Below are positions 1 through 64,000 of a stretch of 64,000 nt of DNA, in pieces. Source of the stretch: Pseudomonadota bacterium (GTDB lineage Bacteria > Pseudomonadota > Gammaproteobacteria > Burkholderiales > Thiobacillaceae); NCBI GenBank assembly GCA_021811235.1, contig JAJZPG010000005.1, forward strand, positions 62,001 to 126,000, read 5' to 3'. The position numbers were made by a program, and so were the translations under genes. Within the stretch, counting starts at the first letter, position 1; every line of letters starts with the position of its first letter. The notes under the pieces are model-generated. The model saw nothing but the letters and a program-made list of their open reading frames with translations. It was not told where the DNA came from and did not search any database.

Positions 1-73
1 TCTACAAACAAGTTAAGGGCTTGGGTACGGTTTCAGTCCGCCGAGCGGCGGTCATGACACGGAAGGAAGCATC

Positions 74-490
74 ATGAAAAACATCCATATCGAGGATCGG
101 GGCGGGCCCCTCGATTTTCAGCATGCAAGCATCGTGGCCAGGGAAGCCGCCCTCAAGGCCGAGATGCAGCAGCCCACCATCCTGTCCTGGCATCAGCGCA
201 GCAACCAGCACATGTCGCCGTACTACGACGGCGCCAACCCGGATTCGTGGTGGGAGAAATACGGCGAAGGCAACGGCGGCAGCCTGGAAGTGAGCGTGGG
301 TGACGAATTCGGATTCGTCATGATGGATGCACAGGGCTATGAAAGCCTGGGGCGGATGCCTCTGCGCAATCTGTCGGATGGGGCGGGCAACGAATACCTC
401 TGCTACACGCCCATCATTGGCACGGTGACCAACACGCCCAATTCCGAGGCGTGTACGGAACTGGACGGCTGGCTGGCGGACCAGTTCTGA
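74..490 (+). CDS. Hypothetical soluble protein, possibly AF1514-like
   Basis: This is a 138-residue ORF with an ATG start and a GGAAGGAAG Shine-Dalgarno-like stretch a few bases upstream. No signal peptide or membrane segment is visible. The middle carries aromatic and glycine-rich motifs (SWHQRS, WWEKYGEGNGG), and the C-terminus ends in a cysteine-containing segment (EACTELDGW). The N-terminal half (LDFQHA...ILSWHQRS) loosely recalls small AF1514-type proteins of unknown function, but I could not confirm that. It is convergent with minE, whose stop lies 15 bp away. No function is assigned. Confidence 0.7.
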   Translation: MKNIHIEDRGGPLDFQHASIVAREAALKAEMQQPTILSWHQRSNQHMSPYYDGANPDSWWEKYGEGNGGSLEVSVGDEFGFVMMDAQGYESLGRMPLRNLSDGAGNEYLCYTPIIGTVTNTPNSEACTELDGWLADQF

Positions 491-505
491 TCCGCCCGGG
501 GCGTG

Positions 506-760
506 TCAGCGCCCCTCGGGCAGCACGATGTTGACTTCCAGCACTTCGTAGTTGCCCTGCTTCTCGAGGCCGACCTTGATGTCGTCGGGGTTGACCGGGA
601 AGTATTTGGAAATCACCGCAACCAGATCCCGTTGCAGGTCGGGCAGGAAGTCCGGCCCGGACAGGCTCGCGCGCTCGTGCGCGATGATCAGTTGCAGGCG
701 CTCTTTGGCGACCGAGGCGGTGGGTTTCTTTTCGCCGAAAATGAGGGAGAGCCAGGACAT
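506..760 (-). CDS. minE: Cell division topological specificity factor MinE
   Basis: 84 residues, the normal MinE length. The N-terminal amphipathic/anti-MinCD segment ([30 protein letters not shown]) matches the family, followed by the topological-specificity domain ([19 protein letters not shown]). MinE displaces MinCD from mid-cell by stimulating MinD ATPase. It is the last gene of a minC-minD-minE unit on the minus strand, with 1 bp between the minD stop and the minE start, so translational coupling is likely. Confidence 0.97.
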
Positions 761-761
761 C

Positions 762-1577
762 TCACTTGCCTCCGAACAGTCGCTTGATCAGGCCCGGCTT
801 TTCGTAATCGACGAAGCGCAGCGGGTGTTCCTCGCCGAGGAAACGGCCGATCGCGTCCAGGTAGGCGTCGGCGACCGGCGTGTCTTTCTGCAGAATCGCC
901 GGGATGCCCTGGTTGGACGCGTGCAGCACGGCCTCGGATTCGGGGATGACGCCCAAGAGCGGAATCCGCAGCAGTTCCTGGATGTCGGTATAGGTCAGCA
1001 TCTCGCCTTCGTGCGCGCGCTTCGGCGAATAGCGGGTGACCAGCAGGTGCTCCTTGACCGGCTCGCGGCCTTCGATGGCGCGCCGGCTCTTCGACTGGAT
1101 GATGCCGAGGATGCGGTCGGAATCGCGCACCGACGACACTTCCGGGTTGGTGACGACGATGGCCTGGTCGGCGAAGGTGAGCGCCATCACCGCGCCGTGC
1201 TCGATGCCGGCGGGCGAATCGCAGACGATGTAGTCAAAGCCCTGGTGTTCCAGCTCCTTCAGCACCTTCTCCACGCCTTCCTCGGTGAGCGCGTCCTTGT
1301 CGCGCGTCTGCGAGGCGGGCAGCACGAACAGGTTCTCGGTGTTCTTGTCCTTGATCAGCGCCTGGTGCAGGTTGGCGTCGCCCTGGATGACGTTGACGAA
1401 GTCGTACACCACGCGGCGCTCGCAGCCCATGATGAGGTCGAGGTTCCTGAGGCCGACGTCGAAGTCGATCACGGCCGTTTTATAGCCGCGCATGGCGAGG
1501 CCGGTGGCGATCGAGGCGCTGGTGGTGGTTTTGCCGACGCCGCCCTTGCCGGAGGTGACAGTGATGATGGTGGCCAC
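762..1577 (-). CDS. minD: Septum site-determining ATPase MinD
   Basis: 271 residues. The deviant Walker A motif of the ParA/MinD family (GKGGVGKTT) lies at residues 10-18, followed by [10 protein letters not shown] (switch I/Walker A' region) and CDSPAGIE (Walker B/DxxAG). The C-terminus (LIKRLFGGK) is a basic amphipathic membrane-targeting helix, as expected for MinD. It binds the membrane as an ATP dimer, recruits MinC and oscillates with MinE. It lies in the middle of minCDE, 20 bp downstream of minC. Confidence 0.98.
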
Positions 1578-1597
1578 AAAGCTTCCTTTTTGGAGGG

Positions 1598-2344
1598 TTA
1601 GAGAGGTTCGATGACGAGCTGGCTGGCGTCGGCCAGGCGGATCTGCGCGGGCTTCTTCGCCACGGCGGCATCCGGAGCGGATTCGAAGGTGCGGTACACG
1701 CCGGCGATCGACACCAGTTCGGCTTCCAGTTGCGTGGTGAAGATGCGCGCCGAGGTGTCGCCGCGCGCACCGGCGAGCGCCCGCCCCTTGAGCGGCGCAT
1801 AGACGTGGATGCTGCCGTCGGCGATCACCTCGGCGCCAGGGTTGACCGCGGCCAGCACGACGATGTCGCCGCCTGCCGCGTACACCCGCTGGCCCGAGCG
1901 CAGGGGCTTGTCGATGATGCGGGTGGACACGGCGGCCGGCATCGCGGGCGCCTGCTCGGGCTCGGGTTGCGGCTCGGCCATCGGTTCGGGCGCCGGCTGG
2001 GTGGACGTGGCCGCTACATCGTTCAGCACCAGCAGGCCCGCCAGCCGTGCGCTAGCGGCCAGCGCGGCCGATGCGTTCTGCACCGCGAACGGATTCAGCC
2101 CGCGGCTCCTCAGTTCCCGGGCGAGCCAGGTCCAGTCGGGCGGCGCCGCATCGGCCGGCAGGCGGCCGCACTCGAACACGGCCGCCTCGCCGCCGAAGAA
2201 GTCCGGCGTCGCGGCGAACAGCGTGGAGAGGTGGGTGTTCAGCGCAGCGTGCTCGGCGCTGTTGAGGATGATCTGTATCCCGGCGAAACGCGTGGTCTTC
2301 AGTTCCAGCGCGGGCGCGGGGCGGGGCTCACGTCGGCGCGGCAT
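1598..2344 (-). CDS. minC: Septum site-determining protein MinC
   Basis: 248 residues. The N-terminal domain (about 15-110) would inhibit FtsZ. A Pro/Glu/Ala-rich linker (QPAPEPMAEPQPEPEQAP) leads to the C-terminal right-handed beta-helix domain (about 140-240) with the typical SGQRVYAAGGDIVVLAAVNPGAEV and HVYAPLKGRALAGARG signatures that bind MinD. It is the first gene of minCDE. The start ATG is not preceded by a strong ribosome-binding site. The linker is slightly longer than in the enteric protein. Confidence 0.96.
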   Translation of the reverse strand: MPRRREPRPAPALELKTTRFAGIQIILNSAEHAALNTHLSTLFAATPDFFGGEAAVFECGRLPADAAPPDWTWLARELRSRGLNPFAVQNASAALAASARLAGLLVLNDVAATSTQPAPEPMAEPQPEPEQAPAMPAAVSTRIIDKPLRSGQRVYAAGGDIVVLAAVNPGAEVIADGSIHVYAPLKGRALAGARGDTSARIFTTQLEAELVSIAGVYRTFESAPDAAVAKKPAQIRLADASQLVIEPL

Positions 2345-2419
2345 GGCGGGCAGGGCGGGTGGAATTCACTAAACAGGCACATCGAAGGCAACGCCGAGAG
2401 TCTAGCCGTACCTGTATGA

Positions 2420-2441
2420 CGGGGCAAGGCGCCTTGCCCCG
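2420..2441. terminator. Perfect palindrome downstream of the nitrate ATPase gene
   Basis: CGGGGCAAGG and its reverse complement abut with almost no loop, 11 bp beyond the stop of the ABC ATPase gene on the minus strand. There is no T tract on either side. It could stabilise the 3' end of the nrt transcript or serve as a weak terminator separating it from minCDE. Confidence 0.4.
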
Positions 2442-2451
2442 CATGCGTCGT

Positions 2452-3249
2452 TCAGGCCGCCTCTTTCGGCCGCATCTGGCGGCTGTAGAGGAATTCCAGC
2501 ACCTGGCTGCGCAGGTCGTGATAGTGCGCGTCGTGCGCCAGCGCCAGGCGGTCGCGCGGGCGCGGCAGGTCGACGCTGAGGATTTCGCCGATGGTGGCGG
2601 CCGGGCCATTGGTCATCATCACGATGCGGTCGGACAGCAGCACCGCCTCGTCGACGTCGTGCGTCACCATGATGACCGTGCTCTTGGTCGCGGCGACGAT
2701 CTTCATCAGTTCGTCCTGCAGGTGGGCCCGGGTCAGCGCGTCGAGCGCGCCGAAGGGTTCGTCCATCAGCAGCACTTTCGGCTCCATCGCCAGCGCGCGG
2801 GCGATGCCGACGCGCTGCTTCATGCCGCCGGAGATTTCGCCCGGCAGCTTGTTGGCGGCGTGGGTAAGGCCGACGAGGTTGAGCGCGGCGCTGGTGCGCG
2901 CCTTCAGTTGAGCCTTGGTCTCGCTGCCGCCGAACACTTTTTCCACGGCAAGATGGACATTCTCGAACGCGGTGAGCCAGGGCAGCAGCGAATGGTTCTG
3001 GAACACCACCGCGCGCTCGGGACCGGGGCCCTTGATCTCCTTGTTGGCCAGCAGCAGCACGCCGTCGGTGGCGTCGATCAGACCGGCCACCAGATTGAGC
3101 AGGGTCGACTTGCCGCAGCCGGAGTGGCCGATCAGCGCGATGAACTCACCCTGCTCGACATTGAGGGTGATGTCGGTGAGCGCGGTGAACTTGCCTTTCT
3201 TGGTGTTGAACACCATGCCGGCATTTTCGATCTGGACGTAGCTTTGCAT
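2452..3249 (-). CDS. nrtD: Nitrate ABC transporter ATP-binding protein
   Basis: 265 residues, a single ABC domain of the nitrate/sulfonate/taurine import family. Walker A is GHSGCGKST, the signature is ISGGMKQRV, and Walker B is VLLMDEPFGALD followed by the H-loop (THDVDEA). The C-terminal tail (HDLRSQVLEFLYSRQMRPK) is typical of NrtD/TauB-like proteins. It lacks the extra substrate-binding domain of cyanobacterial NrtC, hence the symbol nrtD. It is the last gene of the nrtA-globin-nrtB-ATPase operon. An AAGGAGT ribosome-binding site precedes the ATG. An inverted-repeat element fills the gap to nrtB. Confidence 0.9.
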   Translation of the reverse strand: MQSYVQIENAGMVFNTKKGKFTALTDITLNVEQGEFIALIGHSGCGKSTLLNLVAGLIDATDGVLLLANKEIKGPGPERAVVFQNHSLLPWLTAFENVHLAVEKVFGGSETKAQLKARTSAALNLVGLTHAANKLPGEISGGMKQRVGIARALAMEPKVLLMDEPFGALDALTRAHLQDELMKIVAATKSTVIMVTHDVDEAVLLSDRIVMMTNGPAATIGEILSVDLPRPRDRLALAHDAHYHDLRSQVLEFLYSRQMRPKEAA

Positions 3250-3265
3250 GTGTGACTCCTTGTGG

Positions 3266-3354
3266 AGGATTTAGGGGCTGGGATTTAGGATTTAGGGGTG
3301 GTGCGGCTTCGCCGCGCCACGTCCCCTAATTCCTAGCCCCTAGCTCCTAGCCCC
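3266..3354. repeat. Inverted tandem-repeat element (TTAGGGG/CCCCTAA arms) between nrtB and the ATPase gene
   Basis: The left arm consists of repeats of the type GGATTTAGGGGCT and the right arm of CCCCTAATTCCTAGCCCCTAG. Between them is a GC-rich hairpin (GTGGTGCGGC, loop TTC, GCCGCGCCAC). The element begins next to the ATPase ribosome-binding site and ends exactly at the nrtB stop codon, so it fills the intergenic space. The same arm vocabulary recurs at 44812-44924. Confidence 0.85.
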
Positions 3355-4269
3355 TCATTCATACGAGAACCGTTTGGCCAGCAGCATCAGCGCCTGCTCA
3401 AGCAGCAGCCCGACGATGCCGACGACGAAGATGGCGATGATGATGTGGGCGACGTTGAGGTTGTTCCATTCGTCCCATACCCAGAAGCCGATGCCGACGC
3501 CGCCGGTGAGCATTTCGGCAGCGACGATCACCAGCCAGGCCACGCCGATCGACAGGCGCACGCCGGTCAGCACGTAGGGCAGCACTGCCGGGAACAGGAT
3601 CTTGGTGAACACCTTGAACTCCGACAGGTTGAGCACGCGCGCGACGTTCATGTAGTCCTGCGGGATGCGTTGCACGCCGGCGGCGGTGTTCAACACCATC
3701 GGCCAGATGCTGGAGATGAAGATCACCCAGATCGACGCCGGCTCGGCCTTCTGCAGCACCAGGAGGCCGATCGGCAGCCAGGCCAGCGGCGACACCGGAC
3801 GCAGGATGCTGATGATGGGCGACAGCATCTGGTTGAGGAACTGGAAGCGCCCGATCATGAAGCCGAGCGGAATTCCCACCACCGCCGCGGCACCGAAACC
3901 GAGGCCGACGCGGTACAGCGAGTTGAGGATGTTCCAGCCGATGCCCTGATCGTTGGGGCCGTTGTTGTAGAAGGGATCGGAAAACAGCTCGACCGCGGCA
4001 GCCCAGGTTTCGGATGGACCGGGAATGGATTTTCCGCTGTTGGCAACCAGCGCCCACAGGGCGATGAACAGCAGGATGCCGAGCAGCGGCGGGATCAGAC
4101 CCTTGAAGAGATTCACCGTGCCTTCGACGAGACGCTTGCCCGACTCGGTTTCGAAGTAGGGCGTGCGGCGGGCGGGAGCCGCTGCCGCAGATATTTTGGT
4201 GGTCGGGGCGATATCCTCGCCCGATAGGATTTCGCTCAAATTTTCGGTTGTTGCATTGACTGCGCTCAT
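3355..4269 (-). CDS. nrtB: Nitrate ABC transporter permease
   Basis: 304 residues with about six hydrophobic segments. The first is near residues 58-75 (LLGILLFIALWALV). The EAA-type permease motif (MNVARVLNLSEFKVFTKILFPAVLPYVLTG) lies around 205-235, as in NrtB/SsuC permeases. The C-terminal end (LEQALMLLAKRFSYEW-like) is also typical. It forms the membrane channel for nitrate or nitrite import with NrtA and the ATPase. The gene lies 58 bp downstream of the globin gene. The stop codon directly abuts the repeat element at 3266-3354. Confidence 0.93.
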   Translation of the reverse strand: MSAVNATTENLSEILSGEDIAPTTKISAAAAPARRTPYFETESGKRLVEGTVNLFKGLIPPLLGILLFIALWALVANSGKSIPGPSETWAAAVELFSDPFYNNGPNDQGIGWNILNSLYRVGLGFGAAAVVGIPLGFMIGRFQFLNQMLSPIISILRPVSPLAWLPIGLLVLQKAEPASIWVIFISSIWPMVLNTAAGVQRIPQDYMNVARVLNLSEFKVFTKILFPAVLPYVLTGVRLSIGVAWLVIVAAEMLTGGVGIGFWVWDEWNNLNVAHIIIAIFVVGIVGLLLEQALMLLAKRFSYE

Positions 4270-4327
4270 ATCGCACTCCTGAATGTTGACGACGCCCGTC
4301 GGCCGCCCGCGGCGGGCGGCCGGGCTT

Positions 4328-4741
4328 TCATGCCGAGGCGTAGGCAGCCCGTTTCATGGCGGAAGCCAGGGTGGTATAGGTCTCCAGCCAGGCCGCCTGG
4401 ACCGCCGGGGTGAACTGTTCGCCCAGGCCCTTGCCCAGGGTCCAGATCAGTGCGCTGCCCACGGTGTCGTAGTGCGCTTCCGTCACGCCGTAAGCGACGT
4501 GGCGGCGCCCCATGTCCTCGACCGCCCCCAGAATGGGGCCGAGATTGTCGAGGCTGTTGACGGCCGTATTGATGATCGCCATCAGCTTGCGTCCCTGCTC
4601 GGCCATGTCGCCCTTGAACAGGGCGCGCAGCGAGGGGTCGAGTTCGAACAGCCGGCCGTAGAACAGCTGCGCCGCAGTGTCCTGGATCGGCAGCACCAGC
4701 TGCCAGCTGCTTTTCACCAGTGCAATCTTGTCGGGATTCAT
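4328..4741 (-). CDS. Single-domain globin (flavohemoglobin-type heme domain)
   Basis: 137 residues starting at MNPDKIALVKSSW, chosen because an AGGGA ribosome-binding site precedes this ATG and the preceding in-frame sequence lies within nrtA. It aligns by eye with Vitreoscilla hemoglobin and flavohemoglobin N-domains. These show an FYGRLFELDPSLRALF block (B/C helices with Tyr), the proximal His in GRRHVAYGV, and AHYDTVGSALIWTL. There is no reductase domain. It sits between nrtA and nrtB with a 17-bp gap to nrtA, so it is probably co-expressed with nitrate uptake. A role in nitric-oxide or oxygen handling during nitrate assimilation is inference. Confidence 0.85.
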   Translation of the reverse strand: MNPDKIALVKSSWQLVLPIQDTAAQLFYGRLFELDPSLRALFKGDMAEQGRKLMAIINTAVNSLDNLGPILGAVEDMGRRHVAYGVTEAHYDTVGSALIWTLGKGLGEQFTPAVQAAWLETYTTLASAMKRAAYASA

Positions 4742-4758
4742 GATCGTTTTCCCTGCAA

Positions 4759-6030
4759 TCAGGCCTTGATCTTGAAGCTGTCGGCGTAGGCCTTGGGGTT
4801 CTTGCCGTCCCACACGACGCCGTCGATCAGCTTGGAGGTGCGCATGTCCGACTTCGGCAGCGGCGTCTTGGTCATCGCGGCGGCGGCCTTGTAGACGTCG
4901 ATGCGATTGACCTTCTTCGCCACGGCCAGATAGTCCGGATGCTCCTTCAGCAGGCCCCAGCGCTTGTGCTGGGTGAGGAACCACATGCCGTCCGACAGGT
5001 AGGGGAAGCTGACCTGTCCGCCGTTGTAGAACTTCATGTAGTTGGGGTCGGCCCACTTCTTGCCGTTGCCGTTGTTGTACTGCCCGAGCATGCGGTCCTC
5101 GATCGAGTCGAAGTCGGTGTTGACATAGGACTTGGCCGCGATGACCTTGGCGACCTCGGAACGGTTCTTCATGTCGTCGATGTACTTCGACGCGTCGAGG
5201 ATCGCCGCCACCATGGCGCGCGCGGTGTTGGGATATTTATGGACGAATTCGGCGGTGGTGCCGAGCACCTTCTCCGGGTGATCCTTCCAGATATCCTGGG
5301 TAGTGACGGCGGTGAAGCCGATGTTGTCGCGGATCGCCCGTGCGCCCCACGGTTCGCCCACGCAGAAGCCGTCCATGTTGCCGACCCGCATGTTGGCGAC
5401 CATCTGCGGCGGCGGCACCACGATGTTCTTGACGTCGCGGAAGGGATCGATGCCGTAGGCCGCCAGCCAGTAATACAGCCACATCGCGTGGGTGCCGGTG
5501 GGAAAGGTCTGGGCGAAGGTGTATTCGCGCGGCTCGGCTTTCACCAGCTTGGCGAGGCTGGCGCCGTCGACCGCGCCTTTTTCCTTCAGCTGGTTCGACA
5601 GCGTGATCGCCTGGCCGTTGTTGTTGATGGTGGCGAGTACGGCCATGTCCTTCTTCGGCCCGCCGATGCCGAGCTGCACGCCGTAGATCAGTCCGTACAG
5701 CACGTGCGAGGCGTCGAGTTCGCCGTTGACCAGCTTGTCGCGCACCGCGGCCCAGGAGGCTTCCTTGCTGGGCGTGATGGTGAGGCCGTATTTCTTGTCG
5801 AAGCCCTTCACCGAGGCCATCACCACCGAGGCGCAGTCGGTCAGCGGGATGAAGCCGATGGTGAGATTGGGTTTCTCGGGGGCATCGGAGCCGGCGGCCC
5901 AGGCACCCTGGCGCACGCCAGGGGGAACGAGCGCCATCAGCGCGGCGGCAACGGAAAGTCCGGTGGTCTTTTTCATGAAATCACGCTTGCTCTGATCCTG
6001 TACGAGGGGCTTGTCCTGGGTGTCGCTCAC
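4759..6030 (-). CDS. nrtA: Nitrate ABC transporter substrate-binding protein, Tat-exported
   Basis: 423 residues with a GTG start preceded by GGAGA. The N-terminus has a twin-arginine-like signal (SKRDFMKK followed by a hydrophobic stretch and a cut near QGAWA). The mature protein has NrtA features: IGFIPLTDCASVVMA, the FPTGTHAMWLYYWLAA block, and VGEPWGARA. It captures nitrate or nitrite in the periplasm and delivers it to NrtB. The related cytosolic sensor NasS lacks a signal peptide, so this copy is more likely the transporter subunit. It is the first gene of the operon, downstream of the ANTAR-type leader. Confidence 0.93.
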   Translation of the reverse strand: MSDTQDKPLVQDQSKRDFMKKTTGLSVAAALMALVPPGVRQGAWAAGSDAPEKPNLTIGFIPLTDCASVVMASVKGFDKKYGLTITPSKEASWAAVRDKLVNGELDASHVLYGLIYGVQLGIGGPKKDMAVLATINNNGQAITLSNQLKEKGAVDGASLAKLVKAEPREYTFAQTFPTGTHAMWLYYWLAAYGIDPFRDVKNIVVPPPQMVANMRVGNMDGFCVGEPWGARAIRDNIGFTAVTTQDIWKDHPEKVLGTTAEFVHKYPNTARAMVAAILDASKYIDDMKNRSEVAKVIAAKSYVNTDFDSIEDRMLGQYNNGNGKKWADPNYMKFYNGGQVSFPYLSDGMWFLTQHKRWGLLKEHPDYLAVAKKVNRIDVYKAAAAMTKTPLPKSDMRTSKLIDGVVWDGKNPKAYADSFKIKA

Positions 6031-6043
6031 GGTGTGTTCTCCA

Positions 6044-6079
6044 AATAAAAAAGGCGTCGCCTTCAGGGCGGACGCCTTT
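6044..6079 (-). terminator. Intrinsic terminator (attenuator) in the nrt leader
   Basis: Read on the minus strand, AAAGGCGTC pairs with GACGCCTTT and is followed by a run of six T residues, about 14 nt before the GTG start of nrtA. Its 5' arm is also the loop and 3' stem of the hexaloop hairpin at 6069-6084, so the two structures exclude each other. Confidence 0.85.
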
Positions 6080-6084
6080 GTCCA
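6069..6084 (-). promoter_or_regulatory. ANTAR-type hairpin P2 (antiterminator)
   Basis: On the minus strand, UGGAC and GUCCG form a 5-bp stem around the hexaloop AAAGGC, which has A at position 1 and G at position 4. These are the two conserved loop bases of ANTAR target RNAs. Formation of this hairpin would consume the left arm of the terminator at 6044-6079. Confidence 0.75.
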
Positions 6085-6113
6085 GTTACGAAAGAATTGA
6101 CGGTCACGCTGAA

Positions 6114-6131
6114 AGCCACATCGTTGCGACT
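6114..6131 (-). promoter_or_regulatory. ANTAR-type hairpin P1
   Basis: On the minus strand, AGUCGC and GUGGCU form a 6-bp stem (two G-U pairs) around the hexaloop AACGAU, again with A1 and G4. It starts about five bases after the predicted transcription start. Together with P2 (29-nt linker) it forms the two-hairpin motif recognised by ANTAR-domain antiterminators. Confidence 0.72.
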
Positions 6132-6146
6132 GTTCAGTTCGGATTT

Positions 6147-6162
6147 AGCAACCGCTGTGCCA
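6147..6162 (-). promoter_or_regulatory. Sigma-54 promoter of the nrt operon
   Basis: On the minus strand, TGGCAC-AGCGG-TTGCT matches the -24/-12 consensus TGGCAC-N5-TTGC exactly. Transcription would start near 6136, giving a leader of about 105 nt before nrtA. Confidence 0.8.
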
Positions 6163-6238
6163 GCTATGCCAACGCCTTGTTTTACATGGATTTGGCTGAA
6201 ATCCGGGCGGGCGTTGCGGTTGTTCTGTCGCGTCGCGG

Positions 6239-6255
6239 CGCACCCATGCGGTGCA
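6239..6255. promoter_or_regulatory. NtrC-like enhancer site
   Basis: GCACC-N5-GGTGC followed by A fits the NtrC consensus TGCACC-N5-GGTGCA with one outer mismatch. It lies about 80-90 bp upstream of the sigma-54 promoter. A second, weaker half site (TGCACC) occurs at 6270-6275, overlapping the space just before the nasT-like stop codon. This implies nitrogen-status control. Confidence 0.65.
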
Positions 6256-6292
6256 TGTTTTCGCTGCCATGCACCAATCGGGGCGGAAACGA

Positions 6293-6874
6293 TCAGGCCG
6301 GCGGTTTCTGCAGAATCTGCCGCGCGATGTCCGCCAGCTTCAGGCCGCGGTCCATCGCTGCGCGCCGCATCTCGCGATACACCTCGGGCTCCGACGCGCC
6401 GGTCTGCTTGATCAGCAACGCCTTGGCCTGGTCGATCAGCTTGCGCTCGGAGAGTTCGAGGCGCGTCTGTTCCAGCTGGTCGTGCAGCGCCTGGAAGGCC
6501 TCGAAGCGCGACACCGCCACGTCGAGGATCGGACGGAGGCGCGCCGGGTCGAGCCCGTCGACCACGTAGGACGTCACCCCCGCTTGCGTGGCCGCGCGGA
6601 TCGACTCCGGACTGCCGTCGCCGGTGAACATCACGATCGGGCGCGGACAGTCCTGATTCACCACGCAGATATGCTCCAGCGTGTCGCGATCGGGCGAGTC
6701 CTGCGCGATGATCACCACGTCCGGGCGCAGCGCCTGAATCTGGGCGTCCAGGCTGCGTGCCGAATTGAAGGTGGCCGCGACCACGCAGCCCGCCGCCTCC
6801 AGCGCGGGCACCAGCATCGCCAGCCGTTCCGGCTGGTTCTCAACGATCAGTACGCGCATGTGTTTGTGTTCCAT
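6293..6874 (-). CDS. nasT: ANTAR-domain transcription antiterminator, NasT-like response regulator
   Basis: 193 residues from MEHKHMRVLIVEN (a start at 6859, MRVLIVEN, is equally possible). The N-terminal receiver-like domain (about 5-120) keeps VLIVEN but has VIIAQDSPDRD where a standard receiver has its phosphoacceptor region. A coiled segment (LHDQLEQTRLELSERKLIDQAKALL) leads into the ANTAR helices, which carry the conserved AKALLIKQTGASEPEVYREMRRAAMDRGLKLADIARQIL. The family binds two-hairpin leader RNA and prevents termination. The gene lies just upstream of the nrt leader, which carries matching hairpins. Nitrate-responsive control through a NasS-type partner is known for the family, but no separate nasS is visible here. 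Confidence 0.9.
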   Translation of the reverse strand: MEHKHMRVLIVENQPERLAMLVPALEAAGCVVAATFNSARSLDAQIQALRPDVVIIAQDSPDRDTLEHICVVNQDCPRPIVMFTGDGSPESIRAATQAGVTSYVVDGLDPARLRPILDVAVSRFEAFQALHDQLEQTRLELSERKLIDQAKALLIKQTGASEPEVYREMRRAAMDRGLKLADIARQILQKPPA

Positions 6875-6881
6875 CTTCCTC

Positions 6882-6908
6882 AAAAAAAGCGGCCTCCGCA
6901 GAGGCCGC
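6882..6908 (-). terminator. Intrinsic terminator (attenuator) in the nasT leader
   Basis: On the minus strand, GCGGCCTC, loop TGCG, GAGGCCGC is followed by seven T residues and then GAGGAAG just before the nasT start. It lies downstream of the sigma-54-like promoter at 6970-6985. It is therefore a leader attenuator and not the end of fccAB, which has its own terminator at 7127-7164. Confidence 0.75.
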
Positions 6909-6932
6909 AATATCGGAGGAGACTGCCTGAGC

Positions 6933-6949
6933 AACCTGGCCTTACGGTT
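6933..6949 (-). promoter_or_regulatory. Possible ANTAR-type hexaloop hairpin in the nasT leader
   Basis: On the minus strand, AACC-G-U pairs with A-GGUU (one bulged G) around the hexaloop AAGGCC, which has A1 and G4. No second hairpin overlapping the terminator was found, so autoregulation by the ANTAR protein is only suggested. Confidence 0.35.
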
Positions 6950-6969
6950 TGGATACTCAAACAGGATAT

Positions 6970-6985
6970 AGCAGGGGGCGTGCCA
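6970..6985 (-). promoter_or_regulatory. Sigma-54-type promoter of nasT
   Basis: On the minus strand, TGGCACG-CCCC-CTGCT differs from the -24/-12 consensus at one -12 base. The predicted start near 6959 gives an 85-nt leader containing the terminator at 6882-6908. Confidence 0.6.
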
Positions 6986-7126
6986 GATTGGAGAGTGATT
7001 AATTATCAAATGTTTATGAGATTTTGTCGCGTGCGCGTAGCGGGGCGGAATGAACGGTTGTGGTGCATGGGGAGGAAAAACGGGGTCAAAACGGGGCGCC
7101 GTACGACGCTCGCCCGACGGCGGCGG

Positions 7127-7164
7127 AAAAAAATACGGCCGAACCGGATGCCCGGCCGGCCGTA
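7127..7164 (-). terminator. Intrinsic terminator of fccAB
   Basis: On the minus strand, TACGGCCG pairs with CGGCCGTA across a 15-nt GC-rich loop and is followed by seven T residues, about 60 bp after the fccB stop codon. Confidence 0.85.
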
Positions 7165-7224
7165 CCAGGGTGCCACTTGTTGCGGGGGCGCTTGCCGTTC
7201 CGCGTCCGGGGTGGAAGCGCCTTC

Positions 7225-8529
7225 TCAGCTGAAGCTGTCGGCAAACATGCTGTCCGCCCAGATGAACATGTCCTGGTAGCTGTCGCCATCGACCATGTTT
7301 TCTGCGGCTTCACCGATGTCGACCCGGTGCATGCCTTTGCCCTTCACGTTGCCGCTGGCGTCGAAGATGTCGCCGTAGATGAAGTTGGTGGACAGCCAGG
7401 ACGACGTCTTGTTGGTGATCGGGCTGAAGCAGGCGGAGCTGGTGGCGATGTCCTCGTCCGGCGCCTCGCCGTTGAAGGAACGGAGGATCGCATCGGCGCA
7501 GATCTTGGCTTCCGAATTGGCCATGTGGCCGGACTTGGGCACCGGCTTGTTGTCGGTGGACGGAACGGCGCAGGCATCCCCGATGACATGGATGTTGGGA
7601 TGGCCCGCGATGCCATAGGTCAAGGGATTCACCGGCACGAAACCCGTGCTGTTGAGGGGCAGGCTCGCCGCGATCGCGCCGGCGCGCTGGTTGGGAATGT
7701 AGTTCAGCACCTTGGCCTGGTTGACGGTCCGGGCGGTCGTCACGATCGAGCGGGTGCTGGAATCCACCGACAGCACCGACGCATTGGGGACATACTCGAT
7801 GACGTCGGCATGGGTCACCTTGAAGGCGTGGCCGAAGGCTTCGGGTTCGGCGGTGATGCCGGCGTTGGCGTCCAGCACGATGACCCTGGCCCCGGTGCGG
7901 CCCTTGCGCTTCAGGTAATCGGCCACCACGCAGGCCCGTTCGTAAGGCCCGGGCGGGCAGCGGTAAGGCGCCTTCGGCACCGTCATGACGAAGGTGTCGT
8001 TGCTGCGCATCGCCGCCAGCTGGTTCTTCAGCAAGGTGGTCTGGGGACCGGCCTGCCAGGCGTGAGGCGTCAGGTTCGGATTCCAGTTGCCCGCCGCCGG
8101 CACGAAATCGATGCCGGGCGACAGCACCAGATGGTCGTAGGGCAGGACCTGGTTGCCGCGGCTCGTGCTGACCGTCAGCGTGTTGCCCGGGGCGTCGATG
8201 GCGACTGCCCGGCCTTGCATCACGGTCACGCCGTGGTTGGCCTTCAGGGAATCGAAGTTGAGGGTGATCCGGCTCATCGGCAGGGCACCGGTGACCACCA
8301 GGTTGGAGAGGATGCAGGACACGTGGTTGGGGTTGGCGTCCACCAGGACGACCTCGACGTTGCCGCCCCACATGCGCAGATACTTGGCCACGGTGGCGCC
8401 GCCGAAACCGCCGCCCACCACGACCACGCGCGGTGCCGTCGTGGTCGCGCCGATCGCGCGGGGCGCTGCAGCCAGGGCCGACATCGCGCCGGCCAGCTTG
8501 AGGAACTGCCTTCTGTTCAGGGTATTCAT
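7225..8529 (-). CDS. fccB: Sulfide dehydrogenase (flavocytochrome c) flavoprotein subunit
   Basis: 434 residues. A twin-arginine signal (NRRQFLKLAG) precedes a cleavage region near RAIGA. The FAD-binding Rossmann motif VVVVGGGFGGATVAKYL follows, then NPNHVSCILSN with the conserved cysteine of the FccB/SQR-like family. The C-terminal domain includes RCPPGPYERAC and HVIGDACAVP. FccB oxidises sulfide in the periplasm and passes electrons to the cytochrome subunit FccA. The gene lies 18 bp downstream of fccA, in one operon that ends at a strong terminator. This supports a sulfur-oxidising lifestyle. Confidence 0.95.
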   Translation of the reverse strand: MNTLNRRQFLKLAGAMSALAAAPRAIGATTTAPRVVVVGGGFGGATVAKYLRMWGGNVEVVLVDANPNHVSCILSNLVVTGALPMSRITLNFDSLKANHGVTVMQGRAVAIDAPGNTLTVSTSRGNQVLPYDHLVLSPGIDFVPAAGNWNPNLTPHAWQAGPQTTLLKNQLAAMRSNDTFVMTVPKAPYRCPPGPYERACVVADYLKRKGRTGARVIVLDANAGITAEPEAFGHAFKVTHADVIEYVPNASVLSVDSSTRSIVTTARTVNQAKVLNYIPNQRAGAIAASLPLNSTGFVPVNPLTYGIAGHPNIHVIGDACAVPSTDNKPVPKSGHMANSEAKICADAILRSFNGEAPDEDIATSSACFSPITNKTSSWLSTNFIYGDIFDASGNVKGKGMHRVDIGEAAENMVDGDSYQDMFIWADSMFADSFS

Positions 8530-8547
8530 CGTGATTTCCTCCCGGAA

Positions 8548-8853
8548 TTAGTCGTCGCCGTTGCCGGGCAGGGTGGACAGATAGTCGGCGATCAGCCGCA
8601 GTTGCGCGTCGGTATAGCCGCGCGCCTGACGGTCCATGATGCCTTCGATGGGGCGGTATTTCATCTCGATCAGGTCGTTGAAGAGATCCTTGCCGGCCAA
8701 TTCCTCGAAGCCCGGCCCCGCCCCGTTGGTGCCGTGGCACTGGGCGCACTGTGAGGCCAGCAGGCGCCCCGGTTCGGCGGCGCTGGCCGGCGCGATGGCG
8801 GCCAGAAGTGCCGCGCATCCCAGCGCGGTGCGTGAAAGAAGAGAAATTTCCAT
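8548..8853 (-). CDS. fccA: Flavocytochrome c cytochrome subunit, monoheme
   Basis: 101 residues from MEISLLSRTALG, chosen because a Sec signal (ALGCAALLAAIAPASA) starts there; a longer in-frame start at 8910 adds a non-signal-like extension. One heme site (CAQCHG) lies near mature residue 10, and a C-terminal helix carries the likely Met or His axial ligand region (MKYRPIEGIMDRQARGYTD). It is monoheme, unlike the diheme subunit of some purple bacteria. It is the electron acceptor for FccB. No strong ribosome-binding site is visible. Confidence 0.92.
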   Translation of the reverse strand: MEISLLSRTALGCAALLAAIAPASAAEPGRLLASQCAQCHGTNGAGPGFEELAGKDLFNDLIEMKYRPIEGIMDRQARGYTDAQLRLIADYLSTLPGNGDD

Positions 8854-9400
8854 AGTGTGTGCTCGCTCGAGAAGTGAAGGTGATGGCGGGATTCCCTCCA
8901 TGGGCGTCATGGAGGTAGGGCTGGAATCGGTAGGCGGATAAAAACCTTTATAACGGCATGGCTAAATTCTGCTGTGTATGGCGAGTCTCCGTCACCTTGC
9001 GCAGGGCTGTTTGTTAACTGTTTGATATTGAATGTACTTGTTGTCGCCTTCTGGTCGTCCACGTGGTGCATGAGTGGATACGACATGCCGAGGCAGGCGG
9101 GCTAGAGCGATGACCGTGCCAGCGCCTGTTTATGCAATCGAATCAGTTGGATGGATGTCCCTGGCCGCCCTGGGCCCAGGGTTTTCCGGCCAAATTCAGG
9201 CCGATTTGTCGCCGGATGGAGACAGATTCAGGCCGGCTATTGATAGGACACTGAATTGACAGCAATCATCATGTCGCCGCTTGGCGACGTGGGATCGCCC
9301 GTCACCACGCCGTGAGCGTAAAGGGGAACGGAATCTGGGGCAGATCGGCTGCGCCTTGGGCCCCCTGCGGGACGTGGCCGGTGCGTGTCTTTCTTCGGCT
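8854..9400. other. 547-bp gene-free region upstream of fccA
   Basis: It contains a stem-loop in the fccA leader at 8895-8915 (CCTCCATG, 5-nt loop, CATGGAGG), and a possible -10 (TATAAA on the minus strand near 8950). It also holds a 14-bp palindrome CCCTGGGCCCAGGG at 9168-9181 followed by TTTT, and a small stem-loop at 9273-9288 (GTCGCC, GGCGAC). ATTCAGGCCG occurs twice (9195-9204 and 9226-9235). No convincing coding frame was found. Confidence 0.6.
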
Positions 9401-10191
9401 TTATGGCGTGCACCGCATCGCCGGCGTCAATTTCATCCACTTCGCCAGCCAGTTCTTCGCCCGCTCCCGCGCATGCCGGGTGGCAATCTTCTCCTCCGGC
9501 GTCTGGTCGGGACGGAAGTCGAAGGCACGCCGCGCCATCGGGTATTCCTGCCATTCCACCGGCACGCCGCGTTCCCACAATGCGTAGAACGCGCGCCCGC
9601 CGTTCATGCGGCGCAGTTCGTAATCGGCGTCGCCGATCAGATACAGGACGGGGGTGGTGATCCGGGTGAGCTCGGGTGCGATGCGGAACAACTGGTCGGG
9701 CTCGGGCGCGTTGGGATTCTGCATGTGGCCGTAGTAGCTGACGATGGCGGCGATGTCGGGGCCGCGCTTGGCGGCCAGTCGGATCGCATAGTACGGGCCG
9801 CGCGACAGGCCGACGATGCCGACCGGTTGCTTGCAGGCATTGGGCAGCGACTTCAGGTAGTCGAGTCCGGCCTCGACGTCCATTTCGGTTTCGGGAGTGT
9901 GTTCCGAGGGCCAGCGCTCGATGAAGCGGCCGCTCTGCCAGTCGGGTGCGACGACGAGGAAACCCTGTTCGGCGAGTTCGCGCACGTGGGCGCGTTCGTC
10001 GCCTTCGTAGCCGCGCTTGGCGTGGATGAAGAGCACCGGCGGGAAGGGGCCCGGGCCGACGGGGGTGGCGACCTCGGCCGGCACGTCGGTGCCGTCGGCC
10101 GACTTCAGGGAGATCCTGGCAAGTTCGACGGCGGGGCAGGCGCAGCCAGGGCCGATGCTAAGATGGCGCCCGCGATGGCGAGTCTCTTCAT
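9401..10191 (-). pseudogene. Exported dienelactone hydrolase-family protein with an apparent frameshift
   Basis: A signal peptide (MKRLAIAGAILASALAAPA) starts at 10191 but its frame stops at about 10108. The mature hydrolase continues in a different frame (VELARISLKSADG...), readable from about 10130 or from an internal GTG at 10084 down to 9401. The shift falls in a run of C/G near 10130-10145. The alpha/beta hydrolase core has the nucleophile motif GLSRG and an acid motif GDADYEL. At the usual catalytic-His position the sequence reads PMARRAFDF, with Arg. It is either a real lesion or a base-calling error. A cytosolic product from the internal GTG is also possible. Confidence 0.65.
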
Positions 10192-10320
10192 GATCTTCTC
10201 CTGTCTATTTTCTGGCGCGTATTCTAGGCCTGCGTCCGGGCTTTCCCGTGCGGTCAAAACGTACCCGGAGGGGGATGCCGATCCCGCCGGGCATCGCCAT
10301 GCGCCGAGGCGCTCTTCTCC

Positions 10321-11049
10321 TTGAGCGCACTCCACGACGAACCGACGATTCCACCGCGGCTGCGGCGTCCGCTCGCCGCGGTGTGGATCTCGTTGGGTCT
10401 GCATGCGGCGGTGATCTCGCTGCTGCAGGTTTCGCCGCCGATGGAAGTGGGGGCGGGCGCGCCGGTGATCGAGGCCCGGCTGGTGACGCAGCCTGATGCA
10501 GCGGTTGCCGAATCCGAGCCGTCCCCGCCGCCCGAGGCACAGACGGAGGCGCCCCCCCCGCCCGTGCTGGCGCCGAGCGAGGCGGCCGAGCCCTTGCCCG
10601 TCGCGCCACCCGACCCGCAGCCGCCCGTTCAGCCTGCCGCGGCCGTGCCGCCCGGCGCTTCGACGCCCGCCGAAGCGCCGGGCACGCCGCGGGCGCAGCC
10701 TTCCGAGCCTGCCCCCGCGGCGTCGCTCAGCAGCGCGGTCGACCTGACCTTCTACAGCGCGCGCGATCTCGACGTGCAGCCGCGTGCGCTGCGCGAAATC
10801 GTGCCGGAATATCCGGAGGAGGCCGATCGCCAGCGGCTGTCCGGCAAGGTGAGGCTGCAACTGAAGCTGGAGGCCGACGGCCGTGTCAGCGATGTCGAGG
10901 TGGTGAGTGCGCTCCCGCCCGGCCGGTTCGAGGAGTCCGCGCTGCGGGCGTTCCGCGAAGCGCGCTTTGCCCCGGCGCAGAAGAACGGCCGTCCGGTGCG
11001 CGCGAAGGTGCTGATCGAGGTGGAGTACGACTGGGAAGGACAGCGCTGA
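10321..11049 (+). CDS. tonB: TonB-family energy transducer protein
   Basis: 242 residues from a TTG start (GAGG 11 bp upstream; no in-frame ATG). A single membrane segment lies at about 17-37 (AAVWISLGLHAAVISLLQV). It is followed by a long Pro/Ala/Glu-rich periplasmic spacer (about 60-140) and a C-terminal TonB domain (about 160-240: VPEYPEEADRQRLSGKVRLQL...ALRAFREARFAPAQKNGRPVRAKVLIEVEYDW). It would transmit energy to an outer-membrane transporter. No exbBD is adjacent. It is convergent with cueR, with only 6 bp between stops. Confidence 0.88.
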   Translation: MSALHDEPTIPPRLRRPLAAVWISLGLHAAVISLLQVSPPMEVGAGAPVIEARLVTQPDAAVAESEPSPPPEAQTEAPPPPVLAPSEAAEPLPVAPPDPQPPVQPAAAVPPGASTPAEAPGTPRAQPSEPAPAASLSSAVDLTFYSARDLDVQPRALREIVPEYPEEADRQRLSGKVRLQLKLEADGRVSDVEVVSALPPGRFEESALRAFREARFAPAQKNGRPVRAKVLIEVEYDWEGQR

Positions 11050-11055
11050 GCGGAT

Positions 11056-11457
11056 TCAGGAAGCGGGCGGCGGGTCGGCCAGGCCCTGCAGGATCGGGCA
11101 GTCGGGGCGATGGTCGCCGTGGCAGGCGTGCGCGAGCGTGACGAGCGTGGAGCGCATCTCGGTGAGCGCGGCGATGCGGGCGTCGAGATCGGCGATGTGG
11201 GCTTCGGCGAGCCGCTTGACGTCGGCGCTGGCGCGGCTGGGGTCGTCCCACAGCGACAGCAACTGGCGGATCTGGTCGAGCGAGAAACCGAGATCGCGCG
11301 CCCGGCGGATGAAGCGCAGGAGATGCCTGTCGCGTTCGTCGTACTGGCGGTAGCCCGCCAGCGTGCGATGGCTCTCACGGATGAGGCCGATGCGCTCGTA
11401 GTGGCGGATCATCTTGGCCGATACGCCGCTGGCGCGGGCGACTTCGCCGATGTTCAT
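11056..11457 (-). CDS. cueR: Copper-responsive MerR-family regulator CueR
   Basis: 133 residues. The N-terminal MerR winged helix ([25 protein letters not shown]) is followed by a coiled dimerisation helix and a C-terminal metal-binding loop with two cysteines ([12 protein letters not shown]), the pattern of Cu(I)/Ag(I) sensors. The start overlaps the copA stop by 4 bp (ATGA), so cueR is translated from the copA transcript. The cognate operator is at 13919-13939 upstream of copA. Confidence 0.93.
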
Positions 11458-13880
11458 GTCGGGTCTCCCCCGGGTTTCCAGCGCCTGAGCGTGAGTGCGT
11501 TGGTCACCACGCTGACGCTGGAGAACGCCATCGCCGCGCCGGCGATCACCGGGCTGAGAAAACCGAACGCCGCGAGCGGAATCCCGACCACGTTGTAGAT
11601 GAAGGCCCAGAACAGGTTCTGCCGGATCTTGGCGTAGGTGCGTCTGGAGATGTCGATGGCGTCGGCCACCAGCGCCGGGTCGCCGCGCATCAGCGTGATG
11701 CCGGCGGTGTGCATGGCGACGTCGCTGCCGGAGGACATGGCGATGCCGACGTCGGCGGCGGCGAGCGCGGGGGCGTCGTTGATGCCGTCGCCGACCATCG
11801 CGACCGTGATCCCTTCCGCCTTCAGCTGTGCCACGTGGGTGGCCTTGTCGGCGGGCAGCACCTCGGCCAGCACGCTGTCGATGCCGAGCGCCGCCGCGGC
11901 CGTCTGCGCCGCGCCGCGGTTGTCTCCGGTGAGCATCACGGTGCGGATGCCTTTTGTCTTCAGGCGGGCCACGCCTGCGGCTGCGCCGGCCTTGACCGCG
12001 TCGCCGAAGGCCAGCAGCCCGAGCGCGCGGCGGTCGCTGGCGCGCGCCAGCCACGACACGGTGCGGCCGGCGGCTTCCAGTTCGGCGGCTGCGGCATCGA
12101 GGGGCGCGGTATCGACGCCGTTCTCGTCCATCAGCCGGCGATTGCCCAGCCACAGCGTGTCGCCGCCCACCTTGCCGGAGAGGCCGCGTCCCGGGAGCGC
12201 CTGCTGCTCCCGTGCAGGCCGCGGCGAGACGGACGCTGCCGTGGCCTCGGCCAGCACCGCGCGCGCCAGCGGATGCTCGCTGCCCGCCTGCAAGCCTGCA
12301 GCGATGGCCAATACTTCGTTCCGCCCGCCGCCGTCCGCCGCATGCGATTCCCCCGGGGCGCCAGCCCCTGACGGATCGGCGTCCCGGAAGGCCACGCAGG
12401 CGGCGACATGCGGGGTGCCGTCGGTCAGCGTGCCGGTCTTGTCGAACACCACGAGATCGACCTTGTGCGCCAGCTCCAGCGCTTCGGCGTCCTTGATCAG
12501 GATGCCGTGGCGTGCGGCGACACCCGTTCCCGCCATGATCGCGGTGGGGGTGGCGAGCCCGAGCGCGCACGGGCAGGCGATCACCAGCACCGCGACGGCG
12601 TTGAGGATGGCCTGTTCGGCGTTCCCGCTCGCCGCCCACCAGCCGACGAAGGTGAGGAGTGCGATGCCCATCACCACCGGCACGAACACCGCGCTCACCT
12701 TGTCCACCAGCCTTTGTATGGGTGCTTTGGCGGCCTGGGCGTTCTCCACCATGCGGATGATGCGCGCCAGCGTGGTTTCCGTGCCCACCGCGGTGGTGCG
12801 CGCGAGCAGCACGCCGTGCGCGTTGATCGCGCCGCCGGTCAGGGCGTCGCCCGGCTGCTTGTCGACCGGCAGCGATTCGCCGGTGAGCATCGATTCGTCG
12901 ACCTGACTGTTGCCCTCGATCACGAGCGCGTCCACCGGCACGCGTTCGCCGGGGCGGATCACCACCACGTCGCCGACGCGCACGGCGTCGATCGGCAGAT
13001 CGCGGTCGACGCCGTCGTGGCGCACGCGGGCGGTGGCGGGGCGCAGCGCCTGCAGCGCGCGGATCGCAGCCGTCGTCTGGCGCTTGGCACGCGCTTCCAG
13101 CCACTTGCCGAGCAGCACCAGGCTGATCACCACCGCCGCTGCCTCGAAATACAGGTGCATGGGATCGGCGCGCGTCAGCAGCAGGTAGACGGAGAGACCG
13201 TAGGCCGCGCTGGTGCCGACCGCCACCAGCAGATCCATGTTGCCGCTGCCGGCGCGCAAGGCCTTCCAGCCGGCGCGATAGAAGCGCGCGCCGAGCCAGA
13301 ACTGCACGGGTGTCGCCAGCGTGAGCTGCAGCCAGCCCGGCAGCATCCAGTGCGCGCCGGCGAGGCTGGCGAGCATGGGGGCGATCAGCGGCAGCGACAG
13401 CGCCATCGCCAGCGCGACCGGCCACCAGTCGGGCAACGTGCGCGCCGGCACGGTGGGAACCTCGCCTGACGGAGCGGGCAGTTGCGCGCTGTAGCCGGCG
13501 CGCTCCACCGCGGCGATCAGCGCCGCGGGCGAGGTGCCCTGCGCCACCTGGATCGTGGCCTGTTCGGTGGCGAGATTCACGCTGGCGTCGAGCACGCCCG
13601 GCACCTTCGCGAGCGCCTTTTCCACGCGCGCCGAACAGCTGGCGCAGGTCATGCCGCCGATGGCGAGCGTCAGGGATTCGGTCGGCACGCTGAAGCCGGC
13701 CTTTTCGATGGCCTGCTTGACGGCCGCGAGGTCGGTCTCGCCCGACACCCTTGCGGTCTCGGTCGCCAGGTTGACCGTGGCGTCGGTCACGCCTGGCACC
13801 TGTTTCAGCACTTTCTCGACCCGCGCCGCGCAGCTGGCGCAGGTCATGCCCTGGATGCCTACGGAAAGAGGGGCGTTCAT
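11454..13880 (-). CDS. copA: Copper-exporting P1B-type ATPase
   Basis: 808 residues from [14 protein letters not shown], chosen because AGGAG lies 8 bp upstream. It has two heavy-metal-associated domains, each with GMTCASC (about residues 10-17 and 77-84). The actuator motif is TGE, the transmembrane metal site [10 protein letters not shown], the phosphorylation site DKTGT, and the hinge [10 protein letters not shown]. These residues identify a Cu(I) exporter. It is transcribed with cueR from the operator-promoter at 13912-13942. Confidence 0.96.
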
Positions 13881-13911
13881 GTTGGAGCTCCTGATCGATG
13901 CGGATGGGTGC

Positions 13912-13942
13912 ACCATAAACCTTGCCATCGTGGCAAGGTCAA
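13912..13942 (-). promoter_or_regulatory. CueR operator/promoter of copA
   Basis: On the minus strand the -35 is TTGACC and the -10 is TATGGT, separated by 19 bp, the over-long spacer typical of MerR-family targets. The dyad ACCTTGCC-N5-GGCAAGGT (13919-13939) fills the spacer and is a perfect 8-bp inverted repeat. Confidence 0.93.
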
Positions 13943-13952
13943 GCGCCTCGGC

Positions 13953-14687
13953 TCAAATCAGCGGCCGGGCGCGCAGCGGCCGCGCGTAGTAGTCGGCCAG
14001 CCTGGCCAACGCGGCCGGATTGAGGAGTTTCAGCCGGCCTTCGATGAGGCTATAGAGCCCCGCCGCCTGCAGACGTTTCAGCGTCTTGTTGGTATGCACC
14101 AGGGAGAGGCCGAGCGCGTCGGCCAGGTGCTGCTGGGTCAGCGGAAAAGGCAGGCCTTCCGGGCCGACCAGCCCGATCCGCTCGGCGCGCTTGTAGAGAT
14201 GGATCAACAGCATCGCGATGCGCTCGGCCGCCGAACGCCGGCCCACCGAGAGCAGGTTTTCGTCGACCATCCATTCCTCGTGGGCGCATAGCCAGGTGAT
14301 GTCGTAGCCCAGGGCGGGGTGATTGCGGTACAAGTCCCACATCCGCTCCCGCGGAAACACGCACAGCGTCACGTCGGTCAGCGCGTCGACCCCGTGGGGC
14401 GCGGCCTGTCCCAGCTGATGCTGCAGGCCGATGAAATCGCCCGGCAGCAGGAAATTGAAAATCTGGCGCCGGCCGTCGTACAGCGACCCGTAGCGGAACA
14501 CCCAGCCCGACAGCAAGGTGTAGAGCTCCTTGCTGTCGTGGCCTTCGTGCAGGATGGGGCTGCCGGCCTTGACCTTCACCTGACGCGTGAGCATCGCCTG
14601 GATGAATTCGATTTCTGCGTCGGTGTTGGGCGAAAAGGCACCGCTGTCGCGTAAGGGGCAGAGCCTGCAAGGTGTTTGCACAATCAT
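13953..14687 (-). CDS. Crp/Fnr-family transcriptional regulator
   Basis: 244 residues. The cyclic-nucleotide-binding-like beta roll spans about 30-130 (SPILHEGHDSKELYTLLSGWVFRYG...LLPGDFIGLQ) and the C-terminal HTH about 165-225 (LPFPLTQQHLADALGLSLVHTNKTLKRLQAAGL). The N-terminus has only CRLCPLR, so the four-cysteine Fe-S pattern of classical Fnr is incomplete. It is divergent from a BLUF-domain gene, sharing an 82-bp region. The effector is unknown. Confidence 0.9.
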   Translation of the reverse strand: MIVQTPCRLCPLRDSGAFSPNTDAEIEFIQAMLTRQVKVKAGSPILHEGHDSKELYTLLSGWVFRYGSLYDGRRQIFNFLLPGDFIGLQHQLGQAAPHGVDALTDVTLCVFPRERMWDLYRNHPALGYDITWLCAHEEWMVDENLLSVGRRSAAERIAMLLIHLYKRAERIGLVGPEGLPFPLTQQHLADALGLSLVHTNKTLKRLQAAGLYSLIEGRLKLLNPAALARLADYYARPLRARPLI

Positions 14688-14769
14688 GTCAGGGCGAGGC
14701 GGGTCGACGGCGTCATGAGAGAAACGTCCAGTATGTCTTTTTACATTGCAGACGGGTTGGCTGCCTATT

Positions 14770-15198
14770 ATGGTGGCGCACCTTATCGAGTGGCCCCCTG
14801 TCGTGCCGGAACGCTACCAGTTGATCTACCTGAGCCGTCTTGCCACGGAGGCGTCACCGTCCTGCGTGGCCGAAATTGTCCGTTCGGCGCGCCAGCGCAA
14901 TCAGGCGCTTGGGATCGGCAGCGTGCTCGTGTTCAACGGCGGACATTTCTGCCAGTACCTGGAAGGCGAAGCCGCGGCGGTCCTGGACCTGGCCGGGCGC
15001 ATCCGTGCGGATCGCCGGCATGCCGATTTCACGCTGCTGCACCAGGGCGTGCTTAGCGGCCCGCCGCTCTTTGGCGGGTGCAGCCTCGTCTACGCCCTGT
15101 GCTACGACGACAGCCTGGATCGCCTCGGACAGGCACGCGGTCCGCAGGCCGTCGCCTTGCTCGCCGATCTGCTGCCGACGCTCGACCGGGAACCCTGA
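14770..15198 (+). CDS. BLUF-domain blue-light sensor protein
   Basis: 142 residues from ATG 14770 (a TTG at 14746 would add eight). It is a stand-alone BLUF domain with the flavin-site residues in YQLIYLSRLA (Tyr), ARQRNQALGIGS (Asn) and VFNGGHFCQYLEG (Gln), plus the helix AGRIRADRRHADF. The later segment PPLFGGCSLVYAL lacks the semi-conserved Trp and usual Met found there in AppA-like proteins, so photochemistry may differ. No output domain is present. It is divergent from a Crp/Fnr regulator, which suggests a partner but does not prove one. Confidence 0.85.
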   Translation: MVAHLIEWPPVVPERYQLIYLSRLATEASPSCVAEIVRSARQRNQALGIGSVLVFNGGHFCQYLEGEAAAVLDLAGRIRADRRHADFTLLHQGVLSGPPLFGGCSLVYALCYDDSLDRLGQARGPQAVALLADLLPTLDREP

Positions 15199-15224
15199 CC
15201 CTCCGGACACAGCCCTTTCCGCCT

Positions 15225-15242
15225 TTTCGGATTATTCCTACG
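15225..15242. promoter_or_regulatory. Weak copy of the TGTMGGA-N4-TCCKACA dyad
   Basis: TTTCGGA-TTAT-TCCTACG matches the dyad with one mismatch in each half. It lies about 165 bp upstream of the small gene at 15405. Confidence 0.35.
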
Positions 15243-15404
15243 CCGGTCTGCAACCGCTTCCGACTGTAGCGCGCCTGCCGCTTGCCCACAATGCTTCTCA
15301 CAGGCCCGGCCTCCGGTTGACGACACTTCGCCCGACACGACGCCGAGCCTGCCACGCAAGGCATCCGTCTCGTGTGCATCGTAGAGTGACAGGAGAAGAG
15401 TCAG

Positions 15405-15719
15405 ATGAAATCCGGACATTCCAAATCCCATATCCAGGGCGAGGGTGATTACGACTCGGCCAAGAAATACAACGAACATGCGCGCGCCTTCGTCCAGGCC
15501 GGCAAGGTCGAGCAGGCTGCCAAGGCAGCGGCCCCGCACAATGCGCGCGAACAGGAAGACATGCTCAAGGCCGAGGCCGAAGGGCGCTCGCATGCCAAGG
15601 GCCGTTCCCATGCCGCGGCCGATCAGGGCACGCCCGGCCGTCAGAAGCCGGCCAAGCAGGCCCCCGGCAAGCATCCACAAGGCCGCAATCCCGACCCGGA
15701 AAAGCTTCCCGGCCGCTGA
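15405..15719 (+). CDS. Small hydrophilic protein, stress-type
   Basis: 104 residues, strongly charged and rich in Ala, Lys, His and Gly, with no membrane segment. The N-terminal half is helical (YDSAKKYNEHARAFVQAGKVEQAAKAAAPHNA) and the C-terminal half looks disordered. AGGAG lies upstream of the ATG. Similar short proteins accompany stress genes in proteobacteria. No defined function is known to me. The next gene encodes a PRC-barrel protein. Confidence 0.75.
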   Translation: MKSGHSKSHIQGEGDYDSAKKYNEHARAFVQAGKVEQAAKAAAPHNAREQEDMLKAEAEGRSHAKGRSHAAADQGTPGRQKPAKQAPGKHPQGRNPDPEKLPGR

Positions 15720-15793
15720 GCAGTGACCGTGCGTTCGCACGCCCGCTGCATTCAAATTTCAACCAAATTTCAACGATTAGACAGGAGATTGCC

Positions 15794-16156
15794 ATGAACC
15801 ACGTTTCCTCCACCCCCATCCTTTCCTCCAGCACCATTTCCGGCGACAAGGTCGTCAACCGCCAGGGGGAAGACCTGGGCGATATCAAGGACCTGATGAT
15901 CGACGTCGACAACGGCCGCGTCGCGTATGCGGTGCTCGAATTCGGCGGCGTGTTCGGTCTCGGCAGCAAGTTGTTCGCAGTGCCGCTTTCGGCGATGGAA
16001 GTCGACACCGCGAACCACCGCTTCATCTTCGACCAGAGCAAGGAAGCCCTCGAGAACGCGCCCGGGTTCGACAAGGACAACTGGCCGAATTTTGCCGACC
16101 GCGACTGGGGCAGCCATGTGCACGCCCACTACGGCGTGCGTCCATACTGGAAATGA
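15794..16156 (+). CDS. PRC-barrel domain protein
   Basis: 120 residues. The PRC barrel covers about 12-80 (ISGDKVVNRQGEDLGDIKDLMIDVDNGRVAYAVLEFGGVFGLGSKLFAVPLSAM), with the usual pattern of short beta strands. The tail is aromatic and histidine-rich (NWPNFADRDWGSHVHAHYG). AGGAG precedes the ATG. Such stand-alone PRC-barrel proteins are common in stress clusters, and their partner is unknown. Confidence 0.88.
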   Translation: MNHVSSTPILSSSTISGDKVVNRQGEDLGDIKDLMIDVDNGRVAYAVLEFGGVFGLGSKLFAVPLSAMEVDTANHRFIFDQSKEALENAPGFDKDNWPNFADRDWGSHVHAHYGVRPYWK

Positions 16157-16370
16157 GCGTCCCCGCCCCGCGGGGGGATGTCGGGCCTTGAATATCGGGG
16201 AGAGACACGGTGCCCGCCATGCGCTACACCTATATTGGCTGGCCACGTTGGCACTCGCCTCATTCGCATCGATGCGGCCGGGCTGAGGCATTGCCCGGCA
16301 ACGCCTCGGCAGGGGCGGTTTCAAGAAAGCTGCGCCCGAGCAGAACTGCACCCGAACAAGGAGGATTGCG

Positions 16371-16598
16371 ATGGTGGAAACCACGAACTGGGGTCTGTGC
16401 CTCAAGTGCAAATGGTGGCAGCTCGAGCCGGAAGCCGAACTCGGCCTTGCCACGCATGGGCTGTGCATCGAGCAAAGCCTCCAGCCCTATCTGTTGCGCG
16501 TATCCGGCGGCAGCGGGTGCGGCCTTTTTCGCGAGGGCGTGCCGGCGCGTGCGGCGGGTTCGGGGGAATGTCCACCCACGGCCAGGCCGGTGCGCTGA
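16371..16598 (+). CDS. Small cysteine-containing hypothetical protein
   Basis: 75 residues with a very strong AAGGAGG ribosome-binding site 6 bp before the ATG. Cysteines occur as CLKC near the start and as single residues later (GLC, GCG, GEC), so metal binding is possible. The sequence WGLCLKCKWWQLEPEA is distinctive, but I do not recognise a family. It lies 23 bp upstream of the GH13 gene. Confidence 0.6.
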   Translation: MVETTNWGLCLKCKWWQLEPEAELGLATHGLCIEQSLQPYLLRVSGGSGCGLFREGVPARAAGSGECPPTARPVR

Positions 16599-16621
16599 TC
16601 TGAAGCGGCGTCGGGCACATC

Positions 16622-18448
16622 ATGGAAAAGGGGGAGCTATCCAGCGCAACGCCTCACCCTGGCATGGGCGCGCTGCCGCATGCCGACGGCACCGCCTTCC
16701 GGCTGTGGGCCCCGCATGCCCGGCAGGTATTCGTCAAAGGCGACTTCAACGGCTGGTCGGATACGGCCCATCCGCTGCAGCAGGAAGGCAACGGCTACTG
16801 GTACGCCGACGTGGCCGGGGCACGTCCCGGCCAGGGCTACACATTCCGCCTCGTCACGTCCGACGCAGCACTGGAGCGGATCGATCCGTATGCGCGCGAA
16901 GTGACCCATTCGTCGGACTGCGGGGTCATCCACACCCCGTCCTTCGACTGGGACGGCGACGATTTTGCGCTGCCTCCCCACAACGAGCTGGTGATCTACG
17001 AGATGCACGTCGGCTCATTCAATCCGGAGAACGGCGACCAGCCCGGCGATTTCGGCGACGCCACCGAGAAGCTCGGCTATCTGAAGCGCCTGGGCGTCAA
17101 CGCCGTCCAGGTGATGCCGGTCGCCGAGTTCGCCGGCGACTATTCATGGGGCTACAACCCGGCGATCATCTTCGCCGTCGAAAGCGCCTATGGCGGGCCG
17201 GCGGCATTCAAGAGCTTCATCCGCGAGGCCCACCGCAACGGCATCGCCGTCATCCTCGACGTCGTCTACAACCATTTCGGGCCGAGCGACCTGCATCTGT
17301 GGCAGTTCGACGGCTGGCAGGAAAACGGCCTCGGCGGCATCTACTTCTATAACGACTGGCGCGCCGAAACGCCGTGGGGGGACACGCGTCCCGACTACGG
17401 CAGGGGCGAGGTGCGGCAGTTCATCCACGACAACGCGATGATGTGGCTCGAGGACTATCACGTCGACGGCCTGCGTTTCGACATGACCTTGTACATGCGC
17501 AGCGTGCATGGCCATGGAGGCGACGACCTGCCGGACGGCTGGAGCCTCGCCCAGTGGATCAACCGCGACCTCCGCACCCGCTTCCCGGGGCGCATCTCGA
17601 TCGCCGAGGACTTGCGCGACAACGCCTGGCTGACCAAACCGCCCGACGAGGGCGGGGCGGGCTATCACGCGCAATGGGATGCCAATTTCGTGCACCCGGT
17701 GCGTGCGGCGGTGATCGCGGCCGACGACGCGCATCGCTCGATGGAGGCGGTGCGCCAGGCGCTCGCGTTCAACTACGACGGCGACGCGTTCCGCCGCGTG
17801 GTGTACAGCGAATCGCACGACGAGGTCACCAACGGCAAGGCGCGCGTGCCGCACGAAGTGAACCCGGGCGACCCCGAGGGCTGGCATGCGCAGAAGCGTT
17901 CCACCCTGGCGGCCTGCCTGGTGTTCACCGCTCCGGGTATTCCGATGCTGTTCCAGGGGCAGGAATTCCTGCAGGGCGAATGGTTCCGCGACGACGTGCC
18001 GCTCGACTGGGACAACAACGACACCTATCGCGGCATCGTGCGCCTGTACCGCGATCTGATTGCCCTGCGGCTCAACCGCACCGGCGAAACCCGTGGGCTG
18101 TGCGGCCAGTTCATCAACATCTTTCACGTCAACGACCAGGACAACGTGCTGGCGTTCCAGCGCTGGGACCGGCATGGCCCCGGCGACGACGTCGTGGTCG
18201 TGCTCAATTTCGGCCATCAAGACTGGAAAGACTACGAGATCGGCATGCCGGCCGCAGGCCACTGGCGCCTGCGTTTCAACAGCGACGCCAGTTCGTACAG
18301 CGACGATTTCGGCAATTACCCGAGTGCCGACGTGGTGGCGCGCGGCGATCCCAGGGACGGGCTGGCGGCGCGCGCCAGCGTGGCGATCGCGCCGTATAGC
18401 GCGCTGATTTATTGCCTGCCTGCCATGCAGTCGGGCGACACGCGCTAG
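16622..18448 (+). CDS. GH13 alpha-amylase-family enzyme, branching-enzyme-like
   Basis: 608 residues. An N-terminal CBM48-type beta domain (about 15-100: FRLWAPHARQVFVKGDFNGW) precedes the (beta/alpha)8 barrel with VVYNHFG, nucleophile Asp in GLRFDMTLY, acid/base Glu in ISIAEDL and third Asp in ESHDEVTNG. The C-terminal beta domain ends near residue 600. The domain order and length resemble GlgB-type 1,4-alpha-glucan branching enzymes and GlgZ-like trehalohydrolases, and substrate cannot be fixed from sequence. No other glycogen gene is adjacent, which is unusual. Confidence 0.88.
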   Translation: MEKGELSSATPHPGMGALPHADGTAFRLWAPHARQVFVKGDFNGWSDTAHPLQQEGNGYWYADVAGARPGQGYTFRLVTSDAALERIDPYAREVTHSSDCGVIHTPSFDWDGDDFALPPHNELVIYEMHVGSFNPENGDQPGDFGDATEKLGYLKRLGVNAVQVMPVAEFAGDYSWGYNPAIIFAVESAYGGPAAFKSFIREAHRNGIAVILDVVYNHFGPSDLHLWQFDGWQENGLGGIYFYNDWRAETPWGDTRPDYGRGEVRQFIHDNAMMWLEDYHVDGLRFDMTLYMRSVHGHGGDDLPDGWSLAQWINRDLRTRFPGRISIAEDLRDNAWLTKPPDEGGAGYHAQWDANFVHPVRAAVIAADDAHRSMEAVRQALAFNYDGDAFRRVVYSESHDEVTNGKARVPHEVNPGDPEGWHAQKRSTLAACLVFTAPGIPMLFQGQEFLQGEWFRDDVPLDWDNNDTYRGIVRLYRDLIALRLNRTGETRGLCGQFINIFHVNDQDNVLAFQRWDRHGPGDDVVVVLNFGHQDWKDYEIGMPAAGHWRLRFNSDASSYSDDFGNYPSADVVARGDPRDGLAARASVAIAPYSALIYCLPAMQSGDTR

Positions 18449-18558
18449 CCGGCTGCAGCGGACCGCGTCATGGGACCAGGATGGTTCACACGAACCGCAG
18501 GCTCAGCCTGGCGTTTTTTTCATCGACGAAGCGGACAGGTCAACTGAGGAGGTCTGGA

Positions 18559-19962
18559 ATGAAACGCAAAACGACAGGAAAGATTGCAGGCAGCGTGACC
18601 CTGGCGGCGGCCGCCCTGGCGAGTGTGACGGCGGTTGCGACCGCCGCCGCGGAGAAGAAATCGAGCTATGCGCCGGTCGCGATCACGGAAGACTTTCCTT
18701 CCACCATGGCGCGCTTGAAAGGCGAGAAAGCGGCTGTCATGCGACGCCAGAAGGCCTTGCTCGAAGCGCGCTACGACCTGTCCGACAAGCCTGCCGAGGG
18801 CGTCACGATGTCCGGCGGCAAGCCTGTCCAGCAGGGCGTCCGCGCCAAATTGCCCGCGGGCATGAATTGGGACGCGCTCGCTCGGATGACGCCTGAGGAG
18901 ATACGCGAAAAGGCGCTCTTCCCGGCGGCGTTCCTGCCGCTGCCGCATCCCAAGCACGCCGAAGGTGGCATGGTGTTTCCCGAGTTCCATATCAAGGAGG
19001 TCAAGAAGCAGGAGGGCCGCGACCTGACGCGCTTCGATCTCGATTTCGACCTGCCCGATCACTTCCTGCCCGAATTTCCCGCGCCTATCTTTCTGACGAC
19101 CCGGCCCGACCTGGGCGACGTGTCGAAAGGCAAGCTGGTGACGATCGACAACTTCTACGAACTGTTCAACGGCGTCCTCAATCCCAAGCAGATCGAAGGG
19201 GTGCGATTGCTGGTGACGCCATTCCCGCAGCAGCAATTCAACCAGACCGAGGATCGCCGCTCGGAGCGTCCGAGCCGCGGCGTGGCCTGTTTCGATTGCC
19301 ACGCCAATGGCCATTCGAATGCTTCGACCCACCTGGTGGGCGACATCCGGCCGCAGGAATTCCGCCACCGGATCGATACGCCGTCGCTGCGGGGCGTGAA
19401 CGTCCAGCGCCTGTTCGGCTCGCAGCGCGCGCTGAAGACGGTCGAGGATTTCACCGAGTTCGAGCAGCGCGCCGCCTATTTCGACGGCGATCCGGTGATT
19501 GCCACCAAGAAAGGCGCCAATCCACTCGAACGCGGCAGCCAGGTCCACGCGATGGCCGAATTCCAGGAGATCCTGGACTTTCCGCCCGCGCCCAAGCTGG
19601 GCGTCGACGGCAAGCTCGACCCGCGCAAGGCGACGGCGTCCGAGATGCGCGGCCAGGACCTGTTCTTCGGCAAGGCGAAATGCGCGAGCTGCCACACCGC
19701 GCCGTACTACACCGACAACCTGATGCACAACCTCAGGACCGAGCGCTTTTTCAAGCCGCAGAGGGTGAATGGACGCATGGCGAACATGGACGGCCCGATC
19801 AAGACCTTCACCCTGCGCGGGATCAAGGACTCTCCGCCCTATCTGCACGATGGCCGGCTGCTGACGCTGGAGGATACGGTCGAGTTCTTCAACCTGGTGC
19901 TGGAAACCAAACTGACCGCAGCGGAGAAGCAGGATCTGGTGGCTTTCATGCGCCAGCTTTGA
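18559..19962 (+). CDS. Diheme c-type cytochrome, peroxidase (MauG/CcpA) superfamily
   Basis: 467 residues from the ATG preceded by GAGGAGGT. The Sec signal is KIAGSVTLAAAALASVTAVATAAA. There are two heme-binding sites, CFDCHANGHS near 245 and CASCHTAPY near 382, with C-terminal RGIKDSPPYLHDGRLLTLEDTVEFFN, as in di-heme peroxidase-type oxidoreductases. The N-terminal third is longer than in bacterial CcpA. It is likely periplasmic. The physiological substrate is not evident. Confidence 0.85.
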   Translation: MKRKTTGKIAGSVTLAAAALASVTAVATAAAEKKSSYAPVAITEDFPSTMARLKGEKAAVMRRQKALLEARYDLSDKPAEGVTMSGGKPVQQGVRAKLPAGMNWDALARMTPEEIREKALFPAAFLPLPHPKHAEGGMVFPEFHIKEVKKQEGRDLTRFDLDFDLPDHFLPEFPAPIFLTTRPDLGDVSKGKLVTIDNFYELFNGVLNPKQIEGVRLLVTPFPQQQFNQTEDRRSERPSRGVACFDCHANGHSNASTHLVGDIRPQEFRHRIDTPSLRGVNVQRLFGSQRALKTVEDFTEFEQRAAYFDGDPVIATKKGANPLERGSQVHAMAEFQEILDFPPAPKLGVDGKLDPRKATASEMRGQDLFFGKAKCASCHTAPYYTDNLMHNLRTERFFKPQRVNGRMANMDGPIKTFTLRGIKDSPPYLHDGRLLTLEDTVEFFNLVLETKLTAAEKQDLVAFMRQL

Positions 19963-20031
19963 CGGCCGGCGGGATTTTGCAGGCCATTTCGACACGGCGG
20001 ATTGTGATTGCCTTAGAGAAGGAGAGTCAGC

Positions 20032-20352
20032 ATGCCAAGAGGAGACAAGTCGGCCTACACGGACAAGCAGAAACGCCAGGCACAACATATCGAGGAAGGC
20101 TATATCGACCGGGGTGTGCCCGAGGAAGAAGCCGAGGCGCGCGCGTGGGCCACCGTCAACAAGATGTCGGGCGGCGGCAAGAAAAGCGGCTCGGGGCGCG
20201 GCAAGCAGGTAAACAAGGAACCCGCCCGCAAGGGCGGCAGGGCAGGCGGCGCCGCCTCGGCCGCGCGCACCGCAGCCGAACGCAGCGCGTCGGCGAAAAA
20301 AGCGGCGCAAACCCGGGCCCGCAACGCGGCAAACAGGAAGGCGGGGGCGTGA
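20032..20352 (+). CDS. Basic stress-type protein (often labelled plasmid stabilisation protein)
   Basis: 106 residues with a conserved N-terminal block (MPRGDKSAYTDKQKRQAQHIEEGY...EEAEARAWATVNKMSGGGKKSGSGR) and a Lys/Ala-rich tail resembling histone H1-like C-termini. GGAGAG precedes the ATG. The family is widespread in proteobacteria and named plasmid stabilisation protein in databases with little evidence. DNA binding through the basic tail is inference. Confidence 0.85.
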   Translation: MPRGDKSAYTDKQKRQAQHIEEGYIDRGVPEEEAEARAWATVNKMSGGGKKSGSGRGKQVNKEPARKGGRAGGAASAARTAAERSASAKKAAQTRARNAANRKAGA

Positions 20353-20358
20353 GCCGGC

Positions 20359-20376
20359 GGGCGTGCGCCCTTTTTT
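20359..20376 (+). terminator. Short intrinsic terminator
   Basis: GGGC, loop GTGC, GCCC is followed by six T residues, just after the stop at 20352. The stem is only 4 bp. Confidence 0.5.
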
Positions 20377-20402
20377 CGTGATCGATCTCCAGGAGAAGCA
20401 AG

Positions 20403-21581
20403 ATGGCCGCGGCCAGACAATCGCCGACGCGCACGCACAAACCGGCAGCCGAATCTGCCCGGGCGGCTCGCCGCAAACGAAAAATCCGCTATGCCGTGAT
20501 CGGCCAGGGCTACATTTCCCAGAGTGCCGTGCTGCCGGCTTTCTCTCACGCGGAAAAGAACTCGGAGCTGGTCGCCCTGGTTTCGGACGATCCGCTCAAG
20601 CTGAAGAAGCTGTCAAGACGCTACGGCGTCGGCCTGGTCGCGAGCTACGACGAATACGATGCATTGATGGCCAGCGGCGAGGTCGACGCGGTCTACATCG
20701 CCCTCCCCAACCACCTGCATCTGGACTATACGCTGCGCGCGGCGCGTGCCGGCGTCCATGTGCTCTGCGAAAAGCCGATGGCGGTCAGCGTAGTGGAATG
20801 CGAGCGGATGATCCGGGCCTGCCGGAAGCAGGGAGTGAAGCTGATGATCGCCTACCGGCTGCATTTCGAAAAAGCCAATCTTGCCGCTGTGGAAATCGCG
20901 AACTCGGGCAAGCTCGGCGACCCGCGGATTTTCAACTCGGTTTTCACCATGCAGGTGCGCGACGCGGACAATATCCGGCTGCGCGAGGAGACGGGCGGGG
21001 GCGTCCTCGACGACATCGGGATCTATTGCCTCAATGCCGCCCGCTCGCTTTTCCGCGCCGAGCCGCTCGACGTGTTCGCCGTCACGGCCAGCAGCGGCGA
21101 ACGGCGCTTCCGCGCCATCGATGAAATGGCAAGCGCGATCATGCGCTTCCCCGGCGACCGCCTCGCGACCTTCTCCTGCAGCTTCGGTGCGGCCCACACG
21201 ACCGCCTACGAGGTCATCGGCACCCGCGGCACGCTGCGGGTCGCGCCGGCGTTCGGCCTGTCGGAGGACCTCAGGCACCATGTGACGGTCAACGGTGCGT
21301 CGCGTGAACGCGTATTCCCCCGGCGCGACCAGTTCGCCCCGCAATTGATCTATTTCTCCGACTGCATCCTGAAGGACAGGGTGCCGGAACCGTCAGGACA
21401 GGAGGGGCTGATCGACGTGCGCATCCTGCAGGCGCTCCGCGAGTCGGCCCGCACCGCGCGCGTCGTGCCCCTGCCCCGCATGAGGAAGAACGCCAGGCCC
21501 GCGATCGGGCAGGCGCTCAGCCGCCCGGCCCTCCCCGGAAAGAAGCTGGTCCACGCCGTTCCGCCGTCCGGAAAAGCCTAG
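20403..21581 (+). CDS. Gfo/Idh/MocA-family NAD(P)-dependent oxidoreductase
   Basis: 392 residues. A basic N-terminal extension (about 1-30) precedes the Rossmann domain (YAVIGQGYISQSAVLPAF), followed by the family's CEKPMAVS motif (Lys-Pro) near residue 120 and the C-terminal domain with GGGVLDDIGIYCLNAARSLF. It resembles glucose-fructose oxidoreductase-like dehydrogenases of sugars. There is no clear Sec or Tat signal. It stands alone between stress genes. Confidence 0.88.
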   Translation: MAAARQSPTRTHKPAAESARAARRKRKIRYAVIGQGYISQSAVLPAFSHAEKNSELVALVSDDPLKLKKLSRRYGVGLVASYDEYDALMASGEVDAVYIALPNHLHLDYTLRAARAGVHVLCEKPMAVSVVECERMIRACRKQGVKLMIAYRLHFEKANLAAVEIANSGKLGDPRIFNSVFTMQVRDADNIRLREETGGGVLDDIGIYCLNAARSLFRAEPLDVFAVTASSGERRFRAIDEMASAIMRFPGDRLATFSCSFGAAHTTAYEVIGTRGTLRVAPAFGLSEDLRHHVTVNGASRERVFPRRDQFAPQLIYFSDCILKDRVPEPSGQEGLIDVRILQALRESARTARVVPLPRMRKNARPAIGQALSRPALPGKKLVHAVPPSGKA

Positions 21582-21769
21582 TCCGCGCACGCGGCAGGGC
21601 GCCGGCCCGCGGCGTCAGCGTTTGCCTACAGCCGTTCTCCCCAGGGACTACACGTTTCTCAGTGACGTCGGATATCGGCCCCGATTCCGTGGCGCTAGAT
21701 TGCTCACATGCTGAATCTTTCAGCGTAGTGACACTTTTCAATCCATTCAGTCCAACCAAGGAGCGACAC

Positions 21770-22162
21770 ATGAAACTTCGTACAGCCATGTTTTTTGCAC
21801 TGGGTCTTGCGGCCCTGAGTCCCGCCTATGCGGCCGATCTCGAGGATTCCATGAAAGACCGCGCAGAAGCGCGCGCCGATTCCACCCAGGATATGGCCAA
21901 GCATAACTACGAGATCGCCAAGGAAAACTGCAAGAACCTGTCCGGGAACGCGAAGGACGTCTGCATGAAGGACGCCAAGGCGGCCTACACCAAGGCCAAG
22001 TCCCAGTCCAAGGTCGAGGAGAAGGCCGGCAAGGCGCAGGCCGAAGCGACCGAGGACCAGATGAAGGCTTACTACAAGGCCGAGAAGGAGAAATGCGACC
22101 AGCTGTCCGGCAATGCCAAGGATGCGTGCATCAACGATGCGAAGGTGAAATATCACCAGTAA
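21770..22162 (+). CDS. Exported small protein with two Cys-x9-Cys repeats
   Basis: 130 residues from the ATG preceded by AAGGAG. The Sec signal is AMFFALGLAALSPAYAAD. The mature part is highly charged and helical, with two near-identical cysteine repeats (CKNLSGNAKDVCMKDAK and CDQLSGNAKDACINDAK) separated by about 50 residues, suggesting internal duplication. The cysteine pairs could form helix-hairpin disulfides in the periplasm. Its function is unknown. It lies upstream of katE and could belong to the same stress group. Confidence 0.8.
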   Translation: MKLRTAMFFALGLAALSPAYAADLEDSMKDRAEARADSTQDMAKHNYEIAKENCKNLSGNAKDVCMKDAKAAYTKAKSQSKVEEKAGKAQAEATEDQMKAYYKAEKEKCDQLSGNAKDACINDAKVKYHQ

Positions 22163-22172
22163 GCACGATGCT

Positions 22173-22198
22173 GCCGGGCGGATGATCGTCCGTCCGGC
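22173..22198. terminator. Stem-loop after the Cys-repeat gene
   Basis: GCCGGGCGGA and TCCGTCCGGC form a 10-bp stem (one G-T pair) with a 6-nt loop, 10 bp after the stop at 22162. It lacks an immediate T run. Confidence 0.45.
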
Positions 22199-22310
22199 GG
22201 TCATGCCGGTCCGGGGCTTGCCTGACCGGATGGTCGGCAGGAAAGTTTTTTCCATCCTGCGTCTTTTGCCGTCGGGTCACGATGGCGAGGCATGAAGGAG
22301 AGGTCATTTC

Positions 22311-24404
22311 ATGGCTAAGCAAAAGAAAAAAACCGCCCGGCCGGCGGATAGCGCATTCCATGCGGGCAATGCCGGCGAACTGCACCAGACGACCGGGGAG
22401 CGGGGCGCCACGCTCACCACCAACCAGGGCGTTGCGATATCGGATAACCAGAATTCGCTGAGAAGCGGGCCGCGCGGACCGACGCTGCTCGAAGATTTCG
22501 TCCTGCGGGAAAAGATCACCCACTTCGACCATGAGCGCATTCCCGAGCGCATCGTGCATGCGCGGGGATCGGGCGCTCATGGCTATTTCCAGGCGTATGG
22601 CGATCTGAGCGACCTCACCCGGGCGGCATTCCTGTGCGACCCGGAACTCCAGACGCCGGTATTCGCCCGTTTCTCCACGGTGGCGGGCGGGGCCGGGTCG
22701 GTCGACCTGCCGCGCGACGTGCGGGGATTCGCCGTCAAGTTCTACACCCAGGAAGGCAATTTCGACCTGGTGGGCAACAACATCCCGGTGTTCTTCATCC
22801 AGGACGCGATGAAGTTTCCCGATCTTGTCCATGCCGTGAAGATGGAGCCCGATCGGGGCTACCCCCAGGCTGCGACGGCACACGACACTTTCTGGGATTT
22901 CGTGTCGCTGATGCCCGAAAGCTGGCACATGATCCTGTGGGCCATGTCGGACCGCGCGATTCCGCGTTCGCTCCGCATGATGGAAGGCTTCGGCGTCCAT
23001 ACCTTTCGCCTGGTCAACGCGGAAGGCGAGGCGACCTTCGTGAAATTCCACTGGCGGCCACGCATCGGTAGCGCATCGGTGCTGTGGGACGAGGCGGTCA
23101 AGATCTGCGGCGCCGACCCCGATTTCCACCGCCGCGATCTGTACGAGGCCATCGAGCGGGGCGATTTTCCCGAATGGGAGTTGTCCATCCAGGCGTTCGA
23201 CCAGGCCACTGCGGATGCTTTCCCGTTCGACGTGCTGGATCCCACCAAGCTGATCCCGGAAGAAATGGTGCCGCTGAAGCCGATCGGAAAAATGGTGCTG
23301 AATCGCAATCCCGACAATTTCTTTGCCGAGACCGAGCAGATCGCCTTCCACCCCGGGCACGTCGTGCCCGGGATCGACTTCAGCGACGACCCCCTGCTGC
23401 AGGGGCGGCTGTTTTCCTATACCGACACGCAACTGTCGCGCCTCGGTGGACCCAACTTCCACCAGCTGCCTGTCAACCGCCCGCGCTGCCCGATGCACAA
23501 CTTCCAGCGCGACGCCCTCATGCAGATGGAGGTGCCACAGGGCCGCGTGAACTATGAGCCGAACACGCTCGACCCCGACTCTCCCCGGGAAAATCCCGGC
23601 GCCGGCTTCACCACGCATCCTGCCGCACAAGTCGGCGAGAAGCTGAGGGTGCGCGCGGAAACCTTCATGGACCATTACAGCCAGGCACGCCTGTTCTACC
23701 ACTCGATGACGCCGCCCGAACAGGACCACATCGTCAACGCCTTCGCCTTCGAACTGGGCAAGGTGGCGACGCCGGAAATCCGCTGCCGGGTGCTCGGCCA
23801 CATCAAGAACGTGGATGCCGAACTATGCGGCCGGGTGGAGCAGGCCTTGGGAATGGAAGGCCAGGCCTACCTCATCCCCCCCGCCGTCGAACCGATCGAC
23901 ATGGAGCCGTCCCCGGCCTTGAGCCTCCTGGGCAAGGCGAAGCCCACGCTGGAAGGTCGCAAGATCGGCGTGCTGGTCAGCGAGGGCTACGACCTGGCCG
24001 TGCTGGACCAGTTGCAGGCGGCGGCGGAAGCCGAGGGGGCGGCCGTCGAACTCATCGGCCCGCATATCGGCGAGGTGAAATCGAACAGCCACGTCGTCCT
24101 GGTGCCGCGGCATGCGATCGCGGGTGCGCCGTCCGTGCTGTTCGATTCGGTCGTGCTCGCGGTGTCCGAGGCGGGGGCCGAGTCCTTGTGCAAGCAGGCG
24201 GCGGTGATGAATTTCATCCGCGATGCCTATGCGCACCTGAAGATCATCGGCTACACCGCGTCCTCGATGGCCCTCCTGGAAAGGGCGGAAGTCGGCCTCG
24301 ACGAAGGCGTCATCGAGATGGAGACCAGCGACGGCACCTTCGCCTACATCGAGGCCGCCAAGCAGGGGCGCTTGTGGACGCGCGCGTCGGTCATCCAGGC
24401 GTAA
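22311..24404 (+). CDS. katE: Large-subunit monofunctional catalase HPII type
   Basis: 697 residues, the large (clade 2) catalase length. The catalytic His lies in RGSGAHGYFQ, the catalytic Asn in FDLVGNNIPVFFIQD, and the proximal heme Tyr in RLFSYTDTQLSRLG. A C-terminal flavodoxin/DJ-1-like domain (about 545-695: GRKIGVLVSEGYDLAVLDQL) is characteristic of KatE. It degrades hydrogen peroxide in the cytosol. It is followed by a superoxide dismutase gene. Confidence 0.96.
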   Translation: MAKQKKKTARPADSAFHAGNAGELHQTTGERGATLTTNQGVAISDNQNSLRSGPRGPTLLEDFVLREKITHFDHERIPERIVHARGSGAHGYFQAYGDLSDLTRAAFLCDPELQTPVFARFSTVAGGAGSVDLPRDVRGFAVKFYTQEGNFDLVGNNIPVFFIQDAMKFPDLVHAVKMEPDRGYPQAATAHDTFWDFVSLMPESWHMILWAMSDRAIPRSLRMMEGFGVHTFRLVNAEGEATFVKFHWRPRIGSASVLWDEAVKICGADPDFHRRDLYEAIERGDFPEWELSIQAFDQATADAFPFDVLDPTKLIPEEMVPLKPIGKMVLNRNPDNFFAETEQIAFHPGHVVPGIDFSDDPLLQGRLFSYTDTQLSRLGGPNFHQLPVNRPRCPMHNFQRDALMQMEVPQGRVNYEPNTLDPDSPRENPGAGFTTHPAAQVGEKLRVRAETFMDHYSQARLFYHSMTPPEQDHIVNAFAFELGKVATPEIRCRVLGHIKNVDAELCGRVEQALGMEGQAYLIPPAVEPIDMEPSPALSLLGKAKPTLEGRKIGVLVSEGYDLAVLDQLQAAAEAEGAAVELIGPHIGEVKSNSHVVLVPRHAIAGAPSVLFDSVVLAVSEAGAESLCKQAAVMNFIRDAYAHLKIIGYTASSMALLERAEVGLDEGVIEMETSDGTFAYIEAAKQGRLWTRASVIQA

Positions 24405-24467
24405 GCGCATGCGCGCCAGCCGTCGCCTCGTTCAATCACCTTCAATCATTATCAAGGGAGTACGGGT

Positions 24468-25172
24468 ATGCGTTCGCCGCACATCCAACGATCGATCTGT
24501 CCGGAACCGGGGGATTTCCATTCGGACGTCTCGCTGGCACCCTCGTGGATCAGCACCGCCATGCTGGAGAACATGCGTTTTCCGTATGAGCTCCCGGCGC
24601 TGCCCTATGCACTGGATGAACTGAGTCCGTTCATTTCCGAGAACACGCTGCGCTTCCATCACGGCAGGCATCATCAAGCCTATATCGACGCGCTCAACCA
24701 GGCGATCGACGATACCGAGTTCGAGGCCATGCCGCTCAGGGCGCTGATCCGGGCGACGGCCGCGAAGACGGGCCACGCGGCGGTTTTCAACAACGCTGCC
24801 CAGGCCTGGAACCACGCGTTCTACTGGGACAGCCTGCGGCCACCGGGCGGGGGAGAGCCGCCGCCGGTGTTGCGGCAGATGATCGAGGCGTCCTTCGGCA
24901 GCGTTGCGGCGTGCAAGGAGGCGTTGACGGATGCCGCGGTCACCCAGTTCGGAACGGGGTGGGCCTGGCTGGTTCTGGAAGACGGAAGAATCCGTGTGAT
25001 GAAGACCGGCGAGGCGGATAACCCGCTGACCCGCGCCGCGATTCCGCTGCTCGCCATCGATGTGTGGGAACACGCGTATTACCTCGATTACCAGAACCGG
25101 CGCAAGGACCACGTGGCCGGGGTGGTCGACCATCTTCTCAACTGGGATTTCGCGGCCAGCCATCTTGCCTGA
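24468..25172 (+). CDS. sodB: Superoxide dismutase, Fe/Mn type
   Basis: 234 residues. Metal ligands can be placed in NTLRFHHGRHHQAYI (His), AWNHAFYW (His) and AIDVWEHAYYLDYQNRR (Asp and His). The fold motif GTGWAWLV is present. The ATG at 24468 has an AGGGAG site 8 bp upstream and gives about 35 residues before the usual start FPYELPALPY; internal ATGs at 24561 and 24573 would give the standard length. The extension lacks a convincing signal. It is paired with katE. Confidence 0.93.
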   Translation: MRSPHIQRSICPEPGDFHSDVSLAPSWISTAMLENMRFPYELPALPYALDELSPFISENTLRFHHGRHHQAYIDALNQAIDDTEFEAMPLRALIRATAAKTGHAAVFNNAAQAWNHAFYWDSLRPPGGGEPPPVLRQMIEASFGSVAACKEALTDAAVTQFGTGWAWLVLEDGRIRVMKTGEADNPLTRAAIPLLAIDVWEHAYYLDYQNRRKDHVAGVVDHLLNWDFAASHLA

Positions 25173-25209
25173 GCGATCCATCCCGTCAGCCAACCAGCAA
25201 GGAGTCAGC

Positions 25210-25593
25210 ATGAACAACGGCGAAAGCGTGATCCACGACGGGGAAATCCCGATTTACGACGCAGTCAAGCACATGACGAAAGAAGAAGTGGAGGAGACGG
25301 TGAGGAGAAATGCCGCCGCGATGAACTTCCCCGTCAACGACGATCACATGAACGTGATCCACTCCCTGATCGAGCACTACAAGCAGGATTGCAAGACGCG
25401 CGACTGCCTGGCCGCCCACGAGCACATGCGCTTCCTGGAAGAGGCCTTCGAATTCAAGGGCGGCGGAAAATACCTGTACATGCTGTTCGATGCCGTTCCG
25501 GGCATGCGCGGCGTGCTGACACCGATCCACGAACTCGCCGGCTTGCCCTCGCTGAGGCTGGAGACGGACGAGGGATTCGGAACGGCGTTCTGA
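25210..25593 (+). CDS. DsrC/TusE-like protein lacking the C-terminal cysteines
   Basis: 127 residues with an AAGGAG site before the ATG. The order of motifs follows DsrC/TusE: DDHMNVIHSLIEHY (family: EHWEVVxFVRDFY), GGGKYLYMLFDAVPG (family: GNSRYLYRLFPKGP) and LAGLPSL (family: IAGLPKP). The tail continues as RLETDEGFGTAF and has none of the one or two redox cysteines that carry sulfur in DsrC and TusE. The only cysteines are internal (QDCKTRDC). It may be a regulatory or partner paralogue. Assignment is by motif order only. Confidence 0.6.
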   Translation: MNNGESVIHDGEIPIYDAVKHMTKEEVEETVRRNAAAMNFPVNDDHMNVIHSLIEHYKQDCKTRDCLAAHEHMRFLEEAFEFKGGGKYLYMLFDAVPGMRGVLTPIHELAGLPSLRLETDEGFGTAF

Positions 25594-25819
25594 ACCGCCT
25601 GCGCGCCGCTCATCGACGGCGCCGTGTGACCGCCGGATGCGTCCGTTCCCCCTCCCATGCAGTCGCACCCGCTGCAATGGCCAGCGATCACGCCTGCCTT
25701 GGCCGCGCACGCGCATCCACGCCATCGACGTCACGTTCTCCCGTCCCGCCTGGGCCAGCGAAGCCGACATGATCGCGCTCTGCAAGGGCGTGCGTGGAAG
25801 CCGCACAGCGAGGTGAGGG

Positions 25820-26989
25820 ATGGAAAACAGCAAGGAAACGATCGACGCCGGCGGACGCGGCGCGGACACACCCATCGATGCCGGCATGCCGGCGGTCAAC
25901 CGCAACCCTGCCGAAGTCCATAACGTCCCGCTGATCGTGCTGACCGTGCTCGCGATCGTCTTTGTCCTGGATTGGGCGCAGACGGTCTTCATCCCGCTGG
26001 TGCTGGGTATGGTCGTGAGTTATGCGCTGTCGCCCCTGGTCAATCACCTGCACGCATGGCGCATTCCCCGTTTCATCGGCGCCGCCGCATTGTTGCTGGC
26101 GATCGTGGGCGGGCTGGGCGCGCTGGCCTATTCGCTGCAGGACGAAGCCGCCAGCATGATCGAAACCCTGCCCGAGGCGGCACAGACATTCCGTCAGGCC
26201 GTGCGCAAGGAATGGGGGGACTCGACGGGGGCGATCGAGAACGTGCAGAAGGCGGCGGACCAGATCGAGCATGCGGCGAGCGAGACGTCTGCCCCGGTGG
26301 CGCCGCGCGGGGTGACGCGCGTGCAAATCGAGGAGCCGCGGCTCGACATCCGGGACTATCTGTGGAATGGCACGATCGGCGCGCTGTCCTTCATCAGCCT
26401 GGCCGTGATCGTGCTGTTCCTGGCCTATTTCCTATTGGCGTCGGGCGATACCTTCCGCCGCAAGCTGGTCCGGCTGTCCGGCCCCACGCTCGGCGAGAAA
26501 AAAATCACCGTGCAGATGCTGAACGAGATCGGTACCCAGATTCAGCGCTATCTGCTGGTCCAGGTCTTGACCAGCCTGCTCGTCGGCGCCGCAACCTGGG
26601 TGGCCTTCCTCTGGATAGGGCTGGAGCACGCGGCCGTGTGGGGCGTGGCGGCCGCGGTGCTCAATCTCATCCCCTATCTGGGCGCGATCATCATCACCGG
26701 AGGAACGGCGCTGGTGGGCTTTCTGCAGTTCGGCAGCGTCGGCATGGCCATGACGGTGGCCGCCATATCGCTGGTCATCAATACGCTGGAAGGCTATCTG
26801 CTGACGCCCTGGCTCACCGGCCGGGCCAGTCGCATGAATGCGGTGGTCGTCTTTGCCGGCATCCTGTTCTGGGGATGGCTGTGGGGCGCATGGGGGCTGT
26901 TGCTCGGCATGCCGATCATGATGGCCATCAAGTCGGTGTGCGATCGCGTCGAGGAATTCAAGGCGGTCGGCGAATTCATGGGCGAGTGA
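25820..26989 (+). CDS. AI-2E family transporter (PerM-like membrane protein)
   Basis: 389 residues with about eight hydrophobic segments. Paired helices occur at the start (VPLIVLTVLAIVFVLDWAQTVFIPLVLGMVV), with a long soluble section (about 105-190). The C-terminal block shows PYLGAIIITGGTALVGFLQFG and LLTPWLTGRASRMNAVVVFAGILFWGWLWGAWGLLLGMPIM, conserved in this family. Members are proposed exporters of small molecules or ion antiporters. The substrate here is unknown. Confidence 0.92.
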   Translation: MENSKETIDAGGRGADTPIDAGMPAVNRNPAEVHNVPLIVLTVLAIVFVLDWAQTVFIPLVLGMVVSYALSPLVNHLHAWRIPRFIGAAALLLAIVGGLGALAYSLQDEAASMIETLPEAAQTFRQAVRKEWGDSTGAIENVQKAADQIEHAASETSAPVAPRGVTRVQIEEPRLDIRDYLWNGTIGALSFISLAVIVLFLAYFLLASGDTFRRKLVRLSGPTLGEKKITVQMLNEIGTQIQRYLLVQVLTSLLVGAATWVAFLWIGLEHAAVWGVAAAVLNLIPYLGAIIITGGTALVGFLQFGSVGMAMTVAAISLVINTLEGYLLTPWLTGRASRMNAVVVFAGILFWGWLWGAWGLLLGMPIMMAIKSVCDRVEEFKAVGEFMGE

Positions 26990-27331
26990 GCCGTCCACCG
27001 GCTGTCTCAGGCGGCGTTCGCCCCTGCCCTGTTTCGTCGCGGCTGTCGGATTTTCTTGGCGCGCACGCTTCGTCAATTCCTACAGCCCAAAGCGCTCCTC
27101 TCCTATGGGGGCGGCCCGGCAACGCCAATACAGTGAGCCCATGTCGAACGGATGCCTGCGCAGACGCATGGCATGCATCCGGCAGCGGATCGGCGCGGGC
27201 TTCCGGTTTCGCCGGCCGTCACTTGGCTGAATTGTTTTGCGGGTCTCGACGAGGGATCCGCAAATGTGCCCGGATCGTTTCTTCCGGGTGTTGTTGTGTT
27301 CCATCCCACGCCAATCTGTAAGGAGCAACCC
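26990..27331. other. 342-bp gene-free region upstream of the PEP-CTERM gene
   Basis: It contains a half site TCCTACA near 27072 of the stress dyad and a weak sigma-54-like match TGGCATG-CATC-CGGCA near 27169, which is below consensus. No coding frame is convincing. Confidence 0.5.
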
Positions 27332-28033
27332 ATGATGAAGTTCAACCAAGTGGCCATCGGAGTTTTTCTTTTGGGCCAGACGCTTTCCGGCGCCGCCCTG
27401 GCGGCCTCGGTCACCCTGAGCGGAAGCACCGTCGATTTCACTTTCGACGACACCCTGCTGGGCCTGTTCGGCCAGCCCACCCTGTCGGGCGACACCCTGT
27501 CCTTCACCCCGGTGGATTTCCAGGCCGAGTCGCTCAACGGTGCAGGCTATTCGCTGACCAACAACACCATGAACATCGAGGTGTCGGCGCATGACGGCTG
27601 GTCGTTCTCGACCGTCGGTCTGGTGGAGCGCGGCGATTACCTCCTGCTGGGGGGCGGCAGCACGGCGGACGTGGCGGGCCAGGTGCGGGTCTACGACGTC
27701 GATCGGCCGCTGACCGACATGACCACCGGCATCGCCGCCACCGCTGCGCTCGACCAGACGGGGCCCGGCACGCACAACTGGACTGCCGACACGTCGGCCG
27801 ACCTGACCGCCTGGGAGGATACCCGGACGGTCAACGTGACGGTCCAGAACCTCCTGCTTGCATCGACGAGCGGGCAGACGTCCCTGGCCTTCGTGGACAA
27901 GAAATACGTGGGCCTGACCCCGACCACGTTCGCGGTATCGCCGGTTCCCGAGGCGCAAGTCAGCGCCCTGATGCTGGCTGGACTGGGGCTGATCGGCTGG
28001 CAGGTCGGACGTCGCCGCATCATCGGCAAGTAA
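27332..28033 (+). CDS. PEP-CTERM sorting-domain protein
   Basis: 233 residues from the ATG preceded by AAGGAG. It has an N-terminal Sec signal (GVFLLGQTLSGAALA), a threonine/serine-rich beta-type body without recognisable domains, and a C-terminal PEP-CTERM signal. That signal comprises VPEAQ, the hydrophobic stretch VSALMLAGLGLIGWQV and a basic tail (GRRR). The protein would be processed by an exosortase encoded elsewhere. It is likely an exopolysaccharide-associated or surface protein. Confidence 0.88.
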   Translation: MMKFNQVAIGVFLLGQTLSGAALAASVTLSGSTVDFTFDDTLLGLFGQPTLSGDTLSFTPVDFQAESLNGAGYSLTNNTMNIEVSAHDGWSFSTVGLVERGDYLLLGGGSTADVAGQVRVYDVDRPLTDMTTGIAATAALDQTGPGTHNWTADTSADLTAWEDTRTVNVTVQNLLLASTSGQTSLAFVDKKYVGLTPTTFAVSPVPEAQVSALMLAGLGLIGWQVGRRRIIGK

Positions 28034-28036
28034 GCC

Positions 28037-28061
28037 CCGAGAGGACGCGTTGTCCTCTCGG
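28037..28061. terminator. Stem-loop after the PEP-CTERM gene
   Basis: CCGAGAGGAC, 5-nt loop, GTCCTCTCGG is a perfect 10-bp stem 4 bp after the stop. No T run follows. Confidence 0.55.
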
Positions 28062-28111
28062 CCAACGGGACGGGCCGCGCAGGCCTGTCCCTTCATCGGA
28101 AAGGACACGAC

Positions 28112-28426
28112 ATGAATACCGCCAAACTTTTCGGAACGGCCCTCGTGGCTGCCAGCCTGCTCGCAACGGTGGGGTGCACCGTGATGCGCGAGCAATCCAC
28201 CGTCGGCCAGGCCGTCGACGATACGGCCATCACCACCCAGGTCAAGGCGCGTTTCGCGGAAAGCCCGGTCGTCAGCGCCATGGCGATCAACGTTGAAACC
28301 TTCCACGGCACCGTCCAACTGTCCGGCTTCGCCAAGAGCGATACCGAGCGCAAGACGGCCGAGTCGATCGCCCGTAGCGTGCCGAACGTGAAGGCCGTCA
28401 AGAACGACATCGTCGTGCGGCCGTGA
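28112..28426 (+). CDS. BON-domain lipoprotein
   Basis: 104 residues. A lipoprotein signal ends at LLATVGC (lipobox Cys about residue 22). One BON domain spans about 40-104 ([63 protein letters not shown]), the OsmY/YraP fold. It is probably anchored in the outer membrane with a role in envelope stress. AAGGAC lies upstream of the ATG. Confidence 0.92.
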
Positions 28427-28497
28427 TTCGCGGCGCGTCCGCCCGGCGGATGCGCCATTTTCCCGTAGTGCTTGATTGTGTTGAAAAGGAGAGAAAC

Positions 28498-28713
28498 ATG
28501 AACTGGGACATCATCGAAGGCAACTGGAAGCAGGTCAAAGGCAAATTCAAGGAACAGTGGGGCAAGCTCACCGACGACGACTTCGACATGATCAAGGGCC
28601 GCCGCGATCAGCTCACCGGGAAAATCCAGGAGCGCTACGGCGTGTCGCGGGACGAGGCCGAGAAGCAGATCAAGGACTGGCAGAGCAAGGCCGATGACAA
28701 CTGGTTCCATTGA
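28498..28713 (+). CDS. CsbD-family stress protein
   Basis: 71 residues, a complete CsbD/YjbJ-type protein: [28 protein letters not shown]...[21 protein letters not shown]. It is cytosolic, small and acidic/basic alternating. AAGGAGAG precedes the ATG. CsbD proteins are general-stress proteins with no known biochemical activity. It lies 71 bp downstream of the BON lipoprotein gene. Confidence 0.95.
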
Positions 28714-28808
28714 CCCCGTCGGGGCGGGACGGTCCGGTTGCCGGGCGTGAAACCCGCCCATCCGGGCAGCGCCGGTCCGCCCTGCGCGCCGGGCACGCCG
28801 ACGAGGCG

Positions 28809-29882
28809 ATGACGATGGACGTCCGCACAGGCCAGGCGCCTGCGATGCTGACGCGGGAGGCGTTCGGAGAGCGGTTCCGCGCGCCCTATGCCGATCCCAT
28901 GTTCGATGCCGTGTCGGATGCACTCGCGCAGATCGAGGAAGTGGCTTGGCAGGCGTATGCCCGGGGCCGCAAATCCCCGCTCACCCAGCGGGCGGGCGCG
29001 GGGTTTGCCGATCCCGATTTCGAGCTGTCCAGCGAATGGCTGGCCACCCGGCAGCGGCTGCTCCAGGCCCAGGCGGCGTGGGCCCGGCCCGACAGCCCCG
29101 CACGGGTCTTGCTGATCTGCGGAGCGTCACGCAACGACGGAACCTGCCCGGGCGAGATGTCGAAAAGCTTCCGCCTGCTTCGGCTGATGCGCGAGGTGTT
29201 CGAGCACGCCGAGATCCAGACCGACGTGCTCGATCTGAGCCTGCTGGCGTCCGAGTATGGCCGCCGCATCCATCCGTGCAAGGGCTGCGTGTCGACCGCG
29301 ATGCCGCTGTGCAACTGGCCGTGTTCCTGTTATCCCAACTACGCCCTGAATCAGGCTAACGACTGGATGGCCGAGATTTACGAGCGCTGGACTGCGGCGC
29401 ACGCGATCGTCATCGTGACGCCGGTCTACTGGTACCAGAGTCCCAGCCCCTTGAAGCTGATGATCGACCGCCTGGTCTGTGCGGACGGCGGCAATCCCGA
29501 TCCCACGCGCACTGCCGGCAAGGATCCCGCGCAGGCCAAGGCGCTCGAACTGGCCGGCTGGGACTATCCCAAGCACCTGGCGGGACGCGTGTATGGCCTG
29601 GTGGTGCATGGCGACGTGGCAGGCGTCGAGAGTTCGCGCCGCGAGCTGTCCGACTGGCTCGACTGGATGGGGCTGATCGATGCCGGCGCGCAGGCGCGTC
29701 TCGACCGTTTCATCGGTTATTACGAATCGTATGCCCGGAGCCATGAAGTGCTGGATCGGGACGCGGCGATCCAGGAGGAAGTCCGCAACGTCGCCCGCGC
29801 GGTCGTGCAGGCGGTGCGGGGGATGCGCGGCGGGAAGCTGCAGGTCCCCCGGCCGGGGTCCCCCCCGCCCCGTCCCAAGTAG
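28809..29882 (+). CDS. NAD(P)H-dependent FMN oxidoreductase (flavodoxin-like fold)
   Basis: 357 residues. The N-terminal third (about 1-95) is a poorly characterised helical extension. The flavodoxin-like fold begins at RVLLICGASRNDGTCPGEMSK, followed by HPCKGCVSTAMPLC and the AHAIVIVTPVYWYQSPSPLKLMIDRL block of NADPH-dependent FMN reductases. The cysteine cluster (CKGC...CNWPCSC) is unusual for the family. Several GTG/ATG starts are possible; 28809 has a weak GAGG. Confidence 0.82.
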   Translation: MTMDVRTGQAPAMLTREAFGERFRAPYADPMFDAVSDALAQIEEVAWQAYARGRKSPLTQRAGAGFADPDFELSSEWLATRQRLLQAQAAWARPDSPARVLLICGASRNDGTCPGEMSKSFRLLRLMREVFEHAEIQTDVLDLSLLASEYGRRIHPCKGCVSTAMPLCNWPCSCYPNYALNQANDWMAEIYERWTAAHAIVIVTPVYWYQSPSPLKLMIDRLVCADGGNPDPTRTAGKDPAQAKALELAGWDYPKHLAGRVYGLVVHGDVAGVESSRRELSDWLDWMGLIDAGAQARLDRFIGYYESYARSHEVLDRDAAIQEEVRNVARAVVQAVRGMRGGKLQVPRPGSPPPRPK

Positions 29883-29911
29883 AGGCAGGCCTGGGCCTGA
29901 AAGGAGTGGAT

Positions 29912-30463
29912 ATGAGAATCAAGCGTCTTATATTCGGCGAGCGATCGCTAACCAAAGTGGCCGGGCTCTTCATGAGCAGGGATCAGGCGGATGGCGTCGC
30001 GCAGGAGGTGAAGCGGACGGCGGGCCTGGATGATCCCCAGGTGTACCTGGTGGGTCCGCCGGATGGCAGTGCCCCCAACAGCCCTGCCTTTTCCCGCAAG
30101 CTGGAACCCGAGCAGGCCGGGATCTGGCGCACCCTGATCCGGGCGCACGTGGTCGCCGGCAGCGCCGGTGTCGTCGCAGGTTTGCTGCTCTACCTGGGCT
30201 TCGTCCTTGCGGACAGTGCCGCCGTCAAGAGCACGCCCGGCATGAGCCTGGTGGCGATGGTTTTTTTCGGCGGGCTGATAGGCCTGCTGTTCGGGGGCTT
30301 GCTGACTGCGCGTCCCGATCACGCCCGCGTCATCGCCACCGTGCGGCGGGCCATCCGCCAGGGGCGCTGGGCGGTGGTTATCCATCCGGTGACGCAGCGC
30401 CAGCTCGATGAGTCGATGCGCGCGTTGCGCGACCGCAGCTACCGGGTGGTGCGCAGCCTGTAG
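29912..30463 (+). CDS. Membrane protein of unknown function
   Basis: 183 residues with AAGGAGT before the ATG. The N-terminal cytosolic part (about 1-75: GLFMSRDQADGVAQEVKR) looks like the general stress fold that also heads the gene at 33618. Two hydrophobic helices follow (VVAGSAGVVAGLLLYLGFVLA and GMSLVAMVFFGGLIGLLFGGLL). The C-terminus (QGRWAVVIHPVTQRQLDESMRALRD) is soluble. I do not recognise a named family. It lies in the stress block. Confidence 0.75.
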   Translation: MRIKRLIFGERSLTKVAGLFMSRDQADGVAQEVKRTAGLDDPQVYLVGPPDGSAPNSPAFSRKLEPEQAGIWRTLIRAHVVAGSAGVVAGLLLYLGFVLADSAAVKSTPGMSLVAMVFFGGLIGLLFGGLLTARPDHARVIATVRRAIRQGRWAVVIHPVTQRQLDESMRALRDRSYRVVRSL

Positions 30464-30511
30464 CGGTGACGGCTGTCCGCCCGTCCTACGCCCTGCCCGA
30501 GACGCTCCCGC

Positions 30512-31030
30512 ATGGGTAGTCCCATCGACTGGCAGGCGCTTCTCGTGCCTTCGCTGTCCATCGGCGAGATCATCCTGCGCGGCACGGCGGTCTATCTTTT
30601 CCTGTTTTTCCTCCTGCGCGTCCTGCGGCGCGAAGCCGGGCACATCGGCATTTCCGATCTGGTCGTCGTCGTGCTCATCGCAGATGCCGCGCAGAATGCC
30701 ATGGCCGGCGCATATCGCTCCCTTACCGAGGGCGCGATCCTGGTCGCCACGATCGCCTTCTGGGATTATTTTCTGGACTGGCTCAGCTTCCGGGTGCCGG
30801 CCGTACGGCGGCTTCTCCGGCCCGCTCCCCTGCTGCTGATCAAGGACGGGCGCCTGCAGCGTCGCAACCTGGAGCAGGAAGAGATACAGGAAGAGGAACT
30901 GCTGGGGCAGCTGCGCGAACAGGGACTGCGCAGCGTGGGGGAGGTGAAGGCGTGCTATCTGGAAGGGAATGGTCGGGTCAGTGTGGTGCCGCGGCGGACA
31001 CGCGCGAAAAAACGTCTCGGTTCACGGTAG
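30512..31030 (+). CDS. DUF421 (YetF/YcaP-like) membrane protein
   Basis: 172 residues. Three N-terminal membrane helices (residues about 13-85: GEIILRGTAVYLFLFFLLRVLRREAGHIGISDLVVVVLIADAAQNAM) carry the conserved RxxG and DLV...ADAAQN features. A cytosolic C-terminal domain (PLLLIKDGRLQRRNLEQEEIQEEELLGQLREQGLRSVGEVKACYLEGNGRVSV) matches DUF421. It ends at a bidirectional terminator shared with the convergent hemerythrin gene. Confidence 0.9.
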   Translation: MGSPIDWQALLVPSLSIGEIILRGTAVYLFLFFLLRVLRREAGHIGISDLVVVVLIADAAQNAMAGAYRSLTEGAILVATIAFWDYFLDWLSFRVPAVRRLLRPAPLLLIKDGRLQRRNLEQEEIQEEELLGQLREQGLRSVGEVKACYLEGNGRVSVVPRRTRAKKRLGSR

Positions 31031-31035
31031 GCGCC

Positions 31036-31068
31036 GGGACCCGCAGGCGTTGCGCAGCTGCGGGTCCC
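31036..31068. terminator. Bidirectional stem-loop between convergent genes
   Basis: GGGACCCGCAG and CTGCGGGTCCC form a perfect 11-bp stem with an 11-nt loop, between the DUF421 gene (plus) and the hemerythrin gene (minus). Confidence 0.7.
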
Positions 31069-31093
31069 TTCGCCCCATGGCGCTGAACGGATG

Positions 31094-31576
31094 TCAGGCC
31101 GCCAGTTCTTCGGCTTCGGCCATCAATTCATCCTTGCGCGCCTGGAGCGCGTCCCGCATCTTCAGCAGGTCCACCTTGCTGGCGCGTGCCTTCGGGAACA
31201 TCTCGTTGCGCTCTTCCTTGACGTGATGGTCGATGTACTCGCCCAGCACCATCACCTTGGCGTCGAAAAGCGCATCGCCGGGTTCCATGCCCTGGATCTG
31301 GGCGATGAGTTCCTTGGCGCTCGCGTGTTCGACTTCGGCCTCGTTCATCATGAGCTCGTCGTTGATCGCCTTGCGAATCGCCGGGTAGAAGATTTCCTCC
31401 TCGATCTGGGCATGCACCGTCAGCTCCCGGCAGATCCTCTCGGCCAGCAGACGTTTCTTGTCGCGGGTATTGCCTCGGGCCTCGGTCAGTTCCTCGTATT
31501 CCGCAAACATTTTCTTGACGGCCTTGTGATCGGCATCAAGCAGGTCGCACGCGTCTTTCTGTCTTGCAGTGGCCAT
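31094..31576 (-). CDS. Hemerythrin HHE-domain protein
   Basis: 160 residues. The HHE cation-binding domain shows iron ligands in CDLLDADHKAVKKMFAEYEEL (His), TVHAQIEEEIFYPAIR (His, Glu) and YIDHHVKEERNEMFPKAR (His, His, Glu). Related proteins are often linked to nitrosative stress or oxygen sensing. AAGGAAC precedes the ATG. It is transcribed away from tsdBA. Confidence 0.92.
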   Translation of the reverse strand: MATARQKDACDLLDADHKAVKKMFAEYEELTEARGNTRDKKRLLAERICRELTVHAQIEEEIFYPAIRKAINDELMMNEAEVEHASAKELIAQIQGMEPGDALFDAKVMVLGEYIDHHVKEERNEMFPKARASKVDLLKMRDALQARKDELMAEAEELAA

Positions 31577-31734
31577 GGTTGTTCCTTTCGAAAACAGGTT
31601 TGAAGAAGGGACGCAGCGGTGGGCGCGAAGCCGCGTGGCTGCCTGCTTATTTGACGGCTGGCCGGGCCTTGCTTCAATGGCGTTTGTCTCGACCTGCTGT
31701 CAGACGATGCCTATGTTTTCGCCCCGCCTGCGGG

Positions 31735-32709
31735 CTAGGATCGCGCGGTTCTCGGATCGGGGGGGCGCGCATGGCTGTTCATGTATCGGGCAATGTCCCA
31801 GGCCTGTTGCACGCTCAGGGTGCCGCCCTTGCCGAGAGGCATGTTCGCGTGGATGAAGCCGGCGGCGTTGCGGATCCGGGTCATGCCGGCGCCGGCGTTG
31901 AAGGAGTCCTTGCCCCACAGAGGGGGAAAGGCGTAGCGCCCGCCCACCCGGGTGCCCTGCCCGTCGGCGCCGTGACATAGGGCGCACTGGGCCTCATATA
32001 CGATCTTGCCGCGTTGCGCGTCGGGTGGCTGCGGCGGTTCCTTCAGTTTCGGATAGCCGCGTCCCGCGAGTTCGACGCCGATGGGAGCGCCCTGGGCCAT
32101 CCAGTAGCTGTAGCTCATCAATGCCATCAGTTCCTTGCTGCCGGGCGGCGGAGCCTTGCCGTTCATGCTGAAGCGGAAGCACCCGGACAGCCGCTCCTCG
32201 TAGCTGTTCACCTTGTGGTTCTTTTCGCGATAGGCGGGAAACATTCCGAACGCGGCCCACAAGGGCGCCGAGTCGGCCTTGCGGCCCTCGTCCAGGTGGC
32301 AGTTGACGCAGTTGAGGCCGTTGCCGACGTAGGCGCGTGCATAGGTTTGCGTGTCGTTGAAGATGTTTCGTCCCAGGCGGACCGCGGCGCCGAATTCGCC
32401 GCCGGGAATGGCGTCGGCCTGCGGCGGGGAAAAAGCGACGCGCAGGGTTCTCGGGCCCTGGCGGGCAGGGGCGCCGGGCCGCTCGTTCACGGCCGGGATG
32501 TTGCCTGGCTGCGCCGCAGGAGGGCGGGCGGCTGCTGCGCCGCTGGCAGGCAGGCGGTCGTATTCCGTCTTCGCCACCAGGGAGGCGGGGATCCAGACAA
32601 GGCCGGCGACGACGAGTGTCGCGGCCACCACCAGCAGTATCCAGGAAGGGTGGAAGCCTCGGGTGTGCTTCTGGCTTTGCAGCCAGTTTCTGAGCCCGTT
32701 CGACATCAT
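31735..32709 (-). CDS. tsdA: Thiosulfate dehydrogenase TsdA-like diheme cytochrome c
   Basis: 324 residues with an N-terminal membrane anchor or signal (ILLVVAATLVVAGLVWIPASL). There are two heme sites, CVNCH and CALCH. Family-defining motifs are DTQTYARAYVGNGLNC, the Cys-containing ERLSGCFRFSMNG (axial Cys ligand of heme 1 in TsdA), PPLWGKDSFNAGAGM and FIHANMPLG. TsdA converts thiosulfate and tetrathionate. It overlaps the upstream diheme cytochrome gene by 4 bp (ATGA). Confidence 0.9.
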   Translation of the reverse strand: MMSNGLRNWLQSQKHTRGFHPSWILLVVAATLVVAGLVWIPASLVAKTEYDRLPASGAAAARPPAAQPGNIPAVNERPGAPARQGPRTLRVAFSPPQADAIPGGEFGAAVRLGRNIFNDTQTYARAYVGNGLNCVNCHLDEGRKADSAPLWAAFGMFPAYREKNHKVNSYEERLSGCFRFSMNGKAPPPGSKELMALMSYSYWMAQGAPIGVELAGRGYPKLKEPPQPPDAQRGKIVYEAQCALCHGADGQGTRVGGRYAFPPLWGKDSFNAGAGMTRIRNAAGFIHANMPLGKGGTLSVQQAWDIARYMNSHARPPDPRTARS

Positions 32710-33413
32710 GGCCTCCTTCCGCCGGATGCTGGGTTTTCGAGGTAGAGGCTGACGGCGTCGACTTCGGCATCGGTCATCCTGTCGGCGACAGACTTCATCA
32801 GGCCCTGCGGGTCGTTGCCACGCGTTCCCGCCTGCCAGGCTTTCAGCTGCGCCCGGGTATAGGCGCTCGGCTGGCCGCTCAGCGCCGGGAAGTGGGGCGT
32901 GATCCCCGTGCCATCGCGGCCATGGCAGGCAAAACACGCGGGAAGCCCTTTGTCCCAGTTTCCCCGGGTGGCTAGACGGGCGCCGAGTCCCGCAGGGGAG
33001 GGAGGCGCGGCCGGTGCGGCTTCCGCTGACCAGGCCGGCAGGCTGGCGTAATACTCGGCGGCGTCGCGCCTCTGCCGGGTGCCGAGTGCGCGGGCGATCG
33101 GTTCCATCTGCGGGCTCTTGCGCTGGCCGCTGGCAAAGTCCTCCAGCTGCTTGAGCAGATAGGCCTGCGGCTGGCCGGCGAGACGGGGGAAGCCGGCCGC
33201 CGCCTGGCCCTCGCCGCGTGCGCCATGACAGGCCATGCATGCAGGGGCGCCGGTCGCGCCTTGCCGGGCGAGGGCCGCGCCGGCTCGCGGGTCGGCGCGG
33301 GCGGGGGCTGACAACAAAAGGGCGGCCGCGATCAGGACGCGCCATGCGCTGCGCCCTCCGCCTTGGAAGGGGCGGACAGGGGCGCGGCGGGAGGGCGGGC
33401 AGTTCGTGCTCAT
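32706..33413 (-). CDS. tsdB: TsdB-like diheme cytochrome c4
   Basis: 235 residues from MSTNCPP (an ATG at 33434 is possible). The Sec signal is LIAAALLLSAPARA. Two tandem class I cytochrome c domains carry CMACHG and CFACHG, separated by a Pro/Ala linker, as in cytochrome c4 and TsdB. It is probably the electron acceptor of TsdA. The translational overlap with tsdA supports a tsdBA unit. A TGTAGGA-N4-TCCGAAG dyad lies about 115 bp upstream. Confidence 0.88.
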   Translation of the reverse strand: MSTNCPPSRRAPVRPFQGGGRSAWRVLIAAALLLSAPARADPRAGAALARQGATGAPACMACHGARGEGQAAAGFPRLAGQPQAYLLKQLEDFASGQRKSPQMEPIARALGTRQRRDAAEYYASLPAWSAEAAPAAPPSPAGLGARLATRGNWDKGLPACFACHGRDGTGITPHFPALSGQPSAYTRAQLKAWQAGTRGNDPQGLMKSVADRMTDAEVDAVSLYLENPASGGRRP

Positions 33414-33526
33414 ATCATCCGCTTGCAAACACATTTCACGTCGCTGTCCTGTGGCAGTACGAGGTCTGGAAACCGGAGCTTAGGTCCGCCGGATGCCGAA
33501 ATCAGTCAGCCGGTTATCGTGCGGAA

Positions 33527-33544
33527 TGTAGGACACGTCCGAAG
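33527..33544. promoter_or_regulatory. Dyad operator copy upstream of tsdBA
   Basis: TGTAGGA-CACG-TCCGAAG. One half is perfect and the other has two mismatches to TCCKACA. It lies in the 204-bp gap between the gene at 33618 and tsdB. Confidence 0.55.
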
Positions 33545-33617
33545 GCGTGCGGGCGCGGAGCAGGCGAAACGCTCGCTGGCTTGGGGCCCGGTGATGGCGC
33601 GTCTGCGTCCATCGGGG

Positions 33618-34190
33618 TCAGCGGATGACCTTGCAGGGCGCCAGCGGATCGAAGTCGACCCAGTCGCCATTGCGCAGGATGCCCTCGGCCTCTTCCACCT
33701 CCTGCGCGCGCTCGTCCAGGATCTCGATGGCCGTTTCACGCTCGGCAGGCGTTGCCACCGCGACGGCCAGCATGACCCCCGCTTTCCGCGGCTGCGCCTC
33801 TGCGTCCGTTTCGCTGCTGTCCACGGCGTCGTCGGGTGACGCAGGCGCTTCGTCCATGTTGTTCAGCGCGCCGACCAGCGAACCGGCGTAGGCGCCCACT
33901 GCGGCGCCCAGCAAGGGCCCGGCTGGGCCCAGCACCGGCAACGTGGCCACCCCGACCAGAGTGCCGGCGCCCGCGCCGCCGGCTGCCCCGCGCATGGCGC
34001 CGGAACGGGCTTCGTGCGTGCCGGGCGACTCATCTTCGTCCCCGCCCACCGGATAGGTGGCGTGCTGGCCCTGGGGGTTGACGTAGAACAGGCTCATCTC
34101 GCGGGCGGAAAAACCGGCGCGCAATAATGCCCACGACGCGCGTTGCGCCTCGTTCTGCTGACTGTAACGGCCGACTATGAGTGTTTGCAT
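33618..34190 (-). CDS. Glycine-zipper general stress-type protein
   Basis: 190 residues with GGAGG before the ATG. The N-terminal part (about 1-40: TLIVGRYSQQNEAQRASWALLRAGFSAREMSLFYVNPQGQH) resembles general-stress domains seen in other proteobacterial proteins. The middle is a Gly/Ala-rich double hairpin (RGAAGGAGAGTLVGVATLPVLGPAGPLLGAAVGAYAGSLVGAL), membrane-prone. The C-terminal domain (AVAVATPAERETAIEILDERAQEVEEAEG) recurs in the same family. Its function is unknown. Confidence 0.78.
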   Translation of the reverse strand: MQTLIVGRYSQQNEAQRASWALLRAGFSAREMSLFYVNPQGQHATYPVGGDEDESPGTHEARSGAMRGAAGGAGAGTLVGVATLPVLGPAGPLLGAAVGAYAGSLVGALNNMDEAPASPDDAVDSSETDAEAQPRKAGVMLAVAVATPAERETAIEILDERAQEVEEAEGILRNGDWVDFDPLAPCKVIR

Positions 34191-34396
34191 CACGTCCTCC
34201 TCGTTTTGAGTCCAACATCGGATGGCGCACGGCACGCCGTGGTCGCCGCCGCCACGCTTGCTTCGGCTGTGGCGTCCATACCCGAGTTCCGCCGTGCGGC
34301 CAGGCGGGCGCAGTTGCGGACTGCGCCTACGGCCCGGCCGGCGAAATCCGACGGCCGGGCCGCGCCGCCGCCGACATGCGGGAGCGGCACGCCATG

Positions 34397-35797
34397 CTAT
34401 AGCCAGTATTCGAACCGCCGCGCCACCCACTCCTGCAGCCGCAGGAATATCGACCGCCGCCGCCATTGCACGGGATCGACGGGATCCGAGGCCGCCCGGT
34501 CCTGTGCAAACATGCTGTCCATCTGGCGCGCAAAATCCGCCCCCAGGACCACGGCGTTCAATTCGTCGTTGTGCAGGAAGCTGCGCCAGTCCAGGTTGGT
34601 GGAGCCGATGGTGGACCACACTCCGTCGATCGATGCCGTCTTCGAATGGAGGATGGCGTCGCGTCGTTCGTAGATATGCACGCCTGCGTCCAGCAGCTCG
34701 ACATAGTGCGAGCGGCCGGCGTGAAACACCGCCCACGAATCGGTTTTCCCGGGGAGGACAAGCTGTACGTCCACCCCGCGCCGGGCGGCGTCGGCCAGGG
34801 CCTGGCGCAATTGCGGATCGGGCACGAAATAGGCGTTGGTGAGATGCACCGTGCGTTCCGCGTGGGCGATGGCAGACAGCAGGGTGAGATAGATCGGGCG
34901 ATCGTCAGAGTCGGACCGGCTGCCGATTGCGCGCACGATCCCATCGCCTTGGGGGCGTAGCGCGGGGAAGTAGGTGCGGTCCGCCAGGAGCGGGCCGTTC
35001 TGCCGGTTCCAGGTGTCCATGAAATATTTCTGGAACTCGGCGACGGCCGGGCCATCGATCTGCAGATGGGTGTCGCGCCAGCCGCGCTCCGGTTCGGTGT
35101 GCTTTTTCCGGGGGCGGGCGGACGAGCCGCTCGAATAGGATTCGCTGATATTGATGCCGCCCAGGAACGCGGTCCTGCCGTCGACGACCAGCAGTTTCCG
35201 GTGGTCGCGGTTGTTCAGCAGCCATTCCTTGTTGTTGACCTTCGCCGGGTTGATCGGATTGAACTCGAGCGTCTGGATGCCGCCGGCGCGCAAGCGCGCG
35301 AAAAACGCCCTGGGTGTATCGATGCTGCCGACGCTGTCGTAGATCACATTGACCTGCACGCCCGCCGCCTGTTTTTCCAGCAGCAGCGCAGCGAATTCGG
35401 TGCCGATCTCGCCGTCCTCGAAGATGTATGTTTCGAGATTGATGTGGTCCCGTGCGGCGCGGATCGCAGCGAACATCGCACGGTAGGTCGCCGGCCCGTC
35501 CTGCAGCAGGGTCAGCCGGTTGCCGAGGACCAGCGGGCTGTCCCGGTTGATCGCTTCCTCCAGTGCCAGATGCTTCTGCAGGATGTCGCTGCGACCTGAT
35601 TCGTCCTTGAGCTTGTCCAGGATGGCAGTGCGCTGGCTGGCCGCAACCGGACCGCGTGCCGTTTCAAACACCACCGCGGGCCTGGGGTGCGGGGGCGGCG
35701 CGGGATGCCGGGCCTCGGGCAGCGAGGCACAGGCTGGCAGCAGGATGATGAGTCCGCATGCCGCTGCACGGCGGAACAATGCGGCAAAGGATTGCAT
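34397..35797 (-). CDS. Phospholipase D-family (cardiolipin synthase-like) lipoprotein
   Basis: 466 residues from MQSFAAL. A lipoprotein signal ends in LPAC. There are two PLD motifs: HRKLLVVDGRTAFLGG near 205 (HxKx4D) and HSKTASIDGVWSTIGS near 390. Both HKD sites are intact. It resembles ClsA/ClsB-type enzymes but is lipid-anchored rather than carrying two N-terminal helices. It probably acts on phosphatidylglycerol or related lipids at the envelope. An upstream ATG at 35845 would add a non-signal extension. Confidence 0.88.
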   Translation of the reverse strand: MQSFAALFRRAAACGLIILLPACASLPEARHPAPPPHPRPAVVFETARGPVAASQRTAILDKLKDESGRSDILQKHLALEEAINRDSPLVLGNRLTLLQDGPATYRAMFAAIRAARDHINLETYIFEDGEIGTEFAALLLEKQAAGVQVNVIYDSVGSIDTPRAFFARLRAGGIQTLEFNPINPAKVNNKEWLLNNRDHRKLLVVDGRTAFLGGINISESYSSGSSARPRKKHTEPERGWRDTHLQIDGPAVAEFQKYFMDTWNRQNGPLLADRTYFPALRPQGDGIVRAIGSRSDSDDRPIYLTLLSAIAHAERTVHLTNAYFVPDPQLRQALADAARRGVDVQLVLPGKTDSWAVFHAGRSHYVELLDAGVHIYERRDAILHSKTASIDGVWSTIGSTNLDWRSFLHNDELNAVVLGADFARQMDSMFAQDRAASDPVDPVQWRRRSIFLRLQEWVARRFEYWL

Positions 35798-35869
35798 GCG
35801 CGTGCCGGATGGGGGGGTACGCGGGCGCACGGGCGGATGGCACATCGTTGTCTCCCCGGGCGCGGCCGA

Positions 35870-36277
35870 CTAGGGGGCGCGGCTTGTCTTCCGTTGAGCC
35901 GCGGCAGCGGCCAGCCTGTTGATGAACTGGCCGCCTGACGACAGCGACAGGGCGATCGCTTGGCGGGCCAGCATCCCGACGAGCAGCGAACCGCCGAGCG
36001 CCTGCCAGGGTTTCCGGCGCACCAGCCATACCCCGGCCAAGGCTGCGCCGGACAAGCTCGCATAGGGATGCTGGCGCACCACGTCGCGAGCCAGCGGTGC
36101 GGCCATCTGGGCGAGTCCGACCAGGGAGGCGAGTGGCCCGTGGGTGTCTGCGGACAGACGCTGGCTCAGGATGTCACGGTTCATCCGCAGGCGGGCCTCG
36201 GCGTCGCCGGGCGTGGACGATTCTGTGCGGGCTCCCGGCGCATGCACGCCCGGGCCTGGATTGTCTGGATTCATCAT
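35870..36277 (-). CDS. Small YqjK-like membrane-associated protein
   Basis: 135 residues. The N-terminus is soluble (NRDILSQRLSADTHG), and two weak hydrophobic stretches occur (GAALAGVWLV and GSLLVGMLARQAIAL). The start overlaps the previous gene stop by 4 bp (ATGA). Position after a YqjD/ElaB-like gene and a YqjE-like holin-family gene matches the enteric yqjD-yqjE-yqjK order. The sequence similarity is not strong, so the name is by context. Confidence 0.7.
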   Translation of the reverse strand: MMNPDNPGPGVHAPGARTESSTPGDAEARLRMNRDILSQRLSADTHGPLASLVGLAQMAAPLARDVVRQHPYASLSGAALAGVWLVRRKPWQALGGSLLVGMLARQAIALSLSSGGQFINRLAAAAAQRKTSRAP

Positions 36278-36648
36278 GGGGGATCCTTCAAACCGAACAA
36301 CTGCATGTCCTGGGCTAACTGCTCGCGCACGCGCGGGAAGGCGGGCACCGTGGGCGGCGCCCGCCGATAGGCCCAGCCCGCAAGCATCGCCACGGCGAGC
36401 GGCACTGCCGGGACGGCCCATAGCAGCCAGTGCCCGCTGGCCGTGGCCGCATGCAGCATCAGCGCGACGCCGGCAAACAGCAGCGCCAGCAAGCCTGCGC
36501 TTGCCAGCAGCAGCAGATAGCCCAGCCGCCGCACCTGCCGCGACTGCCACCAGGCTGCGTCCTGTTTGAGCAGTTGGGCGTAGGCGCTGACATACCCGGT
36601 CAGCAGGCCGGGCTCGTCCAGCATTATCCGGAGCAGCGGGGGCCACAT
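36274..36648 (-). CDS. YqjE-like (phage holin superfamily) membrane protein
   Basis: 124 residues with two membrane helices (LGYLLLLASAGLLALLFAGVALML and HWLLWAVPAVPLAVAMLAGWAY). The N-terminus (LLTGYVSAYAQLLKQDAAWWQSRQVRRLG) fits the YqjE/holin-X pattern. It is not a phage lysis gene by context. It is translationally coupled to the next gene and lies 30 bp downstream of the DUF883 gene, forming a three-gene unit. Confidence 0.82.
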   Translation of the reverse strand: MWPPLLRIMLDEPGLLTGYVSAYAQLLKQDAAWWQSRQVRRLGYLLLLASAGLLALLFAGVALMLHAATASGHWLLWAVPAVPLAVAMLAGWAYRRAPPTVPAFPRVREQLAQDMQLFGLKDPP

Positions 36649-36678
36649 CGCCTGGGATGCCTCGGCAAACTGCAGCGA

Positions 36679-36981
36679 TCAGTGATGACTGTGATGCCTG
36701 CCGATCGCGCCGGCCAGCAGCGCAATGGCTGCACCGGCGGCGGCGGCCATCAGCAGGGATTTCAGGGGCTGTTCCTGCACATAGTGCGCAGCCTGGTCGG
36801 TGGTGTGGGCGAGCACCTCGCGTGCCCGCGCCGTGCCGCTGCGAATCGCTTCGCTGCCACGAGCGGCGATCTCCTCTGCACTGGCGCGCGCTTCGTCGAG
36901 CGAGCGGCGCGCGTGCTCGGCCGCTGCACCGTTGCTGATTTCGCTGCTGGTGGATTTCGGGCTAAGGGAAGTGGATTCCAT
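36679..36981 (-). CDS. DUF883 (ElaB/YqjD-like) membrane-anchored protein
   Basis: 100 residues from MESTSLSPKS, with GGAGA before the ATG. A long helical region (RRSLDEARASAEEIAARGSEAIRSGTARAREVL) is followed by a C-terminal membrane segment (KSLLMAAAAGAAIALLAGAIGR). This is the tail-anchored topology of ElaB/YqjD, which associate with ribosomes in stationary phase in E. coli. It is the first gene of the trio. Confidence 0.88.
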   Translation of the reverse strand: MESTSLSPKSTSSEISNGAAAEHARRSLDEARASAEEIAARGSEAIRSGTARAREVLAHTTDQAAHYVQEQPLKSLLMAAAAGAAIALLAGAIGRHHSHH

Positions 36982-37406
36982 GGGGTTCTCCTGGATGATC
37001 ATTGAAATAACTGAAGGGAGTCGGCATGGGGCTGCCAGCTCAGACCCCAGCTTAGGCGGGCGACCGGCGTGGCATCAGGGGACAAGAGCGCACCCGCATG
37101 TCCGCCAATGCTCTGAACGGATGTAGGCCGCATCTGACATCCGTCTGGATGACAGACCCGTCGGACGTTGCTTACGTGCGACGGCCCTGTCCGCCGAGGC
37201 GAATCGCAGCGCTATCCGACAGATACGGCCTGGGTGACGGGCCATCATGCTTCGAACGGCGTAAGCAAGGATTCCTGCCACCCGGCATGGGAGGACGCCG
37301 GCCCGCTACACCGGGGCGGCCGGGCGTGGCGGTGCCGCGGCAGGCTGCAGGGGCGAGAGGGTCGGCTCTGCGCCATTCCAATTTCCATTCTTGAGGAGAC
37401 GTCGTC
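36982..37406. other. 425-bp divergent gene-free region
   Basis: It separates the DUF883 gene (minus) and the first DUF1328 gene (plus). It holds a degenerate copy of the stress dyad at 37122-37139 (TGTAGGC-CGCA-TCTGACA), a half site ATCCGACA near 37216 and a partial copy near 37168. No coding frame is convincing. Confidence 0.5.
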
Positions 37407-37580
37407 ATGCTGAAATGGGCACTGGTTTTTTTCATCATCTCGCTGGCCGCCGGTGTGCTGGGATTCACCGGCATTGCAGCAGGCGCGGCTGCCGTGGCCA
37501 AGACCTTGTTCTACATAGCCCTTGCGCTGTTCCTGATCTTCCTGGTCCTCGGCCTGATCGCAATCCGCGCCGCCAGATAA
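37407..37580 (+). CDS. DUF1328 small membrane protein
   Basis: 57 residues: [22 protein letters not shown], then [29 protein letters not shown]. Two hydrophobic helices with a conserved GFxGxAAGAAxxAK turn define DUF1328 (YtjA type). GAGGAGAC lies upstream of the ATG. It is probably inner membrane and of unknown function. A paralogue follows at 37740. Confidence 0.88.
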
Positions 37581-37603
37581 GTCACCCCGGTAGATTCGGT
37601 GAA

Positions 37604-37621
37604 TGTAGGAATCGTCCGACA
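37604..37621. promoter_or_regulatory. Perfect copy of the TGTMGGA-N4-TCCKACA dyad
   Basis: TGTAGGA-ATCG-TCCGACA is an intact dyad between the two DUF1328 genes, 119 bp upstream of the second. Confidence 0.6.
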
Positions 37622-37739
37622 CCAACATCGTCGTCAGCCGATGGCGCGGGAATCGTACGAAGTTAGGCTGAACTTACCTGTCACACTCGCTAAACACAAA
37701 CCGCCCGCGGCGGCTGCGGATCCAGTCAAGGAGAACTCC

Positions 37740-37904
37740 ATGCTCTATTACGCCCTGGTATTTTTCATCATCGCCATCGTGGCGGCCGTGTTCGGATTTT
37801 CCGGCCTGGCGGCCGGCGCAGCCGGCATCGCCAAGATCCTTTTCGTGGTTTTTCTGGTGATGGCCATCGCCACTTTCGTGGTCAACCTCGTGCGCGGCCG
37901 CTAG
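37740..37904 (+). CDS. DUF1328 small membrane protein, second copy
   Basis: 54 residues: [22 protein letters not shown], then [29 protein letters not shown]. It has the same two-helix architecture and [14 protein letters not shown] turn as the copy at 37407, with AAGGAGA before the ATG. Tandem paralogues suggest dosage or differential regulation. A dyad operator lies between them. Confidence 0.9.
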
Positions 37905-37952
37905 GTGGGCGCGATGCTAGAATCGATCGCAGGTCATTGAGCGGGAGCAGGC

Positions 37953-38588
37953 ATGATTCAAGTTGCCATCGTCGACGATCATCAGATTGTTCGAACCGGC
38001 TTTCGCGAATTGCTGGCCGAGGATTCCGGAATCCACATCAGCTTCGAAGCGGCCAACGGAGACGAGGCGCTGGCGCTGCTGCGGACGTCCCCGTGCGACG
38101 TGCTGTTGCTCGACATTTCGTTGCCGGGCAAGAGCGGGGTCGACGTGCTGCGTGCCGTTCGCCAGCGCCATCCCGACATCAAGGTGCTGATCCTGAGCGG
38201 ATTCCCGGAGGAAAGCTACGCGCTTGCCATGATCAAGAATGGCGCAAACGGCTACCTCTGCAAGGATTGCGATCGGGACGAGCTGCTGCGGGCCATCCGG
38301 ACGGTCTCGCTCGGGCGCCGCTACGTCTCGGCACGCACGGCGGAACTGCTCGCAGACGAAATGAGCGGCGAGCGCTGCGGGGTGTTGCACGAGACCCTGT
38401 CGGACCGCGAGCTCCAGGTGTTCCTGCGGCTGGCGCGAGGCGAGTCGGTGTCGGACATCGCCGGACAACTGCATCTCAGCGTCAAGACCATCAGTACGTA
38501 CCGCTCGCGGGTGACCGAGAAACTGAACGTCGCGAGCAATGCCGAATTGGCTACCTATGCATTACGACACGGGCTCATTACCCAATAA
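37953..38588 (+). CDS. NarL/LuxR-family response regulator
   Basis: 211 residues. Receiver domain about 1-120: VAIVDDHQIVRTGF (acidic pocket), phosphoacceptor Asp in LLLDISLPG, Thr/Ser and Lys in LILSGF and YLCKD. LuxR-type HTH about 145-205: LSDRELQVFLRLARGESVSDIAGQLHLSVKTISTYRSRVTEKL. It lies beside a small receiver gene and a CHASE3 kinase gene, which may be partners. Its likely target is unproven; the dyad sites around it are candidates. Confidence 0.95.
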   Translation: MIQVAIVDDHQIVRTGFRELLAEDSGIHISFEAANGDEALALLRTSPCDVLLLDISLPGKSGVDVLRAVRQRHPDIKVLILSGFPEESYALAMIKNGANGYLCKDCDRDELLRAIRTVSLGRRYVSARTAELLADEMSGERCGVLHETLSDRELQVFLRLARGESVSDIAGQLHLSVKTISTYRSRVTEKLNVASNAELATYALRHGLITQ

Positions 38589-38619
38589 TTCCGCTGCGCC
38601 GACCCGCCGGGCAGGCCGG

Positions 38620-39024
38620 ATGGACAATCATCCCCCCATGCTGAAAGTGTTTCTGATCGAGGATTCGGCGCTGCTGCAGGAGCTGCTCTCTGGCATGTTG
38701 AGCGAGCTGGACGGCGTCGAGTTCTGCGGTTGCGCGGATGGCGAAACCGAGGCCTTGCACCGCCTGGCGCAGGCGCCGGTCGATCTCGTGATCATCGACA
38801 TCGAGTTGAAGCAGGGCAGCGGGATCGGCGTCCTCGACGCGCTGCAGACGGATTCCGGCCTGTACGGGAATCCCCGCAAGGCCGTGTTGACGAATTATGC
38901 GCATTCCACCATGCGGCAGCGTTGCGAGCGTTTCGGGACGGATGCCTTCTTCGACAAGTCGTTGCACATCAATCAGCTGATCGACTACGTGGTCGATGCG
39001 GCGCACAGGAAAGCCGCGTCCTGA
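38620..39024 (+). CDS. Stand-alone receiver-domain response regulator
   Basis: 134 residues, a receiver with no output domain: VFLIEDSALLQ (acidic pair), LVIIDIELKQGSG (Asp), AVLTNYAHS (Thr) and AFFDKSLH (Lys) are all present. The true start may be ATG 38638. It lies 31 bp after the NarL-type regulator and convergent with the kinase gene, so it may be a phosphate sink or adaptor in the same pathway. Confidence 0.85.
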   Translation: MDNHPPMLKVFLIEDSALLQELLSGMLSELDGVEFCGCADGETEALHRLAQAPVDLVIIDIELKQGSGIGVLDALQTDSGLYGNPRKAVLTNYAHSTMRQRCERFGTDAFFDKSLHINQLIDYVVDAAHRKAAS

Positions 39025-39057
39025 GGCCGGATTCCGGAGCCGTCCCCGAGGCGGCGT

Positions 39058-40440
39058 TCAGGCCGGCAGGGTGGCCCGGATCATGACGCCGGCGCCGGGC
39101 GAAGTGCGGATGTCGAGTTGTCCCCCGTGGGTGAAAACGCGGTGCTTGATCCCGGCGAGGCCATGGCGCGCGAGCTTGGGGGAATCGAGATCGAATCCCA
39201 CGCCGTCATCCTCGATCGTCAGTTCGATCGAGGCGCCCGTCACGCGCAACGACACGCTGACGTGGCGGGCATGCGCATACTTGCGGATATTGGTGAAGGC
39301 CTCCTGAACGATCCGGAACAGGCTGAGCGAGACCGCTTCGGAGAGCTCCGGCTCGGCCTCCGGCAGGTCGACCTTCACTTCGGTTTCCTCGCCCTGACGG
39401 AATTCCTCGATCAGCGCCTTCAGCGCCTCGATCAGCCCCAGGTCATACAGCAGCGCTGGCCGCAGGTCGTTGGTGATGCGCCGCTTGAGCGTGATGCCGC
39501 TGGTCAGGCTCTGGCGCAGTCGCGCCAGCCGCTGCGCCACCAGTTCGCGCGATTCGGGGGGCAGTTTGCGTTCGATCCAGTCGGCGTCGAGCTTGGCGGC
39601 GGTCAGCAGTGCGCCGAGCTCGTCGTGCATCTCGCGTGCCAGGTGCAGTTTCTCCGCCTCACGTACGTCGGTCAGATAAGTGGCGAGATTCGTCAGTTCC
39701 ACGGTACGGATGCGTACTTCGCGTTCGAGGCGTTCGTTTTCCGCCTGCAGCATGTCCTGGATTCTTTCCCGCAGTTCCTGCTTCTTCTGTTTCTGCGAGA
39801 TGGCCAGCACCAGCAGCAGCAGCGAGGCAATGGCCAGCAGCACGGTGCTGATCCGGGCGTTCTCGAAACCGTTCACCGACCTGCGGACGTTCTGCAGGTT
39901 TTCCGTGAGCAGCGCGAGCTTCATCAGGGCGTGCTGGCGACGATAGGCGCTCATTGCCATGTTGCCTTCGTCGAACCAGCTTTTTTGGAGCGGCGCGCCA
40001 TCCGCGATGTGCCGGGTGGTGAGTTCCATGCGGGCAGCCGCGCTATGGGCATGGTTGAGGAGCGCGGGCAAGGCGTGGCTTTCCGTGTTGTCCTTGTGGT
40101 CCGTTTCGATCACGCGGATGGCCTCGTGAATCTGGGGAACCGTGGCCCTGAAAGCGGCGAGGTAGAGTGGGTCGCGGGTGAGGGCGAAGCCGCGGGTCTC
40201 GGCCTGGGCGTCGAGCAGGAGCTGGTTCAGGCGGTCGAGGTGGTTGGCGCGCCGGGTGGTGTCCCCGAACTGCCGCATGGCGTCGAGTCCGGACGAGGCT
40301 TGCATGTAGCTGGCCACCAGCATGCCGATCAGCAGCGCCATGCCGACGGCCAGGTAAAGATGGGTGCTGAGGCGCAACCCGTCGCCCCGTTTCGGCAAGG
40401 GCTGATCCGGCGCGGGAGAGAGCGTAGTCGGCATGGACAT
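39058..40440 (-). CDS. CHASE3-type sensor histidine kinase (NarX/DegS-like HisKA_3)
   Basis: 460 residues. TM1 lies at about 27-47 (LYLAVGMALLIGMLVASYM), with a periplasmic CHASE3-like four-helix sensor (about 50-195, ETRGFALTRDPLYLAAF) and TM2 about 200-220 (VLLAIASLLLLVLAI). A HisKA_3 dimerisation helix follows, with phospho-His in HLAREMHDELGALLTAAKLD, and a C-terminal HATPase (DDGVGFD, HGLAGIKHRV). It pairs logically with the NarL-type regulator at 37953. A dyad operator lies just upstream at 40472-40489. Confidence 0.92.
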   Translation of the reverse strand: MSMPTTLSPAPDQPLPKRGDGLRLSTHLYLAVGMALLIGMLVASYMQASSGLDAMRQFGDTTRRANHLDRLNQLLLDAQAETRGFALTRDPLYLAAFRATVPQIHEAIRVIETDHKDNTESHALPALLNHAHSAAARMELTTRHIADGAPLQKSWFDEGNMAMSAYRRQHALMKLALLTENLQNVRRSVNGFENARISTVLLAIASLLLLVLAISQKQKKQELRERIQDMLQAENERLEREVRIRTVELTNLATYLTDVREAEKLHLAREMHDELGALLTAAKLDADWIERKLPPESRELVAQRLARLRQSLTSGITLKRRITNDLRPALLYDLGLIEALKALIEEFRQGEETEVKVDLPEAEPELSEAVSLSLFRIVQEAFTNIRKYAHARHVSVSLRVTGASIELTIEDDGVGFDLDSPKLARHGLAGIKHRVFTHGGQLDIRTSPGAGVMIRATLPA

Positions 40441-40471
40441 GATCGGGTGCGGACTGTCGAGATCGAGTTAT

Positions 40472-40489
40472 TGCAGGAATCTTCCGACA
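40472..40489. promoter_or_regulatory. Dyad operator between the kinase and entericidin genes
   Basis: TGCAGGA-ATCT-TCCGACA has one mismatch to the dyad. It sits 32 bp upstream of the kinase start and 129 bp upstream of the entericidin gene. A second half site TCCGACA lies at 40505-40511. Confidence 0.55.
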
Positions 40490-40617
40490 GGTCAATCCGT
40501 ACCCTCCGACAGATGGCGGGCAAGCCCCGGGCTAGGATGTTTCCATCGGCCGGCCAGGCCCCGCCGCAGTCGGATTGTGGGCGGTTCAATTTCTTTCTTG
40601 TGCGTCAGGAGAACACC

Positions 40618-40761
40618 ATGAAAACGCTTCTTGCATTGTTGATGTCTTCCGTTTTTGTCGTGCTGGCAGGCTGCAATACGGTGGCGGGTGCCGGCAAGGA
40701 TATCGAACGGGGTGGCGAGAAAGTCCAGGACACCGCCAAGGACGTCCAGGAAAAGATGTAA
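40618..40761 (+). CDS. Entericidin A/B-family lipoprotein
   Basis: 47 residues: signal MKTLLALLMSSVFVVLAG with lipobox Cys at residue 19 (LAGC), followed by the short family tail NTVAGAGKDIERGGEKVQD. Complete at this length. Entericidin-like lipoproteins are small envelope proteins induced in stress. It lies 36 bp upstream of the ferritin-like gene. A stress dyad lies upstream at 40472-40489. Confidence 0.93.
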   Translation: MKTLLALLMSSVFVVLAGCNTVAGAGKDIERGGEKVQDTAKDVQEKM

Positions 40762-40797
40762 CGGTTCTTGTCCTGTCCGCTTACCCGGGAGTGTGTC

Positions 40798-41376
40798 ATG
40801 AACACAGAGTCACGCCAGGCGGTGAGCACGATCGCCGATGAAGAGGCATCCGATGCCGGCGCCTTTCTCTCCGATGTCGCAACGCTCAGGGCGCGCGCCC
40901 GTCAGCATATCGAAGAGGGGGCGGTGACCGGGGGCTACAGCCTCAATGCACACGCGGCGGTCAAGGTGCTGAACGATGCGCTGGCCACCGAGCTTGTCTG
41001 CACCCTGCGCTATCGCCAGCATGCCTTCGTCGCCCGGGGCATCCATTCCGACCCGATCGCGCAGGAATTCCTGGTCCACTCCAACGAAGAGCTTGCGCAT
41101 GCCGACCTGCTTGCCAAGCGCATCGTACAACTGGGCGGCACGCCCGAATTCAACCCGGACAGGCTGAGCCAGCGTTCGCACGCCGAATACGCGGCGTGCG
41201 AAACCCTGGAGGCGATGATCCGGGAGAATCTGGTGGCCGAACGGATTGCGATCGAGAGCTATCGCGAAATGGTGCGCTATTTCGCCGAGCACGACCCCAC
41301 CACGCGCGCCATGCTGGAGGGCATTCTGGCCATGGAAGAAGCGCACGCCGACGAACTGGCGGACCTGCTGGGCTGA
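40798..41376 (+). CDS. Ferritin-like/bacterioferritin-type protein
   Basis: 192 residues from MNTESRQAVS. The four-helix ferritin-like fold shows iron ligands in LATELVCTLRYRQHAF (Glu), HSNEELAHADLLAKRI (Glu, His), ENLVAERIAIESYREM (Glu) and AMEEAHADELADLL (Glu, His). The N-terminal extension (about 1-50) is longer than in bacterioferritin. It is probably involved in iron storage or oxidative-stress defence. Confidence 0.88.
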   Translation: MNTESRQAVSTIADEEASDAGAFLSDVATLRARARQHIEEGAVTGGYSLNAHAAVKVLNDALATELVCTLRYRQHAFVARGIHSDPIAQEFLVHSNEELAHADLLAKRIVQLGGTPEFNPDRLSQRSHAEYAACETLEAMIRENLVAERIAIESYREMVRYFAEHDPTTRAMLEGILAMEEAHADELADLLG

Positions 41377-41399
41377 ATGCGCTGCGGCGTCGAGCCGCG

Positions 41400-42623
41400 C
41401 TAGTTTTTCGCGGGCTGCCGGCCGGGTGTCGCCGCCATCTCCGGCCAGGTCCTGGGCAGCAGCACCCACATGCGGCCGCGCTGCTTCATGCGTCCCGCGA
41501 GCTCGCCGGCCTCGTTGCCGAACCCCCAGAAATAATCGGCACGCACGCCGCCGCGGATGGCGCCGCCGGTGTCCTGGGCCATCACCAGCCGGTTCAGCGG
41601 TTCAGACGAATTGGGCTGGGTGGTGGCGAGGAAAACCGGGGCGCCGAGCGGGATGAAGCGCGGATCGACGGCGATCGAGCGGCCACCGGTGAGCGGCACG
41701 CCGAGCGCGCCGAGCGGGCCGGTGAGGCCGTTGGGCAGTTCGCGGAAGAACACATAGCTCGGATTGGCGGCGAGCAGGTCGGGCAGCCTGTCGGGGTTTT
41801 TTGCGCCCCAGTCCTTGATGCCCTGCATCGACGCCTGTTCGAGCTTCAGCTCGCCGCGTTCGACCAGCAGCTTGCCGATCGACTGATAGGGGTGGCCGTT
41901 CTGATCCGCGTAGCCGACGCGCATATGCGAACCGTCGGGCAGTTCGATGCGGCCCGAGCCCTGGATCTGCAGGAAGAAGAGGTCGACCGGGTCCTCGGCC
42001 CAGGCGATCGGCTGTCCCTTGAAACCGTTGCCGTTGCCATTGGCGGCAGCTTCGATCTCCTTGCGGCTGGGGTAGGGCACCAGCTTGTTGCCGGCCAGCC
42101 GCCCGCGCAGGCGCAGATTCTTCAGCTCGGGATAGAGGCTCGCCAGATCCACCGTAACGAGATCGTCAGGCACGGCATAGAGCGGATGGCGTGCGCGCTC
42201 GGTGCGCACGCGGTCGCCCTTGAGCAGGGGTTCGTAATAGCCGGTGACGAGCCCCTCGGCGCTGCCGTCTTCCTGGGTGGCCTGCCAGGGCTGGAAACGC
42301 TGCTCGAAGAAGGCGCGCACGGCGTCGTCGTCGGGTGCGGCCATCGTGGCCGCCTCGGCGCAAATCGCCTGCCAGGCGCTGCGCTTGACCAGCGTGGCGC
42401 AGCTTTGCAGGAAGGCCGGCCAGGCTTCGCTCGCCGTGTCGTCCTGCCAGAAAGCCACGCTGGACCATTCCACGGGCTTGAGCGTGGGGTAGACCTGCAC
42501 CGGGGCGGGGAGGGCGGGCGGAACGGGCTCGGGGGGCGGTGCCGGGGTCGGTGCGGGCGGCCGCACCGCACAGGCAGACAGCAGCAGGGCGAACAGCCAC
42601 GGGCTTGCACGTAACAGCATCAC
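41400..42623 (-). CDS. mltA: Membrane-bound lytic murein transglycosylase A
   Basis: 407 residues with a lipoprotein signal (LLSACAV, lipobox Cys). The double-psi beta-barrel/3D domain includes VTGYYEPLLKG, LQIQGSGRI, YADQNGHPY and the conserved MAQDTGGAI...RADYFWGFG segment with the catalytic Asp region. It cleaves peptidoglycan glycan strands. It is divergent from a small membrane ORF at 42684 and followed by rpe-type biosynthetic genes on the other strand. Confidence 0.94.
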   Translation of the reverse strand: MMLLRASPWLFALLLSACAVRPPAPTPAPPPEPVPPALPAPVQVYPTLKPVEWSSVAFWQDDTASEAWPAFLQSCATLVKRSAWQAICAEAATMAAPDDDAVRAFFEQRFQPWQATQEDGSAEGLVTGYYEPLLKGDRVRTERARHPLYAVPDDLVTVDLASLYPELKNLRLRGRLAGNKLVPYPSRKEIEAAANGNGNGFKGQPIAWAEDPVDLFFLQIQGSGRIELPDGSHMRVGYADQNGHPYQSIGKLLVERGELKLEQASMQGIKDWGAKNPDRLPDLLAANPSYVFFRELPNGLTGPLGALGVPLTGGRSIAVDPRFIPLGAPVFLATTQPNSSEPLNRLVMAQDTGGAIRGGVRADYFWGFGNEAGELAGRMKQRGRMWVLLPRTWPEMAATPGRQPAKN

Positions 42624-42683
42624 GGGTGAAGATGGCTCACAGCAGAAACACGTGCCGAGTATAACAACGGGGAGAACGTCCGC

Positions 42684-42776
42684 ATGGAGAACCAGGGATT
42701 GGGCTGGCTGCTGCTTGAAGCGGGGATTGCGCTGGGGCTGCTGGTGTTCATCGTGTGGTGGACGATGAAAAAATAA
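42684..42776 (+). CDS. 30-residue single-pass membrane protein
   Basis: MENQGLGWLLLEAGIAL continues into LGLLVFIVWWTMKK, a single hydrophobic helix with a short basic end. A strong GGGGAG ribosome-binding site lies about 9 bp upstream, and the stop is clean. It occupies the gap between the divergent mltA promoter and convergent apaG. The helix, ribosome-binding site and placement support a real small protein, function unknown. Confidence 0.6.
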   Translation: MENQGLGWLLLEAGIALGLLVFIVWWTMKK

Positions 42777-42836
42777 GCGCCCGATTCAGAGGGGGGCGGG
42801 ATGCGAGGCCGCACTGCTCCCGCAAAACCCGTGGGC

Positions 42837-43220
42837 TTAATGGAGGACCCGGGGCATCGCCAGCGTGAACTGGGGAATCTCGGCATCGAACTTGTTGCCG
42901 TCCTCGGCCACCATCTGATAGGTGCCGCGCATGGTGCCGACCGGCGTCGCCATCGCGGTGCCGCTGGTGTATTCGAAGCTCTCGCCCGGCCGCAGCAGCG
43001 GCTGCTCGCCGACCACGCCGAGGCCTTTGACTTCCTGGACGACGTTGTCGGCGTCGGTGATGATCCAGTGGCGCGAGATCAACTGGGCCGCCACGGTGCC
43101 GGAGTTGGCGATCGTGATGGTGTAGGCGAACACATAACGGTCGGACGACGGGTCGCTCTGGTCGGCGAGGTAGGTCGTGTCCACGTTGATGCTGATCTGA
43201 TATTTCTTGCCTTCGGCCAC
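42837..43220 (-). CDS. apaG: ApaG (DUF525) protein
   Basis: 127 residues from a GTG start (VAEGKKYQIS), the normal ApaG length. The beta-rich Fn3-like domain shows YVFAYTITIANSGTVAAQLISRHWIITDADNVVQEVKGLGVVGEQPLLRPGESFEYTSGT and GTMRGTYQMV, family-defining. Divergently placed next to rpe, as in many betaproteobacteria. Its function is unresolved (linked to ApaH and magnesium/cobalt resistance in enterics). Confidence 0.96.
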   Translation of the reverse strand: MAEGKKYQISINVDTTYLADQSDPSSDRYVFAYTITIANSGTVAAQLISRHWIITDADNVVQEVKGLGVVGEQPLLRPGESFEYTSGTAMATPVGTMRGTYQMVAEDGNKFDAEIPQFTLAMPRVLH

Positions 43221-43316
43221 GGTTCTGCTCGACGGGATGGAATGCGCGGAGTGTAACGCAATGGCGTGGCGGGCTGTTAAAATGGCCGGGTTTTTCCAAA
43301 AATCCCGGAGCTCCCC

Positions 43317-44000
43317 ATGACGTACCGCATCGCCCCGTCCATCCTGTCCGCCAACTTTGCCAAGCTGGGCGAGGAAGTCGACAACGTGCTCGCCTCCGGC
43401 GCCGACATCGTCCACTTCGACGTGATGGACAACCATTACGTGCCCAACCTCACCATCGGTCCGCTGGTGTGCGAGGCCCTGCGCAAGCACGGCGTCACCG
43501 CGCCGATCGACGTGCACCTGATGGTCAAGCCGGTCGACCGCATCATCCCCGACTTCGCCAAGGCGGGCGCGACCTACATCACCTTCCATCCGGAAGCCAG
43601 CGAACACATCGACCGTACCATCGGCCTGATCCGCGATTCCGGCTGCAAGCCCGGCCTGGTGTTCAACCCCGCCACCCCGCTGGACGTGCTGGAATACACC
43701 CTAGACAAGATCGACATGGTGCTGCTGATGAGCGTCAACCCCGGCTTCGGCGGCCAGAAGTTCATCCCCTACGTGCTCGACAAGGCGCGCGCCGTGCGCA
43801 AGATGATCGACGACCGCGGCCTCAAGGTGAACATCGAGATCGACGGCGGCGTCGGCCCGGCCAACATCGCCGAAGTCGCGCGTGCCGGCGTCGACACCTT
43901 CGTCGCCGGCTCGGCCGTGTTCGGCGCCGCCAAGGACAGCGACCCGCAGCGCTACAACTCCATCATCGCCGCGATGCGTGCGGAACTGGCGAAAGCCTGA
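43317..44000 (+). CDS. rpe: Ribulose-phosphate 3-epimerase
   Basis: 227 residues, full length. The TIM barrel shows [10 protein letters not shown], the metal His in [20 protein letters not shown] and VHLMV, and the C-terminal EIDGGV and FVAGSAVF motifs. It interconverts ribulose 5-phosphate and xylulose 5-phosphate (Calvin and pentose phosphate cycles). It is followed by gph across an inverted-repeat element. No strong ribosome-binding site is needed to fix the start, which is a canonical MTYRIAPS. Confidence 0.98.
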
Positions 44001-44004
44001 TTTC

Positions 44005-44120
44005 CAGGGGTCAGGATTCAGGGGTCAGGAGGCAGGGAAGCTTGTGCTTCGCACTCTTGAATAATGCGTGGCCGCCGGCCGCATTCCCTCTGAATCCTGA
44101 TCCCTGAATCCTGACCCCTA
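44005..44120. repeat. Inverted tandem-repeat element (GGGGTCAGGATTCA arms) between rpe and gph
   Basis: The left arm is built from GGGGTCAGGATTCA units and the right arm from their complement (TGAATCCTGACCCC). Comparing the left arm with the reverse complement of the right arm, about 22 of the first 25 bases match. A loop of about 47 nt holds a GC hairpin (GCGTGGCCGCCGGCCGC). It starts 4 bp after the rpe stop and ends 5 bp before the gph ATG, which has no Shine-Dalgarno sequence. Confidence 0.85.
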
Positions 44121-44125
44121 CTGAA

Positions 44126-44809
44126 ATGAAACGCTTTCCCCTCCCGATCAAAGCCGTCGTCATCGATCTCGACGGCACCCTGCTCAATACCGCGCCCGAT
44201 CTGGCGCACGCCGCCGAACTGATGATGGCCGACCTCGGCCGCCCCTGCCCGTCGCTGGAGACGATCTCCACCTATATCGGCAACGGCGTGTCGCGCCTGG
44301 TCAAGCGCGTGCTCACCGGCGAGATGGACGCCGAGCCCGATGCGGCGCTGTTCGAAAAGGCCATCGCTTCGTACCAGAAGCATTACGGCGAGCACGTGTC
44401 GCTCCACTCGCGCCCCTTCCCGGGCGTGGTCGACGGCCTCGATGCGTTCAAGGCGATGGGTGTGCACATCGCCTGCATCACCAACAAGGCCGAGCAGTTC
44501 ACCCATCCGCTGCTGAAGGACACCGGGCTGTTCGACTACTTCGAGCTGATCCTGTCCGGCGACACCCTGCCCAAGCGCAAACCCGACCCGCTGCCGCTCC
44601 TGCACGCCTGCGAGGTGTTCAAGGTGAAGCCGGTCGAGCTGCTGCTGATCGGCGATTCGCTCAACGACACCCAGGCCGCGCGCGCCGCCGGCTGCCCGGT
44701 GTTCTGCGTGCCCTACGGCTACAACCGCGGCCGCCCGGTCGCCGAGCTCGACCTCGACGCCGTGGTGCCGAGCCTGGTCGAGGCAGCGAAGATGGTGGTC
44801 AAGGCGTGA
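44126..44809 (+). CDS. gph: Phosphoglycolate phosphatase (HAD superfamily)
   Basis: 227 residues. HAD motif I VVIDLDGTLLNT (Asp nucleophile and acid), motif II ACITNKA, motif III KRKPDP and motif IV IGDSLNDTQAA are all intact, with an alpha-helical cap between I and II. It removes 2-phosphoglycolate, the product of RuBisCO oxygenation, which fits a neighbouring rpe. The ATG directly follows the right arm of the inverted-repeat element and lacks a Shine-Dalgarno sequence. Confidence 0.95.
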   Translation: MKRFPLPIKAVVIDLDGTLLNTAPDLAHAAELMMADLGRPCPSLETISTYIGNGVSRLVKRVLTGEMDAEPDAALFEKAIASYQKHYGEHVSLHSRPFPGVVDGLDAFKAMGVHIACITNKAEQFTHPLLKDTGLFDYFELILSGDTLPKRKPDPLPLLHACEVFKVKPVELLLIGDSLNDTQAARAAGCPVFCVPYGYNRGRPVAELDLDAVVPSLVEAAKMVVKA

Positions 44810-44811
44810 GC

Positions 44812-44924
44812 TTAGGGGCTAGGGGCTTGGATCTAGGATCTAGGGCGCGCGCCATCGGCGCGCGATGGTGACGCTGTGCGTCGCTTCATTCCCTAGCCCC
44901 TAAATCCTACCCCTAGCCCCTAAT
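44812..44924. repeat. Inverted tandem-repeat element (TTAGGGGCTAGG arms) between gph and trpE
   Basis: TTAGGGGCTAGGGGC... at the left and its complement (CCCTAGCCCCTAA...) at the right enclose a GC hairpin (GCGCGCC, ATC, GGCGCGC). It starts 2 bp after the gph stop and ends 1 bp before the trpE ATG. The arms share their units with the element at 3266-3354. Confidence 0.88.
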
Positions 44925-44925
44925 C

Positions 44926-46419
44926 ATGACTGAACAAGACTTCTTCGACCTCGCCCGCCAGGGCTACAACCGCATTCCGCTGGTGCGCGAACTGCCCGGC
45001 GACCTGGAAACGCCGCTTTCCGTCTACCTCAAGCTCGCCAACGCGCCCTACGCCTACCTGCTCGAATCGGTGGTTGGCGGCGAGCGCTTCGGCCGCTATT
45101 CCTTCATCGGCCTGCCGGCGCGCACGGTGCTCAGGGTACGCGCCCATCTGCTGACGGTGGAAACCGACGGCCAGGTGACCGAGGAGCACAGCCTGTCCGA
45201 TCCGCTGGCCTTCATCGCCGACTTCCAGGCGCGCTTCAAGGCGGCGCCGGTGGCCGGGCTGCCGCGTTTCACCGGCGGGCTCGCCGGCTATTTCGGCTAC
45301 GACACCATCCGCTACATCGAGAAGCGGTTGGCGCCAGACTTCAATAAGAATCGGCCGCGCAAGGACGACGTGCTGCACACGCCGGACATCCTGCTGATGC
45401 TGACCGAGGAGCTGGCGGTGTTCGACAACCTCGCCGGCAAGCTCTATCTCATCACCCACGCCGACCCGATGCAGCCCAATGCGTACGCGCAGGGCCATTT
45501 GCGCCTGGCCGAGCTGGCCGAGAAACTGCGCGAACCGGTCCATCTTCCGCTCGAACCGGTGGTCGACACCGCCGAGCCGAGCTCCGAATTCGGCGAGGCC
45601 GAGTTCAAGGCCGCGGTGCAGAAGGCCAAGGATTACATCGCCGCGGGCGACATCATGCAGGTGGTACTCAGCCAGCGCATGGCGCGGCCGTTCGCCGCCT
45701 CGCCGCTGTCGCTGTACCGCGCGCTGCGCAGCCTCAACCCCTCGCCCTACATGTTCTTCTATGACCTCGGTGGTTTCCATATCGTCGGCTCGTCGCCGGA
45801 GATCCTGGTGCGGCTCGAGGGCGACACCGTCACCCTGCGGCCGATCGCCGGCACACGCCCGCGCGGGCTGACGCGCGAGGACGACCAGCGTCTCGCCGAG
45901 GAGCTGCTGGCCGATCCCAAGGAATGCGCTGAGCACCTGCAGCTGCTCGACCTCGGCCGCAACGACACCGGCCGCGTCGCCGTCACCGGCAGCGTCAAGG
46001 TCACCGAGAACATGCAGATTGAGCGCTACTCGCACGTCATGCACATCGTCTCCAACGTCGAGGGCAGGCTGAAGCCGAATCTGTCCGCGCTCGACGTGCT
46101 GCGCGCCAGCTTCCCCGCCGGCACCGTGTCCGGCGCGCCCAAGGTGCGGGCGATGGAAATCATCGACGAACTCGAGCCTTCCAAGCGCGGCATCTACGCC
46201 GGTGCGGTCGGCTATCTCGGCTTCAACGGCGACATGGACCTGGCGATCGCCATCCGCACCGCGGTGGTCAAGGACGGCATGCTGTACGCGCAGGCGGGCG
46301 CCGGCATCGTCGCCGATTCGGTGCCCGACAACGAGTGGATGGAAACGCTGAACAAGGCGCGCGCCGTGGTGCGCGCGGCCGAATTGGCGCAGGCCCGGTT
46401 TGGCGGGGAGGTGGAGTAA
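44926..46419 (+). CDS. trpE: Anthranilate synthase component I
   Basis: 497 residues. The N-terminal feedback-binding region shows [15 protein letters not shown]. The chorismate-binding domain shows [46 protein letters not shown] and AGAGIVADS. All catalytic motifs are intact. It converts chorismate to anthranilate with TrpG. Its usual operon partner trpG is separated from it by a 7.1-kb integrative element. The start abuts the repeat arm and lacks a Shine-Dalgarno sequence. Confidence 0.97.
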
Positions 46420-46421
46420 TC

Positions 46422-46488
46422 ATGTTATTGATGATCGATAAGCAACATTGTCCAAGAGAATCACACTTAACCCCATCGAATCGCGCAT
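46422..46488 (+). pseudogene. Vestigial 5' end of trpG left at attL
   Basis: ATG-TTA-TTG-ATG-ATC-GAT is the original trpG start (M-L-L-M-I-D). It is displaced by the element, and the frame then runs on for about 16 foreign codons to a stop at TAA. It sits 2 bp after the trpE stop, as trpG would in an uninterrupted operon. Confidence 0.75.
46431..46438 (+). other. attL core
   Basis: ATGATCGA, preceded by the native ATGTTATTG of trpG and followed by element sequence (TAAGCAAC). It matches attR at 53516-53523. Confidence 0.75.
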
Positions 46489-46556
46489 AACATACTGATG
46501 CGACGCGGTTTTTATTCCTTAAAAGTTTCTCTTCGTCCGTTGACTTCCCCGAAAAG

Positions 46557-46580
46557 TGGGGGCACCATCGGGGGCATCAC
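46557..46580 (+). repeat. Left arm-type integrase site
   Basis: TGGGGGCAC-N4-GGGGGCATCA followed by C. The same 24-mer (20 identical positions) recurs in direct orientation at 53433-53456. It is about 120 bp inside attL, the expected position of an integrase or excisionase arm site. Confidence 0.55.
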
Positions 46581-46595
46581 ATGGAGGTGCCCCCA
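46557..46595 (+). promoter_or_regulatory. Hairpin overlapping the integrase ribosome-binding site and start
   Basis: TGGGGGCACC pairs with GGTGCCCCCA (10 bp). The right arm covers part of the GGAGG ribosome-binding site and the A of the ATG, so folding would hide translation initiation. Confidence 0.5.
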
Positions 46596-47815
46596 TGCTT
46601 ACCGACACTGCCGTCCGCAATGCGCGCCCGAAAGACAAGCCCTACAAGCTGGCTGATACAGGCGGGTTATACCTCCAGGTCAACCCCAACGGGACCAAGT
46701 ACTGGCGCCTGAAATTCCGCTTGGCGGGCAAGGAGAAAAAGCTCGCTCTCGGCGTGTATCCCACGGTGAAGCTTGCTGAAGCTCGGGCCGAACGGGACAA
46801 ATGGAAGCCGATGGTGAAGGCGGGGCTGGACCCCGTGATCGAGCGGCAACTGGCGAAGGTGAAGACGCAGCAGGCCGCCGCCAATACCTTTCAGGCCATT
46901 GCCGAGCGCTGGATCGTCGAGCATCGAAAGGGCTGGAGCGCCTACTACTGCAAGCAGGTTGAGCGGTATCTGGAGAAGGACGTCTATCCGCATATCGGAC
47001 GGCTGCCGGTTCATAGCATTACCCGGGAGCACGTGAAAGACGTCGTGCAGCGGATCGAGAAGCGGGTGCCGAAGGGCGCAGCGGCAGTCAACGTGCGCCA
47101 GTGGGTGCAGGCCGTGCTGCTGTTCGCCGTCGACGAGGGCCTGATCGCCGACGTGCCGAACCTGCGAATCAAGATCAAGCGCAAGCCGGTCGAACACGCG
47201 AAGAATCACGACCGCCAAGCCCTGGCGGACTTCGTGAAACGACTGGAAGGGTTCGGCGGGAATCGAACCACGGCGATCGCGCTAGATCTGATGCTGTTGC
47301 TCTTCGTCCGAACGGTCGAGGTGCGCCGCGCCGAGTGGGCCGAGTTCGATATCGATGGCCCCGAACCCATGTGGCGCATCCCCGCCGACAAGATGAAGCG
47401 CAGGCGCGAGCATTGGGTGCCGCTACCGACCCAAGCCGTCGCGTTGTTGCAGGAACTGCGGAAGATCACAGGGGCTGCGCGTTACCTGTTCCCGAACATG
47501 CGCCGTCCTTCCGAGCCCATGTCGCCGACGACAATCAATCGTGCTCTGGAATACCTGGGGTATGGGTCGGGAGAGTTCTCGGGGCATGACTTCCGGGCGA
47601 CGGCATCGACGCTGCTGCGGGAGGTGCTGGGCTTTCCGGGTGAGTGGGTCGAGGTGCAACTCGCGCACGGGCCGCGCAGTGCCGTGGAGGCCGCCTACAA
47701 CCACAGCCGCTACATCGAGGGCCGTCGCCGCATGTTGCAGGTTTGGGCTGGCTGGCTGGCTGATCCGGGCGCTTCCACGACCAACGTGGTTGATCTGCAG
47801 AAGGCCGTCGCGTGA
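46595..47815 (+). CDS. int: P4-type tyrosine integrase
   Basis: 406 residues from MLTDTAVRNA. The N-terminal arm-binding domain (DUF4102-type, about 1-90: LADTGGLYLQVNPNGTKYWRLKFRLAGKEKKLALGVYP) is followed by the core-binding domain (FQAIAERWIVEHRKGWSAYY). The catalytic domain has Arg in RTVEVRRAEWAEFD, Lys in DKMKRRREHW, H-x-x-R in GHDFRATAS, His in LAHG and the Tyr in AAYNHSRY. All catalytic residues are present. It integrates the element at trpG. Confidence 0.93.
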   Translation: MLTDTAVRNARPKDKPYKLADTGGLYLQVNPNGTKYWRLKFRLAGKEKKLALGVYPTVKLAEARAERDKWKPMVKAGLDPVIERQLAKVKTQQAAANTFQAIAERWIVEHRKGWSAYYCKQVERYLEKDVYPHIGRLPVHSITREHVKDVVQRIEKRVPKGAAAVNVRQWVQAVLLFAVDEGLIADVPNLRIKIKRKPVEHAKNHDRQALADFVKRLEGFGGNRTTAIALDLMLLLFVRTVEVRRAEWAEFDIDGPEPMWRIPADKMKRRREHWVPLPTQAVALLQELRKITGAARYLFPNMRRPSEPMSPTTINRALEYLGYGSGEFSGHDFRATASTLLREVLGFPGEWVEVQLAHGPRSAVEAAYNHSRYIEGRRRMLQVWAGWLADPGASTTNVVDLQKAVA

Positions 47816-48378
47816 AGGCGGAAATCAATTTCACGCTGACGCGGTGCCAGTGCTATGACCTGGGCAGCTTTCTCGCGGGTGTTGCGCGGCTGCTGAACCT
47901 GCCATTGGGCTGCTACCCTGAGGCGCCCCCGTGGTTACTGTCACAGGCAGTGTTAGGACACTGCGGTTTCGCTCAGGGCATGCTGAAGCGTGTGGTGAGA
48001 CGCGGCGGCATGCATGAGGTGACAGTCAGAATTCCTAGATGGCAAGTCGTCGCACTGTATACGGGGCTGCTTGGATATTTTCAGGATTCAAGCTCAGAAA
48101 ACTTGGCGCGGCATGACCCGCGTGGCTTTGTCGCGCTGCTCAGAATCTTGATCGAGCTTCGTGAACGTTTAGTGCGCAGGAGGGGGCAGCACGGACCCTA
48201 CAAAATAACGCCATCCCAGGCGCGTGAGTTGCTTGGACCCCGAACAATCCTGACAGGAAAAAACGCGTGTCGGTATGAGTCCAAGGTGGCCTTTGTGGCG
48301 AGCAATTTCGCGGTCAGCGAAAGACATGTGTACCGGCTTCTCGCTCAAGGCATGCCGCCTCCAAGCATCCTGGGATAA
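47812..48378 (+). CDS. Unknown protein of the element with a C-terminal HTH-like end
   Basis: 188 residues from a GTG that overlaps the integrase stop, so translation is probably coupled. The N-terminal half has scattered cysteines (CQCYDLGSF, GCYPEAPPW, GHCGF). The C-terminus (KVAFVASNFAVSERHVYRLLAQGMPPPS) resembles a helix-turn-helix of the AlpA/MerR type. No family is recognised. Composition is less GC-rich around 48000-48460 than the flanking chromosome. Confidence 0.6.
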   Translation: MKAEINFTLTRCQCYDLGSFLAGVARLLNLPLGCYPEAPPWLLSQAVLGHCGFAQGMLKRVVRRGGMHEVTVRIPRWQVVALYTGLLGYFQDSSSENLARHDPRGFVALLRILIELRERLVRRRGQHGPYKITPSQARELLGPRTILTGKNACRYESKVAFVASNFAVSERHVYRLLAQGMPPPSILG

Positions 48379-48477
48379 CCCAAAAATTTTCAGATTTCAC
48401 GTCAGGCTATTTGCCTTCGTCATCCGCGTCCGTCCACGTATCGTGAACTCATTGCTGCTTGTCAATGAGGGACTGCG

Positions 48478-48672
48478 ATGCGAGCACTTAACTTGCGCGA
48501 GACCGAAGCCAAAGTAGGTTTCAAGAAGACTCTGATTTACCGCCTTTTGGCGGCGGGTCAGTTCCCCCAGCCCATCAAAATCGGGCGCGCCTCACGTTGG
48601 CTCGAGAGCGAGCTTGACGCCTTCCTGCTGGAGCGCGCCAACGAGCGCGAGCAGGGGAAGGGGCGGGCGTGA
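48478..48672 (+). CDS. AlpA-like DNA-binding/excisionase protein
   Basis: 64 residues: MRALNLRETEAKVGFKKTLIYRLLAAGQFPQPIKIGRASRWLESELDAFL is the AlpA pattern (winged HTH with GR-S-R-W and a C-terminal helix). AlpA proteins activate integrase or excisionase genes or act as recombination directionality factors. It ends 4 bp into the primase start. Confidence 0.9.
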   Translation: MRALNLRETEAKVGFKKTLIYRLLAAGQFPQPIKIGRASRWLESELDAFLLERANEREQGKGRA

Positions 48673-50150
48673 ATACCGCCACGGTCATGCTGCAAGCCAA
48701 GGACCCGCTCGATATCGCGGTCGCCTATCGCTTGGACGGCGGCTCTTATGTCTGCTGGCAGGGCGAGCTGTTTCGCTGGAACGGCATTCGCTATGTGAGC
48801 TTCGGCAACGACGCGGTTCGCTCCGACCTGTACGGCTTCATTCAGCGCTGCGAGCTTGCCACTGGCACCCGCATCACCCCGAACCGCAGGCTCGTCACCG
48901 ACGTCATCGACGCACTGCAGGCGCTGTGCTTTCTCGACATTCCGCGGGCGCCCTGGTGGCTGGGTGAAGAGGGGGCGGTTCCCGCCGACGACCTGCTGGC
49001 ATGCGCGAACGGGCTGGTGAACTTGCGCACTCGCGAGCTGCTGGAGCCGTCCCCGCTGTTCTTCAATACCGCCGCCGTTGGGTTCGACTTTGACCCATCC
49101 GCACCGAAGCCCGAGCGCTGGATCGAATTCCTCTCCAGCATCTGGTCCGACGATCAGGAATCGATCGACGCGCTGGCGGAATGGGTCGGGCTCGCGCTGA
49201 CCGATATCACTGATTTTCAGAAGGCCTTGCTGATCGTCGGACCCAAGCGGTCTGGCAAGGGAACCATTTTGCGGGTGCTGCGCGAGATCGCCGGCCATCC
49301 CAACGTTGTGAGCCCCACCCTGTCCTCACTGGGCCTGCCGTTCGGCCTGCAGTCCCTAATCGGGCGGCGCGTCGGGATTGTCAGTGATGCGCGCCTCTCG
49401 CACCGCGCGGATATGGCGGCCGTCGCCGAGAACCTGCTACGCATCACCGGGCAGGATGCGGTCTCGGTGCCTCGCAAGTTTCTCCCCGACTGGCATGGCC
49501 AGCTCACGACACGCTTCATTCTCGCGACCAACGAACTGCCCGGCTTCAGCGACGCCTCAGCCGCCCTCGCGTCGCGCTTCATCGTGCTGCGCATGCAACG
49601 CAGCTTCTTTGGGCATGAGGACCCGCACCTGACCGAAAAGCTGCTGCAGGAGCTGCCCGGCATCTTCATGTGGGCACTCGATGGGCTCGACCGTCTGCGC
49701 GAGCGTGGGCGCCTGCTGCAGCCCCGCAGCGGTCAGGAGCTGGTCGACGAACTCGAAGCGTCCACAAGCCCCATCGGCGAATTCGTGCGCGAGCGCTGCA
49801 TCGTGTCCCCTACCACCTGGGTCGCGTGCGACCGGCTGTTCGATGCCTGGCGGGAATGGTGCCGAGAGCAGGGGCGTGACCACCCCGGTACGGTGCAGCA
49901 GTTCGGCCGACAGTTGCGCGCGGCATGTCCCGAAATCCGCATCACGCAGCCCCGTATCGGCGGCGGCCGAGAGCGTCGATACGAGGGGATTCGCCTTCGC
50001 TCTTCGGTGGATGTTGGCACGCATTGGAACGCGAGCGAAACCATTGCACACGATGCGAAAGACAAGAGTAAGGAACGCAATGGAGTGGTCTGCGTGCCAT
50101 CGCGTGCCAACTACGAACCCATCACCGAGAAGGAGTCCACCCCATGCTGA
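48669..50150 (+). CDS. Primase/SF3 helicase (D5-like, P4-type) replication protein
   Basis: 493 residues from GTG, overlapping the AlpA gene by 4 bp. The D5 N-terminal-like region spans about 60-165, and the SF3/AAA helicase has Walker A GPKRSGKGT near residue 188 and further motifs LATNELPGFSD and ALASRFIVLRM. The primase half of P4 alpha appears reduced at the N-terminus. It probably replicates the element from an unseen origin. Confidence 0.88.
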   Translation: MNTATVMLQAKDPLDIAVAYRLDGGSYVCWQGELFRWNGIRYVSFGNDAVRSDLYGFIQRCELATGTRITPNRRLVTDVIDALQALCFLDIPRAPWWLGEEGAVPADDLLACANGLVNLRTRELLEPSPLFFNTAAVGFDFDPSAPKPERWIEFLSSIWSDDQESIDALAEWVGLALTDITDFQKALLIVGPKRSGKGTILRVLREIAGHPNVVSPTLSSLGLPFGLQSLIGRRVGIVSDARLSHRADMAAVAENLLRITGQDAVSVPRKFLPDWHGQLTTRFILATNELPGFSDASAALASRFIVLRMQRSFFGHEDPHLTEKLLQELPGIFMWALDGLDRLRERGRLLQPRSGQELVDELEASTSPIGEFVRERCIVSPTTWVACDRLFDAWREWCREQGRDHPGTVQQFGRQLRAACPEIRITQPRIGGGRERRYEGIRLRSSVDVGTHWNASETIAHDAKDKSKERNGVVCVPSRANYEPITEKESTPC

Positions 50151-50497
50151 TCGAAACATCCAAGGCCGGCGCGTTCGGCTGTTTTCAGACGCGCGCACTA
50201 CCACAAGACCAGCGCGCCGGCTGTGCCGGCCGAAAGTGCGCCGCCTGGAGCGTGTTGCTTTCGCCGGGACAAATCGCGCTGTTCGACGCTCAGTCCGCGA
50301 AGCCCGGGCATTACCTGGTCACGGTCGAGCTGGGCTGCTGCGGGCTGCTACCACGCGCGGCCGACACTGAGCTCGCATCACGACGCACCGAACTCGTCGA
50401 TGCCGGCTTGCTGAAATTTGTCCCGCGCCCACCGCCGCCGCCGACGCCGATGCCGCGGAACAATACCGTGCTGTCCGGCCGCCCTGACCACATTTAA
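50144..50497 (+). CDS. Unknown small protein of the element
   Basis: 117 residues, overlapping the primase stop by 7 bp. A cysteine pattern GCAGRKC and ELGCCG could bind metal. The C-terminal tail is proline-rich (PRPPPPPTPMPR). No family is recognised. It is part of the rightward run between the helicase and the coiled-coil gene. Confidence 0.65.
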   Translation: MLIETSKAGAFGCFQTRALPQDQRAGCAGRKCAAWSVLLSPGQIALFDAQSAKPGHYLVTVELGCCGLLPRAADTELASRRTELVDAGLLKFVPRPPPPPTPMPRNNTVLSGRPDHI

Positions 50498-50524
50498 CCC
50501 ACCCACAGACGAAGGAGAAACACG

Positions 50525-51190
50525 ATGCGTGACCTACTCAAGAAACTGATCGGCACCAGCCGCAAGCCGCCCACTGCTGAAGGATTGACCGAGGCCGAGC
50601 AGTTACTCGCGGCTGAACTGCGGACGGCGCGCGATGAGCTGGACGCTCTGCTCGCGCGTCGAGACGACGAGGTACTCGATGCCCTTGCGGCTGGCGATGA
50701 GCCATCCATGAACGTCCTGCGCCTCCGGATTTCCGACGCTGAACGCCGTGTGGCCGAGCTCCAAGCTGCCACCGCTGCTGCAGGCGCCCGCCGTGCCGCT
50801 GCTGAGCATCGGCGAGCTGCGGAGGCACTCCGGGCTCGCTGGGATGCGGCGCGCGCTCTGGTGGCTCAGCGTGACGAAGCGGGCAAACGTCTGGAGGCCG
50901 CGCTCGATGCCGCTGCCTCTGCGCTGGGGGAGATCCGCGCGCTGCAGGAGTCGATCGCCGAAGCGCTGCCGGTGCAGCCGAACCAAGCGCCCCTGGTCTG
51001 GGGGCCTGCTGGCCTGGAACACGCTGTGAGCGTGCACCTGGCACTCCGGGCCCGGCCGCTTTTCGTGCGCGCGGCTGGGCTGGCACGGTCAGATGAATTA
51101 TTGACCGTGGCAGCAGCGATTGCCGATTCCGGTCAGCAGATGCTCGGCGCCGACCAGACCGCCCATCTTGCCGCCCCCGTTGCCGCGTAA
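50525..51190 (+). CDS. Coiled-coil protein of the element
   Basis: 221 residues with AAGGAGA before the ATG. Residues about 20-160 are Ala/Arg/Glu-rich heptads (LTEAEQLLAAELRTARDELDALLARRD...), a long coiled coil. The C-terminus (GPAGLEHAVSVHLALRARP) is less helical. It may be structural, but its role is unknown. Confidence 0.65.
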   Translation: MRDLLKKLIGTSRKPPTAEGLTEAEQLLAAELRTARDELDALLARRDDEVLDALAAGDEPSMNVLRLRISDAERRVAELQAATAAAGARRAAAEHRRAAEALRARWDAARALVAQRDEAGKRLEAALDAAASALGEIRALQESIAEALPVQPNQAPLVWGPAGLEHAVSVHLALRARPLFVRAAGLARSDELLTVAAAIADSGQQMLGADQTAHLAAPVAA

Positions 51191-51204
51191 CCCAGGAGAC
51201 CACC

Positions 51205-51816
51205 ATGGATGAATTCAACACCGTACCCGCACCCGCCCCCGCCCCCGAAACCGGAGCCGCCGCCTCTGTGCTTGCACCGCCGCAGCCCGAGCCGCAAGTG
51301 GCGGACGAGCCTTTCCACGACGAGGAAACCGCCGACGCGTTCCTGGGGCTGATGGAATCTTCCATCCAGCCGCCCGCCGACCCGAGCGCGTACACGTTCC
51401 CCTATGAGCAGGGGGCCAAACTCGACGCGGAGCAGCAGCAACAGGACACCACGCTGCGGACCTGGATGCACGCCGCCGGGCTGCCCGCCGACATTGGCAG
51501 CGCGATCGCCAGCGACGTCGATGCCTTCGCCTCGCGGGTGGCCGGCTTCACCGAAGAGCAGCACCAGCTCCAGCAGCGCGAGACCCTGGCGACGCTTGAG
51601 CGGGCGTTCGGGGAAGCGCGCACCGCTGAACTTGTGAAGCTGGCGCGCGGCTTGGTGGCGCAGCTCGACGCGAAGCACGGTGGCGCTGTGTCGGCATGGC
51701 TCGACGCTACGGGCGTCGGCAACAGCCCGAACTTGGTCGCGCAGCTTGGGATGCATGCTGAAAGGATCGCGCTCGTTGCGAAAGCCCGAGGTGTGCGGAG
51801 AGGTGTGCGGAAATGA
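51205..51816 (+). CDS. Scaffolding-protein-like element protein
   Basis: 203 residues with AGGAGA before the ATG. An acidic, Pro/Ala-rich N-terminus (about 1-55) is followed by DPSAYTFPYEQGAKLDAEQQQQDTTLRTWMHAAGLPADIG. This closely follows the D-x-Y-x-F-P-G-x-x-D...A-x-x-L-G-L pattern of T7-like phage head scaffolding proteins. The remainder is helical. If real, the element may interact with helper phage capsid assembly. Similarity is by motif only. Confidence 0.6.
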   Translation: MDEFNTVPAPAPAPETGAAASVLAPPQPEPQVADEPFHDEETADAFLGLMESSIQPPADPSAYTFPYEQGAKLDAEQQQQDTTLRTWMHAAGLPADIGSAIASDVDAFASRVAGFTEEQHQLQQRETLATLERAFGEARTAELVKLARGLVAQLDAKHGGAVSAWLDATGVGNSPNLVAQLGMHAERIALVAKARGVRRGVRK

Positions 51817-52058
51817 GCGAGCGCGGGACGATTCCTCAGAACGCCGACGAGCGCCTCGCCGTCCTCGCTGCGGCTCGTGCACGCCATGCCGAGGCCCGCC
51901 GGACCCGTGATGCAGCACAGGCAGCCTATGACGAAGCGCAGGCGGCCAAAGCGACCGCACGCACAGCCTTGGCCGAGGCGGATCTCGAACTGTTGCGCGC
52001 GCAGGCGGCCATGCGCGCGGCCGGCGTTGCGTGTAGGGGGCTGAGCGATGGCGGATGA
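51813..52058 (+). CDS. Small helical element protein
   Basis: 81 residues, overlapping the previous stop by 4 bp (ATGA). It is Ala/Arg-rich and probably coiled coil (RLAVLAAARARHAEARRTRDAAQAAYDEAQAAKATAR). No recognisable domain. Confidence 0.6.
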   Translation: MSERGTIPQNADERLAVLAAARARHAEARRTRDAAQAAYDEAQAAKATARTALAEADLELLRAQAAMRAAGVACRGLSDGG

Positions 52059-52350
52059 CACGAATATGGAGGCATGCCCCTCAGTGGATGCAGGGTCACC
52101 GTCCACCGAGCCCAATGACGACGCGGGGAAGGGCGGGGGGGTACGGGTAGGGCGCTTGGATTCGGTCGACGGCGTGATGGTCGAACTCGGGCGCGTCTAC
52201 CGGCAAGTGCGGCGTAACGCCGGCCCCGACATCGATCCGGCCGTCGGCTCCAAGCTCACCTACATCTTGACTGCACTCGCCAGGACGATCGAAACGTCGC
52301 AACTGGAACAGCGCGTGCAGGCACTTGAAGAAAGGCTCCGGAAAAAATGA
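52048..52350 (+). CDS. Small element protein with a C-terminal coiled-coil
   Basis: 100 residues, overlapping the previous gene by 11 bp. The N-terminal 30 residues are polar and disordered. The rest is helical (VDGVMVELGRVYRQVRRNAGPDIDPAVGSKLTYILTALARTIETSQLEQRVQALEERL). Unknown function. Confidence 0.6.
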   Translation: MADDTNMEACPSVDAGSPSTEPNDDAGKGGGVRVGRLDSVDGVMVELGRVYRQVRRNAGPDIDPAVGSKLTYILTALARTIETSQLEQRVQALEERLRKK

Positions 52351-52544
52351 AACCTTCACTGGCATACCGTGTTGGAAAAATCGAAGCTGTCAGCGGCGAC
52401 GCCGAGACATTCGTGGTCGCGGTCCCCGAGCATGGGGAGACGCCCGAGCAGGCCGTTGAGCGCGTCACGGCGGACCTAGTGGTCGATGAGAGGACCGTGA
52501 TTGTCTCGATCGTGCGATTCAGCAACGAGGTCCGTCATGGTTGA
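52347..52544 (+). CDS. Small element protein
   Basis: 65 residues, overlapping the previous gene by 4 bp (ATGA). Beta-type sequence (YRVGKIEAVSGDAETFVVAVPEHGETPEQAVERVTADLVVDERTVIVSIVRF). No family is recognised. Confidence 0.55.
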   Translation: MKPSLAYRVGKIEAVSGDAETFVVAVPEHGETPEQAVERVTADLVVDERTVIVSIVRFSNEVRHG

Positions 52545-52899
52545 CGAGGATGTCGCTGCGTTCTGGGCCATGCGCCAGGCCGACGAGCCGGGCGAGCGGG
52601 CGCTGTTCCGTGCCGTGATCGTGCAGGCATTCAATGACGCCTGCCGCCCTGCTGGACGTTGGCGTGATGCTGATACGCAGGACGAGGCGGACGAGTGGCT
52701 GCGGTTCTCTGGGACTTTCGCCCTGTATGCCTCACTCGCCGGGGTGGATGATCCCGAGGCGCTGCGGGAGCGGATTGTGGCGCGGCTGGATGCGGCGCAC
52801 GCCCGCCAGAATCGTCAGGGTGAGGCGATCAGTGGGGCGGAGGTGCCGACGTACCTGCTGGGCGTGAAAACACTACTGACGGCGATTTGCTTGCGTTGA
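52537..52899 (+). CDS. Small element protein
   Basis: 120 residues from MVDEDVAAFWAMRQ, overlapping the previous gene by 8 bp. It is helical and acidic (RALFRAVIVQAFNDACRPAGRW, DEADEWLRFSG). It resembles small phage or prophage proteins of unknown role. Its 3' end overlaps the convergent membrane gene by 27 bp. Confidence 0.6.
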   Translation: MVDEDVAAFWAMRQADEPGERALFRAVIVQAFNDACRPAGRWRDADTQDEADEWLRFSGTFALYASLAGVDDPEALRERIVARLDAAHARQNRQGEAISGAEVPTYLLGVKTLLTAICLR

Positions 52900-53259
52900 C
52901 CGATCCGTCGCCTGCTTTGTCTGCTTCCGACGCCCGAAGATCGCAATCAGCGGTAAGACGACCACCGGTGCGAGCACCATCCAGAGCGGCGATACCTGCC
53001 GAGGCAGGTCCGAAAGTGCGAAGGCGACACCGCCCGCAAAGGCCAAGGTGAACAGGGCGGCCAGAAAGGCAACGAAACCGCCTTCCTGCGTTTCGCCCGG
53101 CTTCACGGCGCCGAGGGCGAACATCCCGGTGAAGCCGAACCACAGAAACAGTATCCAGCCCCATCCCCCCAGCCCGAAGAATGTTCCGATAAGACTCGCC
53201 ATCGAAGCGGGTATACCGGCGATCCCAATGGCAGTCAGAATGAACCTCAGTAGTGCCAT
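52873..53259 (-). CDS. Element-borne membrane protein
   Basis: 128 residues, on the opposite strand to the rest of the element. There are about four hydrophobic segments (LLRFILTAIGIAGIPASMASLIGTFFGLGGWGWILFLWFGFTG, FVAFLAALFTLAFAGGVAFAL, LWMVLAPVVVLPLIAIF) and a basic, glutamine-rich tail. It may be cargo or an anti-phage or exclusion function. No family is recognised. Confidence 0.6.
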   Translation of the reverse strand: MALLRFILTAIGIAGIPASMASLIGTFFGLGGWGWILFLWFGFTGMFALGAVKPGETQEGGFVAFLAALFTLAFAGGVAFALSDLPRQVSPLWMVLAPVVVLPLIAIFGRRKQTKQATDRSTQANRRQ

Positions 53260-53355
53260 GTACGTCTCCCCTGTGACTCAACATGGGCTTTCAGGCCGCC
53301 CTTATATGTTCTGAGGCTTTAGTCTAGGCCCAATCCACAGCCAGGCGGCTCTTTA

Positions 53356-53385
53356 TTGAGGCGGCTTACGATTTCGGGGGATAAT
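53356..53385 (+). promoter_or_regulatory. Sigma-70-type promoter at the right end of the element
   Basis: TTGAGG, 18-bp spacer, GATAAT. It lies 122 bp upstream of trpG and reads out of the element, so it can replace transcription from the trpE side. A stem-loop (GGCGCTTG, 6-nt loop, CAAGCGCC) at 53388-53409 would sit at the 5' end of the transcript. Confidence 0.55.
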
Positions 53386-53432
53386 CGGGCGCTTGATAGA
53401 ACAAGCGCCGGCTTGAAACCAGCGTGTGCGAA

Positions 53433-53456
53433 TGGGGGCACGAATGGGGGCATCAG
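53433..53456 (+). repeat. Right arm-type integrase site
   Basis: TGGGGGCAC-N4-GGGGGCATCA followed by G, the second copy of the 24-mer at 46557-46580. It contains an internal GAATGGGGGCA repeat (12-bp period). Confidence 0.55.
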
Positions 53457-53506
53457 GTAAGCCGCCTTTCTGAAAATCCCTTGAAATTCAAATTGATGGG
53501 CAGACT

Positions 53507-54076
53507 ATGCTGCTAATGATCGACAACTACGACAGCTTCACCTACAACCTGGTGCAGTATTTCGGCGAGCTGGGCGAGGACGTCAAGGTGATCCGCAACG
53601 ACGAGATCGACCTTGCCGGCATCGCCGCGCTGAAGCCGGACCATATCGTCGTCTCGCCAGGGCCCTGCACGCCCAACGAGGCCGGCGTATCGGTGCCGCT
53701 GATCCGGGAATTTGCCGGCAAGATTCCCATCCTCGGCGTCTGTCTCGGCCACCAGAGCATCGGGCAGGCCTTCGGAGGCAGGATCGTGCGTGCCAAGGAA
53801 TTGATGCACGGCAAGACCTCGATGATCCACCACCTCGACAAGGGGGTATTCAAGGGCCTGCCGAATCCCTTCCGCGCCACCCGCTACCACTCGCTGGTGA
53901 TCGAGCGCGAATCGCTGCCCGACTGCCTGGAAATCACCGCGTGGACCGACGACGGCGAGATCATGGGCGTGCGTCACAAGACGCTGCGGGTCGAAGGCGT
54001 GCAGTTCCATCCCGAATCCATCCTCACCGAGCACGGCCACGCGATGCTCGCGAATTTCCTGAAGGAAAAGGCGTGA
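53507..54076 (+). CDS. trpG: Anthranilate synthase component II (glutamine amidotransferase)
   Basis: 189 residues, full length. The class I amidotransferase triad is Cys in GVCLGHQ, His and Glu in VQFHPES. The N-terminus [19 protein letters not shown] is intact, but its first codons (ATG CTG CTA) come from the element and encode the same residues as the displaced ATG TTA TTG at 46422. It provides ammonia to TrpE. The stop overlaps trpD by 1 bp (TGATG). Confidence 0.97.
53516..53523 (+). other. attR core
   Basis: ATGATCGA within trpG codons 4-6, identical to attL at 46431-46438. Confidence 0.75.
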
Positions 54077-55092
54077 TGCAGACCAAGGACCTGCTGACCC
54101 TGCTGATCGAGCGCCACGACCTGCCGCGCGACACCATGCTGGCTGCGATGCGCGCGCTGATGGGCGGCGAGTGGACGCCGGCGCAGATCGCCGGCTTCCT
54201 CATCGCGCTGCGCATGAAGGGCGAGACCGTGACCGAGATCGCGGCGGCCGCCGACGTCATGCGCGAGTTGTCGGTCAAGGTGCCGCTCGGCGGTGTCGAC
54301 CATCTGGTCGACACCTGCGGTACCGGCGGCGACGGCGCGCACACCTTCAACATTTCCACCGCCGCGGCCTTCGTCGCGGCGGCATGCGGTGCGCGCGTGG
54401 CCAAGCACGGTGGGCGCTCGGTGTCGTCGACTTCGGGCAGCGCCGACGTGCTGGAGGCGCTGGGAGTGAACGTCAACCTGGCGCCGGACAAGGTCGCCGA
54501 GGCGGTGAAGACCATCGGCGTCGGTTTCATGTTCGCGCCCAACCATCACAGCGCGATGAAGCACGCCGCCCCGGTGCGGCGCGAGCTCGGCGTGCGTACG
54601 CTGTTCAATCTGCTCGGGCCGCTCACCAATCCGGCGGGAGCGCCGAACCAGGTGATGGGCGTGTTCAACCGCGAATTGACCGGTAAGCTCGCCCGCGTGC
54701 TGCAGGCGCTGGGCAGCCGCCACGTGCTGGTGGTGCACGCCGAGGAGGGGCTCGACGAGATCAGTCTCGCCTCGCCCACCTTCGTCGCCGAATTGAAGGA
54801 CGGCCACGTCAGCGAATACGAGCTCGAACCCGGCGTGTTCGGCCTGCCTCAGGTGGCGGCGAGCGACCTGGTGGTGAAGGGCAGGGACGAGGCGGTCGAG
54901 ATGCTGCTCGCCGCGCTGGAAGGCCGCCATGCCGGCGCATCCGCCATCGTCGCGCTCAACGCCGGCGCCGCGATCTACGTCGCCGGCCGCGCCGCCAGCC
55001 TGGCCGACGGCGTGGCGCAGGCGCAGCGCGCGATTGCCGGCATGGCCGCGCGCGACGTCCTCGAACACTACCGACGCTTCAGCCAGTCATGA
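54076..55092 (+). CDS. trpD: Anthranilate phosphoribosyltransferase
   Basis: 338 residues. PRPP-binding motif [17 protein letters not shown] near 75-92, then [21 protein letters not shown] and the [26 protein letters not shown] motif. It transfers a phosphoribosyl group to anthranilate. Start at [10 protein letters not shown], coupled to trpG, with a 4-bp overlap into trpC. Confidence 0.98.
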
Positions 55093-55877
55093 GCGACATC
55101 CTCGAAAAGATCCTCGCCACCAAGCGCGAGGAAATCTCCGCCGGCCTCGCCCGCGTGCCGCTCGCGGAGATGCGCGCGCGCGCCGCAGCCGCTCCCGCAC
55201 CGCGCGATTTCGTCGGCGCCCTGCGCGCCAGGCTTGCCGCCGGCCAGGCCGCGGTGATCGCCGAAATCAAGAAGGCCAGTCCGTCCAAGGGCGTGATCCG
55301 TCCGGACTTCCGTCCCGCCGACATCGCGGCGAGCTACGAGCAGGGGGGCGCCGCCTGCCTGTCGGTACTCACCGACCGCGACTACTTCCAGGGCAGCGCC
55401 GAGTATCTGCAGGCGGCGCGTGCAGCGTGCGCGCTGCCGGTGCTGCGCAAGGATTTCATCGTCGATCCCTACCAAGTCTACGAAGCGCGCGCGATGGGGG
55501 CGGACTGCATCCTGCTGATCGTCGCCGCGCTTGAACTGCCGGCGATGCAGGCGCTGGAAGCGCTGGCGCATGAGCTGGGGATGGCGGTGCTGGTGGAGTC
55601 GCACGACGCCGATGAACTCGACGCTGCGTTGCAGTTGAAGACGCCGCTGCAGGGCATCAACAACCGCAATCTGCGCACCTTCGAGGTGAGCCTCGACACC
55701 ACGCTTTCGCTGCTGCCGAAAATCGGCAGCGATCGCATCGTCATCACCGAATCCGGTATCCTCGCGCCGGCCGACGTGGCGAAGATGCGCAGCCACCAGG
55801 TCAACGCCTTCCTGGTCGGCGAGGCCTTCATGCGCGCCGCCGATCCCGGCACCGAACTCGCCAGACTGTTTGCTTGA
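55089..55877 (+). CDS. trpC: Indole-3-glycerol phosphate synthase
   Basis: 262 residues. The TIM barrel shows [56 protein letters not shown] and SESGI-type [12 protein letters not shown]. It converts CdRP to indole-3-glycerol phosphate. It ends the trpGDC run, followed by an inverted-repeat element before a convergent gene. Confidence 0.98.
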
Positions 55878-55879
55878 CG

Positions 55880-55950
55880 AGATTCAAGGTGCAAGGTGCA
55901 GGGACAAGGTTTTCCTTGAATCTTGCAACTTGAGTCTTGAAACTTGAGCC
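55880..55950. repeat. Inverted tandem-repeat element (CAAGGTG/CTTG arms) between trpC and the HerA-like gene
   Basis: The inner stem GATTCAAGG...CCTTGAATC is perfect (9 bp). The flanks are short repeats of TGCAAGG on the left and TTGCAACTTGAGTCTTGAAACTTGAG on the right. It starts 2 bp after the trpC stop and ends 6 bp before the stop of the convergent gene. It could serve as a bidirectional terminator. Confidence 0.75.
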
Positions 55951-55956
55951 TGCGCG

Positions 55957-57471
55957 TCAGCGCTTGCCGCCGAAAATACTCCCCAGTACGCCACGGATGA
56001 TGGCGCGGCCGACCTGACTGCCGATGGAGCGGGCGGCGGATTTCGCCATCGCTTCGACCGCGCCTTCGCGGCGCCCGCCGCGCCCGCCCAGGATGTCCCC
56101 CAGCACGCCGCCCACGCCGCCTGCCGCCGGCTGCTGCGACGCCGCTTTCGCTTGTCGCTCCACCTGTTCCTGCGCGGCGGCTGCCTGTGCCGCCTGTTCG
56201 GCGCGCGCCTTGAGGATTTCATGGGCGGATTCGCGGTCGACGGTCTTGTCGTAGACACCGGCGACCAGCGAGGTCTGGATCAGCTGGTGGCGCTGCGCGT
56301 CGGGGATGGGGCCGATCTGTCCCTGCGGCGGCACGATGTAGGCGCGTTCGACCATGCCCGGGCGGCCCTTCTCGTCGAGGAATGAAACCAGCGCTTCGCC
56401 GACGCCGAGCTCGGTGATGACAGTGGCTTCGTCCAGGTCCGGGTTGTCGCGCATGGTCTCGGCGGCGGCCCGGACCGCTTTCTGGTCGCGCGCCGAGAAG
56501 GCGCGCAGCGCGTGCTGCACGCGGTTGCCGAGCTGGGACAACACCTTGTCCGGCACGTCGGCCGGGTTCTGCGTGACGAAATAGACGCCCACGCCCTTGG
56601 AGCGGATCAGCCGTACCACCTGCTCGATTTTTTCCACCAGCGCGTCGGGCGCGTCGGAAAACAGCAGGTGTGCCTCGTCGAAGAAAAAGACCAGTTTGGG
56701 TTTGTCGAGGTCGCCGGCCTCGGGCAGGTTTTCGAACAGTTCGGCGAGCAGCCACAGCAGCAAGGTCGCATACATCTTGGGCGACTGCATCAGCCGGTCG
56801 GCTGCCAGGATGTTGACGACGCCGCGCCCGCGGTCGGTCTGGATCAGGTCGGCGATGTTGAGCATCGGCTCGCCGAAGATCTGTTCGCCGCCCTGCGATT
56901 CCAGCGCCAAGAGGCCGCGCTGGATCGCGCCGATCGACGCGGCCGAGACGTTGCCGTATTCGGTGGTGAACTGCCTGGCGTTCTCGCCGACGAAGGCGAG
57001 CATGGTGCGCAGGTCTTTCAGGTCGAGCAGCAGCAGGCCGTTGTCGTCGGCGACCTTGAACACGAGGTTGAGCACGCCGCTCTGCGTTTCGTTGAGATCG
57101 AGCATGCGCGCCAGCAAGAGCGGCCCCATGTCGGACACGGTGGCGCGCACCGGGTGGCCGGCCTCGCCGAACGGATCCCACAGGGTGACCGGGTAGCCCT
57201 GGTGTTCGAAGCCTTCGAGCTTCAGCATCTCGACGCGTTCGGCCACCTTGGCGTTGCCTCCGCCCGGCTGCGAGATGCCCGAGAGGTCGCCTTTCACGTC
57301 CGACATGAAACAGGGGACGCCTATGCTGGAGAAATGTTCGGCCAGCGTCTGCAGCGTGACGGTCTTGCCGGTGCCGGTGGCGCCGGTGATGAGGCCGTGG
57401 CGGTTCGCCATCTGCGGCAGCAGATGCAGGTCGGCGGCGGCGTTTCTGGCGATGAGCAGAGGGGCGGTCAT
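55957..57471 (-). CDS. HerA-like ATPase (DUF853)
   Basis: 504 residues from [37 protein letters not shown]. Walker A GATGTGKT near 33-40, Walker B/acidic [13 protein letters not shown] near 245, arginine-finger region [19 protein letters not shown]. The C-terminus is Gly/Arg-rich ([13 protein letters not shown]) with a membrane-prone end. DUF853 proteins resemble HerA/FtsK translocases, and their bacterial role is unclear. A long N-terminal extension in the upstream frame is not supported. Confidence 0.9.
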
Positions 57472-57596
57472 GGCGGCTCCTGAAGGCTGGTGCGAGGATT
57501 CTAGCGTCTGGGGGACGGCCGATATCAAGTTTGGTATAGAAGTGTTCGCTAATATTGCGGGTATCATCGAAGCAATACCAAACGAGGAGGAACACG

Positions 57597-58919
57597 GTGG
57601 CAACGGAAAAACGGGCGCATGAAATCGTCATCGTCGGTGGCGGCGCGGGTGGGCTGGAACTGGCGACCCGACTGGGCGACAAGCTGGGCAAGAAAAAGCG
57701 CGCGAACATCACACTGATCGACGCCTCGCCGTCGCACCTATGGAAACCGTTGCTGTACGAAGTCGCGGCGGGCAGTCTCGATTCCTACGCCGAGCGGCTG
57801 GAATATCTGGCGCAGGGGCACTGGCACCATTTCACCTTCCGCCTCGGCCGCATGGACGGCCTCGACCGCACACGCCAGGAAGTCAGCGTCGCGCCGACGC
57901 TGGATGAAGAAGGGCGCGAAATCATCCCGCGCCGGACGTTCCACTACGACACCCTGATCATCGCGGTCGGTTCGGTCGGCAACGACTTCGGCGTGCCGGG
58001 CGTGAAGGAACATTGCATCATGCTCGACACCCCCGAGCAGGCGCGCGAATTCCATCGCCGCCACATCAACGCCTGCCTGCGCGCCAACACCCAGACCGAG
58101 GCCGTCGCGCCTGGCCAGCTCACCATCGGCATCGTCGGTGCCGGCGCGACCGGCGTCGAGCTAGCCGCCGAGCTGCACGACACCACGCGCGAGCTGTCGT
58201 ACTACGGCATGGACCACATCGAGCCGGAGAAGAGCCTGAAGCTCCTAATCGTCGAGGCGTCCGACCGCATCCTGCCCGGGCTGCCGCCGCGCCTGTCGGC
58301 CGCCGCGGCCGAACGCCTGGCCGAACTCGGGGTGGAAACGCACACCGGCGAGCGCATCGTCGAGGTGCGCGCCGACGGCATGCTGACCGCAGAGGGCAGG
58401 TTCATCCCCGCCAGCATGATGGTGTGGTCGGCCGGCATCAAGGCGCCCGACTTCCTCAGGGACATCGACGGGCTGGAGACCAATCGCATCAACCAGCTGG
58501 TGGTGCGCCCCACGTTGCAGACCACGCGCGACGACAATATTTTCGCCTTCGGCGATTGCGCCGCCTGTGCGATGCCGGACGGCAAGGGCTTCGTGCCGCC
58601 GCGCGCGCAGGCCGCGCACCAGCAGGCCTCGATGCTGGTGAAGTCGATCTGTCGCCGCTTCCGTGGCAGGCCGTTGCCCGAATACGTGTACCGCGACTAC
58701 GGCTCGCTGGTCGCGCTCGGACGTTTCTCCACCGTTGGCAATCTGATGGGCGGGCTCACCGGCGGCAGCATCATGATCGAGGGCGCGATGGCGCGGCTGG
58801 TGTACTGGTCGCTGCACAAGATGCACGAGATCGCGCTGCACGGCTGGTTCAAGGTTTCGCTCACCACCTACGCGCACTTCATCAGCACGCCGACGCGGGC
58901 GCGGATCAAGCTGCACTGA
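57597..58919 (+). CDS. ndh: Type II NADH dehydrogenase (NDH-2)
   Basis: 440 residues from GTG with GAGGAGG upstream. FAD motif [15 protein letters not shown] near 10-25, NAD(H) motif [19 protein letters not shown] near 178, and the C-terminal FAFGDCAAC segment. The C-terminal amphipathic region ([22 protein letters not shown]) would mediate membrane association. It oxidises NADH without proton pumping and feeds quinone. Confidence 0.94.
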
Positions 58920-59080
58920 TCAAGGACAAAGTCCGCTGTGCGCCGCCCAGAATTCGGCCGGCGTGCGGATCGGCTAGCAGTCGGCCAGCGCCAGCAACGC
59001 CTTGTTGCCGGTGATGAGTGCGGTGGCATGCTTCGGCGCCCGGCGCGTGCGTCCGCCACCGCGCTGGTTTCGTTGACCAT
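58920..59080 (-). pseudogene. Possible remnant of a PIN-domain toxin gene
   Basis: In one minus-strand frame the peptide ATALITGNKALLALADC is followed by a stop and then PIRTPAEFWAA. Together these match the C-terminal end of PIN-domain toxins (ALITGDKDLLAL...PILTPAEF) interrupted by TAG at 58974-58976. The start region (MVNETSAVADARA) is in another frame. The identification is tentative. Confidence 0.3.
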
Positions 59081-59427
59081 GGCAAGCCCTTTCGTAGAAG
59101 CGTCACGGTCATTGAGATCATGCTGGTAGGGTGTGACAAGCCCGGCACGGCGCCTGTCGGAAAAATTTACGTCTTTTCGTCCGACGTCGATCCCCGCCGC
59201 GGAGACCCCCTTGTAAACTTTGGCGTCCAGCCGAATCGCCGGCTTTTGGCACGTTTCCTGCAGCCCCGAGCCTCGGCTGTGTTGTCAGAATTCCAAGTCG
59301 CGTCGCCGTCCGCTATACGCGCCCCAGCCTTTCACCTGTTCGGGTGAAGACAAGCCTTGCCGAATCGAACACCCTTGGGTCCAGGCCCGCGGAGGCGACC
59401 GACCACACACAAACAGGAGGAGAAGAC
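59081..59427. other. 347-bp gene-free region upstream of the PEP-CTERM/DUF1566 gene
   Basis: It contains the sigma-54-type promoter at 59247-59262 and a TGTCGGA half site near 59155 and a TCCGACG near 59180, which may be partial copies of the stress dyad. No coding frame is convincing. Confidence 0.5.
59247..59262 (+). promoter_or_regulatory. Sigma-54-type promoter of the PEP-CTERM gene
   Basis: TGGCACG-TTTC-CTGCA has one mismatch in the -12 element. Predicted start near 59273, leaving a 155-nt leader. PEP-CTERM genes in betaproteobacteria are often under sigma-54 and PrsR-type control. Confidence 0.55.
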
Positions 59428-60147
59428 ATGAACGATACAATCCGCATGGCCGCGCTCGGCGCGGCCGCCAGCCTCGCCTTGAGCGGCGCCGCGCAGGCCG
59501 CCCTCGTCGATCGCGGCGGCGGCCTCATCTACGACACCGACCTCAACGTCACCTGGCTGCAGGATGCAAACTACGCCCAGACCAGCGGCTACGACGCCGA
59601 TGGCCTCATGAGCTGGAGCGTGGCTACTACTTGGGCTGCCAACCTCACGTATTTTGATGCCTTGCGCAACGTCACTTACACCGACTGGCGCCTGCCGACC
59701 ACCACCGACACCGGCACGTCGGGGTGCGACTTCGCTTACAGCGGCACCGACTGCGGTTACAACGTCGACCCAGCCAGCAGCGAAATGGCGCACCTGTACT
59801 TTACCGAGCTCGGGAATCTGAGTTACTACACGTCAACGGGTGCAGAGAGCGGTGCGTTTGCAGGCGGCACCAATCCCTACAGCACCTTGGACAACGTCGG
59901 CCCTTTCATCAATTTCCAGTCCGATCAGAATTATTGGTCCGGTACGGAATACGCGCCGCTTCCAGGAGCCGCGTGGGGCTTCGGACCCGGCGACGGCTAC
60001 CAAGAGGGCCTCTACAACGAGGGAAATGTTTTCTATGCGTTGGCTGTTCGCCCCGGCGATGTCGCCGCCGTGCCGGAGGCGCAGACCTATGCGCTGATGC
60101 TGGCCGGATTGGGGCTGGTCGGCTGGCGCCTGTGGCGGCGCGGGTGA
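59428..60147 (+). CDS. PEP-CTERM protein with a DUF1566 domain
   Basis: 239 residues with GGAGG before the ATG. Signal peptide AALGAAASLALSGAAQA. The DUF1566 (Lcl-like) domain shows GLIYDTDLNVTWLQDANYAQTSG and the DWRLPTTTDTG and YWSGTEYAP motifs. The C-terminal sorting signal VPEAQTYALMLAGLGLVGWRLWRRG is typical. It is probably a secreted or surface protein, sharing the LMLAGLGL hydrophobic core with the PEP-CTERM protein at 27332. Confidence 0.9.
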   Translation: MNDTIRMAALGAAASLALSGAAQAALVDRGGGLIYDTDLNVTWLQDANYAQTSGYDADGLMSWSVATTWAANLTYFDALRNVTYTDWRLPTTTDTGTSGCDFAYSGTDCGYNVDPASSEMAHLYFTELGNLSYYTSTGAESGAFAGGTNPYSTLDNVGPFINFQSDQNYWSGTEYAPLPGAAWGFGPGDGYQEGLYNEGNVFYALAVRPGDVAAVPEAQTYALMLAGLGLVGWRLWRRG

Positions 60148-60186
60148 TTCGGTTATTCGGGTGATTCCACCCTTTCAGAAGGTGTT

Positions 60187-60212
60187 GGGGGGCGGTAGCC
60201 CCCTGCTTTTTT
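60187..60212. terminator. Intrinsic terminator between convergent genes
   Basis: GGGGGC, loop GGTA, GCCCCC followed by TGC and six T residues. It terminates the PEP-CTERM gene and directly abuts the ROK-kinase stop. Confidence 0.85.
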
Positions 60213-61223
60213 CTAGCCGACGTTTTTGTCCTGATCACACCACAGCCACGCCGCACCGCGCACGCCGCTGGAGTCACCATACTGCGGCGGCACCAGCTTG
60301 GTGTCGACGCGGTCGGAAAACACGTAGCGCGGCCACAGCCGCGGCACCGTGTCGTACAGGCGGGCGATGTTGGAGAGCCCGCCGCCCAAGACGATGACGT
60401 CGGGATCGATCAGGTTGATCACGCCGGCCAGCGCACGCGCCAGGCGTTCCTCGTAGCGGGCGAGCGTGGCGCTGCAGGGGCCGTAGCCCGCATTCGCCAG
60501 CTGCACGATCTCGTGCGCGGGCAGCTCCTCGCCGCCGTAGCGCACGTGGTCGGCGGCGAGCGCCGGGCCCGACAGCCAGGTTTCGACGCAGCCTTTTTTT
60601 CCACAGTAGCAGGCGGGGGCGGCGTCGAGTTCGCGCGGGCTCGGCCACGGATGCAGGATGGCTTCGCCGGTGGCCGGATGCTGTCCGGTACCGTCGCGGT
60701 CGGACGGCGCCGCGGCGAACTGGAAGTAGGGCAGGGGCGAGTGCCCCCACTCGCCGGCGATGGCGTTCGCGCCCCGGAGCAGTTGGCCGCGCACCACCAC
60801 GCCGCCGCCGACGCCGGTGCCGAGGATCACGCCGAATACGCTGTCGGCGCCGGCCGCCGCGCCGTCGACGGCTTCCGACAGGGCGAAGCAGTCGGCGTCG
60901 TTGGCGAGCCGGAGGGTCCGGTTCAGTGCGCGTTCGAGGTCCTCCTGCAGGGGTTTCCCATTGAGACAGGTCGAATTGCAGTTCTTCATGCGGCCGGAAG
61001 CGGGCGAGATCGCCCCCGGCGTGCCGACGCCGACCGAGCCCTGTTGCCCCAGCTCGAATTCGGCCTGGTGCACCAGCGCGGCGACGGCAGCCACGGTGGC
61101 GAGGTAGTCGTTCTGCGGGGTCGGCACCCGGCGGCGCAGGACCTCCCGGCCGCCGGCGTCGAGCGCGACGAGTTCGATTTTGGTGCCGCCGAGGTCGACG
61201 CCGAGACGAAGAGGGGGAGCCAC
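60213..61223 (-). CDS. ROK-family sugar kinase
   Basis: 336 residues from GTG ([15 protein letters not shown]), with GGAG upstream; a TTG-initiated extension to 61247 is possible. ATP motif GVDLGGTK, the catalytic Asp in [12 protein letters not shown], and the zinc site [15 protein letters not shown] define ROK glucokinase/fructokinase-type enzymes. Length is about 20 residues longer than NagC-type kinases. The substrate is not fixed. Confidence 0.93.
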
Positions 61224-61264
61224 GGTGTAAAATCTCCGGCTATTCAAATTGCGTTGGAATCGAC

Positions 61265-61996
61265 ATGGCAGGACATTCGAAATGGGCCAACATCCAGCAC
61301 CGCAAGGGTCGCCAGGATGCCAAGCGCGGCAAGATCTTCACCAAGCTTATCAAGGAAATCACCGTGGCCGCCAAAATGGGCGGCGGCGATCCCGCGATGA
61401 ACCCGCGCCTGCGGCTGGCGATCGAGAAGGGCAAGGCCGAGTCGTTGCCGAAGGACAACATTGAAAATGCGATCAAGCGCGGCACCGGCCAGCTTGAAGG
61501 CGTCAACTACGAGGAAGTGCGCTACGAGGGCTACGGCATCGGCGGCGTCGCAGTGATGGTCGACTGCCTGACCGACAACAAGGTGCGCACCGTCGCCGAC
61601 GTGCGCCATGCCTTCGTCAAGCACGGCGGCAACATGGGCACCGACGGCTGCGTCGCATTCCAGTTCAAGCACTGCGGCCAGATCATCCTGGAGCCGGGTG
61701 CGAGCGAGGAGGCGGTGATGGAGGCCGCGCTCGACGCCGGCGCGGACGACATCATCCCCAACGACGACGGCTCGATCGAGGTGCTGACCTCGCCCGACCC
61801 CAAGGCCTTCGAGGCGGTGAAGGAGGCGCTGGAAAAGGCCGGCTTCAAGCCGGCGGTCGCCGAGATCACCATGCGTCCCGAGGCCGAGACTGAACTCGAC
61901 GGCGACGACGCGGTGAAGATGCAGAAGATCCTCGACGCGCTCGAAAGCCTCGACGACGTGCAGGAGGTCTACACCAACGCCGTGCTGCCTGAGTGA
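61265..61996 (+). CDS. yebC: YebC/PmpR-family transcriptional regulator
   Basis: 243 residues with the canonical start [23 protein letters not shown] and the family motifs [44 protein letters not shown] and [13 protein letters not shown]. The stop TGA lies inside the first GTGAGGC repeat at 61993. YebC is next to ruvCA in many bacteria; recent work implicates YebC proteins in translation of proline-rich sequences or transcription control. Confidence 0.97.
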
Positions 61997-62020
61997 GGCG
62001 TGAGGCGTGAGGCGTGAGGC
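61993..62020 (+). repeat. (GTGAGGC)4 left arm
   Basis: Four perfect tandem copies, forming with the right arm at 62405-62432 a perfect 28-bp inverted repeat. The first copy holds the yebC stop codon, and later copies supply a GAGG Shine-Dalgarno and a GTG start codon for the four-helix-bundle gene. Confidence 0.95.
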
Positions 62021-62378
62021 GCGCAAGCACGATGATCTGATGGCCTGGCAACAGGCCATGCAACGGGTCAGGCACGTCTACGAAGTCACGCGTATATTTC
62101 CTGCAGATGAGAAGTCTGGGCTGATTTCGCAGATGCGGCGGGCAGCGGTTTCGGTGCCCGGCAATATTGCCGAAGGCGCAGCGCGGCAAACGGGTAGGGA
62201 ATGTGCACAATTTCTGACGATCGCGCGCGGCTCGCTCAGCGAACTCGATACCCAGCTTATGCGGGCCAGGGAGTTGGGATTCACCCCGGCGCAGCCGGAA
62301 CTGGAAAGCCTGATCGACCGGATTTCCGGATTGCAGGGCGGCCTGCTGAATTCGCTCCAGAACGAAGGCAAATCATGA
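62007..62378 (+). CDS. Four-helix-bundle (23S rRNA IVS/S23-type) protein
   Basis: 123 residues. Family motifs: [84 protein letters not shown]. The GTG start lies inside the third GTGAGGC copy; an in-frame TGA lies at 62001 just upstream. It overlaps ruvC by 4 bp (ATGA). The family is found as free genes and in rRNA intervening sequences, and is related in fold to diversity-generating-retroelement Avd proteins. It sits between perfect inverted repeats. Confidence 0.9.
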
Positions 62379-62944
62379 CATCCCGGCTGTCGAGCCCGGC
62401 CAACGCCTCACGCCTCACGCCTCACGCCTCACGAATTCTTGGCATCGACCCTGGCCTGCGCCTCACTGGTTTCGGCGTGATCGAGCAGACCGGCCAGAAG
62501 CTCGCCTACGTGGCGAGCGGGGTCATCAGGAGCGGCGAGGGGGAATTGCCTGCCCGGCTCGGCGTGCTGTTCGCCGGCCTGAACGAAGTCATCGCCACCT
62601 ACCAGCCCGACACCTGCGCGGTGGAAATCGTCTTCGTCAACGTCAATCCGCAGTCCACGCTGCTGCTCGGGCAGGCGCGCGGCGCCGCCATCTGCGCGGC
62701 AGTGTCGAACGAACTCATGGTCGCCGAATACACCGCCCTGCAGATCAAGCAGGCGGTGGTCGGCCACGGCAAGGCGGCCAAGGAGCAGGTGCAGGAAATG
62801 GTCAAGCGTCTGCTGGCGCTGCCCGTGGCGCCGAAGGCCGACGCCGCCGACGCGCTTGCCTGCGCGATCACCCACGCGCACGGCTGCCGGCTCGGTACGC
62901 AATCGACCGCGGGTTATCGCGTCAAGGGCGGTCGGCTCGTATGA
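62375..62944 (+). CDS. ruvC: Holliday junction endonuclease RuvC
   Basis: 189 residues. The RNase H-fold motifs [62 protein letters not shown] and [18 protein letters not shown] place four catalytic acidic residues. The family normally starts at the residue equal to R-I-L-G-I-D. Here about 19 extra residues ([19 protein letters not shown]) come from the end of the S23 gene and the GCCTCAC repeats. It resolves Holliday junctions with RuvAB. Confidence 0.95.
62405..62432 (+). repeat. (GCCTCAC)4 right arm
   Basis: Four perfect tandem copies, the exact inverse of the left arm. They lie inside the ruvC reading frame and encode part of the N-terminal extension. Confidence 0.95.
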
Positions 62945-63122
62945 GCCCTGCCCTGGCGCCGGCCGAACCGACTCGAGAGCGCCTGCCTATCCGTTTCGCC
63001 GCGCCGACCGAGCGCCTTGCGCCCGCCCTCCGGAAAACGCTGCTTGTCGCCCATGCGCACGCTTTGCCGCCAGCGGCTATCCTGTCTTATATCTGCATGA
63101 ACTTCACGATCGGTCACGCAAC

Positions 63123-63698
63123 ATGATTGGACGCATTACCGGCATGCTCGCCGCCAAGCAGCCTCCGCAGGTCCTGGTGGACGTGAACGGCGTCGGCTAC
63201 GAGATCGACGTGCCGATGAGCACCTTCTACAACCTGCCTGCGATCGGCGAGAAGATCAGCCTGCTGACCCATCTGGCGATCCGCGAGGATGCGCATCTGC
63301 TGTACGGATTCGGCAGCGAGATCGAGCGGGCGGCCTTCCGCGAACTGCTGAAGGTATCCGGCATCGGTGCCAAGACGGCGCTGTCGGTGCTGTCCGGCCT
63401 GTCGGTCAACGACTTGTCGGCAGCGATCGCGGCGCAGGAAATCGGCCGCATCGTCAAGGTGCCCGGCATCGGCAAAAAGACCGCCGAACGCCTGCTGCTC
63501 GAACTGAAGGGCAAGCCGGTGTTTGCCGGCGCGATTGCCAGCACCGAATCCGCAGGCATATCGGACGACGTGCGCCAGGCGCTGCTGGCGCTGGGCTACA
63601 ACGAGCGCGAGACCACCGAGGCGGTGCGCCAGCTGCCGCCCGACCTGCCGGTAGGCGAAGCGATCCGGCAGGCCTTGCGGGCTTTGTCGAGGAACTAG
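63123..63698 (+). CDS. ruvA: Holliday junction DNA helicase subunit RuvA
   Basis: 191 residues. N-terminal OB domain with [39 protein letters not shown], central HhH domain with [15 protein letters not shown] and [16 protein letters not shown], and C-terminal domain III ([22 protein letters not shown]) that binds RuvB. It is separated from ruvC by 178 bp. RuvB is expected downstream but the next gene is a membrane sensor. Confidence 0.97.
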
Positions 63699-63722
63699 GG
63701 CTTGGCCGGATCCCCGCAACCC

Positions 63723-64000
63723 ATGCACGCCCCGGCCTCACTGCAGCGCCATATCTGGTGGCAGCTGCTGGGGGTGGTGGGCATGTTCGCTTCCGGGATT
63801 GCGCTCAGCATCTGGTTCAGTCTGCGGGCGGGTAGCCAGGAACAGCAGAACCTGTTGCAGCTCGAAGCCACCCAGGCCCACGTCAGCGTGGTCCGGCTGC
63901 TGGACTATTACCACACGATGCTCGACAAGGCCGCGCGCGATCCCGATCTGATCGACCTGATGCGCGTCGGGTCGGTCGCGGAGCAGCAGGCGTGGGCCTT
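63723..64000 (+). CDS. N-terminal part of a membrane sensor protein (truncated by window end)
   Basis: At least 92 residues from MHAPASLQRHIWWQLLGVVG (TTG at 63702 is an alternative). One membrane helix (WWQLLGVVGMFASGIALSIWFSL), then a periplasmic helical region (EQQNLLQLEATQAHVSVVRLLDYYHTML). The gene runs beyond 64000. This topology is typical of sensory kinases, diguanylate cyclases or chemoreceptors, so no class can be assigned. Confidence 0.7.
   Translation, partial: MHAPASLQRHIWWQLLGVVGMFASGIALSIWFSLRAGSQEQQNLLQLEATQAHVSVVRLLDYYHTMLDKAARDPDLIDLMRVGSVAEQQAWA

Follow-up and report, generated by a model that had tools for sequence, protein, structure and literature searches.

In a 64,000-nucleotide stretch of DNA (the window), a gene for an S23-type four-helix-bundle protein lies between two inverted arrays of seven-base units. 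We read this feature, with a probability of roughly 60%, as belonging to a two-part repeat system that resembles REPIN/RAYT; it would be the member that bears the gene, and the S23 protein would act as the trans factor. The observations behind this reading are the architecture of the locus, the match between S23 type and repeat unit within the genus, relatives with an empty site, selection on the S23 genes and a core that is dispersed in genomes. They suggest that S23 genes and their matching arrays form an overlooked gene-plus-repeat element.

The S23 gene (62007..62378, + strand) encodes a protein of 123 aa with a predicted pI of 9.1. Its ORF matches PF05635 (E = 1.9e-30, 105.6 bits against a cut-off of 33.8) and TIGR02436 (99.7 bits against a cut-off of 24), which places it in the S23/23S_rRNA_IVP family. 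The left arm, (GTGAGGC)4 followed by a G, occupies 61993..62021 (+), and the right arm, a C followed by (GCCTCAC)4, occupies 62404..62432 (+); the heptamer cores are at 61993–62020 and 62405–62432. The arms are 29 nt long, 100% complementary and separated by 382 nt. An earlier note, made from the sequence alone, had described two four-heptamer inverted arms around one S23-type ORF, and this description proved exact. Between 61901 and 62500 the longest exact inverted repeat is 29 nt, vs. at most 12 nt in 60 dinucleotide shuffles, and the 14-mer GTGAGGCGTGAGGC occurs six times in the window (both strands), always within the two S23 arms, and in none of 100 shuffles. A chance origin of the arms was rejected on these grounds. 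RNA fold prediction for the element gave a single stem closed by the arms, at -223.9 kcal/mol (z = -6.45, 100 shuffles).

The upstream neighbour yebC (61265..61996, +) ends within the left arm, its TGA stop codon (61994–61996) lying inside the first heptamer. GAGG is found at 61995–61998, 8 nt upstream of the S23 GTG start, which falls in the third heptamer. The heptamer had been said to supply a stop, a Shine-Dalgarno core and a start, such that the arm ends yebC and then starts the S23 gene; these signals are present as described, because the TGA lies within the first heptamer and GAGG stands 8 nt before the GTG at 62007. It is plausible that the repeat arms would serve as a translation-coupling device.

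The junction between yebC and ruvC was compared at 50 loci of the same genus (50 of 54 rows). It is empty in 27, with 7–22 nt between yebC and codon 1 of ruvC, and holds an S23 cassette of 427–457 nt in 11. The cassette starts with the yebC stop codon and ends at ruvC codon 1, except in L192, where the stop codon comes six bases later. Other inserts of 352–698 nt, of at least two kinds by sequence, are present in 12 of the 50 relatives (L158, L162, L166, L167, L175, L178, L183, L184, L188, L190, L191 and L195), and the junction can be regarded as an insertion hot spot for that reason. Empty sites in relatives are a property that the cassette shares with classical transposons and IS elements; a transposase and a target-site duplication are not among its features. 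No duplication is visible at the cassette junctions in the 50 loci, where the cassette replaces the 7–22-nt spacer, and neither a recombinase nor any gene other than S23 was recognised in the window cassette from its ORFs and Pfam matches. The earlier note had proposed a mobile, gene-bearing cassette. Its insertion between adjacent genes is borne out by the empty and occupied junctions. Arm length, whose variation between strains the note proposed to examine, varies between species, and so does arm sequence. Active mobility of the cassette is not supported: S23 genes of one type cluster at one site in the genus, and neither a target duplication nor a recombinase was seen.

A point absent from the earlier note is that the right arm can be read in frame with ruvC: an ATG in this frame, at 62375, shares bases with the S23 stop codon (ATGA), so that RuvC would gain an extension of 19 residues; with this 19-codon cassette-encoded extension, and with its start codon as presumed here, ruvC would span 62375..62944 (+). 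The RuvC N-terminus thus seems to be encoded by the right arm. An in-frame ruvC ATG is found 48–57 nt upstream, within the cassette, in 10 of the 11 yebC–ruvC cassettes. In the L154 cassette (G047), ruvC has no in-frame ATG, GTG or TTG start. At L034:2382-3311 the N-terminus of an RfbA-like protein, MTTHHSPLTTHHSPLSTHRKGIILAGGSG, is encoded by an arm, just as that of RuvC seems to be, and at L040:664-1989 a gmd-like gene beside an S23 gene of class D (classes are given below) contains an apparent heptamer-derived in-frame coding insert (..SSLATCNLQLATGD..). Our model predicts places where repeat arms recode gene ends, the N-terminus of the window RuvC being one example.

Inverted arrays were then scored in the flanks of S23 genes generally, with flanks shifted by 500–1100 bases as controls (496). 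The genus set comprised 49 loci from all 50 rows (two fragments of one gene were joined; L049 is weak and probably not S23). The phylum set comprised 69 of 93 rows (two rows from the window's own genome were already in the genus set, and 22 fragments or weak rows were left out). The named set was the best 80 of at least 586 confirmed stretches, picked by likeness to the query. Inverted arms scoring ≥15 were found at 125 of 198 S23 loci vs. 1 of 496 shifted control flanks, and at the looser score of ≥12 the figures were 152/198 and 36/496. For the genus and phylum sets, 37/49 and 39/69 loci scored ≥15, and 44/49 and 52/69 scored ≥12; for the named set, the best 80 of at least 586, the numbers were 49 and 56. 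The best period among the 125 arm-bearing loci was 7 in 109 and 8 in 12. Within the named set, again the best 80 of at least 586, loci at ≥15 include Xanthomonas, Bacteroidetes, Planctomycetota, Acidobacteria, Kiritimatiellae, Atribacterota, Hydrogenedentota, Syntrophomonadaceae and Clostridiales; among those below 15 (scores 8–14) are Shewanella, the four Flavobacterium loci and the two loci of Nitrospirae/Nitrospirales. The search for S23 genes flanked by inverted tandem arrays, as suggested in the earlier note, was therefore productive, and the picture it expected, with empty sites in close relatives and arms at most other S23 genes examined, is the one observed.

The second S23 gene in the window genome also has inverted heptamer arrays, of another unit, TAGGGGC/TAGGATT. 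The idea of one cassette sequence common to all S23 loci was rejected, as the arms differ by S23 type. When own arms were compared with arms swapped within a class, they were clearly more alike within an element in class E only, and not in classes A–D. In L240 (Shewanella abyssi), the S23 gene has a heptamer array on either side, one with the unit GTGAAGG and the other with CAGTAAG, and the two are not complementary because their units differ. In the phylum family f51 (L062, L079, L087 and L091), the S23 flanks carry the 8-mers GGGGAGTA and TAGGGCAG, not 7-mers.

Within the genus the repeat unit follows the type of the S23 protein, under classes A–E that we set from N-terminal sequence together with the arms. 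RDLKVWQ proteins go with TCAGG, RDLSVWQ and RDLLAWQ with TAGG, ELVAWQQ and the window protein with GTGAGG, ERLEAWK with GGTGAGY, EDLAVWK with CAAG and RDLLIWQ with GAGAGT. The types occupy only about five sites in the genus (the site clustering by homologous neighbours put classes D and E together, and one locus of each was read to tell them apart), so few sites bear on the match at the gene itself. The link between type and unit is better tested across whole genomes. Arrays of four classes (AB, C, D and E) were counted in 56 genomes, those at S23 genes being subtracted, and phylogenetic regression (PGLS) was performed on a ruvC+yebC tree with 50 of the 56 genomes (one-sided p). With the arms of the gene itself removed, arrays of each class are predicted by the presence of the S23 type that belongs to it: p = 1e-5 for AB, 2e-4 for C, 2e-3 for D and 2e-4 for E. 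Of the 12 off-diagonal tests, AB to C (p = 0.025) and D to C (p = 0.007) reached nominal significance. The array counts include pattern matches that overlap one another; in G002, for example, 73 class-AB matches correspond to ∼19 places. Two genomes, G014 (63) and G053 (89), abound in AB arrays although they have no AB S23 gene, and others have the cognate S23 gene and few arrays (G001 with 2 and G046 with 7 for AB; G015 with 0 for E). The association of S23 with arrays is a correlation, giving no direction.

The earlier note was silent on the arms as a repeat class that tracks S23 type and is also found without a gene. This property is modest in the case of the GTGAGGC unit: the strict pattern matches seven times in the window genome, four of these matches belonging to the window element and the remaining three falling in two places elsewhere. 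Almost no arrays were found in 40 stretches of 20 kb from eight related genomes, which had been sampled to obtain an unbiased count. Dispersed cognate repeats matched to a trans gene, the hallmark against which REPIN/RAYT likeness was judged, are thus present in the genus and more loosely in a second family described below.

Four gene-less heptamer hairpins were located in the window: one of class A (unit TCAGGGG/TCAGGAT) at 44006..44119 between rpe and gph, two of class B, at 44812..44923 between gph and trpE (unit TAGGGGC/TAGGATY) and at 3270..3356, and one of class D, with CAAG units, at 55878..55939. The names rpe, gph, trpE, gmd, fcl, rfbA/B and pdhB/C are those that we take to apply from a reading of the translations. 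Predicted RNA folds of the gene-less hairpins have z-scores of -5.7 to -9.7. At the rpe–gph and gph–trpE sites in 30 loci of relatives, hairpins of different classes, or none, were found. At these sites in L201, L203, L208 and L210 we also saw further repeat classes (CACAGAG, ACACGAAG and ACGCGAAG) with no known S23 partner.

Class A and class B hairpins have in common a core of ∼57 nt with two small hairpins. The core pattern gave 49 matches in 26 of 56 genomes, and the reversed pattern gave 12. Among the 30 of 49 matching rows in which the arms were examined, class A/B arms flank the core on both sides in 27 and on one side in 1; the other 2 are chance matches. By eye, the core occurs in at least five flanking contexts. 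At rpe–gph it is inverted relative to other species (L227 and L212; G013 and G038), the alignment giving 61 on the opposite strand and 15 on the same strand, which fits recombination between the arms or reinsertion. The core is similar whether its arms are A or B, and the letters of the arms mostly follow the resident S23 subtype: at one orthologous site, subtype A is accompanied by TCAGG arms and subtype B by TAGG arms. The CAGG fraction in core elements elsewhere was 0.76 with subtype A and 0.16 with subtype B (15 vs. 6 elements, one-sided p = 0.0013 with kinship ignored). Exceptions are G000, G045 and one element of G002, and the A–B identity of the S23 proteins, 61–64%, is hardly under that of one within-A pair (68%). 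A derivation of the core from the ends of S23 elements was rejected, as the similarity was no higher than in shuffles.

These hairpins admit another explanation, namely that the arrays are mRNA hairpins between operon genes, for processing, stability or coupling, that S23 is a class-specific RNA-binding protein acting on all of them, and that the arrays form a regulon and are not mobile. The hairpins at rpe–gph and gph–trpE do lie between co-directional genes near stop and start codons, their predicted RNA folds are strong, S23 has an Avd-like fold (below), and most such repeats in Xac are transcribed according to the available part of the published account (PMC4692102). We nevertheless consider it rather unlikely. 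The occurrence of the core in several contexts, and in both orientations at rpe–gph, looks like dispersal and turnover; different repeat classes at one site across species likewise speak for turnover and not for a conserved regulon, and the yebC–ruvC site is empty in many relatives. This explanation and the involvement of an unlinked enzyme, considered below, are the main rivals of the two-part system.

The AlphaFold model of the window S23 is a confident four-helix bundle (pLDDT 92.3). Its best structural matches are 2GSC and BT_0352 (2RLD), and Avd is a weaker one: Foldseek gave TM values of 0.71/0.78 and E = 0.07 for Avd (4DWL), and 8UB7 was also matched. Avd is a pentameric bundle. The S23 genes are under purifying selection, with a median dN/dS of 0.05–0.14 in the five classes (91 of 158 pairs, dS 0.05–1.5). 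The median predicted pI of 115 S23 proteins is 8.1. PADLOC returned one weak AbiEii match (E = 0.0026).

The arrays might instead be moved by an unlinked enzyme, be it a reverse transcriptase or a single-strand transposase of the RAYT or another type, with S23 as passenger or accessory. This seems unlikely to us, even though no catalytic motif or domain was recognised in S23, the structural relative Avd belongs to a reverse transcriptase complex (the 8UB7 and 4DWL matches) and the second S23 gave a weak match to the Avd HMM (31.6 bits, under the cut-off of 80), a model that did not match the window S23. No gene for such an enzyme was recognised within the window element, and no reverse transcriptase was recognised by eye among the ORFs listed at the locus.

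The second family consists, presumably, of xanthomonads, a taxon that we assign from the repeats. In 149 genomes, 20 or more GGGAWT matches were present in 37 of the 64 with S23 vs. 2 of the 85 without (Fisher 2.6e-15, kinship ignored). Arms were scored at 30 of 88 listed places, of which 27 reached ≥15 and 29 reached ≥12; the shifted controls cover the genus, phylum and named sets only. GGGAWT units make up both arms at 9 of 15 S23 loci of array-rich genomes vs. 1 of 15 in the others; of the six array-rich genomes that deviate, G534, G587 and G478 each have a single S23 gene, with arms of another unit. The type-unit match is looser in this family than in the genus. Three named Xanthomonas S23 loci, L235, L241 and L243 (among the best 80 of at least 586), carry GGGAATC-type arms. 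That the arrays are ordinary short tandem or G-quadruplex repeats produced by slippage, with the S23 gene merely among them, would suit the variable unit numbers, the loose match in this family and the observation that in many genomes no other long simple repeats are as common as heptamers (PMC4679880, as far as the accessible text goes), but it is very improbable given the inverted arms at S23 genes (125/198 vs. 1/496 controls), the type match within the genus and class D units (CAAG...), which are devoid of the G runs needed for quadruplexes.

In the two-part system that we favour, the S23 gene would fold into one long stem together with the inverted arrays on either side of it, each of about four seven-base units. 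The four-helix bundle, which has a pentameric relative in 2GSC, would bind folded arrays of its own class in trans, as DNA or RNA, and S23 together with host enzymes would propagate or maintain the arrays, in the manner proposed for RAYT with REPINs. The GTGAGGC unit may be tolerated between co-directional genes because it supplies stop, Shine-Dalgarno-like and start triplets. A 23S rRNA intervening sequence (IVS) that contains an S23 ORF would represent such an element placed in an rRNA gene. A further idea, which we hold as quite doubtful, makes S23 a specificity factor: the seven-base arrays of the hairpin arms would be written in place, or overwritten there, so as to agree with the S23 subtype that is resident. 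Such rewriting might be a telomere-like or template-switch process, by which the same site, and even the same core, would change its unit between species. If so, rRNA IVSs, the Xanthomonas quadruplex repeats and perhaps the cyanobacterial STRRs would be its products.

S23 proteins have remained "hypothetical" since their discovery in rRNA IVSs, and no trans factor for the abundant bacterial heptamer repeats was found in the literature searched. The match gives each a testable partner, since every S23 type has a predicted target sequence, and it offers one origin for rRNA IVSs, the inverted heptamer pairs of xanthomonads and intergenic hairpins. The gene-in-a-stem architecture is known from IVSs; as far as our searches reach, its genome-wide pairing with matching arrays is undescribed. 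None of the literature matches listed, few of them subscription papers, ties S23 genes to dispersed heptamer arrays.

Several known systems can be compared. In the REPIN/RAYT (TnpA_REP) system, a trans gene has co-evolved with its cognate short repeats (PMC3116915 and PMC8266576, available in part). The present system is similar in having a trans-acting gene and cognate repeats that are dispersed in intergenic space as inverted doublets. RAYT, as described in those parts, is an HuH transposase, whereas S23 is a four-helix bundle without a recognised catalytic motif, and the S23-linked repeats are tandem 7-mers, unlike the REPIN palindromes. The gene in the window element matches PF05635 only in Pfam, with no sign of an HuH (Y1) transposase, and the element is not a RAYT system for that reason. 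With Avd of the diversity-generating retroelements the window S23 has its fold in common (Foldseek); it differs in that no reverse transcriptase was recognised at the locus and the Avd model found no match in it.

Heptamer repeats themselves have been described before. In the available part of their paper, Rehm et al. (2015; PMC4692102) reported intergenic tandem GGGNATC heptamers in Xanthomonas and Nostoc, with four units preferred, 70–75 inverted heptamer pairs per Xanthomonas genome and generally no association with mobile elements. The repeats of the second family resemble these quadruplex-forming repeats, and 2GSC (Xcc0516), the best structural match of the window S23, is from a species studied by Rehm et al. 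The terms "s23" and "four helix" have no occurrences in the text seen of that paper, whereas in the second family the presence of S23 goes with GGGAWT arrays. Geobacter metallireducens has four-heptamer elements of the unit GGACCGG in 49 copies (PMC2700814) and Beggiatoaceae have TAACTGA repeats (PMC4679880); these, too, are short tandem heptamer arrays dispersed in the genome, and no S23 link was found in the accessible parts of the two accounts. The cyanobacterial S23 locus L282 (one of the best 80 of at least 586) has heptamers on one side only. Cyanobacterial STRRs are tandem heptamers able to form hairpins, and we know of no S23 link for them.

A close parallel in architecture is the 23S rRNA IVS, in which, as in the window, an S23 ORF lies inside a terminal stem; in the window the 29-bp perfect arms pair in the predicted fold. 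The window element differs in lying between the protein genes yebC and ruvC, and is not an rRNA IVS by virtue of this location. Matching gene-less arrays in the genomes of the window genus are a second difference. No Rfam match was obtained in 61200–63200 at E ≤ 1, and an rRNA context was rejected for the 50 other S23 loci scanned, as 0 of them gave an LSU rRNA match at the gathering threshold. In the Coxiella IVS, an S23-family ORF of ∼14 kDa lies inside a long inverted-repeat stem of 28 bp, with tandem GACAGAT heptamers in variable number upstream of the ORF (PMC4990558, in the part available). As the Coxiella IVS has the same parts, tandem heptamers included, such IVSs can be read as the rRNA-inserted version of the element.
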